A DNA stretch of 64,000 nt from Spirosoma validum (lineage in GTDB: Bacteria; Bacteroidota; Bacteroidia; Cytophagales; Spirosomataceae), in contig NZ_JACXAA010000003.1 in NCBI RefSeq assembly GCF_014699035.1, positions 310,001 through 374,000 on the forward strand. The letters are read 5' to 3'. Position numbers and translations under genes: made by a program. Below are positions 1 to 64,000 of the stretch, one piece after another. The notes beneath the pieces are model-generated. The model did no database searches and was not told the DNA's origin. It saw only the letters and a list, made by a program, of their open reading frames with translations. How positions within the stretch are numbered: the first letter of the stretch is position 1; each line of letters begins with the position of its first letter.

Positions 1-130
1 TATCTAACTGACGATAAAACTCATTGACAAACCGAATAGCCACTTCGACTGACCTGTTTTCAACTAGGTAATCACGAATTGAATTAAACTCCTTAACAGT
101 CGTTTCTGACCAAATTATTTGTTTAGCCAT
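1..130 (-). CDS. ParE/RelE-like toxin, N-terminal part, cut by window edge
   Basis: The minus strand is open from an ATG at 130 to the window edge and encodes about 43 residues, beginning MAKQIIWSETTVKEF and continuing through RDYLVENRS. This is the usual start of RelE/ParE superfamily toxins: a first beta strand (IIWS) followed by an amphipathic helix containing I..YL. The start overlaps the end of the upstream antitoxin-like gene by 16 bases, the usual translationally coupled order antitoxin then toxin. The family inhibits gyrase (ParE) or cleaves ribosome-bound mRNA (RelE); which one applies cannot be told from the fragment. The catalytic C-terminus lies outside the window. Confidence 0.6.
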   Translation of the reverse strand, partial: MAKQIIWSETTVKEFNSIRDYLVENRSVEVAIRFVNEFYRQLD

Positions 131-345
131 TCACGATGTCGTTGTTTCATTTCTTCATGAGAGACGGTTTTATTTTCCTTATGCTCCTGAATAGCTTGGT
201 CCAGTTGGCGACGCTGTTCTTGAGTTAAGTGAGATAAAGTAGTGAGTTGTCCTGATAAAATAAGACTGGCATCTTCCAACATCAATTTATCATCAACGGT
301 TTCTACCAGTTGATGGAGTCGGCTCCTCATTTCCTGAATGCTCAT
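115..345 (-). CDS. antitoxin-like small protein paired with ParE-like toxin
   Basis: A 76-residue, charged, helix-rich protein. Its C-terminal half (EEMKQRHREWLNK) resembles the tails of addiction-module antitoxins that wrap around a ParE/RelE partner. The middle (LTQEQRRQLDQAIQEHKENK) looks like the linker seen in the addiction-module component family. No clear ribbon-helix-helix or HTH DNA-binding domain is visible at the N-terminus, so autoregulation is uncertain. It precedes and overlaps the toxin-like gene at the window edge by 16 bases, which is the main support for the assignment. Confidence 0.55.
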   Translation of the reverse strand: MSIQEMRSRLHQLVETVDDKLMLEDASLILSGQLTTLSHLTQEQRRQLDQAIQEHKENKTVSHEEMKQRHREWLNK

Positions 346-392
346 TGCTGAATTCGCTTTGTTTATCGAAAGATATGATAAAGTTACTCAAC

Positions 393-2372
393 TTACGCCA
401 GCCAGGCCAGCCACTGCATCCAGTTTTCGATCCAGAATAAAAACTTCGTAGCGAATTTAGCCGCTGGAGCCGACGACGGTTTAAGTGTTAAACTATTGTT
501 GTTGAGATCAGTGTCCATGTAAATCTTCTGTTTCGGATCGACTTTCGCCCACAGGACTTTGGCGTTTTCAGCGAGCGTGAACTGCCGCTGACGAGCCTTG
601 CCATCCCAGAAAAGCATCAGTTCTTTGCCATTCTCGAAATGAACCAGTATGTCTACGGGCATCTTGCCATCGCCGTTACGTTGCACCCATACCACCGACC
701 GCTGCTGACCATCCTGCGTCCGGTTTCTGATGGAGAGCAGTTCATAATCCACTACGTTGTCGCCATAGAGCGCCTGCTCGAAAAACCAGTTCATGTCGGG
801 ACCATATTTGCTGCCGAGCCGTTCGGGAACAATCTCATTGACGATGTCGATAAAGTTTTGACCATTGGGATGCTTGAATTTCCAGCGACTAAAGTACGTC
901 TGCATGATCTCGTCCATAATCGGGCGACTGACAAGACCCTCCAGTGTTCGCAGCCAGGTTGCCGTTTTCATGTAGGTTAGCACACCGTACTGGCCTTCGG
1001 GCAATTGCCACGTATTACCAAACGACGAGCCATTTTCGGGATGATCCTGATGCACGTAACTATCTCGCGAAACTTCCAGGTCGCCCATTCGAAAACCCAG
1101 CAGATCCACCTGCGACGAGCGAGCGCCATAGGTTGCGTCCATAATTCGACCCTCGTAGTATTGATTGAAGCCTTCATCGAGCCACGCTTCCTCAAACTCG
1201 TTCGTGGCTAACAACTGCATAAAATACTGATGACCAAACTCATGAATAGTAACCTCTTCCGGAAACCGCATTCCGCTGGGCAAAAACCAGGCGCTACCGG
1301 CCGTGATGAACGTCGGATATTCCATACCAAAGGAACCACTGGCATGAAGCGGAGGGTCAATGATGGTCAGATTAGGAAACGGGTACTTGCCGAGGTGTTT
1401 ATCGAAATACGATAGAGCCGCTTTAACCGCATCCAGGTGCCGTTGCGCCTGATGAACGTGCTCGGGCTGCATGACCAGCTCCAGCGTAACGGTACCGCCC
1501 GAAGGCGAATCCACCGCACCGGCGGACCGGCCGGGCCGTTTCCATTTATCGTTGATGACCTGAAAATGGGGGGAGGCCGTCCAGGCAAAATCCACTACGT
1601 CTTCGGCATGATACAGAATGGTTTTAGTGCCATTTTTATTTTGTTTTTCCGACTGAAACAGACCCGTAGCACTCACCCAGAAATCTTTCGGTGTCGTGAT
1701 GTTTACGTCATAAACGCCATAGTCAGCGTAGAATTCGGAGTGGGCGTGGAACTGATGACAATTCCATTGTCCTTGCGTTGCATACCGGGTTCCAGCCGGT
1801 TCATAGACTCCAATTTTCGGGAACCACTGGCCAACCAGAAAAAAGTCGCGGCTGAAACCCGTTCGGGCAAAGATTTTAGGAAGTTTGGCCCGGAATGCGA
1901 TGTCTAAAACAATCGTTTCGCCCGGTCCAACGGGTTTCGAAAGCGGCACCCGAATCACGGTATGATCATCCCGATTCTGGTCGTCGGGTTGAATAAACTG
2001 ATACGCTAAGGCTTCTCCCACCCGCGTTTTCATCGACACGACATCAAGCGAACCGTAGGGATTTTCTTCCGCGTTTCGGTCAATTTCTGTACCGCGCAGC
2101 TGCCCGCCTGATTCACGCATGAACGTGGATTTTTCATTGCGGAAGGCGTTGAGATACAGGTGGAACTGTAACTCCCGAATGACGTCGTTGGAGGCATTGC
2201 GCCAGGTGAGCGTTTCCTTTCCGGTCAGTTTTTTCGTGATTGGATCGAGTGTTACGTCAATCTGGTAGTTGGCCAGACGCGGACTCAATGGCGTCGGGAA
2301 AATAGGTTTCGCTGATTGAGCAAAACTGATTGATATGCTGCTGTATAGCAGGAGAAACAGAAGACGTTTCAT
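393..2372 (-). CDS. secreted M1-family (gluzincin) metallopeptidase
   Basis: 659 residues with a signal peptide (MKRLLFLLLYSSISISFAQ). It carries the full M1 zinc site: H377-E-F-G-H381, with the third ligand E400 in WLDEGF 18 residues on. A GAMEN-like substrate loop is read as GSFGMEY at 346-352. Residues 30-270 fit the M1 beta-sandwich N-domain. Family knowledge predicts an exported aminopeptidase that trims N-termini of extracellular peptides. It lacks the large C-terminal ERAP-like domain, consistent with the short Bacteroidota form. A distant relative with the same layout is at 58880-60766. It stands alone, with DinB divergent upstream. Confidence 0.9.
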   Translation of the reverse strand: MKRLLFLLLYSSISISFAQSAKPIFPTPLSPRLANYQIDVTLDPITKKLTGKETLTWRNASNDVIRELQFHLYLNAFRNEKSTFMRESGGQLRGTEIDRNAEENPYGSLDVVSMKTRVGEALAYQFIQPDDQNRDDHTVIRVPLSKPVGPGETIVLDIAFRAKLPKIFARTGFSRDFFLVGQWFPKIGVYEPAGTRYATQGQWNCHQFHAHSEFYADYGVYDVNITTPKDFWVSATGLFQSEKQNKNGTKTILYHAEDVVDFAWTASPHFQVINDKWKRPGRSAGAVDSPSGGTVTLELVMQPEHVHQAQRHLDAVKAALSYFDKHLGKYPFPNLTIIDPPLHASGSFGMEYPTFITAGSAWFLPSGMRFPEEVTIHEFGHQYFMQLLATNEFEEAWLDEGFNQYYEGRIMDATYGARSSQVDLLGFRMGDLEVSRDSYVHQDHPENGSSFGNTWQLPEGQYGVLTYMKTATWLRTLEGLVSRPIMDEIMQTYFSRWKFKHPNGQNFIDIVNEIVPERLGSKYGPDMNWFFEQALYGDNVVDYELLSIRNRTQDGQQRSVVWVQRNGDGKMPVDILVHFENGKELMLFWDGKARQRQFTLAENAKVLWAKVDPKQKIYMDTDLNNNSLTLKPSSAPAAKFATKFLFWIENWMQWLAWLA

Positions 2373-2524
2373 CGGGTTAGAAAGCGAAAATGGCGAAGAT
2401 TTTCAGAATCGTTACGTAGGCGATCAAGTGCGTAATCCATTGCTGCAATGTAAGTGAAAAATTTGTTTAGACCTTCCCGCCATCGGCAAAACCCTACTGA
2501 CATAGGGCTGTCACAGGGTCTATT

Positions 2525-2532
2525 TACCTTTG
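2525..2532 (+). promoter_or_regulatory. Bacteroidota -7 promoter element for the DinB gene
   Basis: The octamer TACCTTTG matches the Bacteroidota sigma-A -7 consensus TAnnTTTG and lies 28 bases before the DinB start codon at 2560. No good TTG -33 element is seen at the usual spacing, so strength is uncertain. Confidence 0.45.
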
Positions 2533-2559
2533 TTTCAGCAATAAACCAACGACAATTCT

Positions 2560-3051
2560 ATGGAACTGATTCCGATGTTTTTGAAAGAACTGGAGCAGGA
2601 AGCACAGACAACCCGCGACATGCTGCAACGGATACCCGACGACAAATACGACTGGCAACCCCACGAAAAAAGTATGACGATCCGGCGGCTGGCTACGCAC
2701 ATCGCAAACATACCTACCTGGGTAACCATGGCACTAACAACGGATGAGCTTGACTTTGCGAACAATCCTTACCACGAAGACGTCATCAACAACACCGCTG
2801 AATTGATTGATTATTTTGAAAAATGTCTGGTGGATGGTAAATCACAGTTAGTGTTGGCAAATGAAGCCATCCTGAATCAACCCTGGACGTTACGCAACGG
2901 AGAGCAGGTGTATAGCGTTTCGCCTAAGCATGAAGTCATTCGAATGGTCTTCTGTCAGGTAGTACATCACCGTGCCCAGCTAGGTGTCTTTCTGCGATTG
3001 CTGGATATTCCGATTCCGGGGAGCTACGGACCAAGTGCCGATGAGCAATAA
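2560..3051 (+). CDS. DinB/YfiT-family putative metal-dependent protein
   Basis: 163 residues without a signal peptide, hence cytoplasmic. It has the four-helix DinB layout: an N-terminal helix pair, a histidine in ATHIANIP near residue 48 and a late histidine pair in VVHHRAQLGVFLRLL near residue 139. Together these form the usual three-histidine metal site. The family includes bacillithiol and mycothiol transferases and many uncharacterised stress-induced members, so the substrate is unknown. Two further DinB proteins occur in the window (31696-32241 and 61905-62510), but both of those have signal peptides. It is followed by a perfect 22-bp inverted repeat. Confidence 0.85.
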   Translation: MELIPMFLKELEQEAQTTRDMLQRIPDDKYDWQPHEKSMTIRRLATHIANIPTWVTMALTTDELDFANNPYHEDVINNTAELIDYFEKCLVDGKSQLVLANEAILNQPWTLRNGEQVYSVSPKHEVIRMVFCQVVHHRAQLGVFLRLLDIPIPGSYGPSADEQ

Positions 3052-3064
3052 GTTAATTACGTAG

Positions 3065-3112
3065 GCTTGTGTGGTGGTGTCAGGGCTGAGGCCCTGACAC
3101 CACCACACAAGC
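3065..3112. repeat. perfect 22-bp intergenic inverted repeat (hairpin A)
   Basis: Arms at 3065-3086 and 3091-3112 are exact reverse complements, separated by the four-base loop TGAG. The core reads GGTGTCAGGGC. It begins 13 bases after the DinB stop and has no T-run, so it is not a classical terminator. It is one of at least nine long inverted repeats in gene gaps of this window. Confidence 0.9.
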
Positions 3113-3212
3113 TGTATTATCTCTTCCCTTTTGTTGCGCATTTGATTTTGACGGAGAAAACAAGCATATTCATTGCAAATTGGCTTGTTCGACCATCCTC
3201 TCTATATTATCG

Positions 3213-4802
3213 ATGCACCATTCTTTCTACGCGCTACTTATTTGCCTTTTCACCTCTTTTTTTAGCTATGCCCAACCCTATGATCTGGTGATTAAAAATG
3301 GTCGGGTAGTCGATGGCACGGGTAATCCGTGGGTATATGCTGACGTTGCTATCCAGAACGGACGTATCGCCCGCGTAGGTACGATTCCGCCAGCGGAGGC
3401 CAAACGGACAATTGACGCAACGGGACTCATCGTTGCTCCTGGTTTTATCGATGTACATGCCCACGTTGAAGGGAGTCTGGAAGCGCAGCCTGGTGCGCCA
3501 AATTTCATTCATGATGGCGTTACCACAGTGATAACGGGTAATTGTGGTGGGTCGAGTTCAAACCTGAAGACGTACTTCGATTCTCTTCGGATGCAGAAAA
3601 CGTCGATCAATGTGGGATCGCTGATCGGGCATAATTCCGTACGGTTGAAGGTCATGAAGATGGCGTTTCGGGAGCCAACTGCCCGCGAGCAGACCGACAT
3701 GGAAGCCCTTGTAGAGCAAGCTATGAAAGACGGTGCAGTAGGTATGTCGACGGGCCTGATTTACACGCCCGGTACGTATGCCCGAACGCCCGAAGTGGTC
3801 AATCTGGCGAAGGTGGCATCGCATTATGGTGGACTTTATGCCTCGCACATACGTAACGAAGGGCAGAACGTTAAACAGGCAGTTGAAGAAGCTATCCAGA
3901 TTAGCCGGGAAGCCCACATCCCGGTCGAAATTTCCCATTTTAAAGTAGCCAGTAAACCGCTGTGGGGCAAAAGCACCGAAACGGTTGAACTGGTCGAAGC
4001 CGCCCGACGCGAGGGGTTGGACGTAACGGTTGACCAATATCCGTATACCGCATCCAGTACGTCTCTGGAAAGTATCCTGCCTTCGTGGGCGTTGGCTGAT
4101 GGCGATTCGGCGGTCCTGATTCGTTTCCGGGACCCGGCAACCCGCATGAAAATTCGTACCGAAATGCTGGAGTCGCTGAAGAAAAATTTACGTAAAAATT
4201 ACGACTACGCCGTTGTCGCCAGCTACAGACCCGATACGACGTTCAATGGCATGAGCATCAGTGCTATCAATCAGAAATTAGGTCGGAAAAGCACGGCTGA
4301 AACGGAAGCGGACCTGGTGATGGACCTGATGGAACGCGCTAGCCTGAAACGGATACAGATGGTCTATCATACTATGTCGGAAACGGATGTCGAGAACATT
4401 CTGCGTTATCCGAACACAATGATTGCTTCCGATGCGGGCGTCTCCAAATTTGGTTCGGGTATGCCACACCCGCGCGGCTACGGTACCAACGCCCGCGTAT
4501 TAGGCCGCTACGTACGCGAACGGCACATTATCCCCCTCGAAGAAGCGATCCGACGAATGACGTCCTTACCCGCGCAACGATTTAAGCTGGCTGATCGGGG
4601 TTTGCTACGTCCCGGCTATGCGGCCGACATCGTTCTGTTCGACGAAAAGACCGTAGCAGATCGCGCTACGTATGAGCAGCCCCATGCCTACACCACCGGC
4701 ATTTCGTGGGTGCTGGTCAACGGTACGCCGGTCGTTGAAGACGGAAAACATAATGGTCAACGACCAGGTCAGGTGCTGATGGGTCCTGGGTTTGGAAAGT
4801 GA
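3213..4802 (+). CDS. secreted N-acyl-D-amino-acid deacylase (D-aminoacylase family)
   Basis: An amidohydrolase-superfamily enzyme. I choose the ATG at 3213 because it starts a good signal peptide (MHHSFYALLICLFTSFFSYAQ) and gives 529 residues; an in-frame ATG at 3180 would only add 11 residues. From 3213, metal-site residues are H82 and H84 (DVHAH), the cysteine ligand C111 in TGNCGG, H212 (ASHIRNEG), H242 (EISHF) and the late aspartate in IASDAG. This cysteine-containing site is typical of D-aminoacylases, which release D-amino acids from N-acyl forms. Export suggests a role in scavenging acylated amino acids or cell-wall-derived material. No partner genes adjoin it. Confidence 0.85.
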   Translation: MHHSFYALLICLFTSFFSYAQPYDLVIKNGRVVDGTGNPWVYADVAIQNGRIARVGTIPPAEAKRTIDATGLIVAPGFIDVHAHVEGSLEAQPGAPNFIHDGVTTVITGNCGGSSSNLKTYFDSLRMQKTSINVGSLIGHNSVRLKVMKMAFREPTAREQTDMEALVEQAMKDGAVGMSTGLIYTPGTYARTPEVVNLAKVASHYGGLYASHIRNEGQNVKQAVEEAIQISREAHIPVEISHFKVASKPLWGKSTETVELVEAARREGLDVTVDQYPYTASSTSLESILPSWALADGDSAVLIRFRDPATRMKIRTEMLESLKKNLRKNYDYAVVASYRPDTTFNGMSISAINQKLGRKSTAETEADLVMDLMERASLKRIQMVYHTMSETDVENILRYPNTMIASDAGVSKFGSGMPHPRGYGTNARVLGRYVRERHIIPLEEAIRRMTSLPAQRFKLADRGLLRPGYAADIVLFDEKTVADRATYEQPHAYTTGISWVLVNGTPVVEDGKHNGQRPGQVLMGPGFGK

Positions 4803-4840
4803 AAAGAGCGCGATGGCGTACCGCCCGAACCAACCTCTGA

Positions 4841-6106
4841 CTAATGCCCTGCCATGCCTGATACGGGCTTGACCTCATGCCCTGTTTTCTTCTGCATCCG
4901 GCTGAATACGGTAATCAACACCAGCAATAGCCCAATCGGAATGAGCGAAAAGTAGAAAGCCGTTTGCCCGCCGTAGGCTTCGAACACGTTACCCGTGATA
5001 ATCGACCCTGTTGTGCCGCCCAAGGCTGAAAAAATCACAATCAAACCGGCCATCGGTCCCTGCTGACGTAACTCCAGGCTACTCAGAATAGCGGAGTTGA
5101 TCGCTGGATAAATGGGTGCAATGAACAGACCAATCAGCGGGAAAACGAAAGCGGCTGGCGGGGCATCACTCCAGCCCGTTACAGCCCGTCCATCGACCGT
5201 AGCGGCCAGCGGTAAGGCCAGCAGAACCAGTCCACCCGATACAACCAGGCAGATCATCAATAGCCAGTACCACGAGATACGTCCCAGTAACAGGCCCGCC
5301 AGGAACCGACCAATTGCAGTTGAAGCCGCCAGAATGCTGGCCATTTCAATACTAAGCGAAGTCGGCAGCTTCAGGATTTTGCTGTTGAAGGTTGGTAGCC
5401 AGCTCATGATGCCCTGCTCCATCAGTACGTAAACAAAAGCCGTAGCGATAAAGACCAGCACAACGGGCGTAACAGCCAACCGAAGCATGTCGCCAAGATC
5501 ATCGATGACGTTTTTCGTGTCTTCGTGGCGGACACTCCGTTCGTTAATAGGCGTGCTGAGCAACAATACAAACGCAATGAGCGCAATAGCTGCCAGTACG
5601 TAGTAAACCGACAGCCAGTTGGTCGATTGCAGGTTGGTGTTATCGACAAAAGCACTGAACAGAAAATACCCCGACAAGACGCCAACCATAAAGAAAGACT
5701 CCAGGAAATTCATGAAGCCCGCGTGCTCGTTCGAGTCGTTTGTGATGAGGCCAATGGTAGCAAACACGGACACTTTGATCAGGGCAAAACCCGCACCCGC
5801 AGCTGCAAAGAGTAATTTGGTTGTCCAGAAAGCCGGCACCTGCGGCATTAACAAACACGCTACGGTGACCAGGCCGAGGGCAAACAGCATGGCCCGTTTG
5901 TAGCCGATGCGGGTTATATAAGAAGCTACGATAAAAGATACGATGGCGATACTCAGGTCTTTGAACGCTTCGAGGACACTGGCCGATGATTCGGAAACGC
6001 CATAATTATTCTGCACCTGTAAAATCACCGTTCCCACGCTGTTGAGCAGAATGGCGAAAACGAAGTAGTTAAGAAGCAACGAAAGTTTAATACGCCAGTG
6101 GGCCAT
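4841..6106 (-). CDS. MFS transporter, FucP/TsgA-like sugar type
   Basis: 421 residues with about twelve hydrophobic segments in two halves, and the MFS loop between segments 2 and 3 seen as ITRIGYKRAM. The general look, with a charged early helix (EAFKDLSIAIVSF) and no large periplasmic loop, resembles the FucP/TsgA group of proton-coupled sugar transporters. It is divergent from the trehalase at 6272, sharing a 165-base gap. Import of trehalose or a related disaccharide is therefore plausible but is inference from position only. The gene converges with the D-aminoacylase gene over 38 bases. Confidence 0.8.
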   Translation of the reverse strand: MAHWRIKLSLLLNYFVFAILLNSVGTVILQVQNNYGVSESSASVLEAFKDLSIAIVSFIVASYITRIGYKRAMLFALGLVTVACLLMPQVPAFWTTKLLFAAAGAGFALIKVSVFATIGLITNDSNEHAGFMNFLESFFMVGVLSGYFLFSAFVDNTNLQSTNWLSVYYVLAAIALIAFVLLLSTPINERSVRHEDTKNVIDDLGDMLRLAVTPVVLVFIATAFVYVLMEQGIMSWLPTFNSKILKLPTSLSIEMASILAASTAIGRFLAGLLLGRISWYWLLMICLVVSGGLVLLALPLAATVDGRAVTGWSDAPPAAFVFPLIGLFIAPIYPAINSAILSSLELRQQGPMAGLIVIFSALGGTTGSIITGNVFEAYGGQTAFYFSLIPIGLLLVLITVFSRMQKKTGHEVKPVSGMAGH

Positions 6107-6271
6107 CAGATACGATGATTTTAGGATTTAGGTTGATAAACATACGGTTTTCCCGCTATTATTTTTACAAGTTATACTTGTGCATTTTGCATTTTTGCCG
6201 TTCCAGTCAGCTATACGTATGACAAAGCGGACCTTTTTTGGTTACACTATCAAACCCTTTTTGTTGAACCT

Positions 6272-7810
6272 TTGGCAAATCCATCTTTCCCCAAATCGCC
6301 CGACCAGCTTTTCGGTACGTTGTTTCATGACGTACAGTTAGGGCATGTTTTTACGGACTCGAAAACATTTGTAGACAGCGTACCTAAACTGGCGCCCGCC
6401 GATCTGGTAGCCCTATACGAATCCGAAAAAGACAAACCCGACTTTGATCTGGAAGTGTTCGTCCGTACTTATTTTATCGTGCCGGAAAAAGTAGCGAGCG
6501 ATTACGTCAGTGATCGGACAATTGACACCGCCGAACACGTGAATCGTCTGTGGGACCGACTGACCCGACAAGCTGATCCGCCAGTGGAAGGTAGTTCACG
6601 CGTACCCCTGCCGCATCCGTACATCGTGCCGGGCGGGCGATTTCGTGAGATTTTTTATTGGGACAGTTATTTCACTATGCTGGGCCTGAAAGAGTCGGGG
6701 CGAGTGGATTTGATTCATGGTATGCTCGACAACTTCGCTTATCTGATCGATACGTTCGGCTTCATCCCAAATGGTAACCGGACGTATTTTCTGAGTCGGT
6801 CGCAGCCGCCGTATTTCGCGCTGATGGTGGGGTTGCTGGTTCACATGGAGGGAACCGCTACGTTGACAAAATACCTTCCGCAGTTGCAGAAAGAATATGA
6901 TTTCTGGATGGATGATTCAGGGTCTTCTGGCAACGATGATCCGATGACGAAACGAACGGTGCGGCTACCCCATCACAGCGTACTGAATCGATATTGGGAT
7001 GATACGCCCACGCCACGCCCTGAAGCTTACCGGCAGGAAGTCGAACTAACCGAAGTCGCCGAACCACTGGGCGTGGTGCCGGAGGAGTTATATACGCACA
7101 TTCGGGCCGCTTGTGAATCGGGCTGGGATTTTAGCAGTCGCTGGTTTGTCGATCAGAAAACGATGGCGTCGATCCGGGCCGCTGAGATCGTGCCTGTCGA
7201 TTTGAACTGCCTGTTGTACTATCTGGAACTTACCCTGCGAGACGCCTACAACGTAGCGGGTGATCAGGAACGAGCCTTGGCTTTTGAGAAATTAGCTATA
7301 TCCCGGAAAGAGCTGATTCAGACTCTTTTCTGGAATGAGAATACCCGGTTCTTTCATGATTATGATGCGCTGGCGCAAAAACCGACGAATGCGATAACCT
7401 TAGCGGGCGTGTTTCCCCTATTTTTCAACATAGCTAATCCTGAACAGGCGAGCCATATTCACGACCAGCTTAACGCTGAATTCTTACAGGCAGGCGGCTG
7501 GGTTACCACCCTCAATCATACGGGTCAGCAGTGGGATTGGCCGAATGGCTGGGCTCCCTTGCAATGGATTACGTATCAGGGTCTATTGAATTACGGGTTC
7601 ACGGAAACCGCTCACGAAGGACGTAACCGTTGGCTGGCACTCAATGACAAAGTGTTTAAGGCGACGGGTAAAATGATGGAGAAGTATAACGTAGTGGATG
7701 CTGCGCTGACAACGGGTGGGGGAGAGTATCCGAATCAGGACGGTTTCGGCTGGACAAACGGCGTTTATCTGGCGATGGATAAAGACCGGATCAATACTGC
7801 TCCAATTTAA
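6272..7810 (+). CDS. treF: cytoplasmic trehalase, GH37
   Basis: Hydrolyses trehalose to two glucose. 512 residues with both GH37 signatures: PGGRFREIFYWDSY at 120-133 and QWDWPNGWAP at 420-429. The catalytic acid is D286 in SGWDFSSRW and the base E485 in GGGEYPNQDGFGW. Much of the sequence parallels E. coli TreF, and there is no signal peptide, so it should act in the cytoplasm. The only in-frame start that fits is TTG at 6272. The ATG at 6219 is in another frame and soon stops, and no in-frame ATG exists upstream, so translation may be deliberately weak. A long inverted repeat with a T-run follows the stop. Confidence 0.95.
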   Translation: MANPSFPKSPDQLFGTLFHDVQLGHVFTDSKTFVDSVPKLAPADLVALYESEKDKPDFDLEVFVRTYFIVPEKVASDYVSDRTIDTAEHVNRLWDRLTRQADPPVEGSSRVPLPHPYIVPGGRFREIFYWDSYFTMLGLKESGRVDLIHGMLDNFAYLIDTFGFIPNGNRTYFLSRSQPPYFALMVGLLVHMEGTATLTKYLPQLQKEYDFWMDDSGSSGNDDPMTKRTVRLPHHSVLNRYWDDTPTPRPEAYRQEVELTEVAEPLGVVPEELYTHIRAACESGWDFSSRWFVDQKTMASIRAAEIVPVDLNCLLYYLELTLRDAYNVAGDQERALAFEKLAISRKELIQTLFWNENTRFFHDYDALAQKPTNAITLAGVFPLFFNIANPEQASHIHDQLNAEFLQAGGWVTTLNHTGQQWDWPNGWAPLQWITYQGLLNYGFTETAHEGRNRWLALNDKVFKATGKMMEKYNVVDAALTTGGGEYPNQDGFGWTNGVYLAMDKDRINTAPI

Positions 7811-7821
7811 CTCTTATTACC

Positions 7822-7889
7822 GGTACCACGGGTTTCAACCCGTTTTTGGAAACAATTTCCGAACGGGTTAAAACCCGTGGTGCCTTTTT
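7822..7889. repeat. long intergenic inverted repeat (hairpin B, family with E) with T-tail
   Basis: Arms at 7822-7844 and 7862-7884 match at 21 of 23 positions around a 17-base loop. Each arm is itself nearly palindromic around ACGGGTT..AACCCGT, so either one long hairpin or two small ones can form. Five T residues follow at 7885-7889, so it may end treF transcription. A second copy of the same family is at 25908-25970. Confidence 0.85.
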
Positions 7890-8072
7890 CTCAAACCATT
7901 ACATTAGTCAAGTACTAGCGAACGAGTGACACTAGCTTTCGTCAGCTTTTTGTTCTTTCACTAATCCGTCTGTCCAGGCTTTTATTGATGCCTACGCCCT
8001 TTCATCCGCAACTAGTTGTAGGATTGACGTAACTGGCGTAGCTTTCGTTTCTAATCATTTTAAAATCAGCTC

Positions 8073-8687
8073 ATGACACCGCTTCGCCGACATGCCGTAC
8101 TTCGGCGCGTAAAAGATATTACCTTCAGTACCGCCCTTAGTCTGGCGTTACTCAACGGAGGAGCCATGCTCCAGAGTTGTAGCAACAACAATTCCGACGA
8201 GGAGCAGACCGAACGAACTGAAACGACGTTCAAACAAGGCGTTCGGACATTCATTACCGAAACCGCACCCGGTAACTTCAAAATTACCGATGAAGTGCAG
8301 GCCCAGCCAGGACAAGCCGGAGCAATTGTCAGCTATTACGATGGTCATCGTGATACGTTGAGTGTCGAAGCTGCTAAACGACTCGTTCAATCCGACGAAT
8401 CGACCCGCACGTACCTAAACAATCCGGGCGGCTATCAGCATCACAATGGATTAGCCAATGTGTTGTTATGGGGTGGGTTGGGCTATATGCTCGGCCGCTC
8501 GACGGCTCCGCAATATCGTGCTGACCAACAGCGATACGGAGCGGGTGTGTATGCCAATTCAGACGTATACAACCGTTCTAACCAGGTTCGGGAAAACGTG
8601 CGCACCTCGCGTGTCGTTCGGACAACCCGGCCGTCTGGTGGACGTAGTGGATTTTTCGGAGGTCGTAGCCGGGGATTCTCGTCATAA
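8073..8687 (+). CDS. YgiB-like (DUF1190-type) lipoprotein, tentative
   Basis: 204 residues. The N-terminus has a basic stretch, a hydrophobic segment (ALSLALLNGG) and a lipobox-like LQSC. After it comes an acidic region, then a short hydrophobic glycine-containing segment (VLLWGGLGYMLGRS), then an Arg/Ser/Gly-rich tail ending GGRSRGFSS. This order (lipobox, short spacer, W.GL.GYMLGR, basic tail) resembles the E. coli YgiB family, whose function is unknown. The usual partner of YgiB, the glutathionylspermidine-synthase-like YgiC, is not adjacent. The hydrophobic segment suggests a membrane-associated protein with a positively charged tail. Confidence 0.5.
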   Translation: MTPLRRHAVLRRVKDITFSTALSLALLNGGAMLQSCSNNNSDEEQTERTETTFKQGVRTFITETAPGNFKITDEVQAQPGQAGAIVSYYDGHRDTLSVEAAKRLVQSDESTRTYLNNPGGYQHHNGLANVLLWGGLGYMLGRSTAPQYRADQQRYGAGVYANSDVYNRSNQVRENVRTSRVVRTTRPSGGRSGFFGGRSRGFSS

Positions 8688-8792
8688 ATTGGATAAAATA
8701 AAGATATTGCCGCAACTAATTACCCCTTTGTTACCGTTACCTGATTAGAACTGAGGAAATTAAATAGCCTGATAAGCTTTTAGTAAACTACC

Positions 8793-10442
8793 ATGAATCG
8801 GCAAAAAAATCGGGAGCGGCTGCGGCAGGAAACATTTGATCTCTGTATTATTGGTGCGGGTGCCAGTGGTGCCGGTGCCGCTTTAGACGCGGCTCTCCGT
8901 GGGTATCGGGTTGCGCTGATCGACCGGGGAGACTTTGCGGGCGAAACCTCATCGCGGTCAACGAAACTGATTCATGGGGGTGTCCGGTACCTGGAACAAG
9001 CCATCAAAAAACTTGATCTGGCACAATTGCGTCAGGTTCGTCATGGTCTGGCCGAACGTCGGACGGTGATTCGGAACGCTCCCCATCTGGCGCATCCGTT
9101 AGCCATTCTTACGCCTGTTTTCAGTTGGTTCGAGGGAATGTACATGACCATCGGGCTAACGCTCTATGATTTGATTTCCGGGCAGGATTCATTGCCGAAA
9201 GGTAGCTGGCTCAGTAAAGCGCAGGCGCTCGACAAAAGCCCAATGCTGACCCGGCAGATGCATTCGGCGGTGCTTTATTACGACGGTCAGTTCAACGATG
9301 CTCGCTACGCTTTAGCGCTTGCCCACTCGGCCGACGAAGCTGGGGCTGTGGTTGTGAACTACGCAGCCGTCACAGACTTCAGGAAAGAGAGCGGACGTAT
9401 CAACGCTGCTATAGTTCAGGACCAGTTTACGGGCGAAACAATCGATGTTCGGGCAACCGTTTTTCTAAACTGTACGGGTCCTTATGCTGACAGCGTTCGG
9501 TTACTGGCAAACCCCGATCTGGATCAGCGCATTCGTCCCAGTAAAGGTGTTCATATTGTTCTGCCTCGCGAAACGCTAAACAGTGACTACGCTATCCTAA
9601 TTCCGAAAACAACCGATGGCCGGGTGGTTTTTGCCATTCCGTTTGGCGATAAGGTTTTCGTCGGAACGACCGACAACGATTATTCGGATTTAAATCAGGA
9701 GCCCGTTCTGGAGCCCTCAGAAGTTGATTACCTGCTTGAAACGGTACGGCCTTATCTGGATAAAACGCCGGAACGTAGTGAAGTTCAGTCTGGGTTTGGC
9801 GGGATACGTCCATTGATTGTTAGCAGTCGTGCTGATACCAAAACTTTGCTTCGCGATCATGAAGTTGAACATGACACGACGTCAGGTCTGCTGAGTTTGC
9901 TGGGTGGTAAGTGGACAACGTACCGGGTTATGGCGCAGGATGCGATCGACTGGGTGGGTGAACTGCTGAATAAGTCCGCGAAAAGTAGTACGGAAACACA
10001 TTACTTAGTTGGTGGTGAAAACTACAAGTATGCCGATTGGCAGCGCCTGCAAAACCAGTACAACCTTCCTGCCGAAGTATGTCAGCATTTAATGCGGACG
10101 TATGGCAATCGTGCCGATCAGGTAGCACAGTTAACACAGCAACCCGCGCTGGCAAATAAACTGACCGATAGCCAGCCGTTTATCAACGCTGAAGTAGTTT
10201 ATCAAGTGCGTGAAGAAATGGCCGTTACACCCCGCGACGTACTGGCACGCCGGTGGCGGCTCGAACTTTCTGACTGGCAACTAACGGCTCAGCTTGCTCC
10301 GCAAGTGGCTGATCTGATGGCTACTGAATTAGACTGGAGCGATGCGTATCGCGTTGAGCAGATTCGTGCGTATCAACACCAGCTCAATACGTTTATGACC
10401 CGAGCCGGCCTAACCCACGAACGGACAGAAGCATTGACCTAG
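8793..10442 (+). CDS. glpD: aerobic FAD-dependent glycerol-3-phosphate dehydrogenase
   Basis: Oxidises sn-glycerol-3-phosphate to dihydroxyacetone phosphate and passes electrons to quinone. 549 residues. The N-terminal FAD-binding motif is GAGASGAGAALDAALRG, followed by the strongly conserved GlpD block ETSSRSTKLIHGGVRYLE. GGIRPLI and LLGGKWTTYR in the second half match the FAD-binding and substrate region, and the C-terminal domain includes EEMAVTPRDVLARR. It is a peripheral inner-membrane enzyme. No glpK or glpF lies next to it, so it stands alone. It converges with the sugar dehydrogenase gene across an inverted repeat at 10529-10600. Confidence 0.95.
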   Translation: MNRQKNRERLRQETFDLCIIGAGASGAGAALDAALRGYRVALIDRGDFAGETSSRSTKLIHGGVRYLEQAIKKLDLAQLRQVRHGLAERRTVIRNAPHLAHPLAILTPVFSWFEGMYMTIGLTLYDLISGQDSLPKGSWLSKAQALDKSPMLTRQMHSAVLYYDGQFNDARYALALAHSADEAGAVVVNYAAVTDFRKESGRINAAIVQDQFTGETIDVRATVFLNCTGPYADSVRLLANPDLDQRIRPSKGVHIVLPRETLNSDYAILIPKTTDGRVVFAIPFGDKVFVGTTDNDYSDLNQEPVLEPSEVDYLLETVRPYLDKTPERSEVQSGFGGIRPLIVSSRADTKTLLRDHEVEHDTTSGLLSLLGGKWTTYRVMAQDAIDWVGELLNKSAKSSTETHYLVGGENYKYADWQRLQNQYNLPAEVCQHLMRTYGNRADQVAQLTQQPALANKLTDSQPFINAEVVYQVREEMAVTPRDVLARRWRLELSDWQLTAQLAPQVADLMATELDWSDAYRVEQIRAYQHQLNTFMTRAGLTHERTEALT

Positions 10443-10528
10443 ACGTGCTAAGACAATCTGGCGTCACTCGCTAGTGCGGTCTCTATAGACGTCAACAAAA
10501 TTTAATCAATGCGACTCGCATTAAGCCA

Positions 10529-10600
10529 TTCGACCCCTGCGGGGTCAAATGTTTATAGCAATTATTAGTTCTATAAGCATCTGACCCCGCAGGGGTCGAA
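10529..10600. repeat. long intergenic inverted repeat (hairpin C, family with F)
   Basis: Arms at 10529-10558 and 10571-10600 match at 28 of 30 positions around a 12-base loop. Each arm contains a self-complementary GACCCC-TGC-GGGGTC core followed by a TTTATAG segment. It sits between two convergent genes (glpD and the sugar dehydrogenase). The same architecture with changed bases recurs at 44672-44743. Confidence 0.9.
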
Positions 10601-10619
10601 CAAAATACTATCGTATTTC

Positions 10620-11783
10620 TTAGTTTGGTACAACACGAACGATTCGGCCAGGTCCTTCGAGCGATACATACAGGTTGCCGTCAGGTCCCTGCTTGACGTT
10701 ACGTATACGCTGGCCTGTTAGCAGTTTAGTTTCTCCCGTGATCTGATTGTTGCTGAGTGTCAGGATACTCAAGTATTCCTCCGCCAGCGCACCCGTCACC
10801 AGACTACCTTTCAGACTACCGAATTTGTCGCTCGTGATAAACGCCAAACCGCTGGTGCCTATAGATGGGGTCCAGGTGTGGATAGGTGCCTGAATGCCGT
10901 CGCGGGTGGGGCTTTCCGATATGATAGTACCGTCGTAATTAACACCGTACGAAACCAGTGGCCACCCGTAATTGGCACCTTTCTGAATGATATTAACCTC
11001 GTCCCCGCCTTTCGGACCGTGTTCCGTTGACCATAGCTGGTTCGTCGCCGGATTGAAGGCCAATCCCTGCGGATTCCGATTGCCATACGCATAAACCGTC
11101 GTGGGGGTCGTGTTGCCTGGTAAGATGGGATTGTCGGATGGAACCTGACCACTGTCAGTCATGCGGTGAATTTTACCCCAGCCAGTGTTCACGTTCTGGG
11201 CATTCTGGTTAGGCGATGAAGCGCCACCATACGTGCGCGGACCGCCTTCGCCTACGCTCAGGTACAACATGTTGTCTGGGCCAAACTCGATACGACTACC
11301 GTAGTGACCCTGCCAGGCATTCGTAGCATCCGTCTGAAAAATCGTCGACAAGTCAGTAATTTGGTTGTTGGCTACTTTGAACCGCACCAAGTTCAGGCGT
11401 CCTGACTGCGTACCCGCTGTAGAGCCCGCGTAGGTGGCGTAGATCCAGCCGTTGCTGGCGTACTGCGGATGCACCCGTAAGTCAAGTAAGCCGCCCTGCC
11501 CCGCCGTGTAAATGTCACCAGGCAATCCTGTCAGCTCAGTGGGCGTAGTGGAGCCGTTGGTTAGTCGATAGAGTCGTCCTCGCTTTTCGGTAAAGAGCAG
11601 ATCGCCGTTAGGCAAAAAATCCATGCCCCAGATGATCTCATAGCCTGCCAGCACGGTTTGAACCTGAAAGTTGGCTGGTATCGGTGCGGGCGTTGTGTCA
11701 TGGTCGGCCACTTGCTGGCAACTGCTAAACAGACTGGCACCCACGATTAGGGCACTCAGTACGGATAAAGTTTGCTTTTTCAT
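10620..11783 (-). CDS. PQQ-dependent soluble aldose/glucose dehydrogenase-like lipoprotein
   Basis: 387 residues starting with a lipoprotein signal (LFSSC at about 18-22). The mature part is a six-bladed beta-propeller of the GSDH/YliI family: WGMDFLPNGDLLFTEKRGRL opens it, VGEGGP and TEHGPKGGDEVN are the typical active-site and calcium/PQQ-binding blocks, and it ends VSLEGPGRIVRV. Family knowledge predicts PQQ-dependent oxidation of aldose sugars at the cell surface. PQQ synthesis genes are not in the window, so the cofactor may be imported. It is transcribed alone. Confidence 0.85.
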   Translation of the reverse strand: MKKQTLSVLSALIVGASLFSSCQQVADHDTTPAPIPANFQVQTVLAGYEIIWGMDFLPNGDLLFTEKRGRLYRLTNGSTTPTELTGLPGDIYTAGQGGLLDLRVHPQYASNGWIYATYAGSTAGTQSGRLNLVRFKVANNQITDLSTIFQTDATNAWQGHYGSRIEFGPDNMLYLSVGEGGPRTYGGASSPNQNAQNVNTGWGKIHRMTDSGQVPSDNPILPGNTTPTTVYAYGNRNPQGLAFNPATNQLWSTEHGPKGGDEVNIIQKGANYGWPLVSYGVNYDGTIISESPTRDGIQAPIHTWTPSIGTSGLAFITSDKFGSLKGSLVTGALAEEYLSILTLSNNQITGETKLLTGQRIRNVKQGPDGNLYVSLEGPGRIVRVVPN

Positions 11784-11920
11784 ACGTTGATTTTAATCTC
11801 TTTTTAATCTAAACGTATGTAAAGCGGATTTGTTGAATGAGAAAGTGGTCTGCCGAACGAATGGGCTTTGTTTCTTTAGCCATTCCTTCAACAGACCACT
11901 GCTCTAATCCAATCTCTTAA

Positions 11921-13441
11921 TTACGCCGTTAACGACCAGCCCTGACGGTACTCACGCTTCACGAATTGATTCGCTTCGTCAAAATTGGTGATCTTCATGT
12001 TTTTGCCATCCCATGACAGTTGCTTCCGACCTGGGTAGGTAAATCCTTTTCCATCAGCTTTTGGCGTGCGAACTGTATAGCTACGAATCGCTAAGTTCCC
12101 CATCAGAACGGATTCAGTAAGCGGACCGGCGAAATCGAACGAAGAGGTAAGCGCCTTGTGCTCTTTGCTATTGAAACCTGCCTTGCAGGCTTCGGTCCAC
12201 AGCACCTGGTGTCCATTTTCAGGTAGCGGCTTGGAACCATCCGCAGGCTTCGGTTTTGGGTCACCCACTATTTTCTTTCCATCTTTTGTGTAAAGCTTCG
12301 GGTCCTCGCCGTACATCCCACAGATGAGCAAGCCTTTGTCGCCGTGGATAAGAACACCGTTTTCGCCATTTTCGGGCATAGGTTCACCTTCAGGCAGCAT
12401 ATCCGGACGGAAAGGACGCAGACCGCCATCCTCCCAGATCATTTTTACGACCGACTTATTTTTAGCCGTTGCCGGGAATTTTAATTCCACATGCGATGAG
12501 GGCGGGCAACCTTCAGGAATATACTCGGGTGTCCAGTCTTTCAGGAATACCTGGCCAATGCTGGTTTCAACCTCAGTTGGGTAACCGAGTCCGAGTACCC
12601 GGAACGGCGTATCCATGATGTGACAACCGATATCGCCCAGGGCGCCCGCACCAAAATTCCACCAGCCACGCCATTTGAATGGGTGATAAGCGGGCGTATA
12701 CCCAACTTTCTGCGCGGGACCGAGCCACAGATCCCAATCCAGATCGACAGGTACCTGCTCAACTGCCGGTGGCACGGGAATGCCCTGCGGCCAAACGGGA
12801 CGGTTGGTCCAGAGGTTAACGGTATGCACAGTGCCCAGCAGGCCTTTGTCGAACCAATCCACCATTTGCTTCTGCTGCGGATTCGATGAGCCCTGATTGC
12901 CCATTTGCGTAACGACTTTGTATTTGCGGGCGGCCTCGGTCAGCATCCGGGCTTCGTAAATATTGTGGGTCAGCGGTTTCTGTACGTACACGTGTTTCCC
13001 GCGCTGCATAGCGGCCATTGCCACAACAGCGTGCGTATGGTCGGCGGTCGAAACCGTAACGGCGTCGATGGCTTTGCCTTCTTTATCGAGCATTTCCCGG
13101 AAATCTTTGTAGCGTTTTGCGTTCGGATGTTTCTCGAAATTTTCTTTAACGCGGGGCAGACCCCAGTCGACGTCGCAAAGCGCTACGATGTTATTCGCGC
13201 CATTGTTATACGAATTGTTGGTATCGCTAAAGCCTTTACCACCAAAGCCAACACCTGCAATATTTAGTTTATCGCTGGGAGCAATGAAACCTTTACCACC
13301 GAGTACGTGACGAGGTACGATAAAGAAGCCTGCCGTAGCCAAAGCGCCCGCCTGAAGAAACTGACGGCGCGTCGTGCCCTGCGTGGACGCGCCTGAGTTA
13401 GTTTGCCCAGACGTTGGCGTTGAGTTATCTGATTGGTTCAT
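11921..13441 (-). CDS. Tat-exported Gfo/Idh/MocA-family oxidoreductase
   Basis: 506 residues. The N-terminus has a twin-arginine signal (TTRRQFLQAGALATAGFF). It is followed by an NAD(P)-binding Rossmann fold (LNIAGVGFGGKG), the family block VSTADHTHAVVAMAAMQRGK, and HVYVQKPLTHNIYEA, in which the K-P dyad is the usual catalytic lysine motif. The C-terminal half holds the substrate sheet, with GDIGCHIMDTPF in the conserved histidine position. Exported members in Bacteroidota are thought to act on sugars or sugar derivatives in the periplasm with a tightly bound nicotinamide cofactor; the substrate is unknown here. It appears monocistronic. Confidence 0.85.
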   Translation of the reverse strand: MNQSDNSTPTSGQTNSGASTQGTTRRQFLQAGALATAGFFIVPRHVLGGKGFIAPSDKLNIAGVGFGGKGFSDTNNSYNNGANNIVALCDVDWGLPRVKENFEKHPNAKRYKDFREMLDKEGKAIDAVTVSTADHTHAVVAMAAMQRGKHVYVQKPLTHNIYEARMLTEAARKYKVVTQMGNQGSSNPQQKQMVDWFDKGLLGTVHTVNLWTNRPVWPQGIPVPPAVEQVPVDLDWDLWLGPAQKVGYTPAYHPFKWRGWWNFGAGALGDIGCHIMDTPFRVLGLGYPTEVETSIGQVFLKDWTPEYIPEGCPPSSHVELKFPATAKNKSVVKMIWEDGGLRPFRPDMLPEGEPMPENGENGVLIHGDKGLLICGMYGEDPKLYTKDGKKIVGDPKPKPADGSKPLPENGHQVLWTEACKAGFNSKEHKALTSSFDFAGPLTESVLMGNLAIRSYTVRTPKADGKGFTYPGRKQLSWDGKNMKITNFDEANQFVKREYRQGWSLTA

Positions 13442-13505
13442 GAGAAACGTATAGGAGTTGTATTAATTGATAAGGGAATATCAGGCGAAATTTACCCAAT
13501 TGTTG

Positions 13506-14261
13506 TTATGATTTTTCCGCTATCAGATACATTTGCTGATCCCCCAACTGGTAATCCGTCTTTTCCGTCGAATTATAAACAGCAATGGTTCGTAATCCAT
13601 ACTTATTCAGTAGTCGCTTCACTTCAGAAAGGGTATAGACGTAATGCTTGAAGTAATGCACCTCAGTCCGGTCTGCCTTGGTATACGTAATCTCCGTTGC
13701 CATGTAGCTGTCACCAACCACGTACGAATTGCGGATGTCCATAATTAAATCGCCAAGTAGGTAGTGCCCTGTATGGGGAAAGTTGGGCAGAATACTCTCG
13801 GCGACCAGCCCCGAATTTATCACAAACCGGGCTCCTGGCTTCAGGGCGTTCGCTACCTTCTTCACAAAGACGCTCATTCCCTTAGCATTGACGTAGCCAA
13901 AACTGTTGCCCAGGCAGTAGGCACCATCAAAAGAATTTCCGATTGGCGTTGTCAATAAATCACCCTGAATGACTTGGATGGGCAATTGTTCAGAGGCTAT
14001 TTGTTGCTGTAACGCCAGAAGAAATTCAGCGGAGATATCAATGCCTGTCAGCATAAAACCCCGCTTTGCCAACTCAACAGCGTGCCGGCCGTTTCCACAA
14101 GGGATGTCGAGTAACGTAGCACCCGGTTGTGTGGCTAACGTATCAATCAGGAAGTTCACTTCCCGTTCGGTCACTGCTTCCAGAGGAGCTTTTGTCCACA
14201 TTTCGCAGTTCAGATCCGAGAAAAAATCAGTATACCAATTATCGTTAATCGTAATGTTCAT
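13506..14261 (-). CDS. class I SAM-dependent methyltransferase
   Basis: 251 residues, no signal peptide. Motif I is LLDIPCGNGRHAVELA near residue 55, followed by the acidic end of strand 2 in LTGIDISAEF, and motif II in GAYCLGNSFGYV. This is the general Methyltransf_25/11 Rossmann type; the target molecule cannot be deduced. The gene lies 65 bases downstream of the Gfo/Idh gene start on the same strand, so the two could be co-transcribed with the methyltransferase first, but there is no functional link visible. Confidence 0.85.
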   Translation of the reverse strand: MNITINDNWYTDFFSDLNCEMWTKAPLEAVTEREVNFLIDTLATQPGATLLDIPCGNGRHAVELAKRGFMLTGIDISAEFLLALQQQIASEQLPIQVIQGDLLTTPIGNSFDGAYCLGNSFGYVNAKGMSVFVKKVANALKPGARFVINSGLVAESILPNFPHTGHYLLGDLIMDIRNSYVVGDSYMATEITYTKADRTEVHYFKHYVYTLSEVKRLLNKYGLRTIAVYNSTEKTDYQLGDQQMYLIAEKS

Positions 14262-14587
14262 TGTCTGAAAAAGTGTTAATGGCTAAAAGACTGCTAACTG
14301 GGCAGACGTTTAGCTTGAAGAAATAGGGAAAGACGTTAAGACGTAATTCTTCTGAAGAGAAGTAGAGGCACGCGTACATGGCTTATATCAAACCGATACA
14401 GTGCCAGAAGAGCATACAAAACTGCCAGCCCGCATAAGCAGGCCCTGAAAGAGAAGGAAAAAAGACCGTATCAGCAGCCCGGCCGTTTGGGCCTAAACCA
14501 AGGAGATCACAGGCGAATCTGTTTTGAGCCGTAAAAGTACGGAAGCAGTAAAAGAGGGAAAAGTTGTTTTGAGCGAGCGGTAGCTGG
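14262..14587. other. 326-base gap with no recognised feature
   Basis: This gap lies between the methyltransferase start and the truC stop. I see short self-complementary stretches (for example CCGTA..TACGG near 14532-14545) but no long hairpin, tRNA or convincing small gene. A 73-codon minus-strand frame that runs into truC has no family resemblance and I regard it as chance. Confidence 0.5.
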
Positions 14588-15310
14588 TTAGTTGTCAACT
14601 CCAAACAAACCTCTCATCATTCGCTCAAATTCGGCCTGCCAGGGAGCCGTGATTGTAATCCGTTCCGACGTAACGGGGTGCGTAAATTCAATCTGCTGAG
14701 CGTGGAGCAGCATGGTATTCATGTCGAATTGATCCTTGAATAACTTGTTCTGTTTGTTACAGCCGTGCGGACGGTCACCAATAATTGGGTGCAGAATGTG
14801 GGCCATGTGTTTGCGTAACTGATGCATTCGTCCGGTGGTGGGCGTGAGTTCTACCAGCGAGTAACGGGACGTAGCGTGTTTGCCAAATGGTAGCGGAACC
14901 TCCGTTCGTTGAAGCGTTTTCAGGAACGTAACGGCATACTGTATAGTACCGTCATCGCGCCGGAGGGGGTAATCGATTGTTTGCTCATCTGGCGTGTAGC
15001 CTCTCACAATCGCTACGTATGTTTTTTGAACCTTACCTTCGGCAAAGAGAATCTGCATAGTTGAGTTCATGGCTTCAGTAAGCGCGAAAAGAAGCACTCC
15101 GCCTGTTTTTCGGTCCAATCGGTGAACGGGATAGACGCGCTGGCCCAACTGATCCCGTAGCAATTGCACGGCAAATTCGCTGGCGTCGCTGGCAATCGGC
15201 GACCGGTGGACAAGCAGCCCGTGCGGTTTGTTGATCGCGACTAAATCAGCAGACTGATAGAGTAGGGGAAGGGGTTGGGCTAGACTGATTGGCGGAGGCT
15301 GCGGTTGCAT
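14588..15310 (-). CDS. truC: tRNA pseudouridine(65) synthase TruC
   Basis: Isomerises uridine 65 in tRNA to pseudouridine. From the ATG at 15310 it has 240 residues; an upstream in-frame ATG at 15337 would add nine residues with no homology value. The RluA-family catalytic block is HRLDRKTGGVLLF, with the aspartate of HRLD as nucleophile. LVAINKPHGLLVHRS near the start and GRMHQLRKHMAHILHPIIGD in the second half match TruC rather than RluC/D, and there is no S4 domain. A -7 promoter element lies at 15358-15365 on the minus strand. It is divergent from the gene at 15372. Confidence 0.9.
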   Translation of the reverse strand: MQPQPPPISLAQPLPLLYQSADLVAINKPHGLLVHRSPIASDASEFAVQLLRDQLGQRVYPVHRLDRKTGGVLLFALTEAMNSTMQILFAEGKVQKTYVAIVRGYTPDEQTIDYPLRRDDGTIQYAVTFLKTLQRTEVPLPFGKHATSRYSLVELTPTTGRMHQLRKHMAHILHPIIGDRPHGCNKQNKLFKDQFDMNTMLLHAQQIEFTHPVTSERITITAPWQAEFERMMRGLFGVDN

Positions 15311-15357
15311 GGAATGAGTAAATAACGGGCTGCACATAACTTACGACCGTTATCGTG

Positions 15358-15365
15358 CAAACTTA
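15358..15365 (-). promoter_or_regulatory. -7 promoter element for truC
   Basis: Read on the minus strand the bases are TAAGTTTG, an exact TAnnTTTG match. The element lies 47 bases upstream of the chosen truC start at 15310. No -33 TTG at 17-23 base spacing is seen. Confidence 0.45.
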
Positions 15366-15371
15366 AAAACT

Positions 15372-16175
15372 ATGCAAGTTCGTCAGTCCGTCAAGAACCT
15401 TTGTCTTCTGACCAGTCTATTTTTCTCACTAACGAGTTTTGCTCAAAAAGCGACCGAACTCCGACGGTTTCAACTGGCTCAGGTTCAGCAGGGCGTGGCC
15501 GTCGACCCGGCGCATTTCTACGTCATTAACAATCATTCGCTGACCAAACATACAAAAGCCGACGGGAAGCAGATAGCAGCCTGGAACGATACAACCGGGC
15601 TGTTGAAACATATGAACAGCGGTGTCGTCATTGGACAAAAACTCTATTGCACCCACTCTAATTATCCGGACGTACCAATGGCTAGCTCCATCGAAATTTT
15701 CGATACGCGAACGCTGACGCACATTGGTACTCACAGTTTTGGCTTGTTTCCGGGTTCCGTAACCTGGGCTGACTTTTACCAGGGATACTGGTGGGTGGCG
15801 TTTGCCAATTACTCAAACAAGGCCATGGCCGAAGGTCGCGATAATCGCTGGACGACGCTGGTCAAGTTTACCGAAAACTGGCAGCAGCTTGAGTCCTGGG
15901 CGTTTCCTGCGAACGTATTGCAGGCGTTTGCTTCGTACAGTACGTCGGGGGGCACCTGGGGATCAGACGGGCTCATTTACTGCACGGGCCACGACAAACC
16001 GGAGCTGTACGTCCTGAAACTACCCGAACGAGGTCATACGCTTCAGTACGTAAAAACCATTCCAACCCTCAGCGAAGGCCAGGCTTTTGCCATCGATCGT
16101 AGTATCAAAAACAAACAGGTGTTGTATGGCATTACGCGCAACGATAACTACGTCATTGTCTCAGTTATCGACTAA
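15372..16175 (+). CDS. secreted beta-propeller-like protein of unknown function
   Basis: 267 residues with a signal peptide ending SLTSFAQ. The mature protein has repeating short strands with motifs such as GVAVDPAHFYVINN, NSGVVIGQKLYCTHSNYPDVP, SVTWADFYQGYWWVAFANY and WGSDGLIYCTGHDKPELYVL. These are spaced like blades of a YncE/SMP-30-type propeller. I see no catalytic motif and cannot assign a ligand. It is convergent with the epimerase-like gene at 16184, with only eight bases between stops. Confidence 0.6.
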   Translation: MQVRQSVKNLCLLTSLFFSLTSFAQKATELRRFQLAQVQQGVAVDPAHFYVINNHSLTKHTKADGKQIAAWNDTTGLLKHMNSGVVIGQKLYCTHSNYPDVPMASSIEIFDTRTLTHIGTHSFGLFPGSVTWADFYQGYWWVAFANYSNKAMAEGRDNRWTTLVKFTENWQQLESWAFPANVLQAFASYSTSGGTWGSDGLIYCTGHDKPELYVLKLPERGHTLQYVKTIPTLSEGQAFAIDRSIKNKQVLYGITRNDNYVIVSVID

Positions 16176-16183
16176 GCGAGGCT

Positions 16184-16843
16184 TTACCGTTTCGCCAGAT
16201 CAACAATATCCTTCACTTCCAGAATTTGCTTTTCGTAGCCTTTCGTAACGGTTTTAATCATTGCCTGACCCACTTCCTGCAACGTACAGAAACCGGCCGG
16301 GTAAAGGGCTCGACCGATGGGGTAAAGCCAGGCAAGCAACTTGTAATAACTCTTCACATTTTTCTGACCAGGTACCGCTTTCATAAAGCCGGGTCGGAAC
16401 ATGTAGGCGTTTTTGAACAGGCGCATCAAGGCATTTTCGGTAGCGCCTTTTACGCGCGCCCAGGCGAGGCTCCCCTGTTCGCTGCTATCGGTACCCGCTC
16501 CCGTAACGTAGCAAAACGTCATTTCCGGATTGAGTTTTGCCAGCATTGTCGCTACGTTCATAGTAAGGTCGTATGTCAGGTGTTTATAATCCTCCTTGCT
16601 GATGCCAACGGAGGATACACCCAGACAGAAATAACAGGCATTATACCCAGTCAGTTGATGTTCGATGGGGGTTAGATTAAAGAAGTCTTTGTGGATGATT
16701 TCCGTTAATTTGGGATGCGATACGCCACCGGGCTTGCGGTTAATGACCAGCACTTGCTCCACATCGGGATGATTCAGGCATTCGAGCAGGACGCCTTCGC
16801 CCACCATGCCGGTAGCGCCGGTTATGATTGCTTTGATTTTCAT
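16184..16843 (-). CDS. atypical short-chain NAD(P)-binding protein (epimerase-like)
   Basis: 219 residues. The N-terminal Rossmann motif is ITGATGMVGEGVLLE (GxxGxxG). The middle has YFCLGVSSVG and CYVTGAGTDSSEQGSLAWARVKGATE, where T-S and K stand near the usual active-site positions but the normal YxxxK is not complete. Such proteins are close to the NAD(P)H-binding/oxidoreductase group (HTATIP2-like), often of uncertain activity. There is no signal peptide, so it is cytoplasmic. It is monocistronic. Confidence 0.75.
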   Translation of the reverse strand: MKIKAIITGATGMVGEGVLLECLNHPDVEQVLVINRKPGGVSHPKLTEIIHKDFFNLTPIEHQLTGYNACYFCLGVSSVGISKEDYKHLTYDLTMNVATMLAKLNPEMTFCYVTGAGTDSSEQGSLAWARVKGATENALMRLFKNAYMFRPGFMKAVPGQKNVKSYYKLLAWLYPIGRALYPAGFCTLQEVGQAMIKTVTKGYEKQILEVKDIVDLAKR

Positions 16844-16993
16844 GAGTAATGAATTGACGGAGAGTGATAACGAAATAACTACCCATCGCTCATTATGTTG
16901 ACCTGGCTAAATTTATCGGCTTGCCTAACAGTATCGAACTAGCTCAAAAATCCTTTAAACGCTAACTGGACTCATCGCTAACTCGTTCAATCT

Positions 16994-18364
16994 ATGCGAA
17001 ACGCACTTGCTTTTTTACTTATCTGGCTCCTCGCTCCTTGCACCCTGCTACTCGCACAAAGTCTTGTCAGCAACGGTCAGCGCGAGATTGTCTTTCGATC
17101 CGTGAATGTGATTCCAATGGATCGGGAACGTGTTTTGGAGAATCAAACGGTTGTCGTGAAAAATGGTCGTATCACGGCGCTGGGAAATGAGGGAAGCGTA
17201 AAGTTTGGCAACGATGCACTGGTCGTTGATGCGAAAGGTAAATACCTGACGCCGGGCTGGGCCGAAATCCACGCGCACGTACCGCCCATCGACGACATCG
17301 AGCCGATGAAAGAGGTGCTGACACTCTACCTGGTCAACGGAATCACCACCATTCGGGGCATGCTCGGTCACCCAAAACACCTCGAACTACGTAGTAAAAT
17401 AAACAGTGGCGAAATTCTCGGTCCGCACTTCTATGCGACGGGTCCATCCTTCAACGGACAGACTGTAAAAACCGCCGAGCGGGGTGCCGAAATGGTACGG
17501 GAGCAGAAAGCCGCCGGTTACGATTTTCTGAAACTGCATCCCGGCCTCACCAACGTAACGTTTCCGGCCATTGCGAAAACGGCTAAAGAGGTTGGCATTC
17601 CGTTTGTCGGACACGTATCGTTCAATGTGGGCGTTTGGCGAGCCATTGACGCTGGTTACTCGTCCATCGATCATCTGGACGGTTTTATCGAAGCCATCGT
17701 GCCCCGATCCGATACGTTAGCGGAGCAGGAAACCGGGTTGTTTGGCTCCTGGATTGCCTATCGTGCGGATGAATCGCAGATTCTGAAACTAGTGAAAGGC
17801 TTACGTGATAAGCACATTCGGGTGGTGCCGACGCAGGCCCTGGCTGAACGCTGGCTTTCGCCACTTCCGGCCGATGCTTTTGCCAGTGCGCCGGAGTTCA
17901 AATACATGAAACCCGAACAGATTACGAGTTGGGTCAATGCGAAAAATAGCTACAACAACAACCCGAATTTTTCCAAAGAACACGCTGAAAAACTGATCCA
18001 GATCCGTCGGAAATTGATTCTAGCGTGTCAGAAAAACGGTGTTGATATTTTGTTAGGCTCCGATGCGCCACAGGTCCTTAACGTGCCGGGTTTTTCAATC
18101 CATCACGAAATGAAGTACATGGTCGATGCAGGTCTGACGCCTTACGAAACGTTACGTACCGGAACCGTTAACGTAGCGTCGTATCTCAACAAGCCCGATT
18201 GGGGAACGATCAAGACGGGCAACGTATCGGATTTGGTGCTGCTCAGTGGTAATCCACTGAAAGACATTGGCCAGACCCGGAACATCGAAGGCGTCATGAT
18301 CGGCACGAACTGGCTGCCGAAAGACTACATCCAGAGTGAGTTGAAAAAGCTGGAGAAAAAATAA
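16994..18364 (+). CDS. secreted metal-dependent amidohydrolase
   Basis: 456 residues with a signal peptide (LLIWLLAPCTLLLAQ). The TIM-barrel metal site is visible: H93 and H95 in EIHAHVP, a lysine in YDFLKLHPG, histidines in VGHVSF and SIDHLDGF, and the aspartate in LLGSDAPQ. The order fits the imidazolonepropionase/prolidase-like (Xaa-Pro or cyclic imide) branch of the superfamily; the exact substrate is unknown. It is the second exported amidohydrolase in the window after the D-aminoacylase, with which it is not closely similar. A 29-bp perfect inverted repeat begins six bases after the stop. Confidence 0.85.
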   Translation: MRNALAFLLIWLLAPCTLLLAQSLVSNGQREIVFRSVNVIPMDRERVLENQTVVVKNGRITALGNEGSVKFGNDALVVDAKGKYLTPGWAEIHAHVPPIDDIEPMKEVLTLYLVNGITTIRGMLGHPKHLELRSKINSGEILGPHFYATGPSFNGQTVKTAERGAEMVREQKAAGYDFLKLHPGLTNVTFPAIAKTAKEVGIPFVGHVSFNVGVWRAIDAGYSSIDHLDGFIEAIVPRSDTLAEQETGLFGSWIAYRADESQILKLVKGLRDKHIRVVPTQALAERWLSPLPADAFASAPEFKYMKPEQITSWVNAKNSYNNNPNFSKEHAEKLIQIRRKLILACQKNGVDILLGSDAPQVLNVPGFSIHHEMKYMVDAGLTPYETLRTGTVNVASYLNKPDWGTIKTGNVSDLVLLSGNPLKDIGQTRNIEGVMIGTNWLPKDYIQSELKKLEKK

Positions 18365-18370
18365 GATTAG

Positions 18371-18455
18371 TTAACCACAGAGGCACAGAGACCACAGAGT
18401 TTTATTTAGGATTATTGTACTTCAAGCTCTGTGGTCTCTGTGCCTCTGTGGTTAA
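18371..18455. repeat. perfect 29-bp intergenic inverted repeat (hairpin D)
   Basis: Arms at 18371-18399 and 18427-18455 are exact reverse complements; three more pairs (one of them G-T) extend the stem inward, leaving a loop of about 20 bases. The arm contains ACCACAGAGGCACAGAGACC. I recall very similar purine-rich words as scattered intergenic repeats in unrelated bacterial phyla, but could not check this here. It lies between the amidohydrolase and the MBL gene and would form a spurious N-terminal extension if the latter were started at 18415. Confidence 0.9.
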
Positions 18456-18480
18456 TTCAAATTTGTTCAATACACTACCA

Positions 18481-19329
18481 ATGAACACTACCAACGCCAC
18501 TTCAGAAGACCTTTCCGTAAATCAAACGACCGATAAAACCATCTGCGCTACGTGCGGTACGCAGTATCCGGCGAATAAACCGTTGCCGGAATTATGCCCG
18601 ATCTGTAACAACGACCGGCAATACATTGGCGATGACGGACAAGTCTGGACCAGCCTGGCGACGTTGGCAAAAGACCGTACGATCCGCTTCAGTCAGGTTC
18701 ATGAAAATTTGTATGACTTACGTATCACACCGGCCTTTGCTATTGGTCAACGGGCTTTTCTGATTTTGTCTGAGTCGGGTAACGTACTGTGGGATTGTTT
18801 GCCCTTTCTGGATGAGCCGACCGTAGCGTTCATTCAATCAAAAGGCGGGCTGAACGCCATCGCTATTTCGCATCCGCATTACTACAGCCTCATGGCAGAA
18901 TGGGCACGGATTTTTAACTGCCCGATCTACATTCATCAGCACGATGCTGAGTGGGTGCAGAAACCTTCAGGTCATGTCCAGTTCTGGACGGGTAATCAGA
19001 AAGCACTCTGGGACGGCATGACCATCATCAACACCGGTGGGCACTTTCCGGGAAGCTGCGTCTTGTATCTGCCTGATAAATCCGGTAAAGACAGTATCTT
19101 AACCGGTGATTCCATCTACGTAGCGCGCGACCGGCGAGCCGTTACGTTCATGTACAGCTATCCCAATCTTATTCCGCTGTCTAAAAAAGACATTGAGCAG
19201 ATACGAGACCGAATGGCCGACGTTCCGTTCGACCGCATCTATGGAGCATTTGACGGAATGATCATTGCCGAAAATGGCCGGGCCGTCTTTGATGCGTCCA
19301 TTCAGCGGTATCTCAAAATTGTTTCCTGA
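18481..19329 (+). CDS. zinc-ribbon plus metallo-beta-lactamase-fold protein with altered metal motif
   Basis: 282 residues from the ATG at 18481. An earlier in-frame start at 18415 would translate the inverted repeat, so I reject it. The N-terminus has a rubredoxin-like CxxC pair set: C22, C25, C39, C42. The MBL domain follows, but the metal motif HxHxDH is replaced by HPHYYS at 131-136. The later ligands H188 (GGHFPGS) and D210 (LTGDSIY) are kept. The loss of D and H of the second zinc site suggests a mononuclear or inactive enzyme. No partner genes are evident; the serine hydrolase at 19384 follows 54 bases on. Confidence 0.75.
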   Translation: MNTTNATSEDLSVNQTTDKTICATCGTQYPANKPLPELCPICNNDRQYIGDDGQVWTSLATLAKDRTIRFSQVHENLYDLRITPAFAIGQRAFLILSESGNVLWDCLPFLDEPTVAFIQSKGGLNAIAISHPHYYSLMAEWARIFNCPIYIHQHDAEWVQKPSGHVQFWTGNQKALWDGMTIINTGGHFPGSCVLYLPDKSGKDSILTGDSIYVARDRRAVTFMYSYPNLIPLSKKDIEQIRDRMADVPFDRIYGAFDGMIIAENGRAVFDASIQRYLKIVS

Positions 19330-19383
19330 AGAAACGTAGCAACGAATACTTTTTACAACACCACCCTAACTACCCGTAATGAC

Positions 19384-21108
19384 ATGAAAAGAATTATCTA
19401 TTCGCTTGTTCTGATCGGCTTGCTAGCCAATCCACTGGCCCATGCGCAATCGCCCAGGCTGTCGGCCAGGATCGACTCTCTTTTTGCGGAATGGAATAAA
19501 CCCGGTATGCCAGGAGCGGCCGTCGGCGTTGTTCATCAGGGTAAATTGATTTATGCCAAAGGATTCGGGGAGGCCGATCTGGAAACGGGAGCACCGATCA
19601 AGCCGGAAACGATTTTTCACGTAGCGTCGGTATCGAAGCAGTTTACGGCTTATGCGGTTGTGTTGCTGGCCCAGGAGGGCAAACTGTCGCTGAACGATGA
19701 TATTCGAAAATACCTGCCCGAAGTGCCGGATTTTGGGAAAACCATTACGATACGTCAATTGATGAACCACACCAGTGGCCTGCGGGATCAGTGGAATCTA
19801 CTGGCAATGGCTGGCTGGCAACTCGACGACGTAATCACCAAAGAACAGATTTTCAACCTGGTCCGTCGGCAGAAAGAGCTGAATTTTGAGCCAGGTTCGG
19901 CTTATGCCTATTGCAATACCGGCTATACGCTGCTGGGCGAGATAGTCGGGCGTGTTACTAAACAACCGTTTCCCAACTGGATGCAGCAGCATGTTTTCAA
20001 GCCATTAGGCATGAAAAATACCTTGTTTTATGCTAATCAGGAGCAACTTGTAAAAGGCCGGGCCTACTCATTTCACGTAGCGTCAGGAGCGCAGCCGGGA
20101 TTCGACAAGAGTATTCTGAGTTATGGCAACGTCGGCGCCACCAGTTTATTTACTACGGTGAATGATCTGGCCCTCTGGATCGACAATTTCCGTTCGTCAA
20201 CGATTGGCAACAAGAATACCATGACGCAGATGCTGGAACGGGGCCGACTCACAAAGGGCGACACGTTGCCCTATGCCCTGGGCTTGATCCACGGCAAATA
20301 CAAAGGGCTATCGTATTACGGACATGACGGCGCTGACGCCGGTTTCCGCTCTTCGCTGGCGTACTTTCCAAAAGAAGATTATGGGTTCATTGTGTTGAGC
20401 AATCAGGCCGAGTTTAATCCCGGAAAAAAAGCTTTTGATGTTGCCAGGCTGGTTCTGGCTCCGCAACTGAAAGAAGAAAAACAGACCAGCGCTCCAGTTG
20501 CTACGTCGTCTACAGTGTATGCATTTGATTCAACACGGTTCAGTCAATATGCCGGAGCGTATGAGCTGGCTGAACAACCGGGCTTTATCCTGACATTCAG
20601 ACGAAATGGTAACCGGTATTATGCTGATGCGACTGGCCGGGGCGAGATAGAAATTTTTCCGTCGTCCGATACGACTTTCTTTTTAAAAGTGGTCGATGCT
20701 TCTATTGTCTTTCATAAACCGAAAGAAGGCAACGTGAACCGCATTACACTCCGGCAAAATGGCGATCATCCAGCCACTCGTGTTCAGCCCGGTCAGCAGT
20801 CGGAAGTGAAGTGGGAACAGTTCGTAGGTAAGTATTATAGCCCGGAGCTGGAAACGATCTATACGATTGATCGCAAAGGTGATGCGCTGAAACTAATCCA
20901 TGTGCATCACGGCGAAGTAGACTTAAAAGTAATCAATAAGGATCGGTTACAGGCGCCCTGGTGGTTTGTGCAAAACATTGCTGTGGTTCGGGATAAAGCC
21001 GATCAGATCCTTGGCCTGCGGATGTCGAATGGACGCGTAGTGAATTTGTGGTTCAAACGCTTGCCGGATGATTTCGGAACAGGAATACCGCCCATGGCCA
21101 GCAAATAG
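19384..21108 (+). CDS. secreted class-C beta-lactamase-like serine hydrolase
   Basis: 574 residues with a signal peptide ending LAHAQ. The first 360 residues are the serine beta-lactamase/DD-peptidase-like fold: S82-x-x-K85 (ASVSKQF), Y176-C-N178 and a late HDG in YYGHDGADAGF in the KTG position. Residues 380-574 form a C-terminal beta-rich domain of the type often attached to such esterase/peptidase relatives in Bacteroidota. Likely a periplasmic or surface peptidase or esterase rather than a resistance enzyme. It may be co-transcribed with the MBL protein upstream. It is convergent with the monooxygenase gene. Confidence 0.85.
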   Translation: MKRIIYSLVLIGLLANPLAHAQSPRLSARIDSLFAEWNKPGMPGAAVGVVHQGKLIYAKGFGEADLETGAPIKPETIFHVASVSKQFTAYAVVLLAQEGKLSLNDDIRKYLPEVPDFGKTITIRQLMNHTSGLRDQWNLLAMAGWQLDDVITKEQIFNLVRRQKELNFEPGSAYAYCNTGYTLLGEIVGRVTKQPFPNWMQQHVFKPLGMKNTLFYANQEQLVKGRAYSFHVASGAQPGFDKSILSYGNVGATSLFTTVNDLALWIDNFRSSTIGNKNTMTQMLERGRLTKGDTLPYALGLIHGKYKGLSYYGHDGADAGFRSSLAYFPKEDYGFIVLSNQAEFNPGKKAFDVARLVLAPQLKEEKQTSAPVATSSTVYAFDSTRFSQYAGAYELAEQPGFILTFRRNGNRYYADATGRGEIEIFPSSDTTFFLKVVDASIVFHKPKEGNVNRITLRQNGDHPATRVQPGQQSEVKWEQFVGKYYSPELETIYTIDRKGDALKLIHVHHGEVDLKVINKDRLQAPWWFVQNIAVVRDKADQILGLRMSNGRVVNLWFKRLPDDFGTGIPPMASK

Positions 21109-21122
21109 CTCGAATAAAGTAG

Positions 21123-22649
21123 TCAGTAAGATTCCGCTATGACTGCTTTGTTGTCCGCCACAGCCGATAGCTGCGGATAAAGTGCTTCTAATTCCCGCGT
21201 AAGACCTTTATAGATACCCGGATCAAACGGAGCCATAAATTCCTTAATGGGGTTGCGGGTACGCTGCGTTTTCAGGCCCATGTCGCGCATGAGTTCATCG
21301 GCATGGTGAAACGAGAAAGGCGAAACACACGTACCCGATGAACTGGTTTTAGGAGCCCGCTTCAACAGCCATTCCTGATGGACCGCGATCTCCCGCTTCA
21401 TGGTTTCCGGGCTGGGCAGTTTCAGTTGACCTTTGATGTACTGAGCGGTGTAATGGGCAGCCAGCTCCGACGTAAAGGGGGTGAATAAGGATGCATTATA
21501 CCCCACGAATGAAAGATTCGCTACGTCGGCGGGTAAGACGTTACGGTACAGCTGAAACATGCCTTTTTCATCCCGGAGACGACTGCTGAGTCTGGGTTCC
21601 AGAAACGGAACGGTTTGGTTAAAACCCGTGGCAAAGACAACCATGTCGGCCGCGATTTTTTTGCCGTTATCCAGAATCACTCCGTCTTTAACGTAGCGTA
21701 CAATCTCGCCTTTCTCCAACTGAATCTCGCCATTGGCCGCCCGCTCAAAAAAGTTATCGGAGCTTAAGCCGAGCATACAGTTTGCAATGCTGTCGAACGG
21801 TTTTTCGGGGAGCAGACCGCTTTTCTTTAACTTTAGCTGAGTCGTTACCAGTTTGCCTAATCCCTTCACAATCAATTTGGTGACAGGTTTGCCCGCCGGG
21901 CCATGCAGAAATTTGTGAACGCCAAACAGCGAACGGTAGGGGAATAATGACTCGCCGAGCCGGTGAAGCAGTAGGTATTTGATGTTAAGTCCCAGAAAGA
22001 TACGCGGCATTTTCCAGCGGACGTTTCGATAAATGCAGACCGGTTTCTGGCTGGATACGTTCCCGATCTGCGACAGAATATCGTGTGCCGATTTGGCAAA
22101 ACCGACAACGGCTACCTTTTTTCGTTTGGCGGCTTCGAGATGGCGCTGCCGGAATTCTGTACTGTGCAGAATCTGACCTTCAAACAAAAGGGAACCCGGA
22201 ATTTGTGGTCGATTTGGTTCGCTATACGTACCGTTGCAAATGACTAAGAAATCAACTTTTACTACGGCCGATTTACCATGTTGACTGGTGTGTAGTATCC
22301 AGCCGCCCAGTCCATCGTCGATAGCCTCCGCTTTCTCCACATTCGTGCTGAACTGGATTGACGGTAGTACTCGAAAATGACGAGCGTAACTCATTAGGTA
22401 TTCCTGTACCTGTTGTCCCGATGGCCATTCTGCGTACTGCTTCGGCATCGGAAAATCGGAGAAGGTATACGTATCGCGGGTGTTCTGCGTCGTTACACCC
22501 GGATACTGACGGGTAGAAGCCCATACGCCACCTAATTCAGCTTCTTTTTCGAAGACCACGACTTCGAAACCGTGCTCGCGCAGCGTTTTTGCGGTAACTA
22601 AGCCGCTCAGCCCGGCACCGATAATTCCAATTTTCTTAGGCGATTTCAT
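21123..22649 (-). CDS. flavin-containing monooxygenase-like oxidoreductase
   Basis: 508 residues. The FAD-binding motif is GIIGAGLSGLVTAKTL at the N-terminus, followed by the FMO-typical ELGGVWASTRQYPGV and the region around FEGQILHSTEF in the place of the FxGxxxH motif. The second Rossmann motif for NADPH (VAVVGFAKSAHDIL) has lost the canonical GxGxxG (GFAKSA), and VFATGFNQT is the late ATG-type motif. Expected to oxygenate a soft nucleophile (S or N) or a ketone using NADPH. The altered NADPH motif makes activity uncertain. Monocistronic. Confidence 0.8.
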   Translation of the reverse strand: MKSPKKIGIIGAGLSGLVTAKTLREHGFEVVVFEKEAELGGVWASTRQYPGVTTQNTRDTYTFSDFPMPKQYAEWPSGQQVQEYLMSYARHFRVLPSIQFSTNVEKAEAIDDGLGGWILHTSQHGKSAVVKVDFLVICNGTYSEPNRPQIPGSLLFEGQILHSTEFRQRHLEAAKRKKVAVVGFAKSAHDILSQIGNVSSQKPVCIYRNVRWKMPRIFLGLNIKYLLLHRLGESLFPYRSLFGVHKFLHGPAGKPVTKLIVKGLGKLVTTQLKLKKSGLLPEKPFDSIANCMLGLSSDNFFERAANGEIQLEKGEIVRYVKDGVILDNGKKIAADMVVFATGFNQTVPFLEPRLSSRLRDEKGMFQLYRNVLPADVANLSFVGYNASLFTPFTSELAAHYTAQYIKGQLKLPSPETMKREIAVHQEWLLKRAPKTSSSGTCVSPFSFHHADELMRDMGLKTQRTRNPIKEFMAPFDPGIYKGLTRELEALYPQLSAVADNKAVIAESY

Positions 22650-22785
22650 TACGTATGTGAAGACAATTGATCAAACATGAGTGAAGGATGATCAAAAGTA
22701 AATCGCTCCCAAGCCACCAAAAATCGGTACGATGTTGAGTTGGAGCTTTTACGTAACGAACCGCGAAAAATACGGCTTGACCTGT

Positions 22786-22821
22786 GCCGGTTTAGCCTAG
22801 ACTATTCCATGCTAAACCGGC
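22786..22821. repeat. 11-bp inverted repeat after the VOC gene
   Basis: Arms GCCGGTTTAGC at 22786-22796 and its exact complement at 22811-22821 flank a 14-base loop. It starts eight bases downstream of the VOC stop on the minus strand. There is no adjacent T-run on that strand, so a Rho-independent terminator is only possible, not shown. Confidence 0.7.
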
Positions 22822-22828
22822 TGACATG

Positions 22829-23266
22829 CTATTGTTTCTGGCTGATACTTACCATCCAGTTGATACCAAACTGATCCGTTACCATGCCGAATACATCGCC
22901 CCAGAACTGCCTGGTGAGCGGAGCCGTAACCTTCCCGTTTTCGGAGAGTTTGTTAAAATACGTCTGAAGGCGCTGCTCGTCAGAACCCTCCAGCGATAAA
23001 CTAAACGGGTTACTGTTCCTAGCTTCTGTACCATTGGGATTATCGCTTGCCAGCAGGACGACATCACCGCTAAGGCGGGCATGCATGATTTGGTCTTTTA
23101 CGTCGGCACTGTTCGCTTTCGGCTCGGCGTGGGCATCGGCAGGACCTTCGCCAAACGTGGTCAGCACCAGTTCGCCACCGAAGACGCTCTTGTAAAATTC
23201 CATCGCTTCGCGGCAGTTTCCATCGAAGAAGAGGTACGGGTTGAGGAGTACAGGATTCTGATTCAT
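22829..23266 (-). CDS. PhnB-like VOC-superfamily protein
   Basis: 145 residues, no signal. It has the VOC fold pattern with the block PYLFFDGNCREAMEFYKSVFGGEL at the start (given in the family as xxxxFxGxxxEAxxFYxxxFG), MHARLSGDVVLLASDN in the centre and the terminal WGDVFGMVTDQFGINWMVS. This is the PhnB/3-demethylubiquinone-methyltransferase-like subgroup whose biochemical role is not settled. Cytoplasmic. It is followed on the minus strand by a small inverted repeat and preceded by the helicase gene stop, both on the same strand. Confidence 0.85.
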   Translation of the reverse strand: MNQNPVLLNPYLFFDGNCREAMEFYKSVFGGELVLTTFGEGPADAHAEPKANSADVKDQIMHARLSGDVVLLASDNPNGTEARNSNPFSLSLEGSDEQRLQTYFNKLSENGKVTAPLTRQFWGDVFGMVTDQFGINWMVSISQKQ

Positions 23267-23321
23267 AGGGTTTAGTATTTTTTGCGGTAAAAATACTAAG
23301 GCCGTTTAAAACCTACGAATC

Positions 23322-25220
23322 TCATAGCCACTCCCAGGCACTTTGATACGCATTGAGATTTTCGGAATAGGTAATGAAATCGGCGTAAAAGGGGAGCCCC
23401 GCCAACGTAGCGCTGTCGCCAATGATGACCAGTTTCTTGCGGGCGCGTGTCATCGCTACGTTCATGCGCCGGATATCGGACAGAAAACCAATGTCGCCTT
23501 CGGTATTACTGCGAACCATGGAAATGTAAACAATGTCCCGTTCCTGTCCCTGAAAGCTATCGATGGTATTGACCGAAATTTTGTCTTTATACTCCTGTAG
23601 CTCGGGCGTATTCAGCAACTGCTCGTTCAGGATATTGATTTGCTGCTTGTAGGGGGAAATGACAGCAATCGTTGGGAAATCCTGTTTAGCGTAGCGTGTA
23701 GCTAAATCGGTCGCTAGTTGCGCTAGATGTTTCATTAACAGCGCGGCTTCTTCAGGATTCGTTGAACTGGTTCCGTCCAGCTTTTCGTCAAATCCGCAAC
23801 CCGCCGTATCCACAAACGCCAGCGACGTATCGCCCTCAAACAGGGAATGGCCTGCGACTGATGCGTGCGCCTTCACTTTGTTTTCGTAAAACACCTGCGA
23901 CGAATACCCCATGATGTGCTCGTGCATGCGATACTGTTCGTTCAGCAACGTAACGGCTTCGGGGTGCAGCGTAACACATTTCTCGAGCAACGTAGTACTT
24001 AAGCCTTTCCGCGCGGCTTCCGGCGATTTGATCGTCGGCGGCAACTGGCAATGATCGCCTGCCAGCACAACTTTCTGCGCTTTCAGAATCGGAATCCAGC
24101 AGGCCGGTTCCAGCGCTTGTCCAGCCTCATCGATCACCACCGTATGATACGTCAGATTTCGAACCGTGTAGTGATTCGCACCGACCAGCGTAGCGGTAAT
24201 GACCTGCGCTTTGGCGATCAGATCATCAATAACATACTGCTCCGAGTTGGCTACGTCTTTCATAATGCGATGGGCTTCATCAAACAGGGCTTTCCGTTGA
24301 TCGCGTTCCGCTTTACCGAAATTGCGCTTGTACTTATGCGCCATATTCCTAAACTCATTCGCCTGCTTCTTCAGCTTTTTGGCTTCTTTCATGTATGGAT
24401 GCTCGCCCACCTTATAATCCAGTGTCAGCGCCATCAGCCGTTCCGATACGCGGGCCGGGTTGCCGACCCGTAGTACGTTCAACCCCTCCTCATGCAGCTT
24501 TTCGCTCAATAAATCGACGGCCGTATTACTCGGTGCTACCACCAGAATCTTCCGGTTATCCTGCTTAATCAGCGTTTTGATGGCCTGTACCAACGTAGTA
24601 GTTTTGCCGGTACCCGGAGGGCCATGCACAATTGCCAGCTCATTCGCCGACACGATTTTCTCAACCGCTGCGAGTTGACTGGGATTCAGTTTAGGCAGAA
24701 ATAACCTGGGGACTTCCGTATGAAACGTAGGCGATTTCTCGCCGGTCAGGATGTTGGTGATTCGTTTATCCGGTTTCTCGCTTAACGTACTGGCCGTTTT
24801 AAGGGCCTGTTCCATTTCGTTGTAGCTGTTGTCATCAAATAGAACTTCAACACCCAGTTTACCATCGCGCGACCAGTCGGGCAGTTCATCCGTACGTAGC
24901 GTTATTTTGGCGCGATTGCCGCCCTGGTAGGAAATTGTGCCTTCGACCCGGTCGGTTTTAGGATCGTGATTGCTGAACAACACGGCGGGCATGCCAAACC
25001 GAATCTGATGCGGGATGTCCTGATGCGTCGTTCGTTCAATTTCTACGGTCAAATAATCGCCACGACCAATTTCGGAACCACGGATGGCGATTGGGTACCA
25101 GGTTAAGCCGTTGGCCCGACGCTCGGCAACGGATGTCGTTTCGGTAAGTCTTCGGTATTGAGTACGGTCTTCTTCTCGTTCAATCTTGAGTAAATCGAGC
25201 AGATTTTTGAAATAATCCAT
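23322..25220 (-). CDS. Upf1/IGHMBP2-like superfamily 1B DNA/RNA helicase
   Basis: 632 residues from the ATG at 25220; a TTG two codons upstream is less likely. Helicase motifs are in order: Walker A GPPGTGKTTT, Q/Ia region VVAPSNTAVDLL, motif II VIDEAGQALEP, motif III AGDHCQLPPTIKS, motif IV region LNEQYRMH, motif V NTIDSFQGQERD and motif VI VAMTRARKKL. The N-terminal 200 residues form the beta-barrel and stalk seen in IGHMBP2-type 5' to 3' helicases. It likely unwinds nucleic acid in repair or RNA turnover; the bacterial role is not established. A TATCTTTG promoter element sits four bases before the ATG, implying a leaderless mRNA. Confidence 0.85.
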   Translation of the reverse strand: MDYFKNLLDLLKIEREEDRTQYRRLTETTSVAERRANGLTWYPIAIRGSEIGRGDYLTVEIERTTHQDIPHQIRFGMPAVLFSNHDPKTDRVEGTISYQGGNRAKITLRTDELPDWSRDGKLGVEVLFDDNSYNEMEQALKTASTLSEKPDKRITNILTGEKSPTFHTEVPRLFLPKLNPSQLAAVEKIVSANELAIVHGPPGTGKTTTLVQAIKTLIKQDNRKILVVAPSNTAVDLLSEKLHEEGLNVLRVGNPARVSERLMALTLDYKVGEHPYMKEAKKLKKQANEFRNMAHKYKRNFGKAERDQRKALFDEAHRIMKDVANSEQYVIDDLIAKAQVITATLVGANHYTVRNLTYHTVVIDEAGQALEPACWIPILKAQKVVLAGDHCQLPPTIKSPEAARKGLSTTLLEKCVTLHPEAVTLLNEQYRMHEHIMGYSSQVFYENKVKAHASVAGHSLFEGDTSLAFVDTAGCGFDEKLDGTSSTNPEEAALLMKHLAQLATDLATRYAKQDFPTIAVISPYKQQINILNEQLLNTPELQEYKDKISVNTIDSFQGQERDIVYISMVRSNTEGDIGFLSDIRRMNVAMTRARKKLVIIGDSATLAGLPFYADFITYSENLNAYQSAWEWL

Positions 25221-25223
25221 CCA

Positions 25224-25231
25224 CAAAGATA
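25224..25231 (-). promoter_or_regulatory. -7 promoter element abutting the helicase start
   Basis: On the minus strand the bases read TATCTTTG, an exact TAnnTTTG match, ending three bases before the ATG at 25220. Transcription would start at or just before the start codon, so the message would be leaderless or the real start lies further in. Confidence 0.4.
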
Positions 25232-25339
25232 CGTACCTTTCGTGGGTGTCAGGCTTGGGAAACAGACATCACTACGTAGACAGATACCAGCGGTTGTGCT
25301 AGCCTGCTTTCGACTCAACTATCGCTCCAGACAGACAAA

Positions 25340-25378
25340 AAAAACCTTCTGCCAGCACTTAACTGACAGAAGGTTTTT
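25340..25378 (-). terminator. Rho-independent terminator after the 25398 gene
   Basis: Arms AAAAACCTTCTG at 25340-25351 and its complement at 25367-25378 enclose a 15-base loop. On the minus strand the second arm runs into a T-run (A-run at 25337-25344 on the plus strand). It lies 20 bases after the stop of the gene at 25398-25718. Confidence 0.85.
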
Positions 25379-25397
25379 ATGCAATGAGTCAATAAAC

Positions 25398-25718
25398 CTA
25401 TGGGCGCTGCATTTTACCGCTCGATGAATCACTTCTCATCCGGTTGCGTCGCATATCCCGATTCCGGCCGTTACCCTGCGTTGACATTGAGTCGCCCGAC
25501 ATGGAATTCATATTCCCCGACCGTCTGTTCATGCGTGCGTTTCGGCCTTTTCCCATGTTTGAATTGGTCGTAGTCGACGAATCGGTCACGCCAGTTTGCG
25601 AGGATGAACCGTTTGTGCCATTACCAGTACCACTGTTGCCGGTGCTTGTTGTTTGGGCCTGTGCGCTAAAGCTGGCTACTGCGAATAAAAGCGCGACCAT
25701 CATTACTATGTTTTTCAT
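25398..25718 (-). CDS. small secreted disordered Met/Arg/Ser/Gly-rich protein
   Basis: 106 residues with a signal peptide (MKNIVMMVALLFAVASFSAQAQ). The mature part is low complexity, first Thr/Ser/Gly/Asn-rich (TSTGNSGTGNGTNGSSS), then rich in Met, Arg and Asn (RNARMNRRSGNMNSMSGDSM). It has no cysteine and no predicted fold, and a strong positive charge in the C-terminal half. I recognise no family. Such proteins in Bacteroidota are often annotated only as hypothetical; binding to nucleic acid, polysaccharide or metal through Met is possible but unsupported. A clear terminator follows it. Confidence 0.65.
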   Translation of the reverse strand: MKNIVMMVALLFAVASFSAQAQTTSTGNSGTGNGTNGSSSQTGVTDSSTTTNSNMGKGRNARMNRRSGNMNSMSGDSMSTQGNGRNRDMRRNRMRSDSSSGKMQRP

Positions 25719-25907
25719 GAGTATACGTTGAGTTTGACACTAGTCGACAGACTAATTGCTTGGTTAATGAACAGATTGTTCAGTAAAACGGGCCGAAAAG
25801 GAAGCAATAACTGAGCGTACGGTATCAAGTTTACCCAAGCGCGCCAATAACGGGCTTATAATTGATCAAAACAGTTGGTATCTGGCCATTTAATAGGCTG
25901 AGAAAAA

Positions 25908-25970
25908 GGTACCACGGGTTTTAACCCGTTGGGGAACTGGCAAAAAAAACGGGTTTTAACCCCTGGTACC
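25908..25970. repeat. long intergenic inverted repeat (hairpin E, family with B)
   Basis: Arms at 25908-25930 and 25948-25970 match at 20 of 23 positions around a 17-base loop. The arm core ACGGGTTTTAACCCGT is itself palindromic. It is the same family as 7822-7884, with the same loop length. It stands upstream of the 25398 gene and downstream of the DUF3820 gene (both minus strand). Confidence 0.85.
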
Positions 25971-25996
25971 GGTACTAAGAAGTAAAAATGGCGTGA

Positions 25997-26239
25997 TTAC
26001 CCTCTTCTCTTCAACTCATCGAGCAGATAGTCTAATCCATTCAGTTTGATTTCGTACATGGTTTGTAACAGCATCCCCAGCTTACCCGCCGGAAAACCAC
26101 TCTGCATAAACCATTCCAGGTAAGATATTGGTAAAGCTCTGATCAGCGTGCCTTTATACTTGCCAAACGGCATCTGGTAATGAAGCAATTCTTTCAACAG
26201 TTCAGGATTGCCGTGGGCTTGTTCGCTGGGAATAGACAT
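25997..26239 (-). CDS. DUF3820-family small protein
   Basis: 80 residues. The core MPFGKYKGTLIRALPISYL..F is the characteristic start of DUF3820 (putative quorum-sensing-regulated virulence factor) proteins, in which MPFGKYKG and the following SYLxW are conserved. The second half has two helices ending LLDELKRRG. The family is about this length. Its function is not known; it is predicted cytoplasmic. The family name should not be read as evidence of virulence here. It is 86 bases downstream of the alpha/beta hydrolase stop on the same strand. Confidence 0.85.
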   Translation of the reverse strand: MSIPSEQAHGNPELLKELLHYQMPFGKYKGTLIRALPISYLEWFMQSGFPAGKLGMLLQTMYEIKLNGLDYLLDELKRRG

Positions 26240-26325
26240 AACTAGTAAGGGTTGTTTGCCAAATTACGTGTAATCGGGCCAGGTATACATCAGGTTTTGT
26301 AGGGGATAGGTAAGTTGACTTGTAA

Positions 26326-27183
26326 TTAGTTCGCTTCTACTGTCGCTGACACATGATTGGCAATAGCGTCGATGATTACGCCCCAATCTGCTTTATTTAG
26401 TTCGTGGCCCGTCCCTTCGAGCCGAAGTAGCTTTGCCTTTTTTAGCTCCCGTAGTATTACCTCCGTGTGCTGAAAGGGCCAAATTAAATCGTCCGTTCCG
26501 TGGATTAGCAGGGTGGGTTGTTTAATCGTATGAATTTGTCCGTAATAGGCTTCACCTCCCTGCAGCGAAGCATGATTAAACATACTGCGGTAGCTGTTGG
26601 CGCGTCTAAATTCGTTCCGGATCAGGTTCTCACTTCGTTTTCGATCAAATGGTTTTCGTCCATTCATCAAGATAGCTCCCTGAATCATATAATCTACTAC
26701 GTCCTGCTCGTTCGCCCAATTCACGGAATCCGCTTTTGCCTGAAAGTCGACAATTCGCTGATCCATTTCGGGAATGCCGGGATCGGAATCTCCCCAGGGA
26801 CCGGTGGCCATAAGGGTTAACGATTCAACTTGTTGGGGGTATTTCAGAGCTGCGATTTGAGCAATCAAGCCTCCTAGCGAGATGCCTGCAAAATGGGCTT
26901 TTGCACATTGATACCCATCGACTATGGCGATGGCATCATCTACCAAGTCTACTAGGTCGTAGGCTGTTACGCCAGGTTGATACGTCGTTGATTTCCCTAC
27001 ATCCCGGTAGTCGTAACGGATGACAAAAAGACCTTTATCCGCTAATCGCTGACAGAATTCTTCATCCCAAAAGAGCATTGACACCGTCGCGCCAGCCAGT
27101 AACAGTAAGGCTGGCTGGTTCGGGTCGCCAAAACTTTCAGTTGCTAAGTGTATGTTTTTATGGCTGATTATTTTTTCGCTCAT
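26326..27183 (-). CDS. alpha/beta hydrolase, RdmC-like
   Basis: 285 residues from the ATG at 27183. The frame is open further upstream to 27282, but those codons overlap the opposite gene region and have no homology. The nucleophile elbow is GISLGG with S102. The oxyanion-loop segment is LLLAGATVSMLFWD, RYDYRDVGKS is the conserved early turn, and the catalytic aspartate and histidine are in IHGTDDLIWP and EGTGHELNK. It resembles the aclacinomycin methylesterase (RdmC) group of hydrolases. No signal peptide. It is divergent from a second alpha/beta hydrolase at 27327, with which it is only distantly similar. Confidence 0.85.
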   Translation of the reverse strand: MSEKIISHKNIHLATESFGDPNQPALLLLAGATVSMLFWDEEFCQRLADKGLFVIRYDYRDVGKSTTYQPGVTAYDLVDLVDDAIAIVDGYQCAKAHFAGISLGGLIAQIAALKYPQQVESLTLMATGPWGDSDPGIPEMDQRIVDFQAKADSVNWANEQDVVDYMIQGAILMNGRKPFDRKRSENLIRNEFRRANSYRSMFNHASLQGGEAYYGQIHTIKQPTLLIHGTDDLIWPFQHTEVILRELKKAKLLRLEGTGHELNKADWGVIIDAIANHVSATVEAN

Positions 27184-27326
27184 AACCAGGTCGGTGAATA
27201 GACAGGTTTCATAGGTGTAAATAGTAAATCCGTCTTTTGGTTTTAATCTTACTGGAATTCCCGAGTCAAAAAAGCATTCCAACCAGTATAACAGGCTTCG
27301 GGTCCTGCCTGAGAAAAGCGAGTACT

Positions 27327-28184
27327 ATGAAACACTTTTTTTATTGCCTCACAATAAGTATCATTCTTACTTCCTGCAGTGAAACAAAAGAATCCGCAGA
27401 AGCTGTTCCGTATGGCTCGAACCATGGAAACTATTTAACCATCCATGGCACAAAGATTTACTATGAAGAATACGGTAACGGAATACCGCTACTTCTCCTG
27501 CACCAGGGGCTTGGATCGATTGAAAACCTAAGCGAAATTATCCCGGAGTTATCCAGACACTTCCGGGTAATCGCACCGGACGCTCCAGGACATGGGCGGT
27601 CTGAGCAAGCCGACAGTTTGAGTGGAGATTTGTTAGCCGAATACTGTTCTGCCCTTATTGATCAACTTCAACTGGACAGTGCTTACGTAATGGGCTGGAG
27701 TATGGGTGGGAACACATCTCTGCTGCTTGCCGCCAACCGACCGGATAAGATAAAGAAAGTTGTCAGTGGCGCTTCCAATACAAAATCAAGTGGGCTAACC
27801 CAGGAAGGACGTGCGTTGTTAAAGGAGTACACTGTAGAAGCTGTCAAAGAAGATAAAACATGGCTTGAGCATTATCAGCGCATGAACCCTCAACCTGGCC
27901 AGTGGATTAAGTTTTGGGAGGATACTCAAAAAATGTGGTCACGGGAAATCAAAGTTCCAGACGATAAACTTTCCCGCATTACCGTACCCGTACTCATCAT
28001 TCGCGGAGACCGGGACATGATAAAACTAGAGCACAGCGTTGACATATTCCGATCCCTCAAAAAAGGTCAGCTGTGTATCTACCCAAATATGGGACACGAC
28101 ATGCCCGAGTTAAAAAGTGAGATGCTCTGTCGAATAGCCGTTGATTTTTTTAACAAGAACGATGACAAAGGAGCCAGCCATTAG
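27327..28184 (+). CDS. lipoprotein alpha/beta hydrolase
   Basis: 285 residues from the ATG at 27327, which starts a lipoprotein signal with LTSC at 14-17. Catalytic features: nucleophile elbow GWSMGG with S125, oxyanion segment LLHQGLGSIENL, the APGHGRS turn, the aspartate in IRGDRDMI and the histidine in NMGHDMPE. Probably an exported carboxylic-ester hydrolase or acyltransferase; the substrate is unknown. Its base composition looks somewhat richer in A/T than its neighbours. It is divergent from the cytoplasmic hydrolase at 27183. The upstream in-frame codons to 27237 are unlikely to be translated. Confidence 0.8.
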   Translation: MKHFFYCLTISIILTSCSETKESAEAVPYGSNHGNYLTIHGTKIYYEEYGNGIPLLLLHQGLGSIENLSEIIPELSRHFRVIAPDAPGHGRSEQADSLSGDLLAEYCSALIDQLQLDSAYVMGWSMGGNTSLLLAANRPDKIKKVVSGASNTKSSGLTQEGRALLKEYTVEAVKEDKTWLEHYQRMNPQPGQWIKFWEDTQKMWSREIKVPDDKLSRITVPVLIIRGDRDMIKLEHSVDIFRSLKKGQLCIYPNMGHDMPELKSEMLCRIAVDFFNKNDDKGASH

Positions 28185-28295
28185 CAAGAGTTGGGCATGC
28201 TGGCGGCCGGCGAAACTCTAGTTTACGAATCTGCCAATGGGTAGTCTCAGCACAATGAATGGTGCGCGATGAGAAGTTGCCAAACGGTAGTATAC

Positions 28296-29324
28296 CTACG
28301 TAACGGCCGATTCCAGCAGACGGATAGTACCCGCCGTTGCGTCGATTTCGGTATCGATGCCGAGCGGGACGGTGAATTTATCGCGGATGTGGCCGATCAT
28401 GGCACCGGAGAAAGCAGGCTTGTCCAGGGGAATGATGTGTTCAGTCAATACGTCGTCCAGCGTGAGAGAACCGTAGCCGCCACTACCCGGCCCGCAGTCG
28501 CTGCATTTGCCAAACACGAAGCCTGCCAGCTGAGTCAAAATACCCGCCAGTTTGAGCTGGGTCAGCATCCGGTCGACGCGGTAAATATCCTCGTGCGTAT
28601 CTTCCAGGAACAGAATGGTGTTTCGCCAGTCGGGGAGGTACGGCGAGCCGACCAAATGACTCAATACGGTGAGATTGCCGCCGACCAGTCGCCCGCGGGC
28701 CAGACCCGGTTTGATGGTGGTGATCCGATCCTGCGTTTGCGTGAGGTTATCGCCTTTCTCCGTGGGGTTCTTCATCGTCACGGTTTCACCTTCCATGAGC
28801 ACCCGCTTAAACCAGTCGACCGTGTAGGCGTTGAACGTAGCGGACCCGACTGGGCCATGTACAGTAACTAAGCCGGTCTTGGCGTATATGCCCAGCAGTA
28901 GGGCCGTTACGTCGCTGTACCCCATCAGGATTTTCGGATTACGTTGAATCAGGTCATAATCCAGCAGGGGCAACAGCCGGGCGCAACCCCAGCCGCCGTG
29001 AATAGCGACGATGGCTTTAACGCTCCGGTCATTGAAGAAGGCGTGAATGTCTGAAACCCGGTCGGCATCACGCCCGGCGAGGTAACCGTACCGGTCGTAA
29101 ATATGGGGTCCGAGTTTCGTCTGAAAGCCCAGCGCCTGAAGCGACTCCTGCGCAATCTTCACTGTTTCCTGACTATAGGCCGGAGCCGCCGGGCAAATCA
29201 GGCCAACGGTGTCGCCTGGGCGTAGGCGGGGTGGTTTTATAAGCGTCGCAGGTGGCTGGCTGGGTGCCAGTGAGAGAAACGGAGCCAGGCTGGTGGCTCG
29301 CAGAAACGAACGGCGAGAAGACAT
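28296..29324 (-). CDS. LD-carboxypeptidase-like (S66) protein with Tat-type signal
   Basis: 342 residues. Begins MSSRRSFLRATSLAPFLSLA, a twin-arginine-type signal. The S66 fold follows: PGDTVGLICPAAP, GGWGCARLLPLLDYD, and the nucleophile S137 in ILMGYSDVTALL. The glutamate is in FLEDTHEDIYRVDRML and the histidine in SGAMIGHIRDKF. The family cleaves the L-D bond between diaminopimelate and D-alanine in peptidoglycan tetrapeptides. The usual enzymes are cytoplasmic, so an exported form would act on periplasmic muropeptides. Monocistronic, convergent with the lipoprotein hydrolase. Confidence 0.9.
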   Translation of the reverse strand: MSSRRSFLRATSLAPFLSLAPSQPPATLIKPPRLRPGDTVGLICPAAPAYSQETVKIAQESLQALGFQTKLGPHIYDRYGYLAGRDADRVSDIHAFFNDRSVKAIVAIHGGWGCARLLPLLDYDLIQRNPKILMGYSDVTALLLGIYAKTGLVTVHGPVGSATFNAYTVDWFKRVLMEGETVTMKNPTEKGDNLTQTQDRITTIKPGLARGRLVGGNLTVLSHLVGSPYLPDWRNTILFLEDTHEDIYRVDRMLTQLKLAGILTQLAGFVFGKCSDCGPGSGGYGSLTLDDVLTEHIIPLDKPAFSGAMIGHIRDKFTVPLGIDTEIDATAGTIRLLESAVT

Positions 29325-29500
29325 TGGAAAGGCAGGAATCTAACGGTGCAGAAAGATAACCGAAAACAACGTAGTGGTCAAGCGGACTGTATGCGTTTTA
29401 GTCAGTAAAAAAGAGCCTTTGAGCGCCAGAGAAGAGTTTTTACAGCCACTAAAAACGGGCGAAGCAGCTTTGTTTAGACCCGACTTGTAACCTGTTCACA

Positions 29501-29553
29501 TACCAAATTGAGTATTTCGCCTACCAAATTGATCGATTGACATACATAATTCC
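29501..29553 (+). promoter_or_regulatory. three 11-bp direct repeats at 21-bp period, candidate operator
   Basis: TACCAAATTGA occurs exactly at 29501-29511 and 29522-29532. A 7-of-11 match (TACATAATTCC) occupies 29543-29553. The period is exactly two helical turns, so all three face one side of DNA. The array ends 21 bases before the -7 element of the gene at 29618. This geometry is typical of LytTR-type response regulators that are common in Cytophagales, but the regulator is not identified. Confidence 0.55.
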
Positions 29554-29574
29554 CGGGATGCAGTGCCGAACGCT

Positions 29575-29582
29575 TAGTTTTG
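29575..29582 (+). promoter_or_regulatory. -7 promoter element for the 29618 gene
   Basis: TAGTTTTG is an exact TAnnTTTG match, 35 bases before the ATG at 29618 and 21 bases after the direct-repeat array. The TTG at 29537-29539 is too far for a -33 element, so activation by a bound regulator is plausible. Confidence 0.45.
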
Positions 29583-29617
29583 ACCCATCGCAATAGTATA
29601 CAGCCTGAAGACAATCT

Positions 29618-30475
29618 ATGAAGTATTTCGTTTTGCTTTTCGTTCTCCTGGTCACTTTTCGGGGGAACGCTCAGATTACCGTTGGCAGCACGGGTATGGC
29701 TGTTGTTTCCGGTACGCCGATCAATGTCAATGGCTTGCTGCTCACCCCAGCCACCACCCTGACTATTGTCAACAATGGCATCCAGAAAAGCAGTACACCC
29801 CTGGCGAACAATCCGGGCATTAACCGTCTCTATCAGTTCAGCGCTCCCCTCCGGTTCTCAGGCATCGTCGGTATCAGCTACTTGCCGACTGAGCTCAACG
29901 GCTATACCGAGTCAACGCTGCAAGTGGCCTACACGCCCGAAGCGAGTGCAAACCTTACGGTTACGACCAGCAGCACCGTCAACACGGCTACGCATTCTGT
30001 ACGGAACCGACTGACGGACCAGAATCTATACGTAGTGACCGCTACGGCCCTCTCGGATCTATCGCCCATCGTTTACGCCCGACCTACTTCCGTCTACGGC
30101 GCAACGCCCTTTACGGTGGTAGTCGATGTGGTCGAACTAAACTCCGTAGCCAGCAGAGGCACCTTCACCGTGCGGGTTACCAAGGACCAAAAGCTTAACC
30201 TGGTCTTTGATCCGGGCTTAACGCGGGTTAATAATCGACCTGTACAAAACAGCGTGTGGAGCCTGAACAATTCGAACCCTAATTATTACATCCTCACCAC
30301 TTCGCAGTCTGTGGCAGCAGGTGACAAGTTGTCGTTTGGGTTAAATGGTAGCTTGAGCCCAGGGGCTTCTTCAGGCGTGATTACGATCAGCTCGACGGTG
30401 CTGCCAACCAGCGTTGTAGAAGCCAGGCTGAATAATAACATTGACGCCGATAAAGTGGAGTATTTCCAGCAGTAA
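29618..30475 (+). CDS. secreted beta-rich surface protein of unknown function
   Basis: 285 residues with a signal peptide ending FRGNAQ. The mature protein is rich in Thr, Ser, Val and Asn and appears to be all beta. It includes a segment TPATTLTIVNNGIQKSSTP and later VNNRPVQNSVWSLNN that suggest immunoglobulin-like or jelly-roll strands. It has no catalytic motif and no CHU_C or other sorting domain. The next gene starts 46 bases on and is also secreted, so they probably form one transcript. A possible operator with 21-bp-spaced direct repeats lies upstream. It looks like a structural or adhesion component; this is inference. Confidence 0.6.
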   Translation: MKYFVLLFVLLVTFRGNAQITVGSTGMAVVSGTPINVNGLLLTPATTLTIVNNGIQKSSTPLANNPGINRLYQFSAPLRFSGIVGISYLPTELNGYTESTLQVAYTPEASANLTVTTSSTVNTATHSVRNRLTDQNLYVVTATALSDLSPIVYARPTSVYGATPFTVVVDVVELNSVASRGTFTVRVTKDQKLNLVFDPGLTRVNNRPVQNSVWSLNNSNPNYYILTTSQSVAAGDKLSFGLNGSLSPGASSGVITISSTVLPTSVVEARLNNNIDADKVEYFQQ

Positions 30476-30521
30476 CGGCGCATCCGTGATTAATCGTTTC
30501 CTCTTTTTTACTCTTTACTCT

Positions 30522-31478
30522 ATGAAAAAGTTCGTTATCCTGTTTGCTGGTTTACTATTGATCTCTTTCTGTGGGTTCGCCCAGGTCAAAATCGGCGACA
30601 ACTTCACCGCTGTCAATGCCAATTCACTCCTGGAGCTGGAGAGCACGAATAAAGCGCTGCTCTTGCCCCGACTCAACCAGACCCAGATTGACGGAATGCA
30701 GAATGTACCTGCCGGGATGCTGGTTTACAACAGCACCACGAACCTGCTCAACATCCGCTCTAATACCGGCTGGATTACATTGGCGCAGGCAGCCGACGCA
30801 GCCTCGGCTACCAACCCCTGGTCAACTTCGAACACATCGACGGGACCAACAACCTATACCTATAGCCGGGTAGGTATTGATACCAACCAGCCTTTCGGCC
30901 AATTAGCCAACACTTCAGTCAATACCATTGGCTCGGATAAATACGGGGGCAATCCCGGTTCGCTATCCTGGGCTAGTACGCAACTAGGCTACGTAGGCCA
31001 GATCTATAACGGGGGTAGAGATAATAACTTCAATGGTCTGGCGGTTAAGGTTAATTCTAATAACGCTACTGCGCTAGACGTTTCCCAGGGGGGGCAAGGT
31101 AGTGAGGGCCAACCGCTACTTATCGTTAAATCAACGGGGAATGTAGGCGTCCGAACTACAAATCCAACCGAAGCCCTGGAAGTCAACGGCAATATAAAGT
31201 ACTCAGGTAACTTGCAGATGGGTTTAGTCTACCCCTACTCTGATAACGTAATAGCCGTCAACACCTACGCTGCGATACCGGTTCCATGCCCTGCAGGCAC
31301 TAAACTGATTGGTGGGGGGGGCGGCCAGCGTGATTTTGGGGCAGCTGGAGCCAGCCTTTCGATTACCTATAGCGGCCCCGACAAAGACGACACTAACAGG
31401 TGGTTACTCATTCTCGCCAATCGAAACAGCCAGGCCATCACCATTCGTACATACGCCATCTGTGCCAAAGTGCAGTAA
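30522..31478 (+). CDS. secreted tail-fibre-like repeat protein
   Basis: 318 residues from the ATG at 30522, which begins a good signal peptide (MKKFVILFAGLLLISFCGFAQ). The frame extends to 30441 but there overlaps the previous gene. The block LLLPRLNQTQIDGMQNVPAG followed by VYNSTTNLLNI is the Bacteroidota tail-fibre-like repeat. NVGVRTTNPTEALEVNGNIK resembles the GIGTTNPxxxLxVxGN motif of phage tail-fibre knobs. The C-terminal domain (GTKLIGGGGGQRDFG) is different, so no self-cleaving chaperone is seen. Likely a trimeric cell-surface fibre. A terminator-like hairpin follows. Confidence 0.7.
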   Translation: MKKFVILFAGLLLISFCGFAQVKIGDNFTAVNANSLLELESTNKALLLPRLNQTQIDGMQNVPAGMLVYNSTTNLLNIRSNTGWITLAQAADAASATNPWSTSNTSTGPTTYTYSRVGIDTNQPFGQLANTSVNTIGSDKYGGNPGSLSWASTQLGYVGQIYNGGRDNNFNGLAVKVNSNNATALDVSQGGQGSEGQPLLIVKSTGNVGVRTTNPTEALEVNGNIKYSGNLQMGLVYPYSDNVIAVNTYAAIPVPCPAGTKLIGGGGGQRDFGAAGASLSITYSGPDKDDTNRWLLILANRNSQAITIRTYAICAKVQ

Positions 31479-31502
31479 TCCATTCCTTAGCTATAGTCAC
31501 TT

Positions 31503-31533
31503 GAAGCCCTGCCTCATGGTGGGGCTTCTTATT
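31503..31533 (+). terminator. probable terminator after the 30522 gene
   Basis: Arms 31503-31513 (GAAGCCCTGCC) and 31518-31528 pair over 11 bases, two of them G-T, around the loop TCAT. The tail is TTATTTTG, a T-rich but interrupted run. It lies 24 bases after the stop. Confidence 0.65.
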
Positions 31534-31695
31534 TTGATTGCTCTAAAACTAGCCCAAGGGTGTGTACTACCTTGCCTTTTATGCCCGATTTGTATTATCT
31601 GGTCAAATCAATGCTTAAATTTCCTGCACAATCAACGGATTGTCGTACCAAAAATCAATAAAGCCAATTTTCTCAATAACCCCAACCAACAAGTT

Positions 31696-32241
31696 ATGAT
31701 CACTAAACTACAGTTACGATTCGCGTTTGCCTGCCTGAGCGTATTCTGGATATTTACGGCCCAGGCCGCCAAACCCCTGACGACGGTCGCTCAACTGACC
31801 GCCGACTGGCAGCGCGCTAAAGAGTACACGAAAGAATATCTGGATGCTATGTCGGAAGATGGCATCAACTACAAGCCAACCCCCGAAATCCGCAGTTTTG
31901 CCGATCAAATGCTTCATCTGGCGAATGCCAACTACAATTTTGGAGCCGTAGCGAGTGGTAAAACCAATCCCATGCAGGGCAAGAAAATGGAGGAGATGGC
32001 TGATCTGAAAACCAAAGCGACCTTAACCAAAGCCGTGATGGACAGCTACGATTTCATGATCGATGCCGTCAAAGGTATGAGCGACGCTCAACTGGCTGAG
32101 ATGGTGAAAATGGGGCCGCGCGAAATGAGCCGTGAAACGGTATTGGCGAAAGCCTTCGAACACCAGACGCACCACCGAGGCCAGTGCACGATTTACATTC
32201 GGATGAAAGGCATCAAACCACCGAATGAGAAGCTGTTCTAG
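31696..32241 (+). CDS. exported DinB-family protein
   Basis: 181 residues from the ATG at 31696, chosen because it gives a signal peptide (LRFAFACLSVFWIFTAQA). The much longer open frame from 31309 has no support. The mature helical bundle carries the DinB histidines in QMLHLANANYNFG (residue about 74) and KAFEHQTHHRGQC (two late histidines). The family binds a divalent metal and contains thiol transferases and unknowns. An exported member should act in the periplasm, unlike the first DinB protein of the window. A clear terminator follows. Confidence 0.8.
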   Translation: MITKLQLRFAFACLSVFWIFTAQAAKPLTTVAQLTADWQRAKEYTKEYLDAMSEDGINYKPTPEIRSFADQMLHLANANYNFGAVASGKTNPMQGKKMEEMADLKTKATLTKAVMDSYDFMIDAVKGMSDAQLAEMVKMGPREMSRETVLAKAFEHQTHHRGQCTIYIRMKGIKPPNEKLF

Positions 32242-32558
32242 AAACAAAATTTGAGTAACTAACAGCGTCCAGTTACGGAATGCTGATTACGGATAAAGGT
32301 CAATTGCCAAATCGTTTCGGCAGTTGACCTTTTTTTGTGAACGCTTAGTTGGCGGTACGTTAGTCTCTTCTATACAATCTGCTGTTCTGCTCACAAAATA
32401 GATTTACCGTGACCGAGTAACTGACAAAAGATAGATCTGAAAGGACATAATGCAGGCTTGAGCCAGAATAAGCCGCGTTCCGAACATACCGGAGTCTTAG
32501 ACGTTAATAGACGTATTACTACGTTACTCAGGGGCCTGTCAACGGGTACTTTGTTTAC
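32242..32558. other. 317-base gap holding a terminator
   Basis: Apart from the terminator at 32295-32336, I see nothing else. No promoter element with a full TAnnTTTG match is seen before the DUF4403 gene. Confidence 0.5.
32295..32336 (+). terminator. Rho-independent terminator after DinB
   Basis: Arms at 32295-32308 (AAAGGTCAATTGCC) and 32319-32332 pair over 14 bases with one non-Watson-Crick position around a ten-base loop, followed by a run of T residues to 32336. It lies 53 bases after the stop. Confidence 0.85.
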
Positions 32559-33947
32559 ATGACACCATCACACACGTACCGTTTATTGATTGGGCTGATC
32601 ACGTTAATTGGCTTTGTACAGTGCCAGACGAAGCAGCAGCCCCAGGCCCCTGTCGCCGAAGGATTCGATCCACCTATTCCGCCCACACTGTCGTATGTGG
32701 CCGGGTCGATTACGTTTGATCTGAAGGAAATACAGAAAAAAATCAATCAGGAACTTGATCCTGTCCTGATTGGAAAAGAAACGGAGACGGGTAAAACAGA
32801 GGGGATCATTTCGTTTCGGGTGAAACGGTTAGGCGATGTTCAGGTGCGGTACGTCGATCATCAGATTCAGCTGTCGGCTCCGCTGCAGATGTGGTTAACG
32901 AAGCCCTTCAGCAAAGATACGACACCCCCGAAGAAACCCTTTAGCGTTATACGGGTTGCCTTCAAAAGCCCCATTACCGTAACGCCCAACTGGCGATTCG
33001 CCAGCCATACGACGTTTACGGATTATCGGTGGATTGTTGAGCCTGAAATTCGCGTGTTAGGCAAGGAGTTTTCGCTGCTAAAACTGGCTCAGAAGATTCT
33101 GGATAAACATAAGGCCGATATTGAAAAGGCCATTGACAAAGCGGTGTATGAGAACCTGCGGCTCGATCAGATGGTCAAACCAACCTGGCAGGACATGCAG
33201 AATCCCCTGCTGATCAATAAAGAATATGGCTTGTGGCTGGTACCTAAACCCATTAGCGTAGCGGCCGGACCAGTTGATGGCAATGCGCGACAGCTCGTTA
33301 CGCACGTGCGGATTGCGTTTGAAACCCAGACAGAGGTGAAACCGCAGGAGCCCGTACATCCGAAAACAAACCTGACCCGACTACAGAAACGGGATTCGGT
33401 ATCGCAGACCTCCGATCTGAACCTGATGAGCTTTATTCCGTATGCCGATCTCAACCGGATGCTGGCTCTGACGATCGGGAAACAACCCAAAGAAATGGCG
33501 CTTGGTGCCGTGACGGTGAAAGGCGCTACGGTGTATGGCGCCCAACGATCCTTGATTGTGAAAGCAGAGCTGAGTGGATTAATCGATGGGCCTGTCTACC
33601 TGCGTGGACGCCCGACGTTCGATACGTTGACCAATACGTTACGTATCAACCAGCTGGATTTTGACGATACCCATAGCGAATTGCTATCGAAAAGTACAGC
33701 GTCCGTCTGGCACGATCCTTTGCGCAAGGTGCTGGAGCGTATGCTGACCATCCGGCTGGGCGATGACATTGCCAAACTGCCTCAGGCAATTGATAAGGCT
33801 TATGAGCAGGGCGGACCAGGAAAAAAAACGGATTTGGGGATTCAGTCGTTTCGGTTCGTACCCCAGAAAATTGCCATCCGGCCCGATGGCATTCAGGCGT
33901 TGATCAAGGTAAAATCGAAAGTAGAGGTGAAGGTGAATGCGTTATGA
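32559..33947 (+). CDS. DUF4403-family lipoprotein
   Basis: 462 residues. The N-terminus has a hydrophobic segment ending VQC at about 22, a lipobox. The mature protein matches DUF4403 in length and layout: a repeated beta-helix-beta unit starting SYVAGSITFDLKEIQKKINQEL and repeated later as MSFIPYADLNRMLALTIGKQP. The two units resemble SMP/BPI-like lipid-binding tubular domains. This is my inference from the alternating pattern; the family has no established function. Likely an envelope protein. The next gene, MtfA, starts 15 bases on, so the two are probably co-transcribed. Confidence 0.8.
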   Translation: MTPSHTYRLLIGLITLIGFVQCQTKQQPQAPVAEGFDPPIPPTLSYVAGSITFDLKEIQKKINQELDPVLIGKETETGKTEGIISFRVKRLGDVQVRYVDHQIQLSAPLQMWLTKPFSKDTTPPKKPFSVIRVAFKSPITVTPNWRFASHTTFTDYRWIVEPEIRVLGKEFSLLKLAQKILDKHKADIEKAIDKAVYENLRLDQMVKPTWQDMQNPLLINKEYGLWLVPKPISVAAGPVDGNARQLVTHVRIAFETQTEVKPQEPVHPKTNLTRLQKRDSVSQTSDLNLMSFIPYADLNRMLALTIGKQPKEMALGAVTVKGATVYGAQRSLIVKAELSGLIDGPVYLRGRPTFDTLTNTLRINQLDFDDTHSELLSKSTASVWHDPLRKVLERMLTIRLGDDIAKLPQAIDKAYEQGGPGKKTDLGIQSFRFVPQKIAIRPDGIQALIKVKSKVEVKVNAL

Positions 33948-33962
33948 CTAATTCGATAAAAA

Positions 33963-34748
33963 ATGATTGCTCTCATTAGTGTCGTTGTGCTGGTAATCGG
34001 CTGGCTTGTCTGGCGAAATCTGAAACAGAAAAAGCAGGATTCGGTGCCGTTGCCCGCTACGTACCCGGAATTGCTGGAAGAACACGTAGCATATTACCGA
34101 TCCCTGAGTGACGAGAAAAAGAAACCGTTCGAAGATCGGGTGCGCCATTTTCTGAACACGATCAAAATTGAAGGCGTGGGTACGACTGCTGATGATCTGG
34201 ATAAGGTATTGGTCGCCAGTAGCGCGATTATTCCTATTTTCGGCTTCGACGACTGGTATTATCCGCTGACTAACGTGCTGTTGTATGAAGATCGATTCAA
34301 CGCCGATTATCAAACCACGGGCGATGAACGGAACATTCTGGGGATGGTGGGCGAAGGCGGGGCGTTGCAGAGTACCATGGTGCTGTCGAAACCGGCGTTG
34401 CGGGAGGGGTTTGCCAACGAAAGCAGTAAAGGCAATACCGGCATCCATGAATTTGTTCACCTGCTCGACAAGGCTGATGGGTCTACCGATGGGCTACCCG
34501 AATACTTATTAGACAAAGGACATATCAAGCCCTGGCTGCAGCTGATTCATACGAGCATCCACGACATTAAAGCGAATCATTCGGACATCAATCCTTACGG
34601 CATTACGAACGAAGCGGAGTTCTTTGCCGTCGTATCGGAATATTTCTTCAAACGACCGGATCTGCTGCACGAAAAGCATCCTGAACTCTTCGCCCGATTG
34701 GAAGAAATCTTTCACCAGAATCCGCTCACGGACGATAAAGTAGCGTAA
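33963..34748 (+). CDS. mtfA: MtfA-like zinc metallopeptidase (M90)
   Basis: 261 residues. An N-terminal transmembrane segment (LISVVVLVIGWLVW) is followed by the peptidase domain. The zinc motif is H162-E-F-V-H166 in GIHEFVHLLDKADG, and the third ligand is probably the glutamate of EAEFFAVVSEYFF. VLLYEDRF upstream is conserved in MtfA. In E. coli MtfA interacts with the Mlc repressor of glucose uptake; that partner is not known here. The membrane anchor at the N-terminus is common in Bacteroidota members. It lies 15 bases downstream of the DUF4403 gene. Confidence 0.85.
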   Translation: MIALISVVVLVIGWLVWRNLKQKKQDSVPLPATYPELLEEHVAYYRSLSDEKKKPFEDRVRHFLNTIKIEGVGTTADDLDKVLVASSAIIPIFGFDDWYYPLTNVLLYEDRFNADYQTTGDERNILGMVGEGGALQSTMVLSKPALREGFANESSKGNTGIHEFVHLLDKADGSTDGLPEYLLDKGHIKPWLQLIHTSIHDIKANHSDINPYGITNEAEFFAVVSEYFFKRPDLLHEKHPELFARLEEIFHQNPLTDDKVA

Positions 34749-34893
34749 ACCTGGGATAAAGTGCGATCCAGGAGGCAACAACTCAATCGCCTTATTCACC
34801 TGCCAGGAAGCTGATTCGGCCAATTCAGGAACTAGGCTCTGGATAAACCTGACGATTCTGACCAACTTTGGTCCATACTCCAAACGAATAGCT

Positions 34894-35673
34894 ATGAACG
34901 TCGATGCGTATTTAGAAAGGATTCAGTATACCGGCCAACGGGAGCCGACTTTGGCAACCTTACAGGCACTGCACCATCAGCACCAACTAACGGTACCCAT
35001 TGAAAACCTGGACATTCACAACAATCGGGAGATTCGCCTGTTGCCTGAAGCGCTGTTCGACAAACTCATTACGCAAAAACGGGGTGGCTTCTGCTACGAA
35101 CTGAATGGTCTTTTCTACGAACTGCTCAACACGCTCGGTTTCGACGTAACGCGCATTTCCGGATGTACGTACGAAACCGATAAAGGATTCAATCCTGAAT
35201 TCGACCACCTGGCGATCGTGGCCCGTATCGATGGCATCGACTGGCTCGTCGACGTAGCGTTTGGGAAACGGTTTCCGCTGTATCCAATTCCACTCAGACT
35301 AAATCAAATTCAGGAAGATAAAAGTGGTTGCTATCTGATTGCCGAACACGATGCTGATTACATGGCCATCAGGCATGTGAACGAGCAGGGTGATTGGGAA
35401 CCCGGCTATATCTTTACCCTCACTCCGCGCGAACTGTCTGATTTTGCCGACATGTGTCGTTTTCACCAAACCTCCAGCGACTCATTCTTCACCCGGAATA
35501 AAATGTGCTCACTCGTAACCCCGGAAGGCCGTATTACCTTGACGGATACAGCCTTGAAAGTTACTGAGTATGGCTACGTGACGGAAACAAACGTGCCCGA
35601 TAGCCAGGCTTTTGATACGTTCCTGTACAACTATTTTGGCATTCGCCTGAATGGAATGCCCGCTATGGTTTAG
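34894..35673 (+). CDS. nat: arylamine N-acetyltransferase
   Basis: Transfers acetyl groups from acetyl-CoA to arylamines and hydrazines. 259 residues, a normal length. The catalytic triad is visible: C67 in RGGFCYELNG, H105 in FDHLAIV and D120 in LVDVAFG. IENLDIHNNR early in the protein matches the conserved N-terminal block. Cytoplasmic, no signal. It stands alone, 145 bases after mtfA, so an independent promoter is likely. Probably a xenobiotic-detoxifying enzyme, though some bacterial NATs act in secondary metabolism; nothing nearby suggests that. Confidence 0.92.
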   Translation: MNVDAYLERIQYTGQREPTLATLQALHHQHQLTVPIENLDIHNNREIRLLPEALFDKLITQKRGGFCYELNGLFYELLNTLGFDVTRISGCTYETDKGFNPEFDHLAIVARIDGIDWLVDVAFGKRFPLYPIPLRLNQIQEDKSGCYLIAEHDADYMAIRHVNEQGDWEPGYIFTLTPRELSDFADMCRFHQTSSDSFFTRNKMCSLVTPEGRITLTDTALKVTEYGYVTETNVPDSQAFDTFLYNYFGIRLNGMPAMV

Positions 35674-35788
35674 TGCAGGGAGGGATAACGTAGCGATGTC
35701 AGATTCGCTGTTTTTGTGCCGCCGAAGTAGATGCGAAGGGTTATCGTCTTCCAGTTGTATAGCAACCTAAAAACGAATAAACGATCTC

Positions 35789-36580
35789 ATGAAGCAACGG
35801 ATGCATAAGCCAATACACGTATTATCAACCTTATTATTGGCTGCCGCCAGCCTTAGTATTAGCCAGACGGCCGAGGCACAGATTGGCGTTGGAGCCAAAC
35901 CGCCCAAAAGCGCCGAAGTACTGTTCGACGGATCACGCAAGATGCTTGATGAAAAATGGACGTACTGGCAGGGGCCGCGTTTAGCCGCTACGTTGCCCAT
36001 CAAATGGCAGATTGAAAAAGACCCGGCTGGTCCCGGTACGGTCGTGAACACGAATGATCCGGCGGGCGCGGGTGGCAAATACGGGGCTGCCGACATCGTG
36101 ACCAACCAGGTCTTCCGCGATTTTCGCCTGCATGTTGAATTCTACGTCAGCAAGCCGGGCGGCAACAGCGGTGTGTATCTGCAAAATCGCTACGAGATTC
36201 AGATCTTCGACGGTGACACGACGTCACACGGACTCGGTGCCATCATCAACGAATCGCCGTCGCCCTATAAATTATATACTGGCCCTGGTAAGTGGAATGC
36301 CTATGACATTGAGTTTCGGGCAGCGCGTTTCAACGACGGCAAACGAACCGAACCGGCGCTGGTGACCATTTATCTGAACGGAAAGAAAGCGCATACGAAT
36401 CATGCCATCAACCAGGTGTGGGGCGGCCCTAATTCCGGCATTGATGGTGGCAACGACGGCGGCAAAGGCATTACCGATACGCCAGGTGGTATAAAACTTC
36501 AGGCCGAAGGTCACGACGTACTATATCGCAATATCTGGATTCAACCGCTGGATTTAAAACAACCCAATACGGATTTTTAA
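35789..36580 (+). CDS. secreted DUF1080 (3-keto-disaccharide hydrolase-type) protein
   Basis: 263 residues with a signal peptide ending SQTAEAQ. The jelly-roll DUF1080 fold is seen in VLFDGSRKMLDEKW at the start, IVTNQVFRDFRLHVEFYVSK with the typical F.L..EF, NSGVYLQNRYEIQIFDG and the terminal GIKLQAEGHDVLYRNIWIQP. The family binds or hydrolyses glycosides, including 3-keto-disaccharides, in Bacteroidota. The exact activity is unknown. It stands alone and is convergent with the CHU_C protein. Confidence 0.85.
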   Translation: MKQRMHKPIHVLSTLLLAAASLSISQTAEAQIGVGAKPPKSAEVLFDGSRKMLDEKWTYWQGPRLAATLPIKWQIEKDPAGPGTVVNTNDPAGAGGKYGAADIVTNQVFRDFRLHVEFYVSKPGGNSGVYLQNRYEIQIFDGDTTSHGLGAIINESPSPYKLYTGPGKWNAYDIEFRAARFNDGKRTEPALVTIYLNGKKAHTNHAINQVWGGPNSGIDGGNDGGKGITDTPGGIKLQAEGHDVLYRNIWIQPLDLKQPNTDF

Positions 36581-36602
36581 GCAAGATCGTTTGCGTGCTT
36601 CT

Positions 36603-38603
36603 TTACCTGATCAGGACAACCTTGCCCCGCTTCTGGTCCAGTTGCTTTTTGCCGTACTCATACCGAATCTGGTAGCCGTAAGTGCCGGGTGGAACGGGAT
36701 TTCCGTTGTAGGTGCCATCCCAGCCTGTTGTTCGGTCGGAGATGGGAAAATCAGTGCGCCTGTAAATAACTTCGCCCCATCGGTCGTAGATGAGCAGCTC
36801 GTTCACCAGAATCGCACAGGGCCCACCAAACAGCTCAAAAATTGGGTTGCGTGGGTCCTTATTGGGCGTAAAGGCATCCGGTACAAAGATACCGCAGGCC
36901 AAATCGACCTCAACCATAACCTGGGCGTATTCATGACAGGGCGCATCGACGGCGGAAACGGTTAAACTATAGGTTGTTGCCGTAGCCGGTTTGGCCCAGG
37001 GTTCCGGACACGTAGTGCAGGACAAACCATCTGCTGGACTCCACTGGTACGTGTAATTGCCCGCGGGGCGAATGCGTGGCTTCAGCTGAATGCTGTCGCC
37101 CGTGTTTAGCTTGATCAGGGTGGGTAATTCAACCGTATAAGCGCTGATCGCAAGCGTTGTGGTCACGATGCTATCACACAGGGGTGCCGTTCGGGGAATG
37201 CGATCGACATAAGTTCCAGCGGTTCGGTAAACGCTTTTTCCCACGGCCAGACTGTCTCCTTCGCAGATCACAATACGCTGGCTATGGCGGGACAGAGGGA
37301 TAACGGTTATCGTCGTTGTCACGATACTGTCGCAGTGCTGTTTGTCGCGAGCGATACGTCGGACAAACGTACCCGCGGTCCGGTACGTCGTATCGCCAAC
37401 GATAAACCCTTCTCCCTCGCAGATGGAAACGCGCTGGCTGTGTCTGGCCATTGGCTTTACCTGGATGGTGGCAACGACAACGCTGTCGCACGGTTGGCCG
37501 ATACGTTTCACGCGCCGGGTGAAGGTACCGCTGGTTCGATACGTCGTGTCACCTACGACGTATCCCTCGCCTTCGCAAATCGTAGCGGTGTGGCTATACG
37601 GTTTTTGCAAGGGCGGAACTGTGTAGTCTATGTTAAAATCGCAGGCATTGTTCAAGCTGGAGAACGGTCGTACTTTCACTGAATAGCGATCCGCTTCTTT
37701 CGGCTTTACAATGATGGCCCGTGTTGTTTGACCAGTGTTCCACAGATAGGACTCAAAACCATCCGGTGCCGTGAGGGTAAGATCACTACCGGGGCTGGGG
37801 CAGGGACTGGAGGCAATGACTTCCGATTTTAGGCATTGCGCATCGAAGTAGGCGTACCCGTAATGACCGCTTTCGGTACAGTCGTTCGTTGTTACTTCAA
37901 TCGTGAGTGTCTGGCCAACGTACTGCTTTAAATCAATGGCTCCGGTTGTCCAGTTCCGATACCGAAGGGCGCCCTGGTCCATAAACCCATCGATTTTTTT
38001 GGCGGCTGTTACCTCATAATAACCGCATCCGGCGGGTTGTCCGTTTGCGTTGGTAATTCGTAAACTGAACGCCGGTTGTTGAAAGACGGCATGGTTGGGG
38101 TCCTGCAAAACCACGGCAAATTTGTACTGAAACAGCGAATTGTCGGGCGTTACCAGCATCGTAGCGCGGATTCGATCAAAGCGGGCCCCACCCTTCGCGT
38201 TGCCAATCCGAATGGAATACTTACTGCCGGGCGCTACCATAGGGATGGGCGTCTGCTTGATATTGGGGTCGTTGCCGTCGCTGAGTTTGGTGATCAGGTG
38301 GCCATTGTCAAACGTGCCGGGTACTTCGTCGTAAAAAACGGTCTGCGCATTTTTGTCCAGAACTCGCCCGGTCGATAACGTCCAGCCCTGGGTGGTTCCT
38401 AGTTCAAAGCCAATGTTCGTGCAATCAATCGACTGCGCGAATACGCTTCGGAGCGATACGTAACTGCACAGCAACAAAAGATTAAACGTTCTCGTGAACG
38501 TAGAGGTATAGGTTTGTTTACCCGTGTTAGATGATGTTGGGTTACCTGTTGAGTACCACGATCGTAGGTTGTCGCAGCGGGAGTAGCCAGGAAAACGAGT
38601 CAT
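36603..38603 (-). CDS. secreted CHU_C (type IX secretion) protein with three tandem cysteine repeats
   Basis: 666 residues from the ATG at 38603. An earlier ATG at 38636 adds 11 residues. A hydrophobic segment, FNLLLLCSYVSLRSVFAQ, lies about 40 residues from that start, an unusually long N-region. Order: a jelly-roll-like domain (about 80-270 of the long form), an Ig-like PKD segment, three 51-residue tandem repeats, a second Ig-like unit, and a gliding-motility-associated C-terminal domain (IFVPDAFTPNKDPRN to the end VVLIR). The C-terminal domain is a sorting signal for type IX secretion. Each repeat contains ICEG, TTYRT.GT and CDSIV. Probably a surface adhesin. Confidence 0.85.
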   Translation of the reverse strand: MTRFPGYSRCDNLRSWYSTGNPTSSNTGKQTYTSTFTRTFNLLLLCSYVSLRSVFAQSIDCTNIGFELGTTQGWTLSTGRVLDKNAQTVFYDEVPGTFDNGHLITKLSDGNDPNIKQTPIPMVAPGSKYSIRIGNAKGGARFDRIRATMLVTPDNSLFQYKFAVVLQDPNHAVFQQPAFSLRITNANGQPAGCGYYEVTAAKKIDGFMDQGALRYRNWTTGAIDLKQYVGQTLTIEVTTNDCTESGHYGYAYFDAQCLKSEVIASSPCPSPGSDLTLTAPDGFESYLWNTGQTTRAIIVKPKEADRYSVKVRPFSSLNNACDFNIDYTVPPLQKPYSHTATICEGEGYVVGDTTYRTSGTFTRRVKRIGQPCDSVVVATIQVKPMARHSQRVSICEGEGFIVGDTTYRTAGTFVRRIARDKQHCDSIVTTTITVIPLSRHSQRIVICEGDSLAVGKSVYRTAGTYVDRIPRTAPLCDSIVTTTLAISAYTVELPTLIKLNTGDSIQLKPRIRPAGNYTYQWSPADGLSCTTCPEPWAKPATATTYSLTVSAVDAPCHEYAQVMVEVDLACGIFVPDAFTPNKDPRNPIFELFGGPCAILVNELLIYDRWGEVIYRRTDFPISDRTTGWDGTYNGNPVPPGTYGYQIRYEYGKKQLDQKRGKVVLIR
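37137..37598 (-). repeat. three tandem 51-residue repeats inside the CHU_C gene
   Basis: Three units of about 153 bases encode the pattern H(S/T)..xICEG(E/D)xxxVG(D/K)xxYRT(S/A)GT(F/Y)..R...xCDS(I/V)V. Paired cysteines in each unit are likely disulphide bonded in the exported protein. Such repeats are common in large secreted Bacteroidota proteins. The first and second units are closer to each other than to the third. Confidence 0.85.
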
Positions 38604-38636
38604 GGTGGTGTAGCGTTTTATCTCTATACCAGCCAA

Positions 38637-38957
38637 GAGCCAATCGTAACAGATTGCTTCGTAACTTTTTCTACGTAGTGATACGATTGAGTTAACGTGA
38701 TGAGCCGGGCTACGTTATTGGGAAAGGGGCGCTTGTCAGTGGAGGAGAGAAGGGTAGGCTTTGGGATGGCCTTTCAAATTGATTAGCTTTACAAAAAGCT
38801 TAAATCGACTGTTACGTATCGAGTTATGTAATCAGTTCCGTATTCGCCGTGTTGCTGTGATGTCAGCTTCTAAAAGCTGACATATGAGGTTTCTTAAAAC
38901 CGACACCACGAACCTGATCAGACGAACACGTTATTCGCGAAAAGGATAGGATTAACT
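38637..38957. other. 321-base gap with small palindrome and promoter element
   Basis: Gap between the CHU_C gene start and the NTF2-like gene. It holds the 10-bp hairpin at 38860-38883, a T/A-rich stretch around 38790-38800 and the promoter element at 38953-38960. No small gene or RNA is recognised. Confidence 0.5.
38860..38883. repeat. small perfect inverted repeat (hairpin J)
   Basis: Arms ATGTCAGCTT at 38860-38869 and its exact complement at 38874-38883 enclose the four-base loop CTAA. A second, weaker element (GGTTT..AAAACC) follows at 38888-38901. There is no T-run. It may be a shortened member of the intergenic hairpin class; it precedes the NTF2-like gene. Confidence 0.75.
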
Positions 38958-38960
38958 TTG
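38953..38960 (+). promoter_or_regulatory. -7 promoter-like element overlapping the NTF2-like gene start
   Basis: TAACTTTG is an exact TAnnTTTG match. It includes the only candidate start codon (TTG at 38958) of the long form of the next gene, so promoter and coding sequence would overlap. This suggests that translation begins later, at 38979 or 39009. Confidence 0.4.
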
Positions 38961-39350
38961 GGCGTACTTCTGCTGTCGATGGACGTGCAGGGCGTACTGG
39001 CGCAACGCATGACACCCCAGCAATTGGTGCAACAGCAAATTGACGGCTGGAACACCCACGATGCTGTTAAGTTTACGGCCTCCTACGCAGATACCACTAC
39101 GTTATACACCTTCCCCGATCAGGTCCTGGCTCGTTTTCGCTCCCACAAAGAAATCGAGGATTATTACACCAAAGTATTCAAGGACAACCCCAACCTGCAC
39201 TGCGACGTAGCGAATCAAATGGTAACCGGAAACACGGTAATCGTCCACGAAAAAATCTCCGGCTGGACTAACCGCCCCAACTTCGACACTCTCGTCATCT
39301 ACCACATCGAAAACGACAAGATTGTCAGCGTGCATTTTGTGAGGAAGTAA
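38958..39350 (+). CDS. NTF2/SnoaL-like protein with unclear start
   Basis: 130 residues from TTG at 38958. The mature NTF2-like part (QQQIDGWNTHDAVKFTASYADTTTLY, shown here in pieces: IDGWNTHD, FTASYAD) is a standard cone-shaped fold used by ketosteroid isomerases and polyketide cyclases. Upstream, an open frame without an ATG encodes KRIGLTLGVLLLSMDVQGVLAQ, which looks like a signal peptide. The only starts are TTG (38958), ATG (38979) and ATG (39009). Either an unusual start is used or the signal has decayed and the protein is now cytoplasmic. Function unknown. Confidence 0.7.
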   Translation: MGVLLLSMDVQGVLAQRMTPQQLVQQQIDGWNTHDAVKFTASYADTTTLYTFPDQVLARFRSHKEIEDYYTKVFKDNPNLHCDVANQMVTGNTVIVHEKISGWTNRPNFDTLVIYHIENDKIVSVHFVRK

Positions 39351-39376
39351 GAAATTTTATTTATAGATAGCCCAAC

Positions 39377-40168
39377 ATGTATTCAGATAGAATGAATTTT
39401 ATCTGGTCAAGAGACCCGCAGGAAGCTTACGAAAATCCATATGAGTATGAAGCGCAAGAGCAATTCTTAAGAGAAGCAAAAAAGCTGCTAGATCAGTTAT
39501 TTAGTCATCTTATGGAAACCAATAGAAGTTTTAATCGTGACGATACTTCTGTAGAAAAAGCTGTTTGGATGCTTCTTGTAGATGCCTGTGATACGTTACG
39601 AGATTGTGTAGAGCTTATTAACAAAAAGCAGCATAGACCAGCCGGTAAGCTTTTTCGCGATATAATAGAAACAATAGATTGTGCTACCTATTTTCATGCA
39701 TCTCCTCCAGAAAGTGAAAAAAAACTGAAAGATTGGTACAACAATGAGAGTCCCAAGCATGGAGATATCAGATACTGGCTAAGTACTCAAAAGATGGGAG
39801 ATCTTGATGAGCTAAAGAAAGAGCATCATTCAATGTCGAAATTTACCCATAGAACCTATAGAGCATTAGCTTATAATTATATTCTGGGAGTAAATGATAT
39901 TTTGGCATACGAGGGTGAGTATTCACATTCAATGTTGCCCCACCCTATCGCCTTATGCTGTTCATTACTGGCTAACTATGCTAAGCTATTTGCTAGCTCT
40001 GTGGTATATTGTTCTTTGGTTGGTTTCCATGAAATAACATCCATTTGGGAACTCGCAATCGAGAAAGAACCAGTAAAGAAAAGTTATAGTACACCTAGAG
40101 ATATATATCAGAAATATGTAGATAGTAAGACCGTAGGAACAGACAACCATTCTCAAAATACCAAATAG
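39377..40168 (+). CDS. AT-rich gene for unknown helical protein, possible DUF5677-like
   Basis: 263 residues, no signal. Its codons are clearly richer in A and T than those of its neighbours, and the ends lie in similarly AT-rich DNA, which suggests recent transfer. It is predicted to be mostly helical. The blocks RPAGKLFRDIIETIDCATYF and KFTHRTYRAL are reminiscent of DUF5677-type proteins often found in mobile or defence contexts, but the match is weak and I would not assign a function. The C-terminal 40 residues are charged and look flexible. It may be transcribed with the NTF2-like gene 26 bases upstream. No defence partner gene is adjacent. Confidence 0.5.
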   Translation: MYSDRMNFIWSRDPQEAYENPYEYEAQEQFLREAKKLLDQLFSHLMETNRSFNRDDTSVEKAVWMLLVDACDTLRDCVELINKKQHRPAGKLFRDIIETIDCATYFHASPPESEKKLKDWYNNESPKHGDIRYWLSTQKMGDLDELKKEHHSMSKFTHRTYRALAYNYILGVNDILAYEGEYSHSMLPHPIALCCSLLANYAKLFASSVVYCSLVGFHEITSIWELAIEKEPVKKSYSTPRDIYQKYVDSKTVGTDNHSQNTK

Positions 40169-40214
40169 ATAATGTCCTATTAAAATCCCTCTGTCGCCCT
40201 ATTGGAGAAATCAG

Positions 40215-40529
40215 CTATTTCTTAAGCACCAATTTATCCGAAGCAACGGAGGCAATTTGGTAGGTTTGTAGCTGTTCGTCCTGGGTGCGGAAGGAGATTT
40301 CGTTGTTGTCCAGCGCCCAACTGCCCTGGTCTTCCTGTAAACTATCTGAGGGGGTTCCCTGGCCTTTTATCAGGCTACCATCGGCGTGAAGCGTGAAGAA
40401 ATCGCGGGGGCGACGGGTCAGGGGAAACTCGTAATCGGCCGGGCGGAAGACAGCTTCCCCATCGCTGTCTTCCTCGGTCGAATGAATCCATTCCTGACAC
40501 AAGTGGTTTGGTTTTAGTTTCGCAGCCAT
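40215..40529 (-). CDS. small protein of unknown function beside the M43 protease
   Basis: 104 residues, no signal peptide. It is rich in short beta strands: SWALDNNEISFRTQDEQLQTYQIASVASDKLVLKK resembles the lipocalin-like or META-type pattern (shown in parts; the end is DKLVLKK). I recognise no specific family. The gene begins nine bases after the stop of the M43 protease gene, on the same strand, so the two are almost certainly co-transcribed. A role as a partner or inhibitor of that protease is possible from context only. Confidence 0.6.
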   Translation of the reverse strand: MAAKLKPNHLCQEWIHSTEEDSDGEAVFRPADYEFPLTRRPRDFFTLHADGSLIKGQGTPSDSLQEDQGSWALDNNEISFRTQDEQLQTYQIASVASDKLVLKK

Positions 40530-40538
40530 AGGTGTTGA

Positions 40539-41492
40539 TTAGCTAACGAGCGAACTGCGCACATCCTCCAGCGTAGCGTGCATGCGGGCAATTTGTTCGA
40601 GTGTAAACATAAACATGGCATCATCGTCAACGTAGTCCATGTAGTTCATGAACATGTCGCCGTTGGGGCCGTTCGTGCAGGAAATATGCGGAAACGTAGG
40701 TTTGCCATAGTTCGGTCCGACGGCATTAGGCGTGTCTTTCACAAAATCAGTGCCGGAGCAGTCTTCGGTGTCGCCCCAGATGTGGCGAAGGTTCAGATAA
40801 TGACCAATTTCGTGGGTGGCGGTACGTCCCAGGTTGAACGGAGCGACAGCCGTTCCCGACGTGCCAAAGGCGCGATACGTAATAACAACGCCATCGGTAG
40901 CAGCTGGTCCACCGGGGAATTGCGCGTAACCCAGCAAACCACCGCCCAGGTTGCACACCCAGATGTTCAGGTACCGGTCTGTAGGCCAGGGTGCTTTGCC
41001 AACGGCGCTGGTTTTCACCGTATCGTTCGTGCCGAATGAGGTGCGTTGCGTTTTGGTCCGGGTAATGCCGGTCGTTTTTTTTCCATCCGGATCAACGGTC
41101 GCCAACTGGAACTGAATATTCGGATTCCCGACCAGGCCTTTCCAGACAGGGGGTACTTTTGATTTATCGGTGTTCTTCGCACCAAAATCGCGGTTCAGTA
41201 CGCTAATCTGGCTTTTGATCTGGGCCGTTGAGATGTTCTGTGCGGTCGTATTGTAGACCACATGTACAACAACCTTAATCACCATCGGCCCGCCAGAGAA
41301 CTCGAAAGCCGCCATGCCCCGGGCCATTCGGCGAGCCGTTGCCGTTTCCAGCTGGGCCTGGATAGATCGAAAGTTTACGTCGGTTTCAAGCAGCCGAAAG
41401 TGGGCTGACATGGCGCCACATTCCCGACGGAGCAGGGGAGGTTCAGGAGCCGCAGCGGCCTCAGGATCAGGGGGTGTTTGTTTCTTTGCCAT
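40539..41492 (-). CDS. M43 cytophagalysin/pappalysin-like zinc protease lacking a signal peptide
   Basis: 317 residues. Zinc site H227-E-I-G-H231-YLNLR-H237 with the extended HExxHxxxxxH metzincin motif, and the Met-turn FMNYMDYVDDD further on. The propeptide shows a probable cysteine switch in RRECGAM (Cys25), which is expected in this family to block the zinc until cleavage. The N-terminus (MAKKQTPPDPEAAAAPEPP) has no hydrophobic segment, so unlike most relatives it is not obviously exported and has no CHU_C domain. It may be secreted by another route or act inside or after lysis. Promoter element at 41572-41579. Confidence 0.85.
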   Translation of the reverse strand: MAKKQTPPDPEAAAAPEPPLLRRECGAMSAHFRLLETDVNFRSIQAQLETATARRMARGMAAFEFSGGPMVIKVVVHVVYNTTAQNISTAQIKSQISVLNRDFGAKNTDKSKVPPVWKGLVGNPNIQFQLATVDPDGKKTTGITRTKTQRTSFGTNDTVKTSAVGKAPWPTDRYLNIWVCNLGGGLLGYAQFPGGPAATDGVVITYRAFGTSGTAVAPFNLGRTATHEIGHYLNLRHIWGDTEDCSGTDFVKDTPNAVGPNYGKPTFPHISCTNGPNGDMFMNYMDYVDDDAMFMFTLEQIARMHATLEDVRSSLVS

Positions 41493-41571
41493 GACCTTGT
41501 GTGTTAATTTAAGTAAGGGTTTTGTTTGAACAAGGTATGAATTTTCGCGGATTCAGTCAATGCCGGTAAAT

Positions 41572-41579
41572 CAAAGATA
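41572..41579 (-). promoter_or_regulatory. -7 promoter element for the M43 operon
   Basis: The minus strand reads TATCTTTG, an exact TAnnTTTG match, 80 bases upstream of the protease start and ten bases after the chitinase stop. The chitinase and the protease operon are thus probably separate units. Confidence 0.4.
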
Positions 41580-41588
41580 TACGTCGGA

Positions 41589-42713
41589 TTAGCGCCCTAA
41601 TTCCCGGTCGATCTCGCTCAGCAAATACGTCTTCGGATCGCTGAAATATTCCCAGAACATCACACCTGCTAACCCTTTCTTTTTAACGTAGCGGCACTTT
41701 TCTTTCACCGACTGCTCATCATCGTACGAGACGAATCGCTTCAGGCTGGCATTGTAGAGGTAAGGTGCTTTGGCTTTTCGGTCCCAATTGCGCTCATAAG
41801 CCGGATTCGTCAGCAGACTATCTTTAATGAAGGTATAGCCACCGCCCCGTTCCACTTTCACAATGGAGCGCGGGAGGGTTTTGGGATCGTCGTTCTGCAA
41901 TTGCCACGCCCGCCCGTAAAACGCAATCCCCAGTACGAGTTTATCCGCCGGAACGCCCGCTTCTTTGTACAGTTTCACGGCCCGGTCGCCCGATTGTTCG
42001 TTGTCGACTTTGCCCGATGCGTACAGGTTCGTGTGATGCCCCGCCAGTGGTCCACCCGTGAAATGATCGTACGACATGACGTTGATGTAATCCAGGTACT
42101 GTTGCGCCTGCGCCATATCGGTATGCGTGAAAATCTTCTCGAAGCCGGGCAGGGCTGTCGTTACGTAGTAGTTTTTACCGGTCTGTTGCTTGAGGGTGTT
42201 GAGCTGTTCACGTAGTGCTTTGAACATCAGCGTAAAGTTCTCTTTGTCTTCGGGCCGGAATACGTTGTCTTCGCCTTTCATGCCGGGATACTCCCAGTCA
42301 ATGTCGATGCCATCCAACTGATATTCCCGAACAATATCCACCGCCGAAGCCGCAAACGCCACCCGCGACGTATCGCTCAGGACCGCGTCGGAGAAGTTCT
42401 CACTCCACGCCCAGCCACCGATGGAAATCAGAATTTTCAGGTCAGGATTCCGTAGTTTGAGGTTGTTCAGTTTCCGGAAATTGGTCGAGTCGGTCGCGAG
42501 GTTGTGTAGCCACGCCCGGTTGTTTTTGATATCGACGAAAGCGTAGTTGATGTGCGTCAGTTTTTCGGCCGCGATCTTGTCGGTGTCTACCAAACCGCGA
42601 AAACCGCCCACGTAAGCCAGCACGATCGGTTTCGTTTTTGGAGCAGGCTTAAAGCCAATGAATAGCAGGAACGTAACGGCTAATGAACTGAGGAGGAGAG
42701 AGGTACGTAGCAT
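41589..42713 (-). CDS. secreted GH18 chitinase
   Basis: Hydrolyses chitin or related beta-1,4-linked N-acetylglucosamine polymers. 374 residues: a signal-anchor-like N-terminus (LLLSSLAVTFLLFIGF), then a single GH18 TIM barrel. The family motif DxxDxDxE is D134-G-I-D137-I-D139-W-E141, E141 being the catalytic acid. ISIGGWAWSENF is the second conserved barrel strand. LGIAFYGRAW and GVMFWEYFSD close the barrel. No carbohydrate-binding module or sorting domain is attached, so it is likely cell-associated or periplasmic. It is divergent from the FISUMP protein at 42956. Confidence 0.92.
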   Translation of the reverse strand: MLRTSLLLSSLAVTFLLFIGFKPAPKTKPIVLAYVGGFRGLVDTDKIAAEKLTHINYAFVDIKNNRAWLHNLATDSTNFRKLNNLKLRNPDLKILISIGGWAWSENFSDAVLSDTSRVAFAASAVDIVREYQLDGIDIDWEYPGMKGEDNVFRPEDKENFTLMFKALREQLNTLKQQTGKNYYVTTALPGFEKIFTHTDMAQAQQYLDYINVMSYDHFTGGPLAGHHTNLYASGKVDNEQSGDRAVKLYKEAGVPADKLVLGIAFYGRAWQLQNDDPKTLPRSIVKVERGGGYTFIKDSLLTNPAYERNWDRKAKAPYLYNASLKRFVSYDDEQSVKEKCRYVKKKGLAGVMFWEYFSDPKTYLLSEIDRELGR

Positions 42714-42955
42714 GACGGTTTGGTTGGGGTATTACCCATCGTAAAAGTAGCGCATCCGGGAAATTTAACGGAAGGCCTGCCTGGATTTTGCTTTCAACTG
42801 ACGCAATAAATTCCTGTTTGTGCGGACAGAGCAACTACCGTCCGGTCGCGGTTTCTGTCAATTCAGGCTGCGATTTTTACGGTCGATCAGGCTTTGTCTT
42901 TTACAACGCATTGTATCCCTGTTGTTTTGCGTCGATTTCATCAGTCAATACAACC

Positions 42956-43597
42956 ATGATACGTATACTCACGAAACAGAACGCATTTTCTGTACGAACT
43001 TTTTGGGTAAGTCTGATACTCGTCGCTGCCATTTCCTGTAAAAAAGATCCGGAAACTCAACCGAAGCCCATACCAACCACCGTTCTTATCAGCGGAAAAG
43101 AATATCCGACCGTTGCGATCGGTAATCAAGTCTGGACAACGGCTAATTATGAAGGACCGGGTGGATTGGCTTACAAAACCGGAAGCGAAAAACCTGAATA
43201 TGGTCGTTATTATACGTTTGAGGAAGCCAAAGCGATCACCGTTCCTGCTGGCTGGCGATTACCGACCCGACAGGATTATACGGCGCTGGCTGAAAGTCAG
43301 GGCGTTGTTTTTACGGGCAATCGGGCAATGATTCAGGAAGCTATCAAGAAGCTGACGTCTACGACCAATTGGCGGGCCATTCCGGGTACAAACGCGTCAG
43401 GCTTCAATGCGCACCCGGCTGGTTATAGTTATCAAAACAGTGATCCTGCGGACGGCGACATTAGTGAATTCTGGACCGCTGAAGGTACTACGTTCAGTAT
43501 TCAGGAAAGTGCTACGGGGAAGGCACATAACATTTCATTTTACGGCAACGACAGTGCGGGGTATCGTTTTAATGTGCGGTTTGTCAAGAACCAATAG
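42956..43597 (+). CDS. FISUMP-domain lipoprotein
   Basis: 213 residues from the ATG at 42956. The frame is open from 42788, but only 42956 gives a lipoprotein signal ending SLILVAAISC. The mature part is a FISUMP (Fibrobacter succinogenes major paralogous) domain: IGNQVWTTANYEGPGG, YYTFEEAKAITVPAGWRLPT and the end SAGYRFNVRFVKNQ. The domain is common in surface lipoproteins of this phylum, with no known catalytic role. It is preceded by a 242-base divergent gap in which I see no clear promoter element. Confidence 0.85.
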   Translation: MIRILTKQNAFSVRTFWVSLILVAAISCKKDPETQPKPIPTTVLISGKEYPTVAIGNQVWTTANYEGPGGLAYKTGSEKPEYGRYYTFEEAKAITVPAGWRLPTRQDYTALAESQGVVFTGNRAMIQEAIKKLTSTTNWRAIPGTNASGFNAHPAGYSYQNSDPADGDISEFWTAEGTTFSIQESATGKAHNISFYGNDSAGYRFNVRFVKNQ

Positions 43598-43779
43598 AAC
43601 GTATTCAGCCGGTAATTTAACAGGATCGTAATCGTCAAAGCCGGTCGCCCAATGCCAGCAAGGACTGATGGCGAACAAGTTAGCCAATTTTAGTGAAAGG
43701 TTTCCGGCCTTTACATCCTTGTTTGGTTGGGCTGCTCAGCTCTCCTGCGGGACGGGCTCCCTGTCATCGAGAAGCTGAT

Positions 43780-44196
43780 TTACAGAGATTCAGGGCCGTA
43801 CTGGTGCTTGTACTTGGGCCGGTAAAACGTGATACCATCCACAAAATCGAAATCTTTTTTGTTGAAAGTAAACAACTCAACCTGATACGTTAGGACGGTG
43901 GCCGCGATAATCATGTCGGCGATGCCCGGTCGTTTTGTGTAATGCTCCCAGGTCAGATTGAGGAGTCGGCGCGAGATTTCGGCGTCCAAACCAATCACAT
44001 TAAACTTGTTGATGGTTTCCACCGTCTGGCGTTTTTCGCTACGTTTCATGCCTACATACATTTCCGCTTCCGAAATCACACTTAGGTACAAACGATCAAA
44101 GCCAAGCTCATCTAACTCCTGAATCATTACCGGCACTCCTCGGAAATAGTCAAACAAGACATTGGAATCACACAGAACTATCTTCTTTTTGGCCAT
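43780..44196 (-). CDS. VapC-like PIN-domain toxin ribonuclease
   Basis: 138 residues. PIN-domain acidic residues are visible: D10 in VLCDSNVLFDYF, E43 or E45 in SVISEAEMY, D94 in GIADMIIAAT and D115/D117 in NKKDFDFVD. These are expected to bind Mg2+ and cleave RNA (often tRNA or rRNA loops). The start overlaps the end of the upstream antitoxin-like gene by 19 bases, the classical VapBC arrangement with the antitoxin first. It is the second toxin-antitoxin pair in the window, after the ParE pair at the left edge. Confidence 0.85.
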   Translation of the reverse strand: MAKKKIVLCDSNVLFDYFRGVPVMIQELDELGFDRLYLSVISEAEMYVGMKRSEKRQTVETINKFNVIGLDAEISRRLLNLTWEHYTKRPGIADMIIAATVLTYQVELFTFNKKDFDFVDGITFYRPKYKHQYGPESL

Positions 44197-44399
44197 GCTT
44201 TTGCCCGAATTGAAGCCATTGTGCGTTCATCATTAGCCCAAATGCCACCGAAAGAGGCTGGGGTCTCGCCAGATTTAGCGTTACTCTTACGCAGAAGTGG
44301 AATGTTGGCTTCGGGCTCCGGCTCAGGTTGAATGCCGTTTTCAATCAACAGCTTTATGGCTTTGGCGTAATCCTTATCGTTGATGGTTAGAGTTTTCAT
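44178..44399 (-). CDS. VapB-like antitoxin
   Basis: 73 residues. The N-terminus (MKTLTINDKDYAKAIKLLIENG) has the beta-strand plus helix appearance of antitoxin dimerisation domains. The rest (PLLRKSNAKSGETPASFGGIW to KRR) is the flexible basic tail expected to occupy the VapC active site. The FGGIW block near residues 50-54 is common in antitoxins paired with this PIN subgroup. It overlaps vapC and probably represses its own promoter in the 564-base gap. No operator palindrome is obvious next to its start. Confidence 0.7.
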   Translation of the reverse strand: MKTLTINDKDYAKAIKLLIENGIQPEPEPEANIPLLRKSNAKSGETPASFGGIWANDERTMASIRAKAWPKRR

Positions 44400-44671
44400 T
44401 ATTTTGCAGCGTGTAACACAATATTACAACAACTTGAACACAAATTCGGCTTGTTTTTAACGGCTTTTGTTCAAGCCTGAAATTTGGGGCGGTTGATTTG
44501 TCGAACGCTACGTTGAAAACGAGCCTGAAAGGCTGGCCTGTCGGGGCGCTTCTCGTGTCGACCGGAGCCGACTAACGAACCCCAAAGCTGCCCTGTCGAG
44601 CCGTGACCCCTGTCGCCAAGACGACCGAAAACACGCTTTTACTTTTTAGCTTGCACCCAACGGTACGTTAT

Positions 44672-44743
44672 ACGACCCCTCCGGGGTCACATGTTTATAG
44701 GCTACGTTCAAGTTCTATAAACATGTGACCCCGGAGGGGTCGT
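44672..44743. repeat. perfect 29-bp intergenic inverted repeat (hairpin F, family with C)
   Basis: Arms at 44672-44700 and 44715-44743 are exact reverse complements around a 14-base loop; a G-T and two Watson-Crick pairs extend the base. Arm core GACCCC-TCC-GGGGTC followed by ACATGTTTATAG. Relative to hairpin C at 10529-10600, the central G-C pair (10539 with 10590) is C-G here (44681 with 44734), a compensatory change. Confidence 0.92.
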
Positions 44744-44927
44744 GTACGTGTGTTCGTTATTAATTGTAGAATAAATAATTGATAATCAATGTGTTGTGTT
44801 GTCTTATTTTTGGTTGCTTGCAACAACAATCAACTTGATTTCGACGCGCAAACATGCTGTAAATAAGTTGTCGGAATCACCCCTTTTATTGTCGGATATA
44901 CCCCCCGTCTAGGCCAGGAATAGGCCG

Positions 44928-44935
44928 TACTTTTG
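44928..44935 (+). promoter_or_regulatory. -7 promoter element for the VOC gene
   Basis: TACTTTTG is an exact TAnnTTTG match, 28 bases before the ATG at 44964. No -33 TTG at normal spacing. Confidence 0.45.
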
Positions 44936-44963
44936 TCAGGTAAACATCAAACAACAACTACGT

Positions 44964-45368
44964 ATGGCAACGAAAATCTTTGTAAATCTGCCGGTCAAAG
45001 ACCTGAATAAATCCGTTGAATTCTTCAATAAACTGGGCTACAATTTCAACCCTCAATTTAGCGACGAGAATGCTAAGAGCTTAGTTATCACAGAGGATAT
45101 CATTGTTATGCTGCTGACCGAGCCATTCTTCAAAAATTTCACCAAGAAGGAAATCATTGATGCGGGCAAAAACACCGAAACGATCATATCGCTGTCGGCT
45201 GATAGTCGGGCTGAAGTAGACGAAAAACTAAACAAAGCGATAGCCGCCGGGGCCACTACTCCGAACGATCCTATTGAAATGGAAGGCATGTACGGACGTA
45301 GCTTCGATGATCTGGATGGCCACCATTGGGAATACATGTACATGGACATGAGCGCCGTGAATCAATAA
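44964..45368 (+). CDS. VOC-superfamily (glyoxalase/bleomycin-resistance-like) protein
   Basis: 134 residues, no signal. Begins ATKIFVNLPVKDLNKSVEFFNKLG (shown as family xxFVNLPVxDLxxSxxFFxxLG), the usual first VOC half. DGHHWEYMYMDMSAV at the end gives the metal-type H/E positions. The group closest in look is the predicted lactoylglutathione lyase family of uncertain activity. Probably dimeric and cytoplasmic. It has a promoter element at 44928 and is followed directly by hairpin G, which separates it from the convergent repeat-protein gene. Confidence 0.85.
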   Translation: MATKIFVNLPVKDLNKSVEFFNKLGYNFNPQFSDENAKSLVITEDIIVMLLTEPFFKNFTKKEIIDAGKNTETIISLSADSRAEVDEKLNKAIAAGATTPNDPIEMEGMYGRSFDDLDGHHWEYMYMDMSAVNQ

Positions 45369-45370
45369 GA

Positions 45371-45443
45371 GCATGGGGCATAGAGGTAAGGGCAGGGGGT
45401 GGGCGAGTACTTTCCCCTCTGCCCTTACCCCCATGCCCTCTGC
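45371..45443. repeat. long intergenic inverted repeat (hairpin G, family with H)
   Basis: Arms at 45371-45400 and 45414-45443 match at 24 of 30 positions around a 13-base loop. The core GGTAAGGGCAGGGGG is shared with hairpin H at 62510-62588. Several mismatches are G-T pairs if transcribed. It lies between two convergent genes, two bases after the VOC stop. Confidence 0.85.
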
Positions 45444-45446
45444 ACC

Positions 45447-45671
45447 TTATTCCTGATGGCGAATGGTTAACTTATCGACTTCCAGTTCGCCGATTCGCAG
45501 TTTACGGATATAGCCCCGCCCGATACTTAACTGCCCAATGGCTAAGGCGCCAATGGCAAGTGCGCCCATGGCTAAAGCACCAGCGGCAAAGGCACCGACA
45601 GCCAAGCGTCCTACGGCCGCCTGTCCGACGGCCCGTTTCCCTAATTTTAATGGAAATGCGATTCGTTTCAT
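45447..45671 (-). CDS. small protein with five-residue A-x-G repeats
   Basis: 74 residues. The centre is a regular series with period five: AVGQA, AVGRL, AVGAF, AAGAL, AMGAL, AIGAL, AIGQL, SIGRG. The basic start (MKRIAFPLKLGKR) and the strand-like end (IGELEVDKLTIRHQE) flank about eight units. The period and the small residue at every fifth position are what pentapeptide-repeat beta-solenoids show, but the usual A(D/N)LxX pattern is absent. It could equally form a glycine-zipper helix in a membrane. No family recognised. Convergent with the VOC gene. Confidence 0.6.
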   Translation of the reverse strand: MKRIAFPLKLGKRAVGQAAVGRLAVGAFAAGALAMGALAIGALAIGQLSIGRGYIRKLRIGELEVDKLTIRHQE

Positions 45672-45841
45672 AGCTTTTTTTAGTTAAAACGTATCGGCCG
45701 CTCACCGGTTTCATTCGTTTATTTTGCGGACAAAACCAGGTAGATGACTGACCACGGTCAATAAAGTTTATATTGCTGAATAACCGTTCTTCGAACCAAC
45801 TGTTAAGGTCCTACTACGAACGGTTGATTAAACCAGCTATA

Positions 45842-47158
45842 ATGAAAACCTTCTATGCCGTTCTGGCAAATTCACTGGCGGCTTCGCTCACCAATAATCT
45901 GGTCTGGTTTGCGGTTACTTTCTGGGTTTATCTTGAGACGAAATCCGTCGTCGCTACGTCAGTAATGTCCGGTGTCTATTCGGGCACGGTGGCTATCACC
46001 GGTTTTTTTCTGGGCTCGCTGGTTGACCGATATAAGAAAAAAACGGCCATGACGCTCTCAAGCGCCGGATCTCTGGTACTATACACGATCTCGTTCATTA
46101 TTTACCTCGCTACACCGCGACAGGTTTTCACCGATCCGTCAAGCCCGATTCTCTGGGCCTTTATCGTACTGGCACTCCTGGGCGCTATCGCTGGAAACAT
46201 ACGTACCATTGCGCTGTCGACACTCGTCACGATTCTAATCCCTGAACCGGGCCGCGACAAAGCAAACGGGCTGGTGGGTACCACCAATGGCGTATCGTTT
46301 TTGGTCTCGTCTATCTTCAGTGGACTGATCATTGGCTTTCTAGGGATGTTCTGGATGCTGGTTGCCGCCATCGCCCTGACCGCCCTAACCCTGGTTCATG
46401 CATGGCTGCTGTCCATTCCGGAAAAGGGCATTGTTCATACCGAAGAACACACAAAACGTATTGATATCCGGGGTACCATACAGGCTATCAACCTAATGCC
46501 GGGCTTGTTTGCGCTCATCTTTTTCAATACGTTCAACAACTTCCTGGGTGGCGTTTTTATGTCGCTGATGGATGCCTACGGCCTGTCGCTGGTATCGGTA
46601 CAGACATGGGGCGTGTTGTGGGGCGTATTGAGTCTGGGGTTTATTATTGGCGGTTTGGTCGTGTCGAAAAAAGGGCTTGGCGAGCAACCATTGCGAACCC
46701 TTTTTCTGTCTAACATCGCTATGTGGACCATATGCGTCTTCTTCACGATTCAAGCCTCTATTGTGTTGCTTGCCATTGGCATGTTCGTTTATTTATGCCT
46801 GATCCCCGTTGTTGAGGCTGCTGAGCAAACTATTCTTCAAAAGCTGATTCCACCCGAACGGCAGGGACGGGTGTTTGGCTTTGCCCAGAGTATCGAGCAG
46901 GCCGCTTCACCAGTAACAGCGTTCATGATTGGCCCGATTGCGCAGTACATATTCATCCCGTTCATGACGACCGGCGCAGGCGTAGCGTTAATTGGCAACT
47001 GGTTCGGAACCGGTAAAGAAAGAGGACTGGCGCTCCTGTTCACCGTAACGGGATTGATCGGGCTCATCGTAACGATTATCGCCATGAAGTCTAAGGCGTA
47101 TAAAACGCTATCGACAAACTATCAGAAGCCAGCAGAAACGCAGGCGGTTGTGGAATAA
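45842..47158 (+). CDS. MFS exporter of the macrolide/enterobactin-efflux type
   Basis: 438 residues from the ATG at 45842; the longer frame from the TTG at 45773 has no support. About twelve membrane segments; the loop GSLVDRYKKKTAM is the MFS motif A and LVTILIPEPGRDKANGL matches the post-segment-4 region of the EntS/macrolide-efflux group. NTFNNFLGGVFMSLMDAYG starts the second half. The usual substrate is a drug or siderophore, unknown here. Cytoplasmic membrane. It stands alone, convergent with the DEAD-box gene. Confidence 0.85.
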   Translation: MKTFYAVLANSLAASLTNNLVWFAVTFWVYLETKSVVATSVMSGVYSGTVAITGFFLGSLVDRYKKKTAMTLSSAGSLVLYTISFIIYLATPRQVFTDPSSPILWAFIVLALLGAIAGNIRTIALSTLVTILIPEPGRDKANGLVGTTNGVSFLVSSIFSGLIIGFLGMFWMLVAAIALTALTLVHAWLLSIPEKGIVHTEEHTKRIDIRGTIQAINLMPGLFALIFFNTFNNFLGGVFMSLMDAYGLSLVSVQTWGVLWGVLSLGFIIGGLVVSKKGLGEQPLRTLFLSNIAMWTICVFFTIQASIVLLAIGMFVYLCLIPVVEAAEQTILQKLIPPERQGRVFGFAQSIEQAASPVTAFMIGPIAQYIFIPFMTTGAGVALIGNWFGTGKERGLALLFTVTGLIGLIVTIIAMKSKAYKTLSTNYQKPAETQAVVE

Positions 47159-47248
47159 CGTTAACGATTAATCGAACGGGAACAGGAAATTTCTATCGCA
47201 TCACCACTACGGCCGGACACTCGGCAACCCCGCCAGCTCCATAACCAA

Positions 47249-48574
47249 TCAAGGTCTGGCTACCTCAATCTTATACTTCTTGCCTTTCATTTTTTCGTCT
47301 TTTATCCGATCTAGCAACGGATCAACTTTGGCCGTTTTCACGGCGGCAAACGAAATAAAATCTTTCACCTCAATTAACCCAAGATCACCTTTGTCGAGCT
47401 GGCCTTTCTGGGAAAGAAAACCAACGATATCGACTTTGTTGAGCTTGTTCTTCTTACCCCCACTTATGTATAGCGTTACGAATTTGGGTGGCTCGGGCAG
47501 CGACGTATCAGTAGGCAAGTCCAGAATCTCCAACGATTGGTCCAGATAATCGGGACGCGGTTCGTCCTGATGTAAAATTACATAGGCCGTTCCCAACGTG
47601 TGCATGCGGGCTGTCCGACCGTTCCGATGCACAAACTCATGAGCCTGCAACGGCAGATGATAATGAATGACGTGTTTCATTTCCGGAATATCCAACCCGC
47701 GAGCCGCCAGATCGGTCGTGACCAGATACGTAATGCTGCCGTTTCGGAATCGGATCAGCGCCCGCTCGCGATCGTCCTGCTCCATGCCGCCATGGTAAAA
47801 TGTTGAGTAGATTCCGCGTTCGTTGAGTAAAGCACTGGTCCGCTCAGCAGCTTCGCGATGGTTGCAGAAAATCAGGGCAGCTTCTGAGTTCAGTGAGCAT
47901 AGCAAATGAAACAACGTATCGATTTTATCTTTCTCTTCCGAATAAACGAGCTTGATGGTGAGGCCCGTTGATTCATCATCTTCCTGAGAGAAATTTAACG
48001 TAGTAGGCGCATTGAGCCGGATAAAATCGGGAATGCGGATGCCCGACGTAGCAGAGACCAGCACCCGTTTCTGGAGATTGGGTAAACGACCGATGATAAA
48101 CGCCATCTCTTCCTGAAACCCTAACTCCAGCGACTTGTCGAACTCATCCAGTACCAGCGTTTGAATACCGTCCAGCGAGAAGGTTTTGCGATCAATGTGG
48201 TCTGTAATACGTCCGGGTGTGCCGATTAAAAGAGCGGGTGGATTACTCAGGTTTTTGATTTCGGTTTCCACCGGATGCCCTCCGTAACACACATTGACTT
48301 TATAGCCCGTTGCCATTTTTTTCCAGACCTGCTCAATCTGCAGGGCCAGTTCGCGGGTGGGTGCCAGAACCAGGCATTGTACCCGGTTGTTGTCTGTCTT
48401 GAGCCGCTGAAGGATAGGCAGAAGAAAGCCAAGTGTTTTGCCAGAACCCGTTGGCGCGATTAAAAACGTATCGTTGTCTTGCCGAATGGCTTCCTGAGCA
48501 GCCTCCTGCATCGGATTTAAGGACATAATGCCCAGGTTCGCCAGAATTTGTGTTGAGTGCTGTGAGGGTATCAT
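47249..48574 (-). CDS. DbpA-type DEAD-box RNA helicase with DEFD motif
   Basis: 441 residues. Motif I APTGSGKT (40-47), Ia APTREL, motif II D143-E-F-D146 in place of DEAD, motif III SAT, HRNGRTAR as motif VI. After the helicase core the C-terminal 75 residues (VDIVGFLSQKGQL, LIEVKDFISFAAV) are a DbpA-like RNA-binding domain, which in DbpA recognises 23S rRNA helix 92. A role in 50S ribosome assembly is therefore likely. The usual Q-motif aromatic residue is absent at the short N-terminus. It is divergent from two further helicase genes at 48673. Confidence 0.85.
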   Translation of the reverse strand: MIPSQHSTQILANLGIMSLNPMQEAAQEAIRQDNDTFLIAPTGSGKTLGFLLPILQRLKTDNNRVQCLVLAPTRELALQIEQVWKKMATGYKVNVCYGGHPVETEIKNLSNPPALLIGTPGRITDHIDRKTFSLDGIQTLVLDEFDKSLELGFQEEMAFIIGRLPNLQKRVLVSATSGIRIPDFIRLNAPTTLNFSQEDDESTGLTIKLVYSEEKDKIDTLFHLLCSLNSEAALIFCNHREAAERTSALLNERGIYSTFYHGGMEQDDRERALIRFRNGSITYLVTTDLAARGLDIPEMKHVIHYHLPLQAHEFVHRNGRTARMHTLGTAYVILHQDEPRPDYLDQSLEILDLPTDTSLPEPPKFVTLYISGGKKNKLNKVDIVGFLSQKGQLDKGDLGLIEVKDFISFAAVKTAKVDPLLDRIKDEKMKGKKYKIEVARP

Positions 48575-48641
48575 GCCTTAAAAGTAAGTCAAAAGGTCTG
48601 CGTTACGTTGCTTTCTGTGGAATGAGTTGCCGGAATAGCCC

Positions 48642-48649
48642 TACCTTCG
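48642..48649 (+). promoter_or_regulatory. -7 promoter-like element for the DEAD-box pair
   Basis: TACCTTCG differs from TAnnTTTG by one base (C for T) and lies 23 bases before the ATG at 48673. The variant TAnnTTCG is common in promoters of this phylum to my knowledge. Confidence 0.35.
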
Positions 48650-48672
48650 TGAAATAGTAAACGACAGAATCT

Positions 48673-50001
48673 ATGACGTTTGAGGAACTGAATCTCAATA
48701 AGCCGCTTCTCAATGCCCTGAATGACCTGGGACTTACTACACCGACGACTATACAGCAGAATGTTTTTTCGGTCGTAATGTCGGGGCGGGATGTATGTGG
48801 CCTGGCGCAGACCGGTACGGGCAAAACGCTGGCGTATCTGTTGCCCTGCCTGCGTCAACTGCAATTTTCGAAAGAAAAACTGCCCCAGCTGCTGGTTATC
48901 GTTCCAACGCGTGAGCTGGTTGTGCAGGTGCTGGAAACGGTTACTCAACTGACAACGTACATGAATCTGGTGGCGGTGGGCGTGTATGGTGGCGTCAACA
49001 TGAAGCCGCAAGTGGCGCAGGTTCAGCAGGGGATGGATATTCTGGTCGCTACGCCTGGTCGTCTGGTGGATTTATTGTCCAGCGGTGTATTGAAGCCCAA
49101 GGCCATTAAAAAACTGGTGATCGATGAGGTAGATGAAATGCTGAATCTTGGCTTCCGTACCCAGCTGAAAATCATTCTGGACCTGCTGCCACTAAAACGC
49201 CAAAATCTGCTCTTTTCGGCGACACTGACAACCGATGTGGAACAACTGATCGATACGTTCTTCAACAATCCGGTTCGGGTTGAAGCCGCCCCTGTCGGTA
49301 CACCGCTGGAAAATATTGCCCAGACGGCGTATGCCGTGCCTAACTTTTATACGAAAGTCAATCTGCTGGAACTCCTGCTAAAACAGGGTGCCGACATGAC
49401 CAAAGTGCTGGTTTTCGTCGCAACCAAGCAGTTAGCCGATCAGCTGTATGAGCAACTTGATGATGAATTCGCCGATCAGGCCGGGGTTATTCATTCCAAC
49501 AAATCGCAGAATCTTCGCTTCGACGCCGTTGAGAAATTTAAATCCGGTACGTATCGAATTCTGATTGCTACCGACATTATCGCTCGTGGATTAGACGTAG
49601 CGGAAGTGTCGCACGTAATCAATTTCGACATGCCCGACGTACCGGAAAACTACATACACCGCATTGGTCGAACGGGCCGGGCCGATCAGAAAGGCATCGC
49701 CATTGCCTTTATTACAACTGCTGATGACGAGCGCCAGACGGCCATTGAAACGTTGATGAAGTATCAGATTCCTGTACTGCCATTGCCACAGGATCTTAAG
49801 ATTTCCGACGAGCTAACGGAGGATGAGATGCCGAAGGTTTACATGAAAACGCCCGACGTAAAGACGCCTAAACGCGAAGATGTTGGCCCGGCGTTTCATG
49901 AGAAGATAGATAAGAATAAGAAAGTAAATGTCCGGCGCGACTATGCAGCCGAAAAAATGAAAAAATATGGTCGACCCATCAAGCGGAGCGGAAAAAAATA
50001 A
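48673..50001 (+). CDS. DEAD-box-family RNA helicase with DEVD motif
   Basis: 442 residues. Q-motif region FEELNLNKPLLNALNDLG..TPTTIQ, motif I AQTGTGKT (45-52), PTRELVVQ, TPGRLVD, motif II D151-E-V-D154, motif III FSATL, HRIGRTGRADQ. The C-terminal tail (about 360-442) is basic, ending KKYGRPIKRSGKK. The general form is that of the RhlE/CsdA group; DEVD instead of DEAD is a known but minor variant. Likely works in ribosome assembly or cold-induced RNA remodelling. It overlaps the next helicase gene by 35 bases, so their translation is probably coupled. Confidence 0.9.
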   Translation: MTFEELNLNKPLLNALNDLGLTTPTTIQQNVFSVVMSGRDVCGLAQTGTGKTLAYLLPCLRQLQFSKEKLPQLLVIVPTRELVVQVLETVTQLTTYMNLVAVGVYGGVNMKPQVAQVQQGMDILVATPGRLVDLLSSGVLKPKAIKKLVIDEVDEMLNLGFRTQLKIILDLLPLKRQNLLFSATLTTDVEQLIDTFFNNPVRVEAAPVGTPLENIAQTAYAVPNFYTKVNLLELLLKQGADMTKVLVFVATKQLADQLYEQLDDEFADQAGVIHSNKSQNLRFDAVEKFKSGTYRILIATDIIARGLDVAEVSHVINFDMPDVPENYIHRIGRTGRADQKGIAIAFITTADDERQTAIETLMKYQIPVLPLPQDLKISDELTEDEMPKVYMKTPDVKTPKREDVGPAFHEKIDKNKKVNVRRDYAAEKMKKYGRPIKRSGKK

Positions 50002-51145
50002 CGGATCATTTTCATCCCTTGGATTATCGGAACCGCTGGTGAAAGCTGTAGCGGAACAACAGTACACAAAACCGTATCCCATTCAGCAGGAAGCTATTCC
50101 GCCTATTTTACGGGGGAAAGATATTCTGGGAATTGCCAAAACGGGTTCAGGAAAGACCGCCAGTTTCGTGTTGCCGATTCTGGAATTATTCCACCGCACA
50201 AAAAGCGTTAGTAGCCGGTACGCCAGCGTCTTGGTGCTGGTGCCCACGCGGGAACTGGCCGGGCAAGTCGCTGATGTATTTCAGGAGTTGGGGGCTCATC
50301 TGTTTCCGAAGGTAAAAACCGTGGCGGTATACGGGGGCGTATCCATCAATCCGCAGATGCAGGCGGTACATGGCGCCGACATCATCGTAGCGACACCGGG
50401 TCGATTACTGGATTTGATTGGGCAGCATGCGTTACGTTTGTCAGACGTTGAAATCCTGGTGCTCGACGAAGCGGATAAAATGCTGGAACTCGGTTTCGCC
50501 GACGAAATGGATAAGCTGTTTGGTCTATTACCCAAAAAACGGCAGACCATTCTCTTTTCAGCAACTCTGGGCGACGCCATTCAGGACATCAACGCTACGT
50601 TGCTCCACAATCCGGTCAAGATTGAGGTTGGTGAAGAAGAAACGAATCTCGATCTGATCGAACAGATTGCCTATACCGTTGACGCCGAGCGAAAAGGACC
50701 TTTCCTGCGGTATCTGATCAAAACCGAAACGATGAATCAGGTACTGGTGTTTGTTTCATCGACCCGAACCGCGGATAACCTGGTGGTTAAACTGACTAAA
50801 AACGGGATTCAGGCGGCTGCTATTCACGGACAGAAAGGCCAGCAAATACGTACCGAAGTGCTTCAGAAATTCAAGGCCGGAAAGCTAACGGTAATGGTCG
50901 CTACGGATTTGCTGGCTCGGGGAATCGATATTCAGTTGCTGCCCTACGTGATCAATTTCGACCTGCCGCGCTCACCCAAAGACTACGTTCACCGGATTGG
51001 CCGGACGGGCCGGGCGGAAGCGACGGGGAAAGCCATTTCGCTGATTACCCCCGACGACCAGCATCACTTCAAAATCATCCAGAAAAAAATGGGCAAACGA
51101 GTCGAGCAAATAGACACGGCTGACATGGATTTGCAGGGGTATTAA
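49967..51145 (+). CDS. DEAD-box RNA helicase (RhlE-like)
   Basis: 392 residues, little more than the helicase core. Q-motif FSSLGLSEPLVKAVAE..YTKPYPIQ, motif I AKTGSGKT (58-65), PTRELAGQ, TPGRLLD, motif II DEAD at 167-170, motif III FSATL, motif VI HRIGRTGRAEA. The start lies inside the previous gene in another frame; no later Met precedes the Q-motif, so the overlap is real. Together with 48673 it forms a coupled pair. Short tail, so RNA specificity would come from the core or a partner. Confidence 0.9.
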   Translation: MVDPSSGAEKNNGSFSSLGLSEPLVKAVAEQQYTKPYPIQQEAIPPILRGKDILGIAKTGSGKTASFVLPILELFHRTKSVSSRYASVLVLVPTRELAGQVADVFQELGAHLFPKVKTVAVYGGVSINPQMQAVHGADIIVATPGRLLDLIGQHALRLSDVEILVLDEADKMLELGFADEMDKLFGLLPKKRQTILFSATLGDAIQDINATLLHNPVKIEVGEEETNLDLIEQIAYTVDAERKGPFLRYLIKTETMNQVLVFVSSTRTADNLVVKLTKNGIQAAAIHGQKGQQIRTEVLQKFKAGKLTVMVATDLLARGIDIQLLPYVINFDLPRSPKDYVHRIGRTGRAEATGKAISLITPDDQHHFKIIQKKMGKRVEQIDTADMDLQGY

Positions 51146-51449
51146 TGGCTAAGTACTAAAGCACAAATAGCCATCGTATTTTAGCTGACCTAGTTAATTG
51201 TAGATAATTGTGTTATTGTTAAATTGAAGGTGGCAGTAGGCTCATCTCCCGAATAGGAGTCTCAGCTTACCAACTAGCTCAAAGCCATCGAGATCGAAGG
51301 GGGGAGACTTAACTTTGGTCGCGAACCTCAATATAAACGCAAGGTCTTCACCGCTTATCCTCAAATAACTCCATAAAAACTACGATCCTTTTTGTCGTTT
51401 ATGGATTCAGTTAACTTGCTTGTTCGTATTCGATCAACAATTAACTTCC
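51146..51449. other. 304-base gap with a promoter element
   Basis: Only the TAACTTTG element at 51310-51317 is recognised, leaving a predicted 5' leader of about 125 bases before the M61 start. I see no conserved RNA fold in the leader, though it is unusually long for this window. Confidence 0.45.
51310..51317 (+). promoter_or_regulatory. -7 promoter element upstream of the M61 gene
   Basis: TAACTTTG, exact TAnnTTTG, 132 bases before the ATG at 51450, implying a long untranslated leader if used. Confidence 0.4.
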
Positions 51450-53246
51450 ATGAAGATTATACGCCTTCTCACACTGGTTTCTGCCATGTTTCTTTGGCAA
51501 ATTGCCGTTGCAAAACCCTCCCTGCCTTTATTGTATGAAATAAACCTGAACGACCGCAGCGACGATCAGTTCAAGGTTACGCTGCATGTCAACGGATTGA
51601 CAACCGACAACGCCGTTTACCAGTTTGCGGCTACAGCGCCCGGTACGTATCAGATTATGAATATTGGCCGCTACGTTCGGTCGTTCAAAGCGCTCGATGC
51701 GAAAGGGCGTGAACTAAAAACACAGCAAATCTCCACTAACCAATGGAAGTTTGATCAGCCGGAGAAAGTACGTACCGTTCAGTACAGCATCGCTGAAACT
51801 TGGGACACGCCGGTTAATGAGCACAAGCCCTACAACATGTGCGGTACGTCCATCGAACAGGACCACGTATTGATCAATGGGCAGGGCGTGTTTGGCTTCC
51901 CAACGGGTATGCAGACGGCTCCTATTGAAATAAAAATTGACTACCCAGCGGAATGGACGGTGGGAACGGCTTTGGACAAAAATGCGAAAGGTTATTTCAC
52001 TGCGTCAAATTATGACCGCATTGTCGATTCACCCATCCTGTTAGGTCGCCTGACCAAAGCGACGACGAAGGTTGCGGGTGCGGACGTTGATGTGTATACG
52101 TATTCGAAAACGGATAAGATCAAGTCAGAGCAATTGTTGAACAACATGCAGGCTATGCTGAATGCGGCTGGTCAGTTTTTGAAGCAGTTGCCCGTAAAAC
52201 GCTATACGTTCCTGTATCATTTTGAAGACCAGAGCTGGGGTGCCTGGGAGCATTCGTACAGTTCGGAATATGTGATTAAAGAAGAAGAGTTCTCGAAGAA
52301 ACTGGCCGATGATATGACGTCGATTGCCGCTCATGAGTTCTTCCACGTCGTAACGCCACTGAACATCCACAGCGAAATCATTCAGCAGTTCAATTTTGAA
52401 ACCCCTACACCCTCGGAGCATCTGTGGCTTTACGAAGGTGTAACAGAATGGGCGAGCGACGCGATGCAGCTACGAGGTAAGATCATGGACCTGCCAACGT
52501 ACCTGGATGAACAGACGCAAAAAATTGCGTACGACAAAAGTCTGGACACAACGTACAGCCTGAGCAAATTGGGCCTAACCTGCTACACCGACGAAGGACA
52601 GCGGCAATACGGAAACATCTATGCGCGTGGTGCCCTGGTTGCGGGATTGCTGGATATTCGCCTGCTCGAACTCTCGAAAGGCAAACGGGGACTGCGCGAA
52701 GTCATTAACGAACTGGCTGCTACGTATGGTCCAAACAAAGCTTTCTCGGAAAAAGACTTCTTTGCTACGTTCGCGCAGATGACGTACCCCGAAATCGCTG
52801 ACTTCTTCAATCGGTACGTAAAAGCCACTGAGCCATTACCCTACAAAGACTATTACGAGAAGCTGGGCATTACATATACACCAGCCATTTCTACGGGTGA
52901 GAAGGTGCCCTGGCTTGGTATGAAACCTACGTTTGTAGATGCCAAGTTTGTACTTACCAGAGTAACAGACCCTTTGTTGAAAGCTGGCTTGCAGGAAAAT
53001 GACGAGTGGGTAGCCTTTAACGGCCAACCGGTAAGCATGGAGACTGTTGGTAAGATTCAGGCTGACTTGAAGCAGCTTAAGGCGGGTGATGCTTACGACC
53101 TTACTGTTCGGCGGAATGGTCAGGACATTACGGTGAAACCGACAATGCTTGAGAAAGAAGCTTTGAAACAGTATGTTTTCGAGCCTAATCCACAAGCTAC
53201 ACCCGAACAAATCCAGTTACGGGAAGTCTGGATGCGTAATCTGTAG
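51450..53246 (+). CDS. secreted M61 glycyl-aminopeptidase-like protease with PDZ domain
   Basis: 598 residues from the ATG at 51450, which opens a signal peptide (IIRLLTLVSAMFLWQIAVA). The N-terminal beta domain precedes the zinc site H295-E-F-F-H299 in AAHEFFHVVTPLN, with the third ligand in WLYEGVTEW. The C-terminal 110 residues form a PDZ domain (PWLGMKPTF, GLQENDEWVAFNGQPVSMETV). The family cleaves N-terminal Gly or Ala from peptides. The PDZ probably binds substrate C-termini. Followed 33 bases later by an unrelated gene on the same strand. Confidence 0.9.
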   Translation: MKIIRLLTLVSAMFLWQIAVAKPSLPLLYEINLNDRSDDQFKVTLHVNGLTTDNAVYQFAATAPGTYQIMNIGRYVRSFKALDAKGRELKTQQISTNQWKFDQPEKVRTVQYSIAETWDTPVNEHKPYNMCGTSIEQDHVLINGQGVFGFPTGMQTAPIEIKIDYPAEWTVGTALDKNAKGYFTASNYDRIVDSPILLGRLTKATTKVAGADVDVYTYSKTDKIKSEQLLNNMQAMLNAAGQFLKQLPVKRYTFLYHFEDQSWGAWEHSYSSEYVIKEEEFSKKLADDMTSIAAHEFFHVVTPLNIHSEIIQQFNFETPTPSEHLWLYEGVTEWASDAMQLRGKIMDLPTYLDEQTQKIAYDKSLDTTYSLSKLGLTCYTDEGQRQYGNIYARGALVAGLLDIRLLELSKGKRGLREVINELAATYGPNKAFSEKDFFATFAQMTYPEIADFFNRYVKATEPLPYKDYYEKLGITYTPAISTGEKVPWLGMKPTFVDAKFVLTRVTDPLLKAGLQENDEWVAFNGQPVSMETVGKIQADLKQLKAGDAYDLTVRRNGQDITVKPTMLEKEALKQYVFEPNPQATPEQIQLREVWMRNL

Positions 53247-53279
53247 AAAATAGCCATCCAGCCCTAAGAGAAAGAACAC

Positions 53280-53894
53280 ATGAGTATACTGAGGAAACTG
53301 TTTGGTCCTTACAAAGACGAGGTTTGGCAGCAACTGGCTGATGAGATTCACGCCGATTTTATTGACGGTGGTTTCTGGAAAGGGAGCCGGGTACAAGCCA
53401 ATGTTAAGGAGTGGACGATAACGCTCGATACGTACACTGTTTCAACCGGAAAAACGCAGATTCCCTACACCCGGATGAGAGCACCTTATGTGAATCAGGA
53501 TGGTTTTCGATTCAACATATACCGGAGAGGGTTTTTCAGCAATTTACAGAAGAGACTAGGGATGCAGGATGTTGAGGTAGGCTACCCTGATTTTGACGAT
53601 CAGTTCATTATTCAGGGGAATGATGAATATAAACTCCAGCTTCTATTTAAGAATATCAACATCCGGCAATTGATGGAAGCGCAACCTGACATTAGCCTGC
53701 AAGTGAAAGATGATGAGGGCTGGTTAACAAATCGGTTTCCAGAAGATGTGGATCTGTTATCGTTTCAGGTAGTTGGTGTTATTAAAGATGTCGAGCGCTT
53801 AAAACAGCTTTACGGGCTCTTTGCCGAAGTCCTTAATCAGCTTTGTCGAATTGGATCAGCTTATGAGAATGATCCTGACGTAGAGCTGATCTAA
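53280..53894 (+). CDS. uncharacterised cytoplasmic protein
   Basis: 204 residues without signal or transmembrane segment. Beta-rich first half (NVKEWTITLDTYTVSTGKTQ, shown here as DTYTVSTGKTQIPYTRMRAP in part), then helix-rich. It may be related to the DUF3137 type or to proteins that measure a ligand, but I see no clear motif. The pattern of alternating strands, FRFNIYRRGFFSNLQK and LFGPYKDEVWQQLADEI, is common to small uncharacterised proteins in this phylum. Likely co-transcribed with the M61 gene. A terminator follows. Confidence 0.6.
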   Translation: MSILRKLFGPYKDEVWQQLADEIHADFIDGGFWKGSRVQANVKEWTITLDTYTVSTGKTQIPYTRMRAPYVNQDGFRFNIYRRGFFSNLQKRLGMQDVEVGYPDFDDQFIIQGNDEYKLQLLFKNINIRQLMEAQPDISLQVKDDEGWLTNRFPEDVDLLSFQVVGVIKDVERLKQLYGLFAEVLNQLCRIGSAYENDPDVELI

Positions 53895-53924
53895 AAATTT
53901 TTTAAGTAGGAATAATACAACTGT

Positions 53925-53965
53925 CGCCGTAATAACTGCCTAACTGTCAGTCATTACGGCGTTTT
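53925..53965 (+). terminator. Rho-independent terminator after the 53280 gene
   Basis: Arms CGCCGTAAT at 53925-53933 and its complement at 53953-53961 enclose a 19-base loop and run into TTTT at 53962-53965. It lies 30 bases after the stop. Confidence 0.75.
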
Positions 53966-54118
53966 CATGTCGGAAAGACACTATTCCTTCTAACACAGTA
54001 CTGCCAGGATAAAGCATTAAACCATCTGTCGCGATTCTGGTCTTAGAACAAACAATTACGTAGCAGAATACGTTAGTTGTCATTTGTAAGCCATCGTATC
54101 AGTTTAACAATTACTATC

Positions 54119-54868
54119 ATGAAAAAGATACATCAGATTGTTGCATTCGGTATGCTGACAATTAGTGTCGTTGGCCAGGTCGCTGAGGCACAGGCAATAC
54201 AAGGCTGGGGAACCGGAGCAAAAGGAGCTGCCATTGGAGCCGGTGCAGGAGCTGCTTTAGGCGCTATTATCAATAAACAAAATCGCGCCGTTGGCGGAGT
54301 TGCCGGTGGTGTACTCGGTGGAACGGCGGGTTATGCCGTTGGGAAGAGTGCCAAACGACGCTGGAGTCCGCAGGCAACCGGTACGGCCATTGGAACGGGT
54401 GCTGGTGCCGCTGCTGGCGCGATCATCAATAAGCGAAATCGCGTCGTAGGTGGCGTTATCGGTGGCGTTGTAGGTGGGGCTGCCGGTTATGCCATCGGTA
54501 AGCACAAGGATAACAAAAACAAAGCAGCAGAAGCCGCCAGACAAGCGGAAGCGGCTCGAATAGCGGCTGCGGAACGGGCTACCGCTGAAAGAGCTGCGGC
54601 TGAAAAAGCGGCTGCTGATCGGGCGGCTTCGGACAGAGCCGAACAGGCAAAAGCGGTGGCGAAAAACACGACTCCTCCGACCAGACAGGAAGTTGCTAAA
54701 GCCGTTGCCGTAGCGGCCGTTGCACCTAGTATTCAGGCCACTAGTTTAATGGATACCAGTCAGCCACCAGCTTCGTACGTATTGAAACCTGGTTTCCTAC
54801 CAAACGATACGTATGGTGATCCGTCGTCGCCGTACCCAACATCCGAGTATCGTCGGAAAAGCTGGTAA
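54119..54868 (+). CDS. duplicated glycine-zipper envelope protein with Ala-rich coiled coil
   Basis: 249 residues from the ATG at 54119 (signal peptide ending QVAEAQA). Residues 31-76 and 86-128 are two copies of a glycine-zipper unit (GAAIGAGAGAALGAIINK, RNRVVGGVIGGVVGGAAG) of the YMGG/Omp-type family that packs in or across membranes. Residues 135-205 are a long Ala/Glu/Arg coiled coil (ARIAAAERATAERAAAEK). The tail is Pro/Ser-rich. Such proteins can span the outer membrane or bridge envelope layers; function not known. Inverted repeat I follows the stop. Confidence 0.8.
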   Translation: MKKIHQIVAFGMLTISVVGQVAEAQAIQGWGTGAKGAAIGAGAGAALGAIINKQNRAVGGVAGGVLGGTAGYAVGKSAKRRWSPQATGTAIGTGAGAAAGAIINKRNRVVGGVIGGVVGGAAGYAIGKHKDNKNKAAEAARQAEAARIAAAERATAERAAAEKAAADRAASDRAEQAKAVAKNTTPPTRQEVAKAVAVAAVAPSIQATSLMDTSQPPASYVLKPGFLPNDTYGDPSSPYPTSEYRRKSW

Positions 54869-54875
54869 AGTAAGG

Positions 54876-54961
54876 GATGATTTAGACGGGTTGATTCAGG
54901 ATTGATACCAGCGTAGTTCGCTCAGGCAATCTAAATGCTGAATCAACCCGCCTAAATCGTC
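54876..54961. repeat. long intergenic inverted repeat (hairpin I)
   Basis: Arms at 54876-54899 and 54938-54961 match at 22 of 24 positions around a long 38-base loop. The core is GACGGGTTGATTCAG. It starts seven bases after the glycine-zipper gene stop. The sequence is not shared with the other hairpins in the window. Confidence 0.85.
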
Positions 54962-55000
54962 AATGGGTTTGGTCCATCATTCATAATTAACGCAACCATC

Positions 55001-55456
55001 ATGAAACTATCCTCCTGCCTTCTGTTCGCTGCTGTCCTGGTAAGTTCCTGTTCAAAATCGACCGATACGGTCAATGTCCAGGAGCTCGATCAGCAATTTA
55101 TTGGTGCCTGGAATAATAAAGACTCGGCAAAAATTATCTCGTTTCTGGCCGATGATATACATTTTCTGCAAGGCAACACGCATTTTAAAGGGAAAGCCGA
55201 AGTCTCCAGCAAGTGGGTGAGCGAAACGCTGCCAACGCTTACGGACTTAAAAACCAACGTAGTAAGTTCCGGTACCGATAGCCAGACGGCCTACGAAGCC
55301 GGTACATTTTCCGTGGACGTACTGCCCGTCAATCCTAAAGATCCGCATGCGTACGGTGAAGGAAATTATATTCTGCTTTGGAAAAAAGGTGCCGACAATA
55401 CCTGGAAACTAAGTTACGCGCAGTTGGAAGACCTGCCTGTTCAACTGAAAAACTAG
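55001..55456 (+). CDS. NTF2/DUF4440-like lipoprotein
   Basis: 151 residues. Lipoprotein signal with lipobox VSSC at 14-17. The mature NTF2-like fold starts VNVQELDQQFIGAWNNKDSA and continues SFLADDIHFLQGN, the pattern of DUF4440/SnoaL proteins, with YILLWKKGADNTWKLSYAQ as the last two strands. No catalytic residues are certain. An exported, lipid-anchored NTF2 protein. The next gene starts four bases after the stop, so the two are co-transcribed. Confidence 0.75.
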   Translation: MKLSSCLLFAAVLVSSCSKSTDTVNVQELDQQFIGAWNNKDSAKIISFLADDIHFLQGNTHFKGKAEVSSKWVSETLPTLTDLKTNVVSSGTDSQTAYEAGTFSVDVLPVNPKDPHAYGEGNYILLWKKGADNTWKLSYAQLEDLPVQLKN

Positions 55457-55460
55457 TCTC

Positions 55461-55874
55461 ATGACAACGAATGAAATTTATGACGTACTGACCGATGCCA
55501 TCAGTTCGGTTATTCCAGACGATTGGACGATTGCCCGGCTGAACGTTCAACTATTGTCGGATGGACAGGAGATTGAATTCGACGGTACGTATCTAACACC
55601 GGCAGGGGAGGCCGAACCTTTAAGCACCGATTTCCCCGATGAGGTGACTGAGGCTGTTCAGGAACTGTACCTGCATCGAAAGAATGAAGGCCAACCCCGT
55701 GCGAATCTGCTACAGATTGACTTAACCGCCCAGGGTAAGTTCACCACCGATTTTAGCTGGGATCAGGAAATTCAGGACGAAGATGACCACTTTAACAACG
55801 GCGGTACGGCCCGCGAGTGGATGGAAATTCGTAAGGCCAAATATGGGTCGGAAGATGAGGACACTACGGTATAG
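55461..55874 (+). CDS. small acidic protein, possibly YezG/DUF600-like
   Basis: 137 residues, strongly acidic, no signal. NEIYDVLTDAISSVIPDDWT followed by LNVQLLSDGQEIEFDGTYL resembles the first half of YezG-type immunity proteins (start: helix, then IPxxW and a beta sheet), but the resemblance is weak. No toxin partner is adjacent, so an immunity function is not supported by context. It lies four bases after the NTF2 lipoprotein gene and converges with the TRIC gene with only a few bases between. Confidence 0.5.
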   Translation: MTTNEIYDVLTDAISSVIPDDWTIARLNVQLLSDGQEIEFDGTYLTPAGEAEPLSTDFPDEVTEAVQELYLHRKNEGQPRANLLQIDLTAQGKFTTDFSWDQEIQDEDDHFNNGGTAREWMEIRKAKYGSEDEDTTV

Positions 55875-56492
55875 TTAGTGTTCCCATTTGTCCCGATAGA
55901 TGAATTTGGGCATGTGCCAGTCGTATCGAATGGATAACAAACGCAGGGTTAGTCCTATTGCCGCAGCAGCCAGCATGGCGATTGTTGGATTGCCGTACCA
56001 ATGGTCGATTGCTACGTAGACGCCACCTGTCACGAGTGACGCACTGGCATAGATTTCTCTCCGAAAAAGCAACGGAATGTCATTGCACAATACGTCTCGC
56101 AGAACCCCACCTGCGCAACCCGTTATGACTCCGCTGGCGACGATGATAGTAACCGGGAGGTGAATATCCTGGGCGATCTGGCAGCCAATAATGGTGAATA
56201 CAACCAGACCCAGGGCATCCAGATACAAAAACAGCTTCCTCAGTCGACCCATAAACGACGCAATCAGTGGCGTAAAAAGGGCAGCTCCAGCGGTTATCAG
56301 CAGGTATTCGGGGTGTTCGACCCAGGCCATTGGGTAATGGTCAAACAGGATATTCCGTATTGTGCCTCCGCCCAGTGCCGTAATCCAGGCAATGATACAG
56401 ACGCCTACCCAATCCATATCCCGGCGACCAGCCGATAAAGCCGCTGTCATGGCTTCGGCGGTTATGGCAACAATGTATAAGATGTGTAGCAT
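55875..56492 (-). CDS. TRIC-type (YadS/UPF0126) cation channel
   Basis: 205 residues with seven membrane segments. The two inverted-repeat halves show the family glycine motifs ALGGGTIRNILFDHYP and GCAGGVLRDVLCNDIP, each followed by an aromatic/acidic turn. Prokaryotic TRIC channels are homotrimers that pass K+ or Na+; some are linked to glycine transport. Start at 56492 (MLHILYIVAITAEAM). Its stop meets that of the 55461 gene. Monocistronic. Confidence 0.88.
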   Translation of the reverse strand: MLHILYIVAITAEAMTAALSAGRRDMDWVGVCIIAWITALGGGTIRNILFDHYPMAWVEHPEYLLITAGAALFTPLIASFMGRLRKLFLYLDALGLVVFTIIGCQIAQDIHLPVTIIVASGVITGCAGGVLRDVLCNDIPLLFRREIYASASLVTGGVYVAIDHWYGNPTIAMLAAAAIGLTLRLLSIRYDWHMPKFIYRDKWEH

Positions 56493-56823
56493 ACTAACTT
56501 GGCCTGCATACTGTAAGCCACATGAGGCTTATTTTAATAACTGACTTAGGTAAATGTACCTACAAATCTGTGGAAATTTTACTCAACTTCTGTACAGGTC
56601 GGATACGTTAAATTAAGCTATATAGATGCAAGCTTTTTATAATCACGGTCTTAACAAAAACGATGCATTCTGGCATCAAATTCGCACTTACTCTTTTTGA
56701 AAACATCAATATCCCTATGATACGCCAAGCGAATCAGCTATCACCCTACAGATGTTTTCCCTTACTCAACGCTATGAAAAAACCTCAATTCCTTTACCTG
56801 GATTGAGGTTTTACTTTTTTTTC
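56493..56823. other. 331-base gap ending in a bidirectional terminator
   Basis: AT-rich gap between the TRIC start and the Bcr stop (both minus strand). The terminator at 56779-56812 is the only structure I recognise. No promoter element with an exact TAnnTTTG on the minus strand is seen in front of the TRIC gene. Confidence 0.5.
56779..56820. terminator. bidirectional terminator after the Bcr/CflA gene
   Basis: Arms AAAACCTCAAT at 56779-56789 and its complement at 56802-56812 enclose a 12-base loop. T-runs follow on the plus strand (to 56820), and an A-run precedes it for the minus strand. It lies 12 bases beyond the Bcr stop. Confidence 0.85.
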
Positions 56824-58059
56824 CTACAGCAGAACTTCCGCCATTGGCTCATCAACCGGATTTTTGCTCGCCAGGTAGCGTATGGTACGTTGACCAATCA
56901 GGAGAATGACCAATCCGCTAACGGCACAAATCATCATCACGCCAACCATCGGAAGGGCGGTATTGTTGTGAAGCGCGCTGACAGCCCCGGAAACGATAGC
57001 GCCAAAGCCCATTCGAAAACTCCCCATCAACGCGGCTGCGCTGCCTGCATGACGCACAAACGGGGCCAGCGAAAGCGCTGTGGCATTCGGGCCTGTAATG
57101 CCTTGCCCACATAAAAACAGAAACAGAACCGCAATCAGTCCATATTGTCCATACCACCCCGCCCAGGTTCCTACGATCATAAAGAGCCCAACAATTGATT
57201 GATACGTCAGAGTAGTGAGAATGATTTGCTCACTGCTGAAACGCCTGAGCAGAAACCGATTCAACTGGGTTGGGGCGATGACCGCGATGGACAGAAAAGC
57301 GAAAATCCAGCCGTATTCCTGCGCACTGGCGTGGTAAATATTCATAAACACATCGGACGAACCAGCCAGATACGCAAACGGTGCCGACGTAGCCAGACCA
57401 CCGACCAGCGCGTATGTCAGAAACTGGGGCTGCTTCAATACCGTAAAAAAGCTGCCTAACACGGCTTTCGGACGTAGCGAGAGAGTAGTATCGGGCTGTT
57501 TACCATCGGGTAAGGCGAAATAGATTCCTACCAGAATCAGAGCCGTAATAGCGGACAGAATAATGAAAATGGAATGCCAGCCCAAGGCCTCAGTTGCATA
57601 GCCACCGACAGTAGGGGCAATCATGGGCGAAACCGCGACAACCAGTATGAGCAGAGAAAACACCTGGGCAATCTGATCGACAGGAAACAGATCACGTACT
57701 AAAGCCTGTGCTGCTACCAAACCGACGCAGCCCCCAAGCGCCTGTAGGAGCCGCATGGCTATCAGCGTTTCGATGGACGTACTTAATGCGCAGCCTATTG
57801 ATGCCAGCATGTAGACGACCAGGCCAGCGTAGAGGGGAAGTTTTCGACCAAACCGATCCAGCAAAGGGCCGTATAGAAGCTGGCCGACCGAAATGCCAAT
57901 CAGATAAGCCGTTAAGGATAATTGAACCTGAGCAATCGAGGTGTGCAAGTCTTTGGCAATGGCCGGAAATCCCGGCAAATACATGTCAATCGAGAAGGGG
58001 CTAATGGTTGAAAGCGTTCCTAAAATCAGGATAATGACAAAATGCTGTCGGCGAGTCAT
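56824..58059 (-). CDS. Bcr/CflA-family drug exporter
   Basis: 411 residues from the ATG at 58059. The frame extends to 58167 but the extra codons have no homology. Twelve membrane segments; the DHA1 signatures are TISPFSIDMYLPGFP at the start, LYGPLLDRFGRKLPL (motif A), ALGGCVGLVAAQALVRDLFP and VVAVSPMIAPTVGGY (motif C). The family exports bicyclomycin, chloramphenicol, sulphonamides and cysteine. A resistance or detoxification role is expected; the substrate here is unknown. Terminator on its 3' side. Confidence 0.9.
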   Translation of the reverse strand: MTRRQHFVIILILGTLSTISPFSIDMYLPGFPAIAKDLHTSIAQVQLSLTAYLIGISVGQLLYGPLLDRFGRKLPLYAGLVVYMLASIGCALSTSIETLIAMRLLQALGGCVGLVAAQALVRDLFPVDQIAQVFSLLILVVAVSPMIAPTVGGYATEALGWHSIFIILSAITALILVGIYFALPDGKQPDTTLSLRPKAVLGSFFTVLKQPQFLTYALVGGLATSAPFAYLAGSSDVFMNIYHASAQEYGWIFAFLSIAVIAPTQLNRFLLRRFSSEQIILTTLTYQSIVGLFMIVGTWAGWYGQYGLIAVLFLFLCGQGITGPNATALSLAPFVRHAGSAAALMGSFRMGFGAIVSGAVSALHNNTALPMVGVMMICAVSGLVILLIGQRTIRYLASKNPVDEPMAEVLL

Positions 58060-58171
58060 GCGCACAAACAAGAGATAGTTAGTATAAAGACGTTCAACGA
58101 GAAACGATTGTTCCGCATGGGTGAAATGCATCAAAAATCCTACTTGACGTAATGCACTACGTGTCATGCAA

Positions 58172-58206
58172 AAGCCTTCCCAGTCTGATTCAGAATGAGA
58201 AGGCTT
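58172..58206 (-). terminator. terminator after the 58227 gene
   Basis: Arms at 58172-58180 (AAGCCTTCC) and 58198-58206 pair at eight of nine positions around a 17-base loop, and a short A-run before the first arm gives Ts on the minus strand. It lies 20 bases after the stop. Confidence 0.65.
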
Positions 58207-58226
58207 CTCTTGATTAAGCGTTGGGA

Positions 58227-58610
58227 CTAGCTCATCGTAACGGTTCGGTAGGTCGCTGATGTGTGGGTATTCAAAACGATATCACTCACCTGACGAGTAT
58301 TGCCTTCTGTTATAACGAGTTCATAAACTCCATCGGGAAGCTCCCTGAGGTCAAAGCGAATACGGCTGGGAACAACCTGTTTGTTGATCGACTTATTGGC
58401 TAACGTTCGGCCCTGCTGATCGACAACCTCAATCAATAGGTTACTGTCTGTTTTCCCGACAACTACATCAACTTTACCATTTAGAACCGGTCGAACCGTA
58501 GTTTGTGTAATTGGGGTTAAATCAGCAAGGGCATTACCGTCCTGCGCGAAACTGATTGACGATCCTGCAATAGCCAAGGCAAAGAGTAACGAAGTGATTA
58601 GCGTTTTCAT
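58227..58610 (-). CDS. small secreted protein with T9SS-like C-terminal fold
   Basis: 127 residues from the ATG at 58610, which opens a signal peptide (TLITSLLFALAIAGSSISFAQ). Residues 50-127 (LLIEVVDQQGRTLANKS, IRFDLRELPDGVYELVITEG) have the beta pattern of Por-type sorting or DUF3244 domains: IxxxxGxxL, then LPxGxYxL. However, there is no passenger domain and the final residues (SDIVLNTHTSATYRTVTMS) differ from the usual xxxKvVv. It may be a stand-alone Ig-like envelope protein. A terminator follows it. Confidence 0.65.
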   Translation of the reverse strand: MKTLITSLLFALAIAGSSISFAQDGNALADLTPITQTTVRPVLNGKVDVVVGKTDSNLLIEVVDQQGRTLANKSINKQVVPSRIRFDLRELPDGVYELVITEGNTRQVSDIVLNTHTSATYRTVTMS

Positions 58611-58879
58611 AATTTTATCGTTTAAAAGTGAGTTGTTTGGTGATTCCCGGTTGCAGTAGTGCTCCCGACTTCTGAGACAAAACAACGCCTGTTCATGAGG
58701 ATAAAAAAATGAAATCGATAGGGAAGGATCGAACGTCGACCAATAGCCGGTTTCTATGTAATAATCTGATTATTAGTGCCTTTTGTTGATTATTGGGCTT
58801 TTGATAGATCAGAATGATTCGTTGATAGAGATAAACAGCCTATTGATCGAGTTTGGACCCTGCACGCACGCCAGAAAAT

Positions 58880-60766
58880 CTACTTCGCTTTCCAACTGTT
58901 ATTCGTCTCGTCGGCATCCATAAAAATCCCGCCTTCTAAAGCGACCGACTGGACTTTCTTTTTGATGGGCAGCTTCAGCGTCGCCTGTTTTTGATTAGCC
59001 TGCCAGATGCCCGGTGTCTGGTGAAACGTTTCTTTGGTCCCATCGGCAAACGTAACGACCACGTCGACCGGCGCTACGTAGCCGCCAATGTTCTGTAACG
59101 TAATGACCGATTGGGTAGGGGAGTTTGTTACGTTCTGAATGGCGAAATCGATGTAATTGTTGCTGAAATACCAGTTGTTCCAGAACCAGTTCAGATCTTT
59201 TCCCGATCCGCTATTGAAACTGAAAAACATATCCCAGGGTGTTGGATGTTTTCCGTTCCAGCGGTTCATGAACTCGTGCAAGCCTTTTTTGAACAGCTCA
59301 TCGCCCAGTAAGTCTTTAACGGCCAGATAACCCAGCGCTGCTTTTCCATACTCGTTGTTGCCCAGTGCGGCTCCGCTCAGAATGTTAGAGGGCGTAATAA
59401 TCGGTAAATCCTGCTCGGCCGACGGGTCCTTGATCCAGTTGTCGACCCGAAATAGTTTAAAATTGGCAATGGCCTTTTCTTTGCCGAGGTCTGCCTGCAT
59501 GATCAGATGTTCCAGCGCCGTGGCCCAACCTTCATCCATGAAGCCATAGCGGGTTTCGTTTGTGCCCATGTAGAACGGAAACCAGGTGTGCGCAATCTCA
59601 TGCTCGGCCACAAAACGCGAAAAATTCAGATCGGGCGTGGGACTGTCGTTTACCATCATCGGGTATTCCATATCGGCGAAGCCCTGCACGATAGTTGTTT
59701 TCGGATAAGGATACGGAATGCCCGGCCAGTTGTTCGAAAACCAATCCAGTGAATGCCGCCCGAAATCGACCATGTGGTGAAAGTCATTGGCATTATCTTT
59801 AAAAGCGGCCTGCACACTCGATCGCCGACCGGTTTTTTTATCGACTACTATACTCGACGCATCCCAGACGTACTGATCGCTGATGCACAAGGCAATATCG
59901 GGAATGTTGGTGGCTGTCCAACGCCAGACGTTACTGGCCTGCTGGGCCGTTACGTTCCGGGCGGCAACGTCTTTGGCCGTTGCTACGTGGATGACTGAAT
60001 CGGTCTGCATGGATTCGGTCAGGCGTTTGGCGAACGTGGGTTGAAGCACTTCGCTGGCATTCTGCAGGTTACCGGTCGACCAGACGATGAAATTGGCCGG
60101 AACCTTTACGTTCATAACGTAATCGTTGAAATCACTGTAAAATTCCTGCGCTTCGGTAAACGGCATCGTATCCCAGCCATAATAATCGTCCCGAACGGCT
60201 ATGCGTGGATAGAAGTAAGCGAGATAGAACGTAGTGGAATCCAACTTCCCTTCGCGGTTGCTCTCCACGGAAATGTCGTAATGCCAGTCGAACGAAAGCT
60301 TAACGGAGTCATGCGGCATTAGCGGTTTCGTTAGGGGCATTCGCTGTACGGTCGTGTTCGCATCCCGCCACATGCGATTCACGTTGTTTTCGGCATACCG
60401 GTCGATTTTTATGCCCGATGTCATGTAGTCTGACGAGACGGGTTGCTGGCGAATGGCACCCTGCCGGTGGCTATTCAGGAATAACTTAAACGTAAGAAAA
60501 CTCAGCGTGTCCGGGCTGTTGTTGATATAGGTGATTTCTTCGCTTCCCTGAATCGTGCGATTTGGTGGGGTACACGTAAGGGTTATGGTATAGCGGGCCG
60601 AATTCTGCCAGTAATTTTTACCCGGTTTACCATCCATCGAACGCGTCCCTTTCTGGTACGCCTGTTTCACGTTACGGGGCATGTACAGACTTTGTGCCTG
60701 CGCCAGATTTAGGACTGTAGTTACTAAGAAAAAGAAAATCGGAAGGTAGGTTCGATACGTTGACAC
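58880..60766 (-). CDS. secreted M1-family metallopeptidase
   Basis: 628 residues starting at GTG 60766 with a signal peptide (LPIFFFLVTTVLNLAQAQ). Zinc site H389-E-I-A-H393 with E412 in FMDEGWATALE, and the GAMEN-like loop GFADMEYP at 362-369. Same domain layout as the M1 protein at 393-2372, but low sequence similarity by eye: this is another exported M1 branch. It probably trims peptides for uptake. The C-terminal segment is a short beta domain. It is divergent from the gene at 61074. Confidence 0.9.
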   Translation of the reverse strand: MSTYRTYLPIFFFLVTTVLNLAQAQSLYMPRNVKQAYQKGTRSMDGKPGKNYWQNSARYTITLTCTPPNRTIQGSEEITYINNSPDTLSFLTFKLFLNSHRQGAIRQQPVSSDYMTSGIKIDRYAENNVNRMWRDANTTVQRMPLTKPLMPHDSVKLSFDWHYDISVESNREGKLDSTTFYLAYFYPRIAVRDDYYGWDTMPFTEAQEFYSDFNDYVMNVKVPANFIVWSTGNLQNASEVLQPTFAKRLTESMQTDSVIHVATAKDVAARNVTAQQASNVWRWTATNIPDIALCISDQYVWDASSIVVDKKTGRRSSVQAAFKDNANDFHHMVDFGRHSLDWFSNNWPGIPYPYPKTTIVQGFADMEYPMMVNDSPTPDLNFSRFVAEHEIAHTWFPFYMGTNETRYGFMDEGWATALEHLIMQADLGKEKAIANFKLFRVDNWIKDPSAEQDLPIITPSNILSGAALGNNEYGKAALGYLAVKDLLGDELFKKGLHEFMNRWNGKHPTPWDMFFSFNSGSGKDLNWFWNNWYFSNNYIDFAIQNVTNSPTQSVITLQNIGGYVAPVDVVVTFADGTKETFHQTPGIWQANQKQATLKLPIKKKVQSVALEGGIFMDADETNNSWKAK

Positions 60767-61073
60767 GGTTGGTGCTGGTTTAATGAATCAAGCATCCAAG
60801 TTAACGGATTCGAAAATGTGTGACCCATAAAAAAGGATGATCGGTTGCACTAGGTACGTAATACATGCCATTCATAGCACAATAGCCAGACTTTTTGCGC
60901 TTCATTGGTACATCGTTAGTAACACAAGTAAGAGTTCACAAGCGAAGTGTTACAACATCGATTGGACATAGCGTTAAAGCTGTCCTCACTTCGGCTTTAT
61001 GAATGTCGCATTTTTACAATTCTGCGCCCTAATGATCCGGTAGCTTTGTCATCAAATCCACATAAACGGTATA
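60767..61073. other. 307-base divergent gap with promoter for the 61074 gene
   Basis: Between divergent M1 and the 61074 gene. The -7 element at 61041-61048 is the only recognised feature. No clear minus-strand promoter motif is seen for the M1 gene. Confidence 0.5.
61041..61048 (+). promoter_or_regulatory. -7 promoter element for the 61074 gene
   Basis: TAGCTTTG is an exact TAnnTTTG match 25 bases before the ATG at 61074. No -33 TTG at normal spacing. Confidence 0.45.
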
Positions 61074-61874
61074 ATGATGAAGCAGTTATCAATCCTCCTC
61101 ACTACGTTGCTGCCCCTGCTGGCATTCGAGTCCGACGAGCCGGTCAGCAAACTCAATGGCGCGTTTCGCCAGACAAAAAACAAGTACGGTTCCATGACTA
61201 ACTGGAAAGCCCGCGACTCGGTTACGGTCATTAAAGTATTTCGAGATGGTTACTGGTTTGGCGCTTATTACAACGACAAACGGAAAGGCAGACCGCCTTT
61301 CGATGGCGCTTGTGGCGGCACATACGAGCTCAAGAATGGAAAGTACATCGAAAAAGTAAGTTTTTACTCCTGGGATTCAACGGCCGTGGGTAACGTCTTT
61401 TCGCTCGATTACAAAGTCAGTGACAGGCAGTATGAACAATACGGGGTTATGAACTCCGACAAGTACAAAAACTATCCCATCAATGAAGTCAGCGAACGTA
61501 TTACGACCACTGAGCCGCTGAAAAATCGGGGACTGGAAGGAACGTGGTTCATGAAAGAAGGCCAGTGGGGAGCCGACCGTTTGGGGGAAGGCAAATATAA
61601 AAACATACAGGTAGTTAAAATTTTCGCTTATCCCATGGTGGTTTATGCGTACTACAATCCTGTCACGAAGCAGTTTAACGGAGCAGGTGGCGCCATGTAT
61701 CAGTTCGACGGCACTACGTTAACCGAAACGAATGAATTCTGGTCGTGGCCAACAGATGGCAAACGGGAAGGAAAGGCCGTTACGTTTGACGTATCTCTTG
61801 AACAAGGCCGGTACGTGCAGCAGGGCGGGGGAGTCCAACTGAGGGAAGTCTTCATGAAAGCACCAGCAAAGTAA
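61074..61874 (+). CDS. exported protein with internal duplication, unknown function
   Basis: 266 residues. The N-terminus is MMKQLSILLTTLLPLLAFES, a short signal-like segment. Residues 27-125 and 153-252 are two copies of one beta domain: both open L-x-G-(A/T), and share V-(I/V)-K-(V/I)-F, AYYN, F(D/N)GA-x-G(G), (S/E)F(Y/W)SW and a late YxQxG. The pattern is close to lipocalin-like META/DUF-type sheets. I recognise no named family. A promoter element at 61041 precedes it; the DinB gene starts 30 bases after its stop, so both may be one transcript. Confidence 0.65.
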   Translation: MMKQLSILLTTLLPLLAFESDEPVSKLNGAFRQTKNKYGSMTNWKARDSVTVIKVFRDGYWFGAYYNDKRKGRPPFDGACGGTYELKNGKYIEKVSFYSWDSTAVGNVFSLDYKVSDRQYEQYGVMNSDKYKNYPINEVSERITTTEPLKNRGLEGTWFMKEGQWGADRLGEGKYKNIQVVKIFAYPMVVYAYYNPVTKQFNGAGGAMYQFDGTTLTETNEFWSWPTDGKREGKAVTFDVSLEQGRYVQQGGGVQLREVFMKAPAK

Positions 61875-61904
61875 TTAATTGTTCTGATAACCAACGCAAT
61901 AATC

Positions 61905-62510
61905 ATGCGAAAAGTAATGATTACGTTCGTTGCTATGATGTTGACCCTACAAGTCAGCCGGGCACAAAAACTCTGGACGGAAGCCGATCGGAAATACACA
62001 GTCGATAACCTCAAACGTACCCGCGACGAAATCACGCGTGAAGTCGAAAATCTGACGGATACTCAGTGGCACTTTCATGAATCACCCGATCGCTGGAGCA
62101 TTGCCGAAGTGGTTGAACATCTGGCTCTTTGGGAAATTATCTGGGCACGAGAAATCAGCATTGGAACGCGCTCAAAACCCCAGCCTGAACTGAATAAAAC
62201 CAGTCGGCCTGATAGCTATTATGCCAACTGGATCATGGAAGATACGCCCCACAAATCGCCCGATTTTTCGCGCCCGACAGGGTTTATCAAAGGAAAAGAT
62301 AATTTGACGTTCTTTACGAAATTACGAAATCAGCACATCGCATTTACCGATACAACCCGGGCGGATATGCGCTCCTGTTTCGAGTTCACCGGTACGGATG
62401 CTCGTCGAAACATGCATCAGGTATATATTTTTCAGTGGGGGCATGTCGATCGGCACATGCGTCAGATCCGCAAGATCAAAGCACATCCGAATTACCCGAA
62501 AGCGCAATAG
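61905..62510 (+). CDS. exported DinB-superfamily protein
   Basis: 201 residues with a signal peptide (VMITFVAMMLTLQVSRAQ). DinB_2 type: RSIAEVVEHLALWE-like (here WSIAEVVEHLALWE) carries the first histidine, and WGHVDRHMRQIRKIK near the end carries the second and third. The long loop between them (SRPDSYYANWIMED) is typical of the DinB_2 branch. Probably binds a metal; activity unknown. Exported, so unlike classic cytoplasmic thiol transferases. The stop codon base at 62510 is the first base of hairpin H. Confidence 0.82.
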   Translation: MRKVMITFVAMMLTLQVSRAQKLWTEADRKYTVDNLKRTRDEITREVENLTDTQWHFHESPDRWSIAEVVEHLALWEIIWAREISIGTRSKPQPELNKTSRPDSYYANWIMEDTPHKSPDFSRPTGFIKGKDNLTFFTKLRNQHIAFTDTTRADMRSCFEFTGTDARRNMHQVYIFQWGHVDRHMRQIRKIKAHPNYPKAQ

Positions 62511-62588
62511 CATAGGGGTAAGGGCAGGGGGCAGAGGGACTAAAAACGTATACGGGGTACCTTCTGCCCCATGCCCTTACCCTTATGC
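62510..62588. repeat. long intergenic inverted repeat (hairpin H, family with G)
   Basis: Arms at 62510-62536 and 62562-62588 match at 25 of 27 positions around a 25-base loop. The core GGTAAGGGCAGGGGG is shared with hairpin G (45371-45443). The first arm begins on the last base of the DinB stop codon, and the second ends 25 bases before the NTF2-like ATG. Confidence 0.88.
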
Positions 62589-62613
62589 CAACCAACAAGT
62601 AAACGAACAAACG

Positions 62614-63054
62614 ATGGAAACTCTTAACAAAACATCACTTACTGAACAGACACGCAAAGGGGCTTGTCTGGCTTTTTTTTCGGCCTATCAGGATATGGAT
62701 ACGGCCCGCATGATCCAACTCGCTACGCCCGACGCGACCGTGCATTTTCAGCCCATGGGCGACGATGGGAAAGGGTCATTCTGGGAATTTGGCAAAGGCG
62801 TGTGGCAATTGCTCATGGACTGTTTTCCGAACCTCGACAACACCGTTGATAGCCTGACAGCCGACGGAGACACAGTAACGGCGCACGTGACGATCTTTGG
62901 AACACAGGCGCAGGATTTTCTGGGTATTACCAACAAAGGCCTTCACTTCAACAGTGACCATGTGTTCGTGTTCCATTTCGACGAAGCCGACCGGATTACG
63001 AACCTGGACATTACCTGGGACCACGCCAGTTTTAGCAAACAACTGGGTGCCTGA
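62614..63054 (+). CDS. NTF2-like (ketosteroid isomerase/SnoaL) protein
   Basis: 146 residues from the ATG at 62614. The frame is open to 62398, but that would run through the DinB gene and hairpin H. Cytoplasmic. ACLAFFSAYQDMDTARMIQL and ATPDATVHFQPMGDD are the first helices and strand; the last strand pair (DHVFVFHFDEADRITNLDIT) is typical of SnoaL proteins. Probably a small enzyme or ligand-binding protein. Third NTF2-type protein in the window (others at 38958 and 55001). Confidence 0.78.
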   Translation: METLNKTSLTEQTRKGACLAFFSAYQDMDTARMIQLATPDATVHFQPMGDDGKGSFWEFGKGVWQLLMDCFPNLDNTVDSLTADGDTVTAHVTIFGTQAQDFLGITNKGLHFNSDHVFVFHFDEADRITNLDITWDHASFSKQLGA

Positions 63055-63092
63055 TCTTTCTCAGTAAAATCCGGTGTGTGGTGGGTTAGCAG

Positions 63093-64000
63093 CTAACGTA
63101 ACAAAGCGACACTGCCGACCCGCTGCACGTACGTATCGCCTTTCATCAGAACTTCTGCTTCGAAGGTATAGCTTCCTGCGGGCATCGGCAGTCCGTTGAA
63201 TTTTCCATCCCAACATTCGCCGGGCTGGCTGCTGTTGGCTGGAAAATTCTGTTTTTCAAAGACGACTTCGCCCCATCGGCTCCGAACGCGTAAGTGCTGA
63301 ATTTGCTGAATGCCAGCGCCAAAGAGCGTCCAGGTTCGCCCAATGTTGTCTGTTTCGTTGGGCGAAAAGGCATCGGGTATAAAAACCTCGCAGGAAATGG
63401 CTGTTCCAACCAGTTGCGATCCCGTCGAACTCTGGCAATCGGCTCCTCCCGACGACACGACCAGCGAAACACTGTAAGGCCCTGGTTGAGACAACGGCAA
63501 CGTAACGGTCTGACCGCTTAACTGCCGTCCGTCGCTCACGTACCAATCCCAGGCATCGGCGTTCGCTGCTGAGCCGACGAGTCGAATAGCCCCCGGCGCA
63601 CACTGTTCGGCATTTCCCTCAACCGTGATGGTGGCCTGCGGTTTCTGACGAATGGTAACCACTTTGGGGAATTTATTCTGACAACTCGCTGACGCACCAA
63701 GAACCGTTAATGTAACCGTATAACTCCCCGGATTTGTGTACGAATGCGTTGGGGAATGCGTCACGGAGTCAATAGCCGACCCATCGCCAAAATTCCAGCG
63801 AAACCGGTTAGATGGACTGGTTAGATTAGTGATCTGGATGGGTAGCCCCTGACAGGCGGTTTGTGATTTAAATTGAAAATCGCCCGTTGGCAATTGTCCC
63901 GTACGAATCGATTTACGCGTCGAATCGTAGCCACACTCCGTAATGGCCGTCAGCGAAACGGAATACGTCGTGTTGGGTTGTGTAAACGCCTGTTGCGGAT
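63093..64000 (-). CDS. CHU_C (type IX secretion) PKD-repeat protein, cut by right edge
   Basis: The frame stays open to the window edge: before the TTG-like point at 63893 the reading continues PQQAFTQPNTTYSVSLTAIT, so 63893 is not a start. Visible are a PKD domain (FRWNFGDGSAIDSVTHSPTH with GSYTVTLTV), another Ig-like unit (ITVEGNAEQCAPGAIRLVG) and a gliding-motility-associated C-terminal domain (FIPDAFSPNETDNIG to VGSVALLR), the type IX sorting signal. Probably a large surface protein with several PKD units. Similar class to 36603-38603 but different repeats. Confidence 0.85.
   Translation of the reverse strand, partial: PQQAFTQPNTTYSVSLTAITECGYDSTRKSIRTGQLPTGDFQFKSQTACQGLPIQITNLTSPSNRFRWNFGDGSAIDSVTHSPTHSYTNPGSYTVTLTVLGASASCQNKFPKVVTIRQKPQATITVEGNAEQCAPGAIRLVGSAANADAWDWYVSDGRQLSGQTVTLPLSQPGPYSVSLVVSSGGADCQSSTGSQLVGTAISCEVFIPDAFSPNETDNIGRTWTLFGAGIQQIQHLRVRSRWGEVVFEKQNFPANSSQPGECWDGKFNGLPMPAGSYTFEAEVLMKGDTYVQRVGSVALLR

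Follow-up and report, generated by a model that had tools for sequence, protein, structure and literature searches.

A triplet of direct repeats at a 21-bp period before a -7 box in Spirosoma validum, and its probable role as a LytTR-type operator of a surface-gene promoter

Upstream of a pair of genes for proteins with signal-peptide-like starts, the genome of Spirosoma validum carries direct repeats that return every two turns of the DNA helix and lead up to a promoter -7 box. The question raised by this locus is which regulator family would read such repeats, and whether it would switch the genes on or off. The stretch of DNA analysed, called the window below, comprises 64,000 nucleotides (bases 310001-374000 of contig C33 of the 8.2-Mb genome).

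The array, its -7 box and the genes behind it

The three-unit array, with a 21-bp period, spans 29495-29557. It lies in an intergenic stretch of 293 bases, flanked on one side by a divergent LD-carboxypeptidase gene and on the other by gene 1 (29618). The features of the locus are as follows.

28296-29324, minus strand: LD-carboxypeptidase gene, divergent (open reading frame and Pfam)
29495-29515, plus strand: array unit 1, TTCACATACCAAATTGAGTAT (repeat detection and sequence reading)
29516-29536, plus strand: array unit 2, TTCGCCTACCAAATTGATCGA (repeat detection and sequence reading)
29537-29557, plus strand: array unit 3, the promoter-proximal conserved variant, TTGACATACATAATTCCCGGG (repeat detection and site alignment)
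29575-29582, plus strand: -7 box, TAGTTTTG, 38 nt from the unit-3 start
29618-30475, plus strand: gene 1, beta-rich protein with a signal-peptide-like start, 285 aa (open reading frame, Pfam, profile search and structure model)
30522-31478, plus strand: gene 2, protein with a signal-peptide-like start, fibre-like by eye, 318 aa
31503-31528, plus strand: terminator-like hairpin with a T-rich tail, 3' of gene 2 (consensus scan)

An earlier note on this DNA had described 11-bp direct repeats at a 21-bp period. The 11-mer TACCAAATTGA is indeed exact at 29501-29511 and 29522-29532, with the third unit at 29543, and the period stands, whereas the unit itself is longer than 11 bp: a 15-nt repeat was detected three times, at 29495, 29516 and 29537 (both spacings 21), and the repeating unit, which reads approximately TTSRCMTACCAAATT, begins 6 bases 5' of the 11-mer. 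The third copy, matching the 11-mer at 7 of 11 positions, had been called degenerate; in the alignment it reads instead as a distinct, conserved form, TTSRCATACAT, and not as a decayed copy, the CATACAT of unit 3 being invariant in all seven of the first-found sites. Single 11-mers with up to two mismatches occur in the window at the level of chance (23 found against 21.1 expected), and the signal is thus the spaced array rather than the word. A profile built from the units of 35 other sites, with the window left out and the -7 box unused, scored the window array at 36.8, and the next best score in the 64 kb, 6.0, was the same array shifted by one unit.

In Bacteroidota sigma-A promoters a -33 TTG box precedes the -7 box by about 20 nt. 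In the window, TAGTTTTG follows the repeats and agrees with the -7 pattern TAnnTTTG, whereas the sequence has no TTG at the -33 place, just as the earlier note had read both elements. Because the -7 consensus TAnnTTTG is placed at -12 to -5 in PMC9723704, transcription would start at about 29587, with a predicted leader of 31 bases.

The hairpin at 31503-31528 may close the two-gene unit 29618-31478 as a terminator-like element; the consensus scan returned five such sites in the 64-kb stretch against 2.3 expected. The one named relative of gene 1, found in a single scan that may omit the records of its own genome, belongs to Spirosoma endophyticum (44% identity across the C-terminal half). The same scan yielded no orthologue of the gene 1 and gene 2 pair whose promoter could be compared in sister species, and the Pfam scan gave no family for the gene 2 product.

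A side observation concerns the C-terminal 140 aa of gene 1 (30053-30472), a module that recurs through the own genome. A threshold of E<=1 yields 86 matching places, of which 84 also pass E<=1e-10, and the proteins concerned, very unlike in length, mostly carry the module at their C-terminal end. Among the near-full copies, 59/78 terminate in EYFQQ or DYFQQ. No Pfam match was found in the 51 members scanned, and none among PDB sequences. The structure model of the module (pLDDT 90.6) predicts an Ig-like beta sandwich loosely resembling CARDB; that of the full 285-aa product was poor and was left unused. The module may be a surface-sorting or anchoring tail absent from Pfam.

Recurrence in the genome, the genus and the family

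As the earlier note had proposed, the genome was searched for the repeat pair. The exact TACCAAATTGA pair occurs once in the 8.2 Mb, and two further places match with two and three mismatches, the reversed-pattern control giving 0 and 0. A wider pattern gave 97 matches in the own genome against 122 in its control, and therefore just those matches showing visible three-unit arrays were kept. Likewise, a loose pattern searched across the genus gave 13 matches in 9/36 genomes against 33 in the reversed control, so that just the three own-genome places (0 mismatches) and one place in the sister species G002 (1 mismatch) were retained. The strong arrays number six in the own genome, the window included, and one closely similar array in G002. 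Apart from the window they are as follows.

C20:23220-23308, own genome: array before a 309-aa protein, no Pfam family, fibre-like by eye
C1:17740-17828, own genome (also L051): array behind a LytTR gene
C15:42026-42114, own genome: array before a YadA-head/S74 fibre with a module protein
C11:851902-851989, own genome: array before a 771-aa beta-helix/SprB-repeat module protein, then an S74 protein
C1:80045-80133, own genome: array before a 912-aa Ig-rich module protein, then a YadA-head/S74 fibre
G002:C3:115684-115771: sister-species array

With the exception of C1:17740-17828, the own-genome arrays precede surface-protein genes, and the pairing of a surface protein with a fibre-like protein given in the earlier note is in keeping with these gene kinds, gene 2 being without a Pfam family.

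The -7 box was not used in finding the seven strong sites, and in all seven a TAnnTTTG-like 8-mer lies 38 nt after the unit-3 start; at +38 at least four of the six fixed -7 letters are present in 7/7, whereas other offsets from +18 to +69 reach at most 2/7. Mean pairwise identity among the seven sites is 0.74 for the unit cores and 0.60 for the -7 box, against 0.33 for the linkers, 0.32 for the spacer, and 0.27 and 0.30 for the flanks. Just the unit cores and the -7 box are clearly above background, and this contrast argues for constraint and not for block copying.

Two profiles, R1 (built from 7 sites) and R2 (from 16 sites), were derived. At E<=0.05, R2 matches 26/36 genus genomes, the relatives being weaker than the strong sites; at E<=0.002 it matches 20/121 family genomes, in 11/36 genera counting the own one, with E-values that are roughly calibrated and, for training sites, hold by construction. 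Four of the 16 family matches outside the genus (L270, L276, L277 and L278; L numbers denote loci) lack a good -7 box or array. In 29 genus rows outside the training set, the best -7 box lies at +38 in 14 and at +37 in 15, a count for which the model had itself used the -7 box. After reduction of 45 rows to 36 dissimilar sites, with rows scoring <19 dropped (L228 excepted), the unit consensus is TTCACcWACnAAatnnnGTYR, the linker GT also being favoured in this wider set. Two weak own-genome R2 matches were inspected: C22 is a degenerate array ahead of a membrane-protein and LytTR pair, and C11:38427 was rejected as chance-like.

The genes that follow the arrays in other genomes are varied. L223 and L244 share an order in which curlin-like genes come after a kinase, a LytTR regulator and the array; L219 has the regulator and array ahead of curlin-like genes with no kinase just upstream, and among these three L223 alone is Pfam-confirmed. 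In L221, L227, L232 and L233 the gene that follows the regulator-array unit is a different one, encoding a protein of about 500 aa, and in L268 and L275, from other genera, the array precedes genes that are curlin-like by eye. TetR genes follow some other arrays. Three Spirosoma genomes (L234, L240 and L251) were also observed to have the array ahead of a polyketide-synthase-like gene, with Pfam confirmation for L240 alone and the L234 frame broken in two. In the own genome, none of the three curlin matches has an array within its locus of about 3 kb. Two broader associations were rejected: an array common to all genes with the C-terminal module (four strong arrays in 70 regions holding 84 module places, some of these regions being cut at contig ends) and an array common to Peptidase_S74 fibre genes (17 places, three of them in array cassettes).

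Known LytTR operators and the LytTR genes beside the arrays

The classic LytTR consensus is [TA][AC][CA]GTTN[AG][TG]; by inspection the unit consensus departs from it, GT being favoured and the remainder not. Functional LytTR repeats that diverge from the consensus exist, according to PMC6193735, and this misfit was therefore not taken as defining. LytTR operators are described in PMC11347149 as repeats in direct orientation, each about 9 bp long and 10-13 bp from the next, on two helical turns, and the window array has this geometry, with a period of exactly 21 and a core of 10-14 nt.

Three known systems were compared. In RcoM1 and CoxC, three direct repeats at a promoter are bound by the LytTR domain, with repeat spacers of 12-13 bp in RcoM1 and repeat intervals of 18-21 bp in CoxC (PMC11347149); the window shares the three repeats, whereas its sequence is TTSRCMTACC in place of TTCNNGCA or TTNNNGCN, and its promoter is of the Bacteroidota -7 kind where theirs is of the sigma-70 type and CoxC represses. 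In the LytTR Regulatory Systems (HdrRM, BrsRM and their relatives), direct repeats 11-13 bp apart lie just upstream of promoters, autoregulation is positive and repeats may diverge from the consensus, with Bacteroides examples of 11-bp repeats separated by 11 bp (PMC6193735). These systems have repeat pairs and a regulator with a membrane inhibitor, whereas the arrays here are triplets, accompanied by response regulators, several beside a TPR-HisKA_2 kinase, or by small receiver-less LytTR proteins. At AgrA P2/P3 a LytTR activator binds two direct repeats upstream of a suboptimally spaced promoter (PMC4227749), the promoter-proximal ones centred near -60, whereas the window has three repeats, of which the one nearest the promoter spans about -50 to -37 relative to the predicted start. 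On the whole the analysis largely supports the interpretation in the earlier note, and we regard the array as a probable LytTR repeat operator of new sequence, in which the units form a triplet like those of RcoM and CoxC. A literature search, with subscription papers mostly outside it, found no paper joining LytTR with Spirosoma or with Cytophagales.

LytTR genes were sought around each of the 40 R2 matches listed at E<=0.0024 that lie outside the own genome, in up to 12 kb per place, the open frames being searched with a locally grown LytTR profile; for the two checked, Pfam confirms LytTR. A LytTR gene lies within 1 kb of 20/46 arrays (19/40 outside the own genome), a count that includes L226 and L256, both left out of the consensus, the weak array L226 being one of the 20. 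In the own genome, which alone supplies the background rate, there are 56 LytTR matches and about 1.9% of positions lie within 1 kb of one. Arrays in related genomes partly reflect common descent and their gene layouts are not fully independent; when related loci were collapsed by common neighbours, 5/22 groups had a LytTR gene within 1 kb (P about 5e-5). The suggestion of a LytTR binder in the earlier note thus gains support from the array class, whereas the window array is itself unlinked: it is among the 26/46 arrays without a LytTR gene within 1 kb, the nearest on the contig being about 87 kb off.

Three layouts recur. The array stands directly behind a LytTR response-regulator gene in own C1, L219, L221, L223, L227, L232, L233, L244 and the weak L226; its promoter drives a small receiver-less LytTR gene in L229, L231, L235, L247, L252 and L255; and the LytTR gene is divergent in L218, L220 and L225. 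In L240 and L242 the LytTR gene is 0.6-0.7 kb off. Outside the genus a LytTR gene is present in 5/16 loci (L263, L265, L266, L272 and L273), in stretches of up to 3.1 kb, and L266, L272 and L273 look like one orthologous set. As a separate observation, the small receiver-less LytTR genes that have an array as their own promoter in L229, L231, L235, L247 and L252 are likely to be autoregulated switches, and four of these five stand behind a gene that by eye looks like an efflux pump of the RND kind.

The neighbourhood supports the LytTR family as the probable reader and does not point to an individual regulator. For the window array, the best candidate, and by our estimate a somewhat better than even one, is the LytTR response regulator at G000:C1:17874-18125. 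A TPR-HisKA_2 kinase adjoins it, with the same make-up as the L223 kinase; its open frame ends 22 nt short of an array of the same class that lies behind it; and the regulator is 50-52% identical to the regulators of L219, L223 and L244. On the strand of that array (C1:17740-17828) no open frame of at least 95 aa was found within 2.2 kb downstream. The array was observed to face some 100 bases of sequence that close with a hairpin and T run, which might represent a short RNA or the remnant of a lost operon. A link between LytTR genes and module genes in the own genome was tried and rejected as weak (within 1 kb for 3/20 small and 0/36 larger LytTR genes, against a background of 4.7% of the genome).

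Proposed mechanism and rival readings

We consider it very probable that 29495-29582 is an activator-dependent promoter whose operator consists of three tandem LytTR-family sites, one every two helical turns. Each unit would carry one LytTR protein, all of them on one face of the helix; the promoter-proximal unit 3, adjoining the polymerase, would stand in for the missing -33 box; and the bound regulator would keep RNA polymerase at the -7 box TAGTTTTG, thereby switching on the two-gene surface cassette 29618-31478. The proposal is made by analogy with LytTR operators in general, whose direct repeats are 10-13 bp apart and form a triplet in RcoM1/CoxC (PMC11347149, PMC6193735). The activator-dependent promoter suggested earlier is consistent with the units being in register, the last of them at the -33 place, and with the -7 box at 38 nt in 7/7 sites. 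LytTR binding, activation over repression and the identity of the regulator are what we infer from the analysis.

The alternative that survives best, although we think it unlikely, is that a LytTR protein acts here as a repressor, with the third unit blocking the -33 region. Unit 3 occupies the would-be -33 place, and repression by CoxC operates through a triplet of direct repeats that overlaps the -35 box (PMC11347149). However, the promoter has no -33 element for a repressor to cover, and the -7 distance is held at 37 or 38 nt, which is what polymerase contact would need. Activation by a LytTR protein is thus the reading that we prefer.

Another regulator that reads direct repeats two turns apart, for example one of the AraC type (XylS-like or hybrid-two-component-like), would make the LytTR genes its targets or parts of other circuits. 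The direct half-sites of AraC-type proteins can likewise be spaced at about 21 bp, and 1.2 kb from the C15 array lies the gene of a hybrid two-component protein whose end is of the AraC type. However, a locally grown AraC profile (three seeds) found AraC-type genes within 1 kb of 1/46 arrays, against 20/46 for LytTR, and conservation in the core runs almost unbroken instead of falling into two boxes ten bases apart; we therefore rate this reading as still less probable than repression. A recent duplication of promoter-plus-gene cassettes with no common regulator, to which the four own-genome arrays preceding cassettes with the common C-terminal module might point, is highly improbable, since flanks, linkers and spacers are near background identity in the seven sites whereas the cores are not, and the following genes in other genomes include curlins, LytTR genes and polyketide synthases.

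Returning to the LytTR operator, a wider and much more speculative proposal, which we hold to be doubtful, is that three 21-bp LytTR sites replacing the -33 box, 37-38 nt from the -7 box, form a family-wide design for surface structures, serving curlins in some species and adhesin-like cassettes here, in which receiver-bearing and receiver-less LytTR proteins would autoregulate the same arrays as a bistable surface-coat switch.

In conclusion, the array would provide a sequence code from which targets can be predicted across the genus, and it would connect two-component systems of the LytTR kind with genes for curlin-like and adhesin-like surface proteins. In a genome as rich in LytTR regulators as this one, the array names one kinase-regulator pair, that on C1, as the candidate for the surface cassette.
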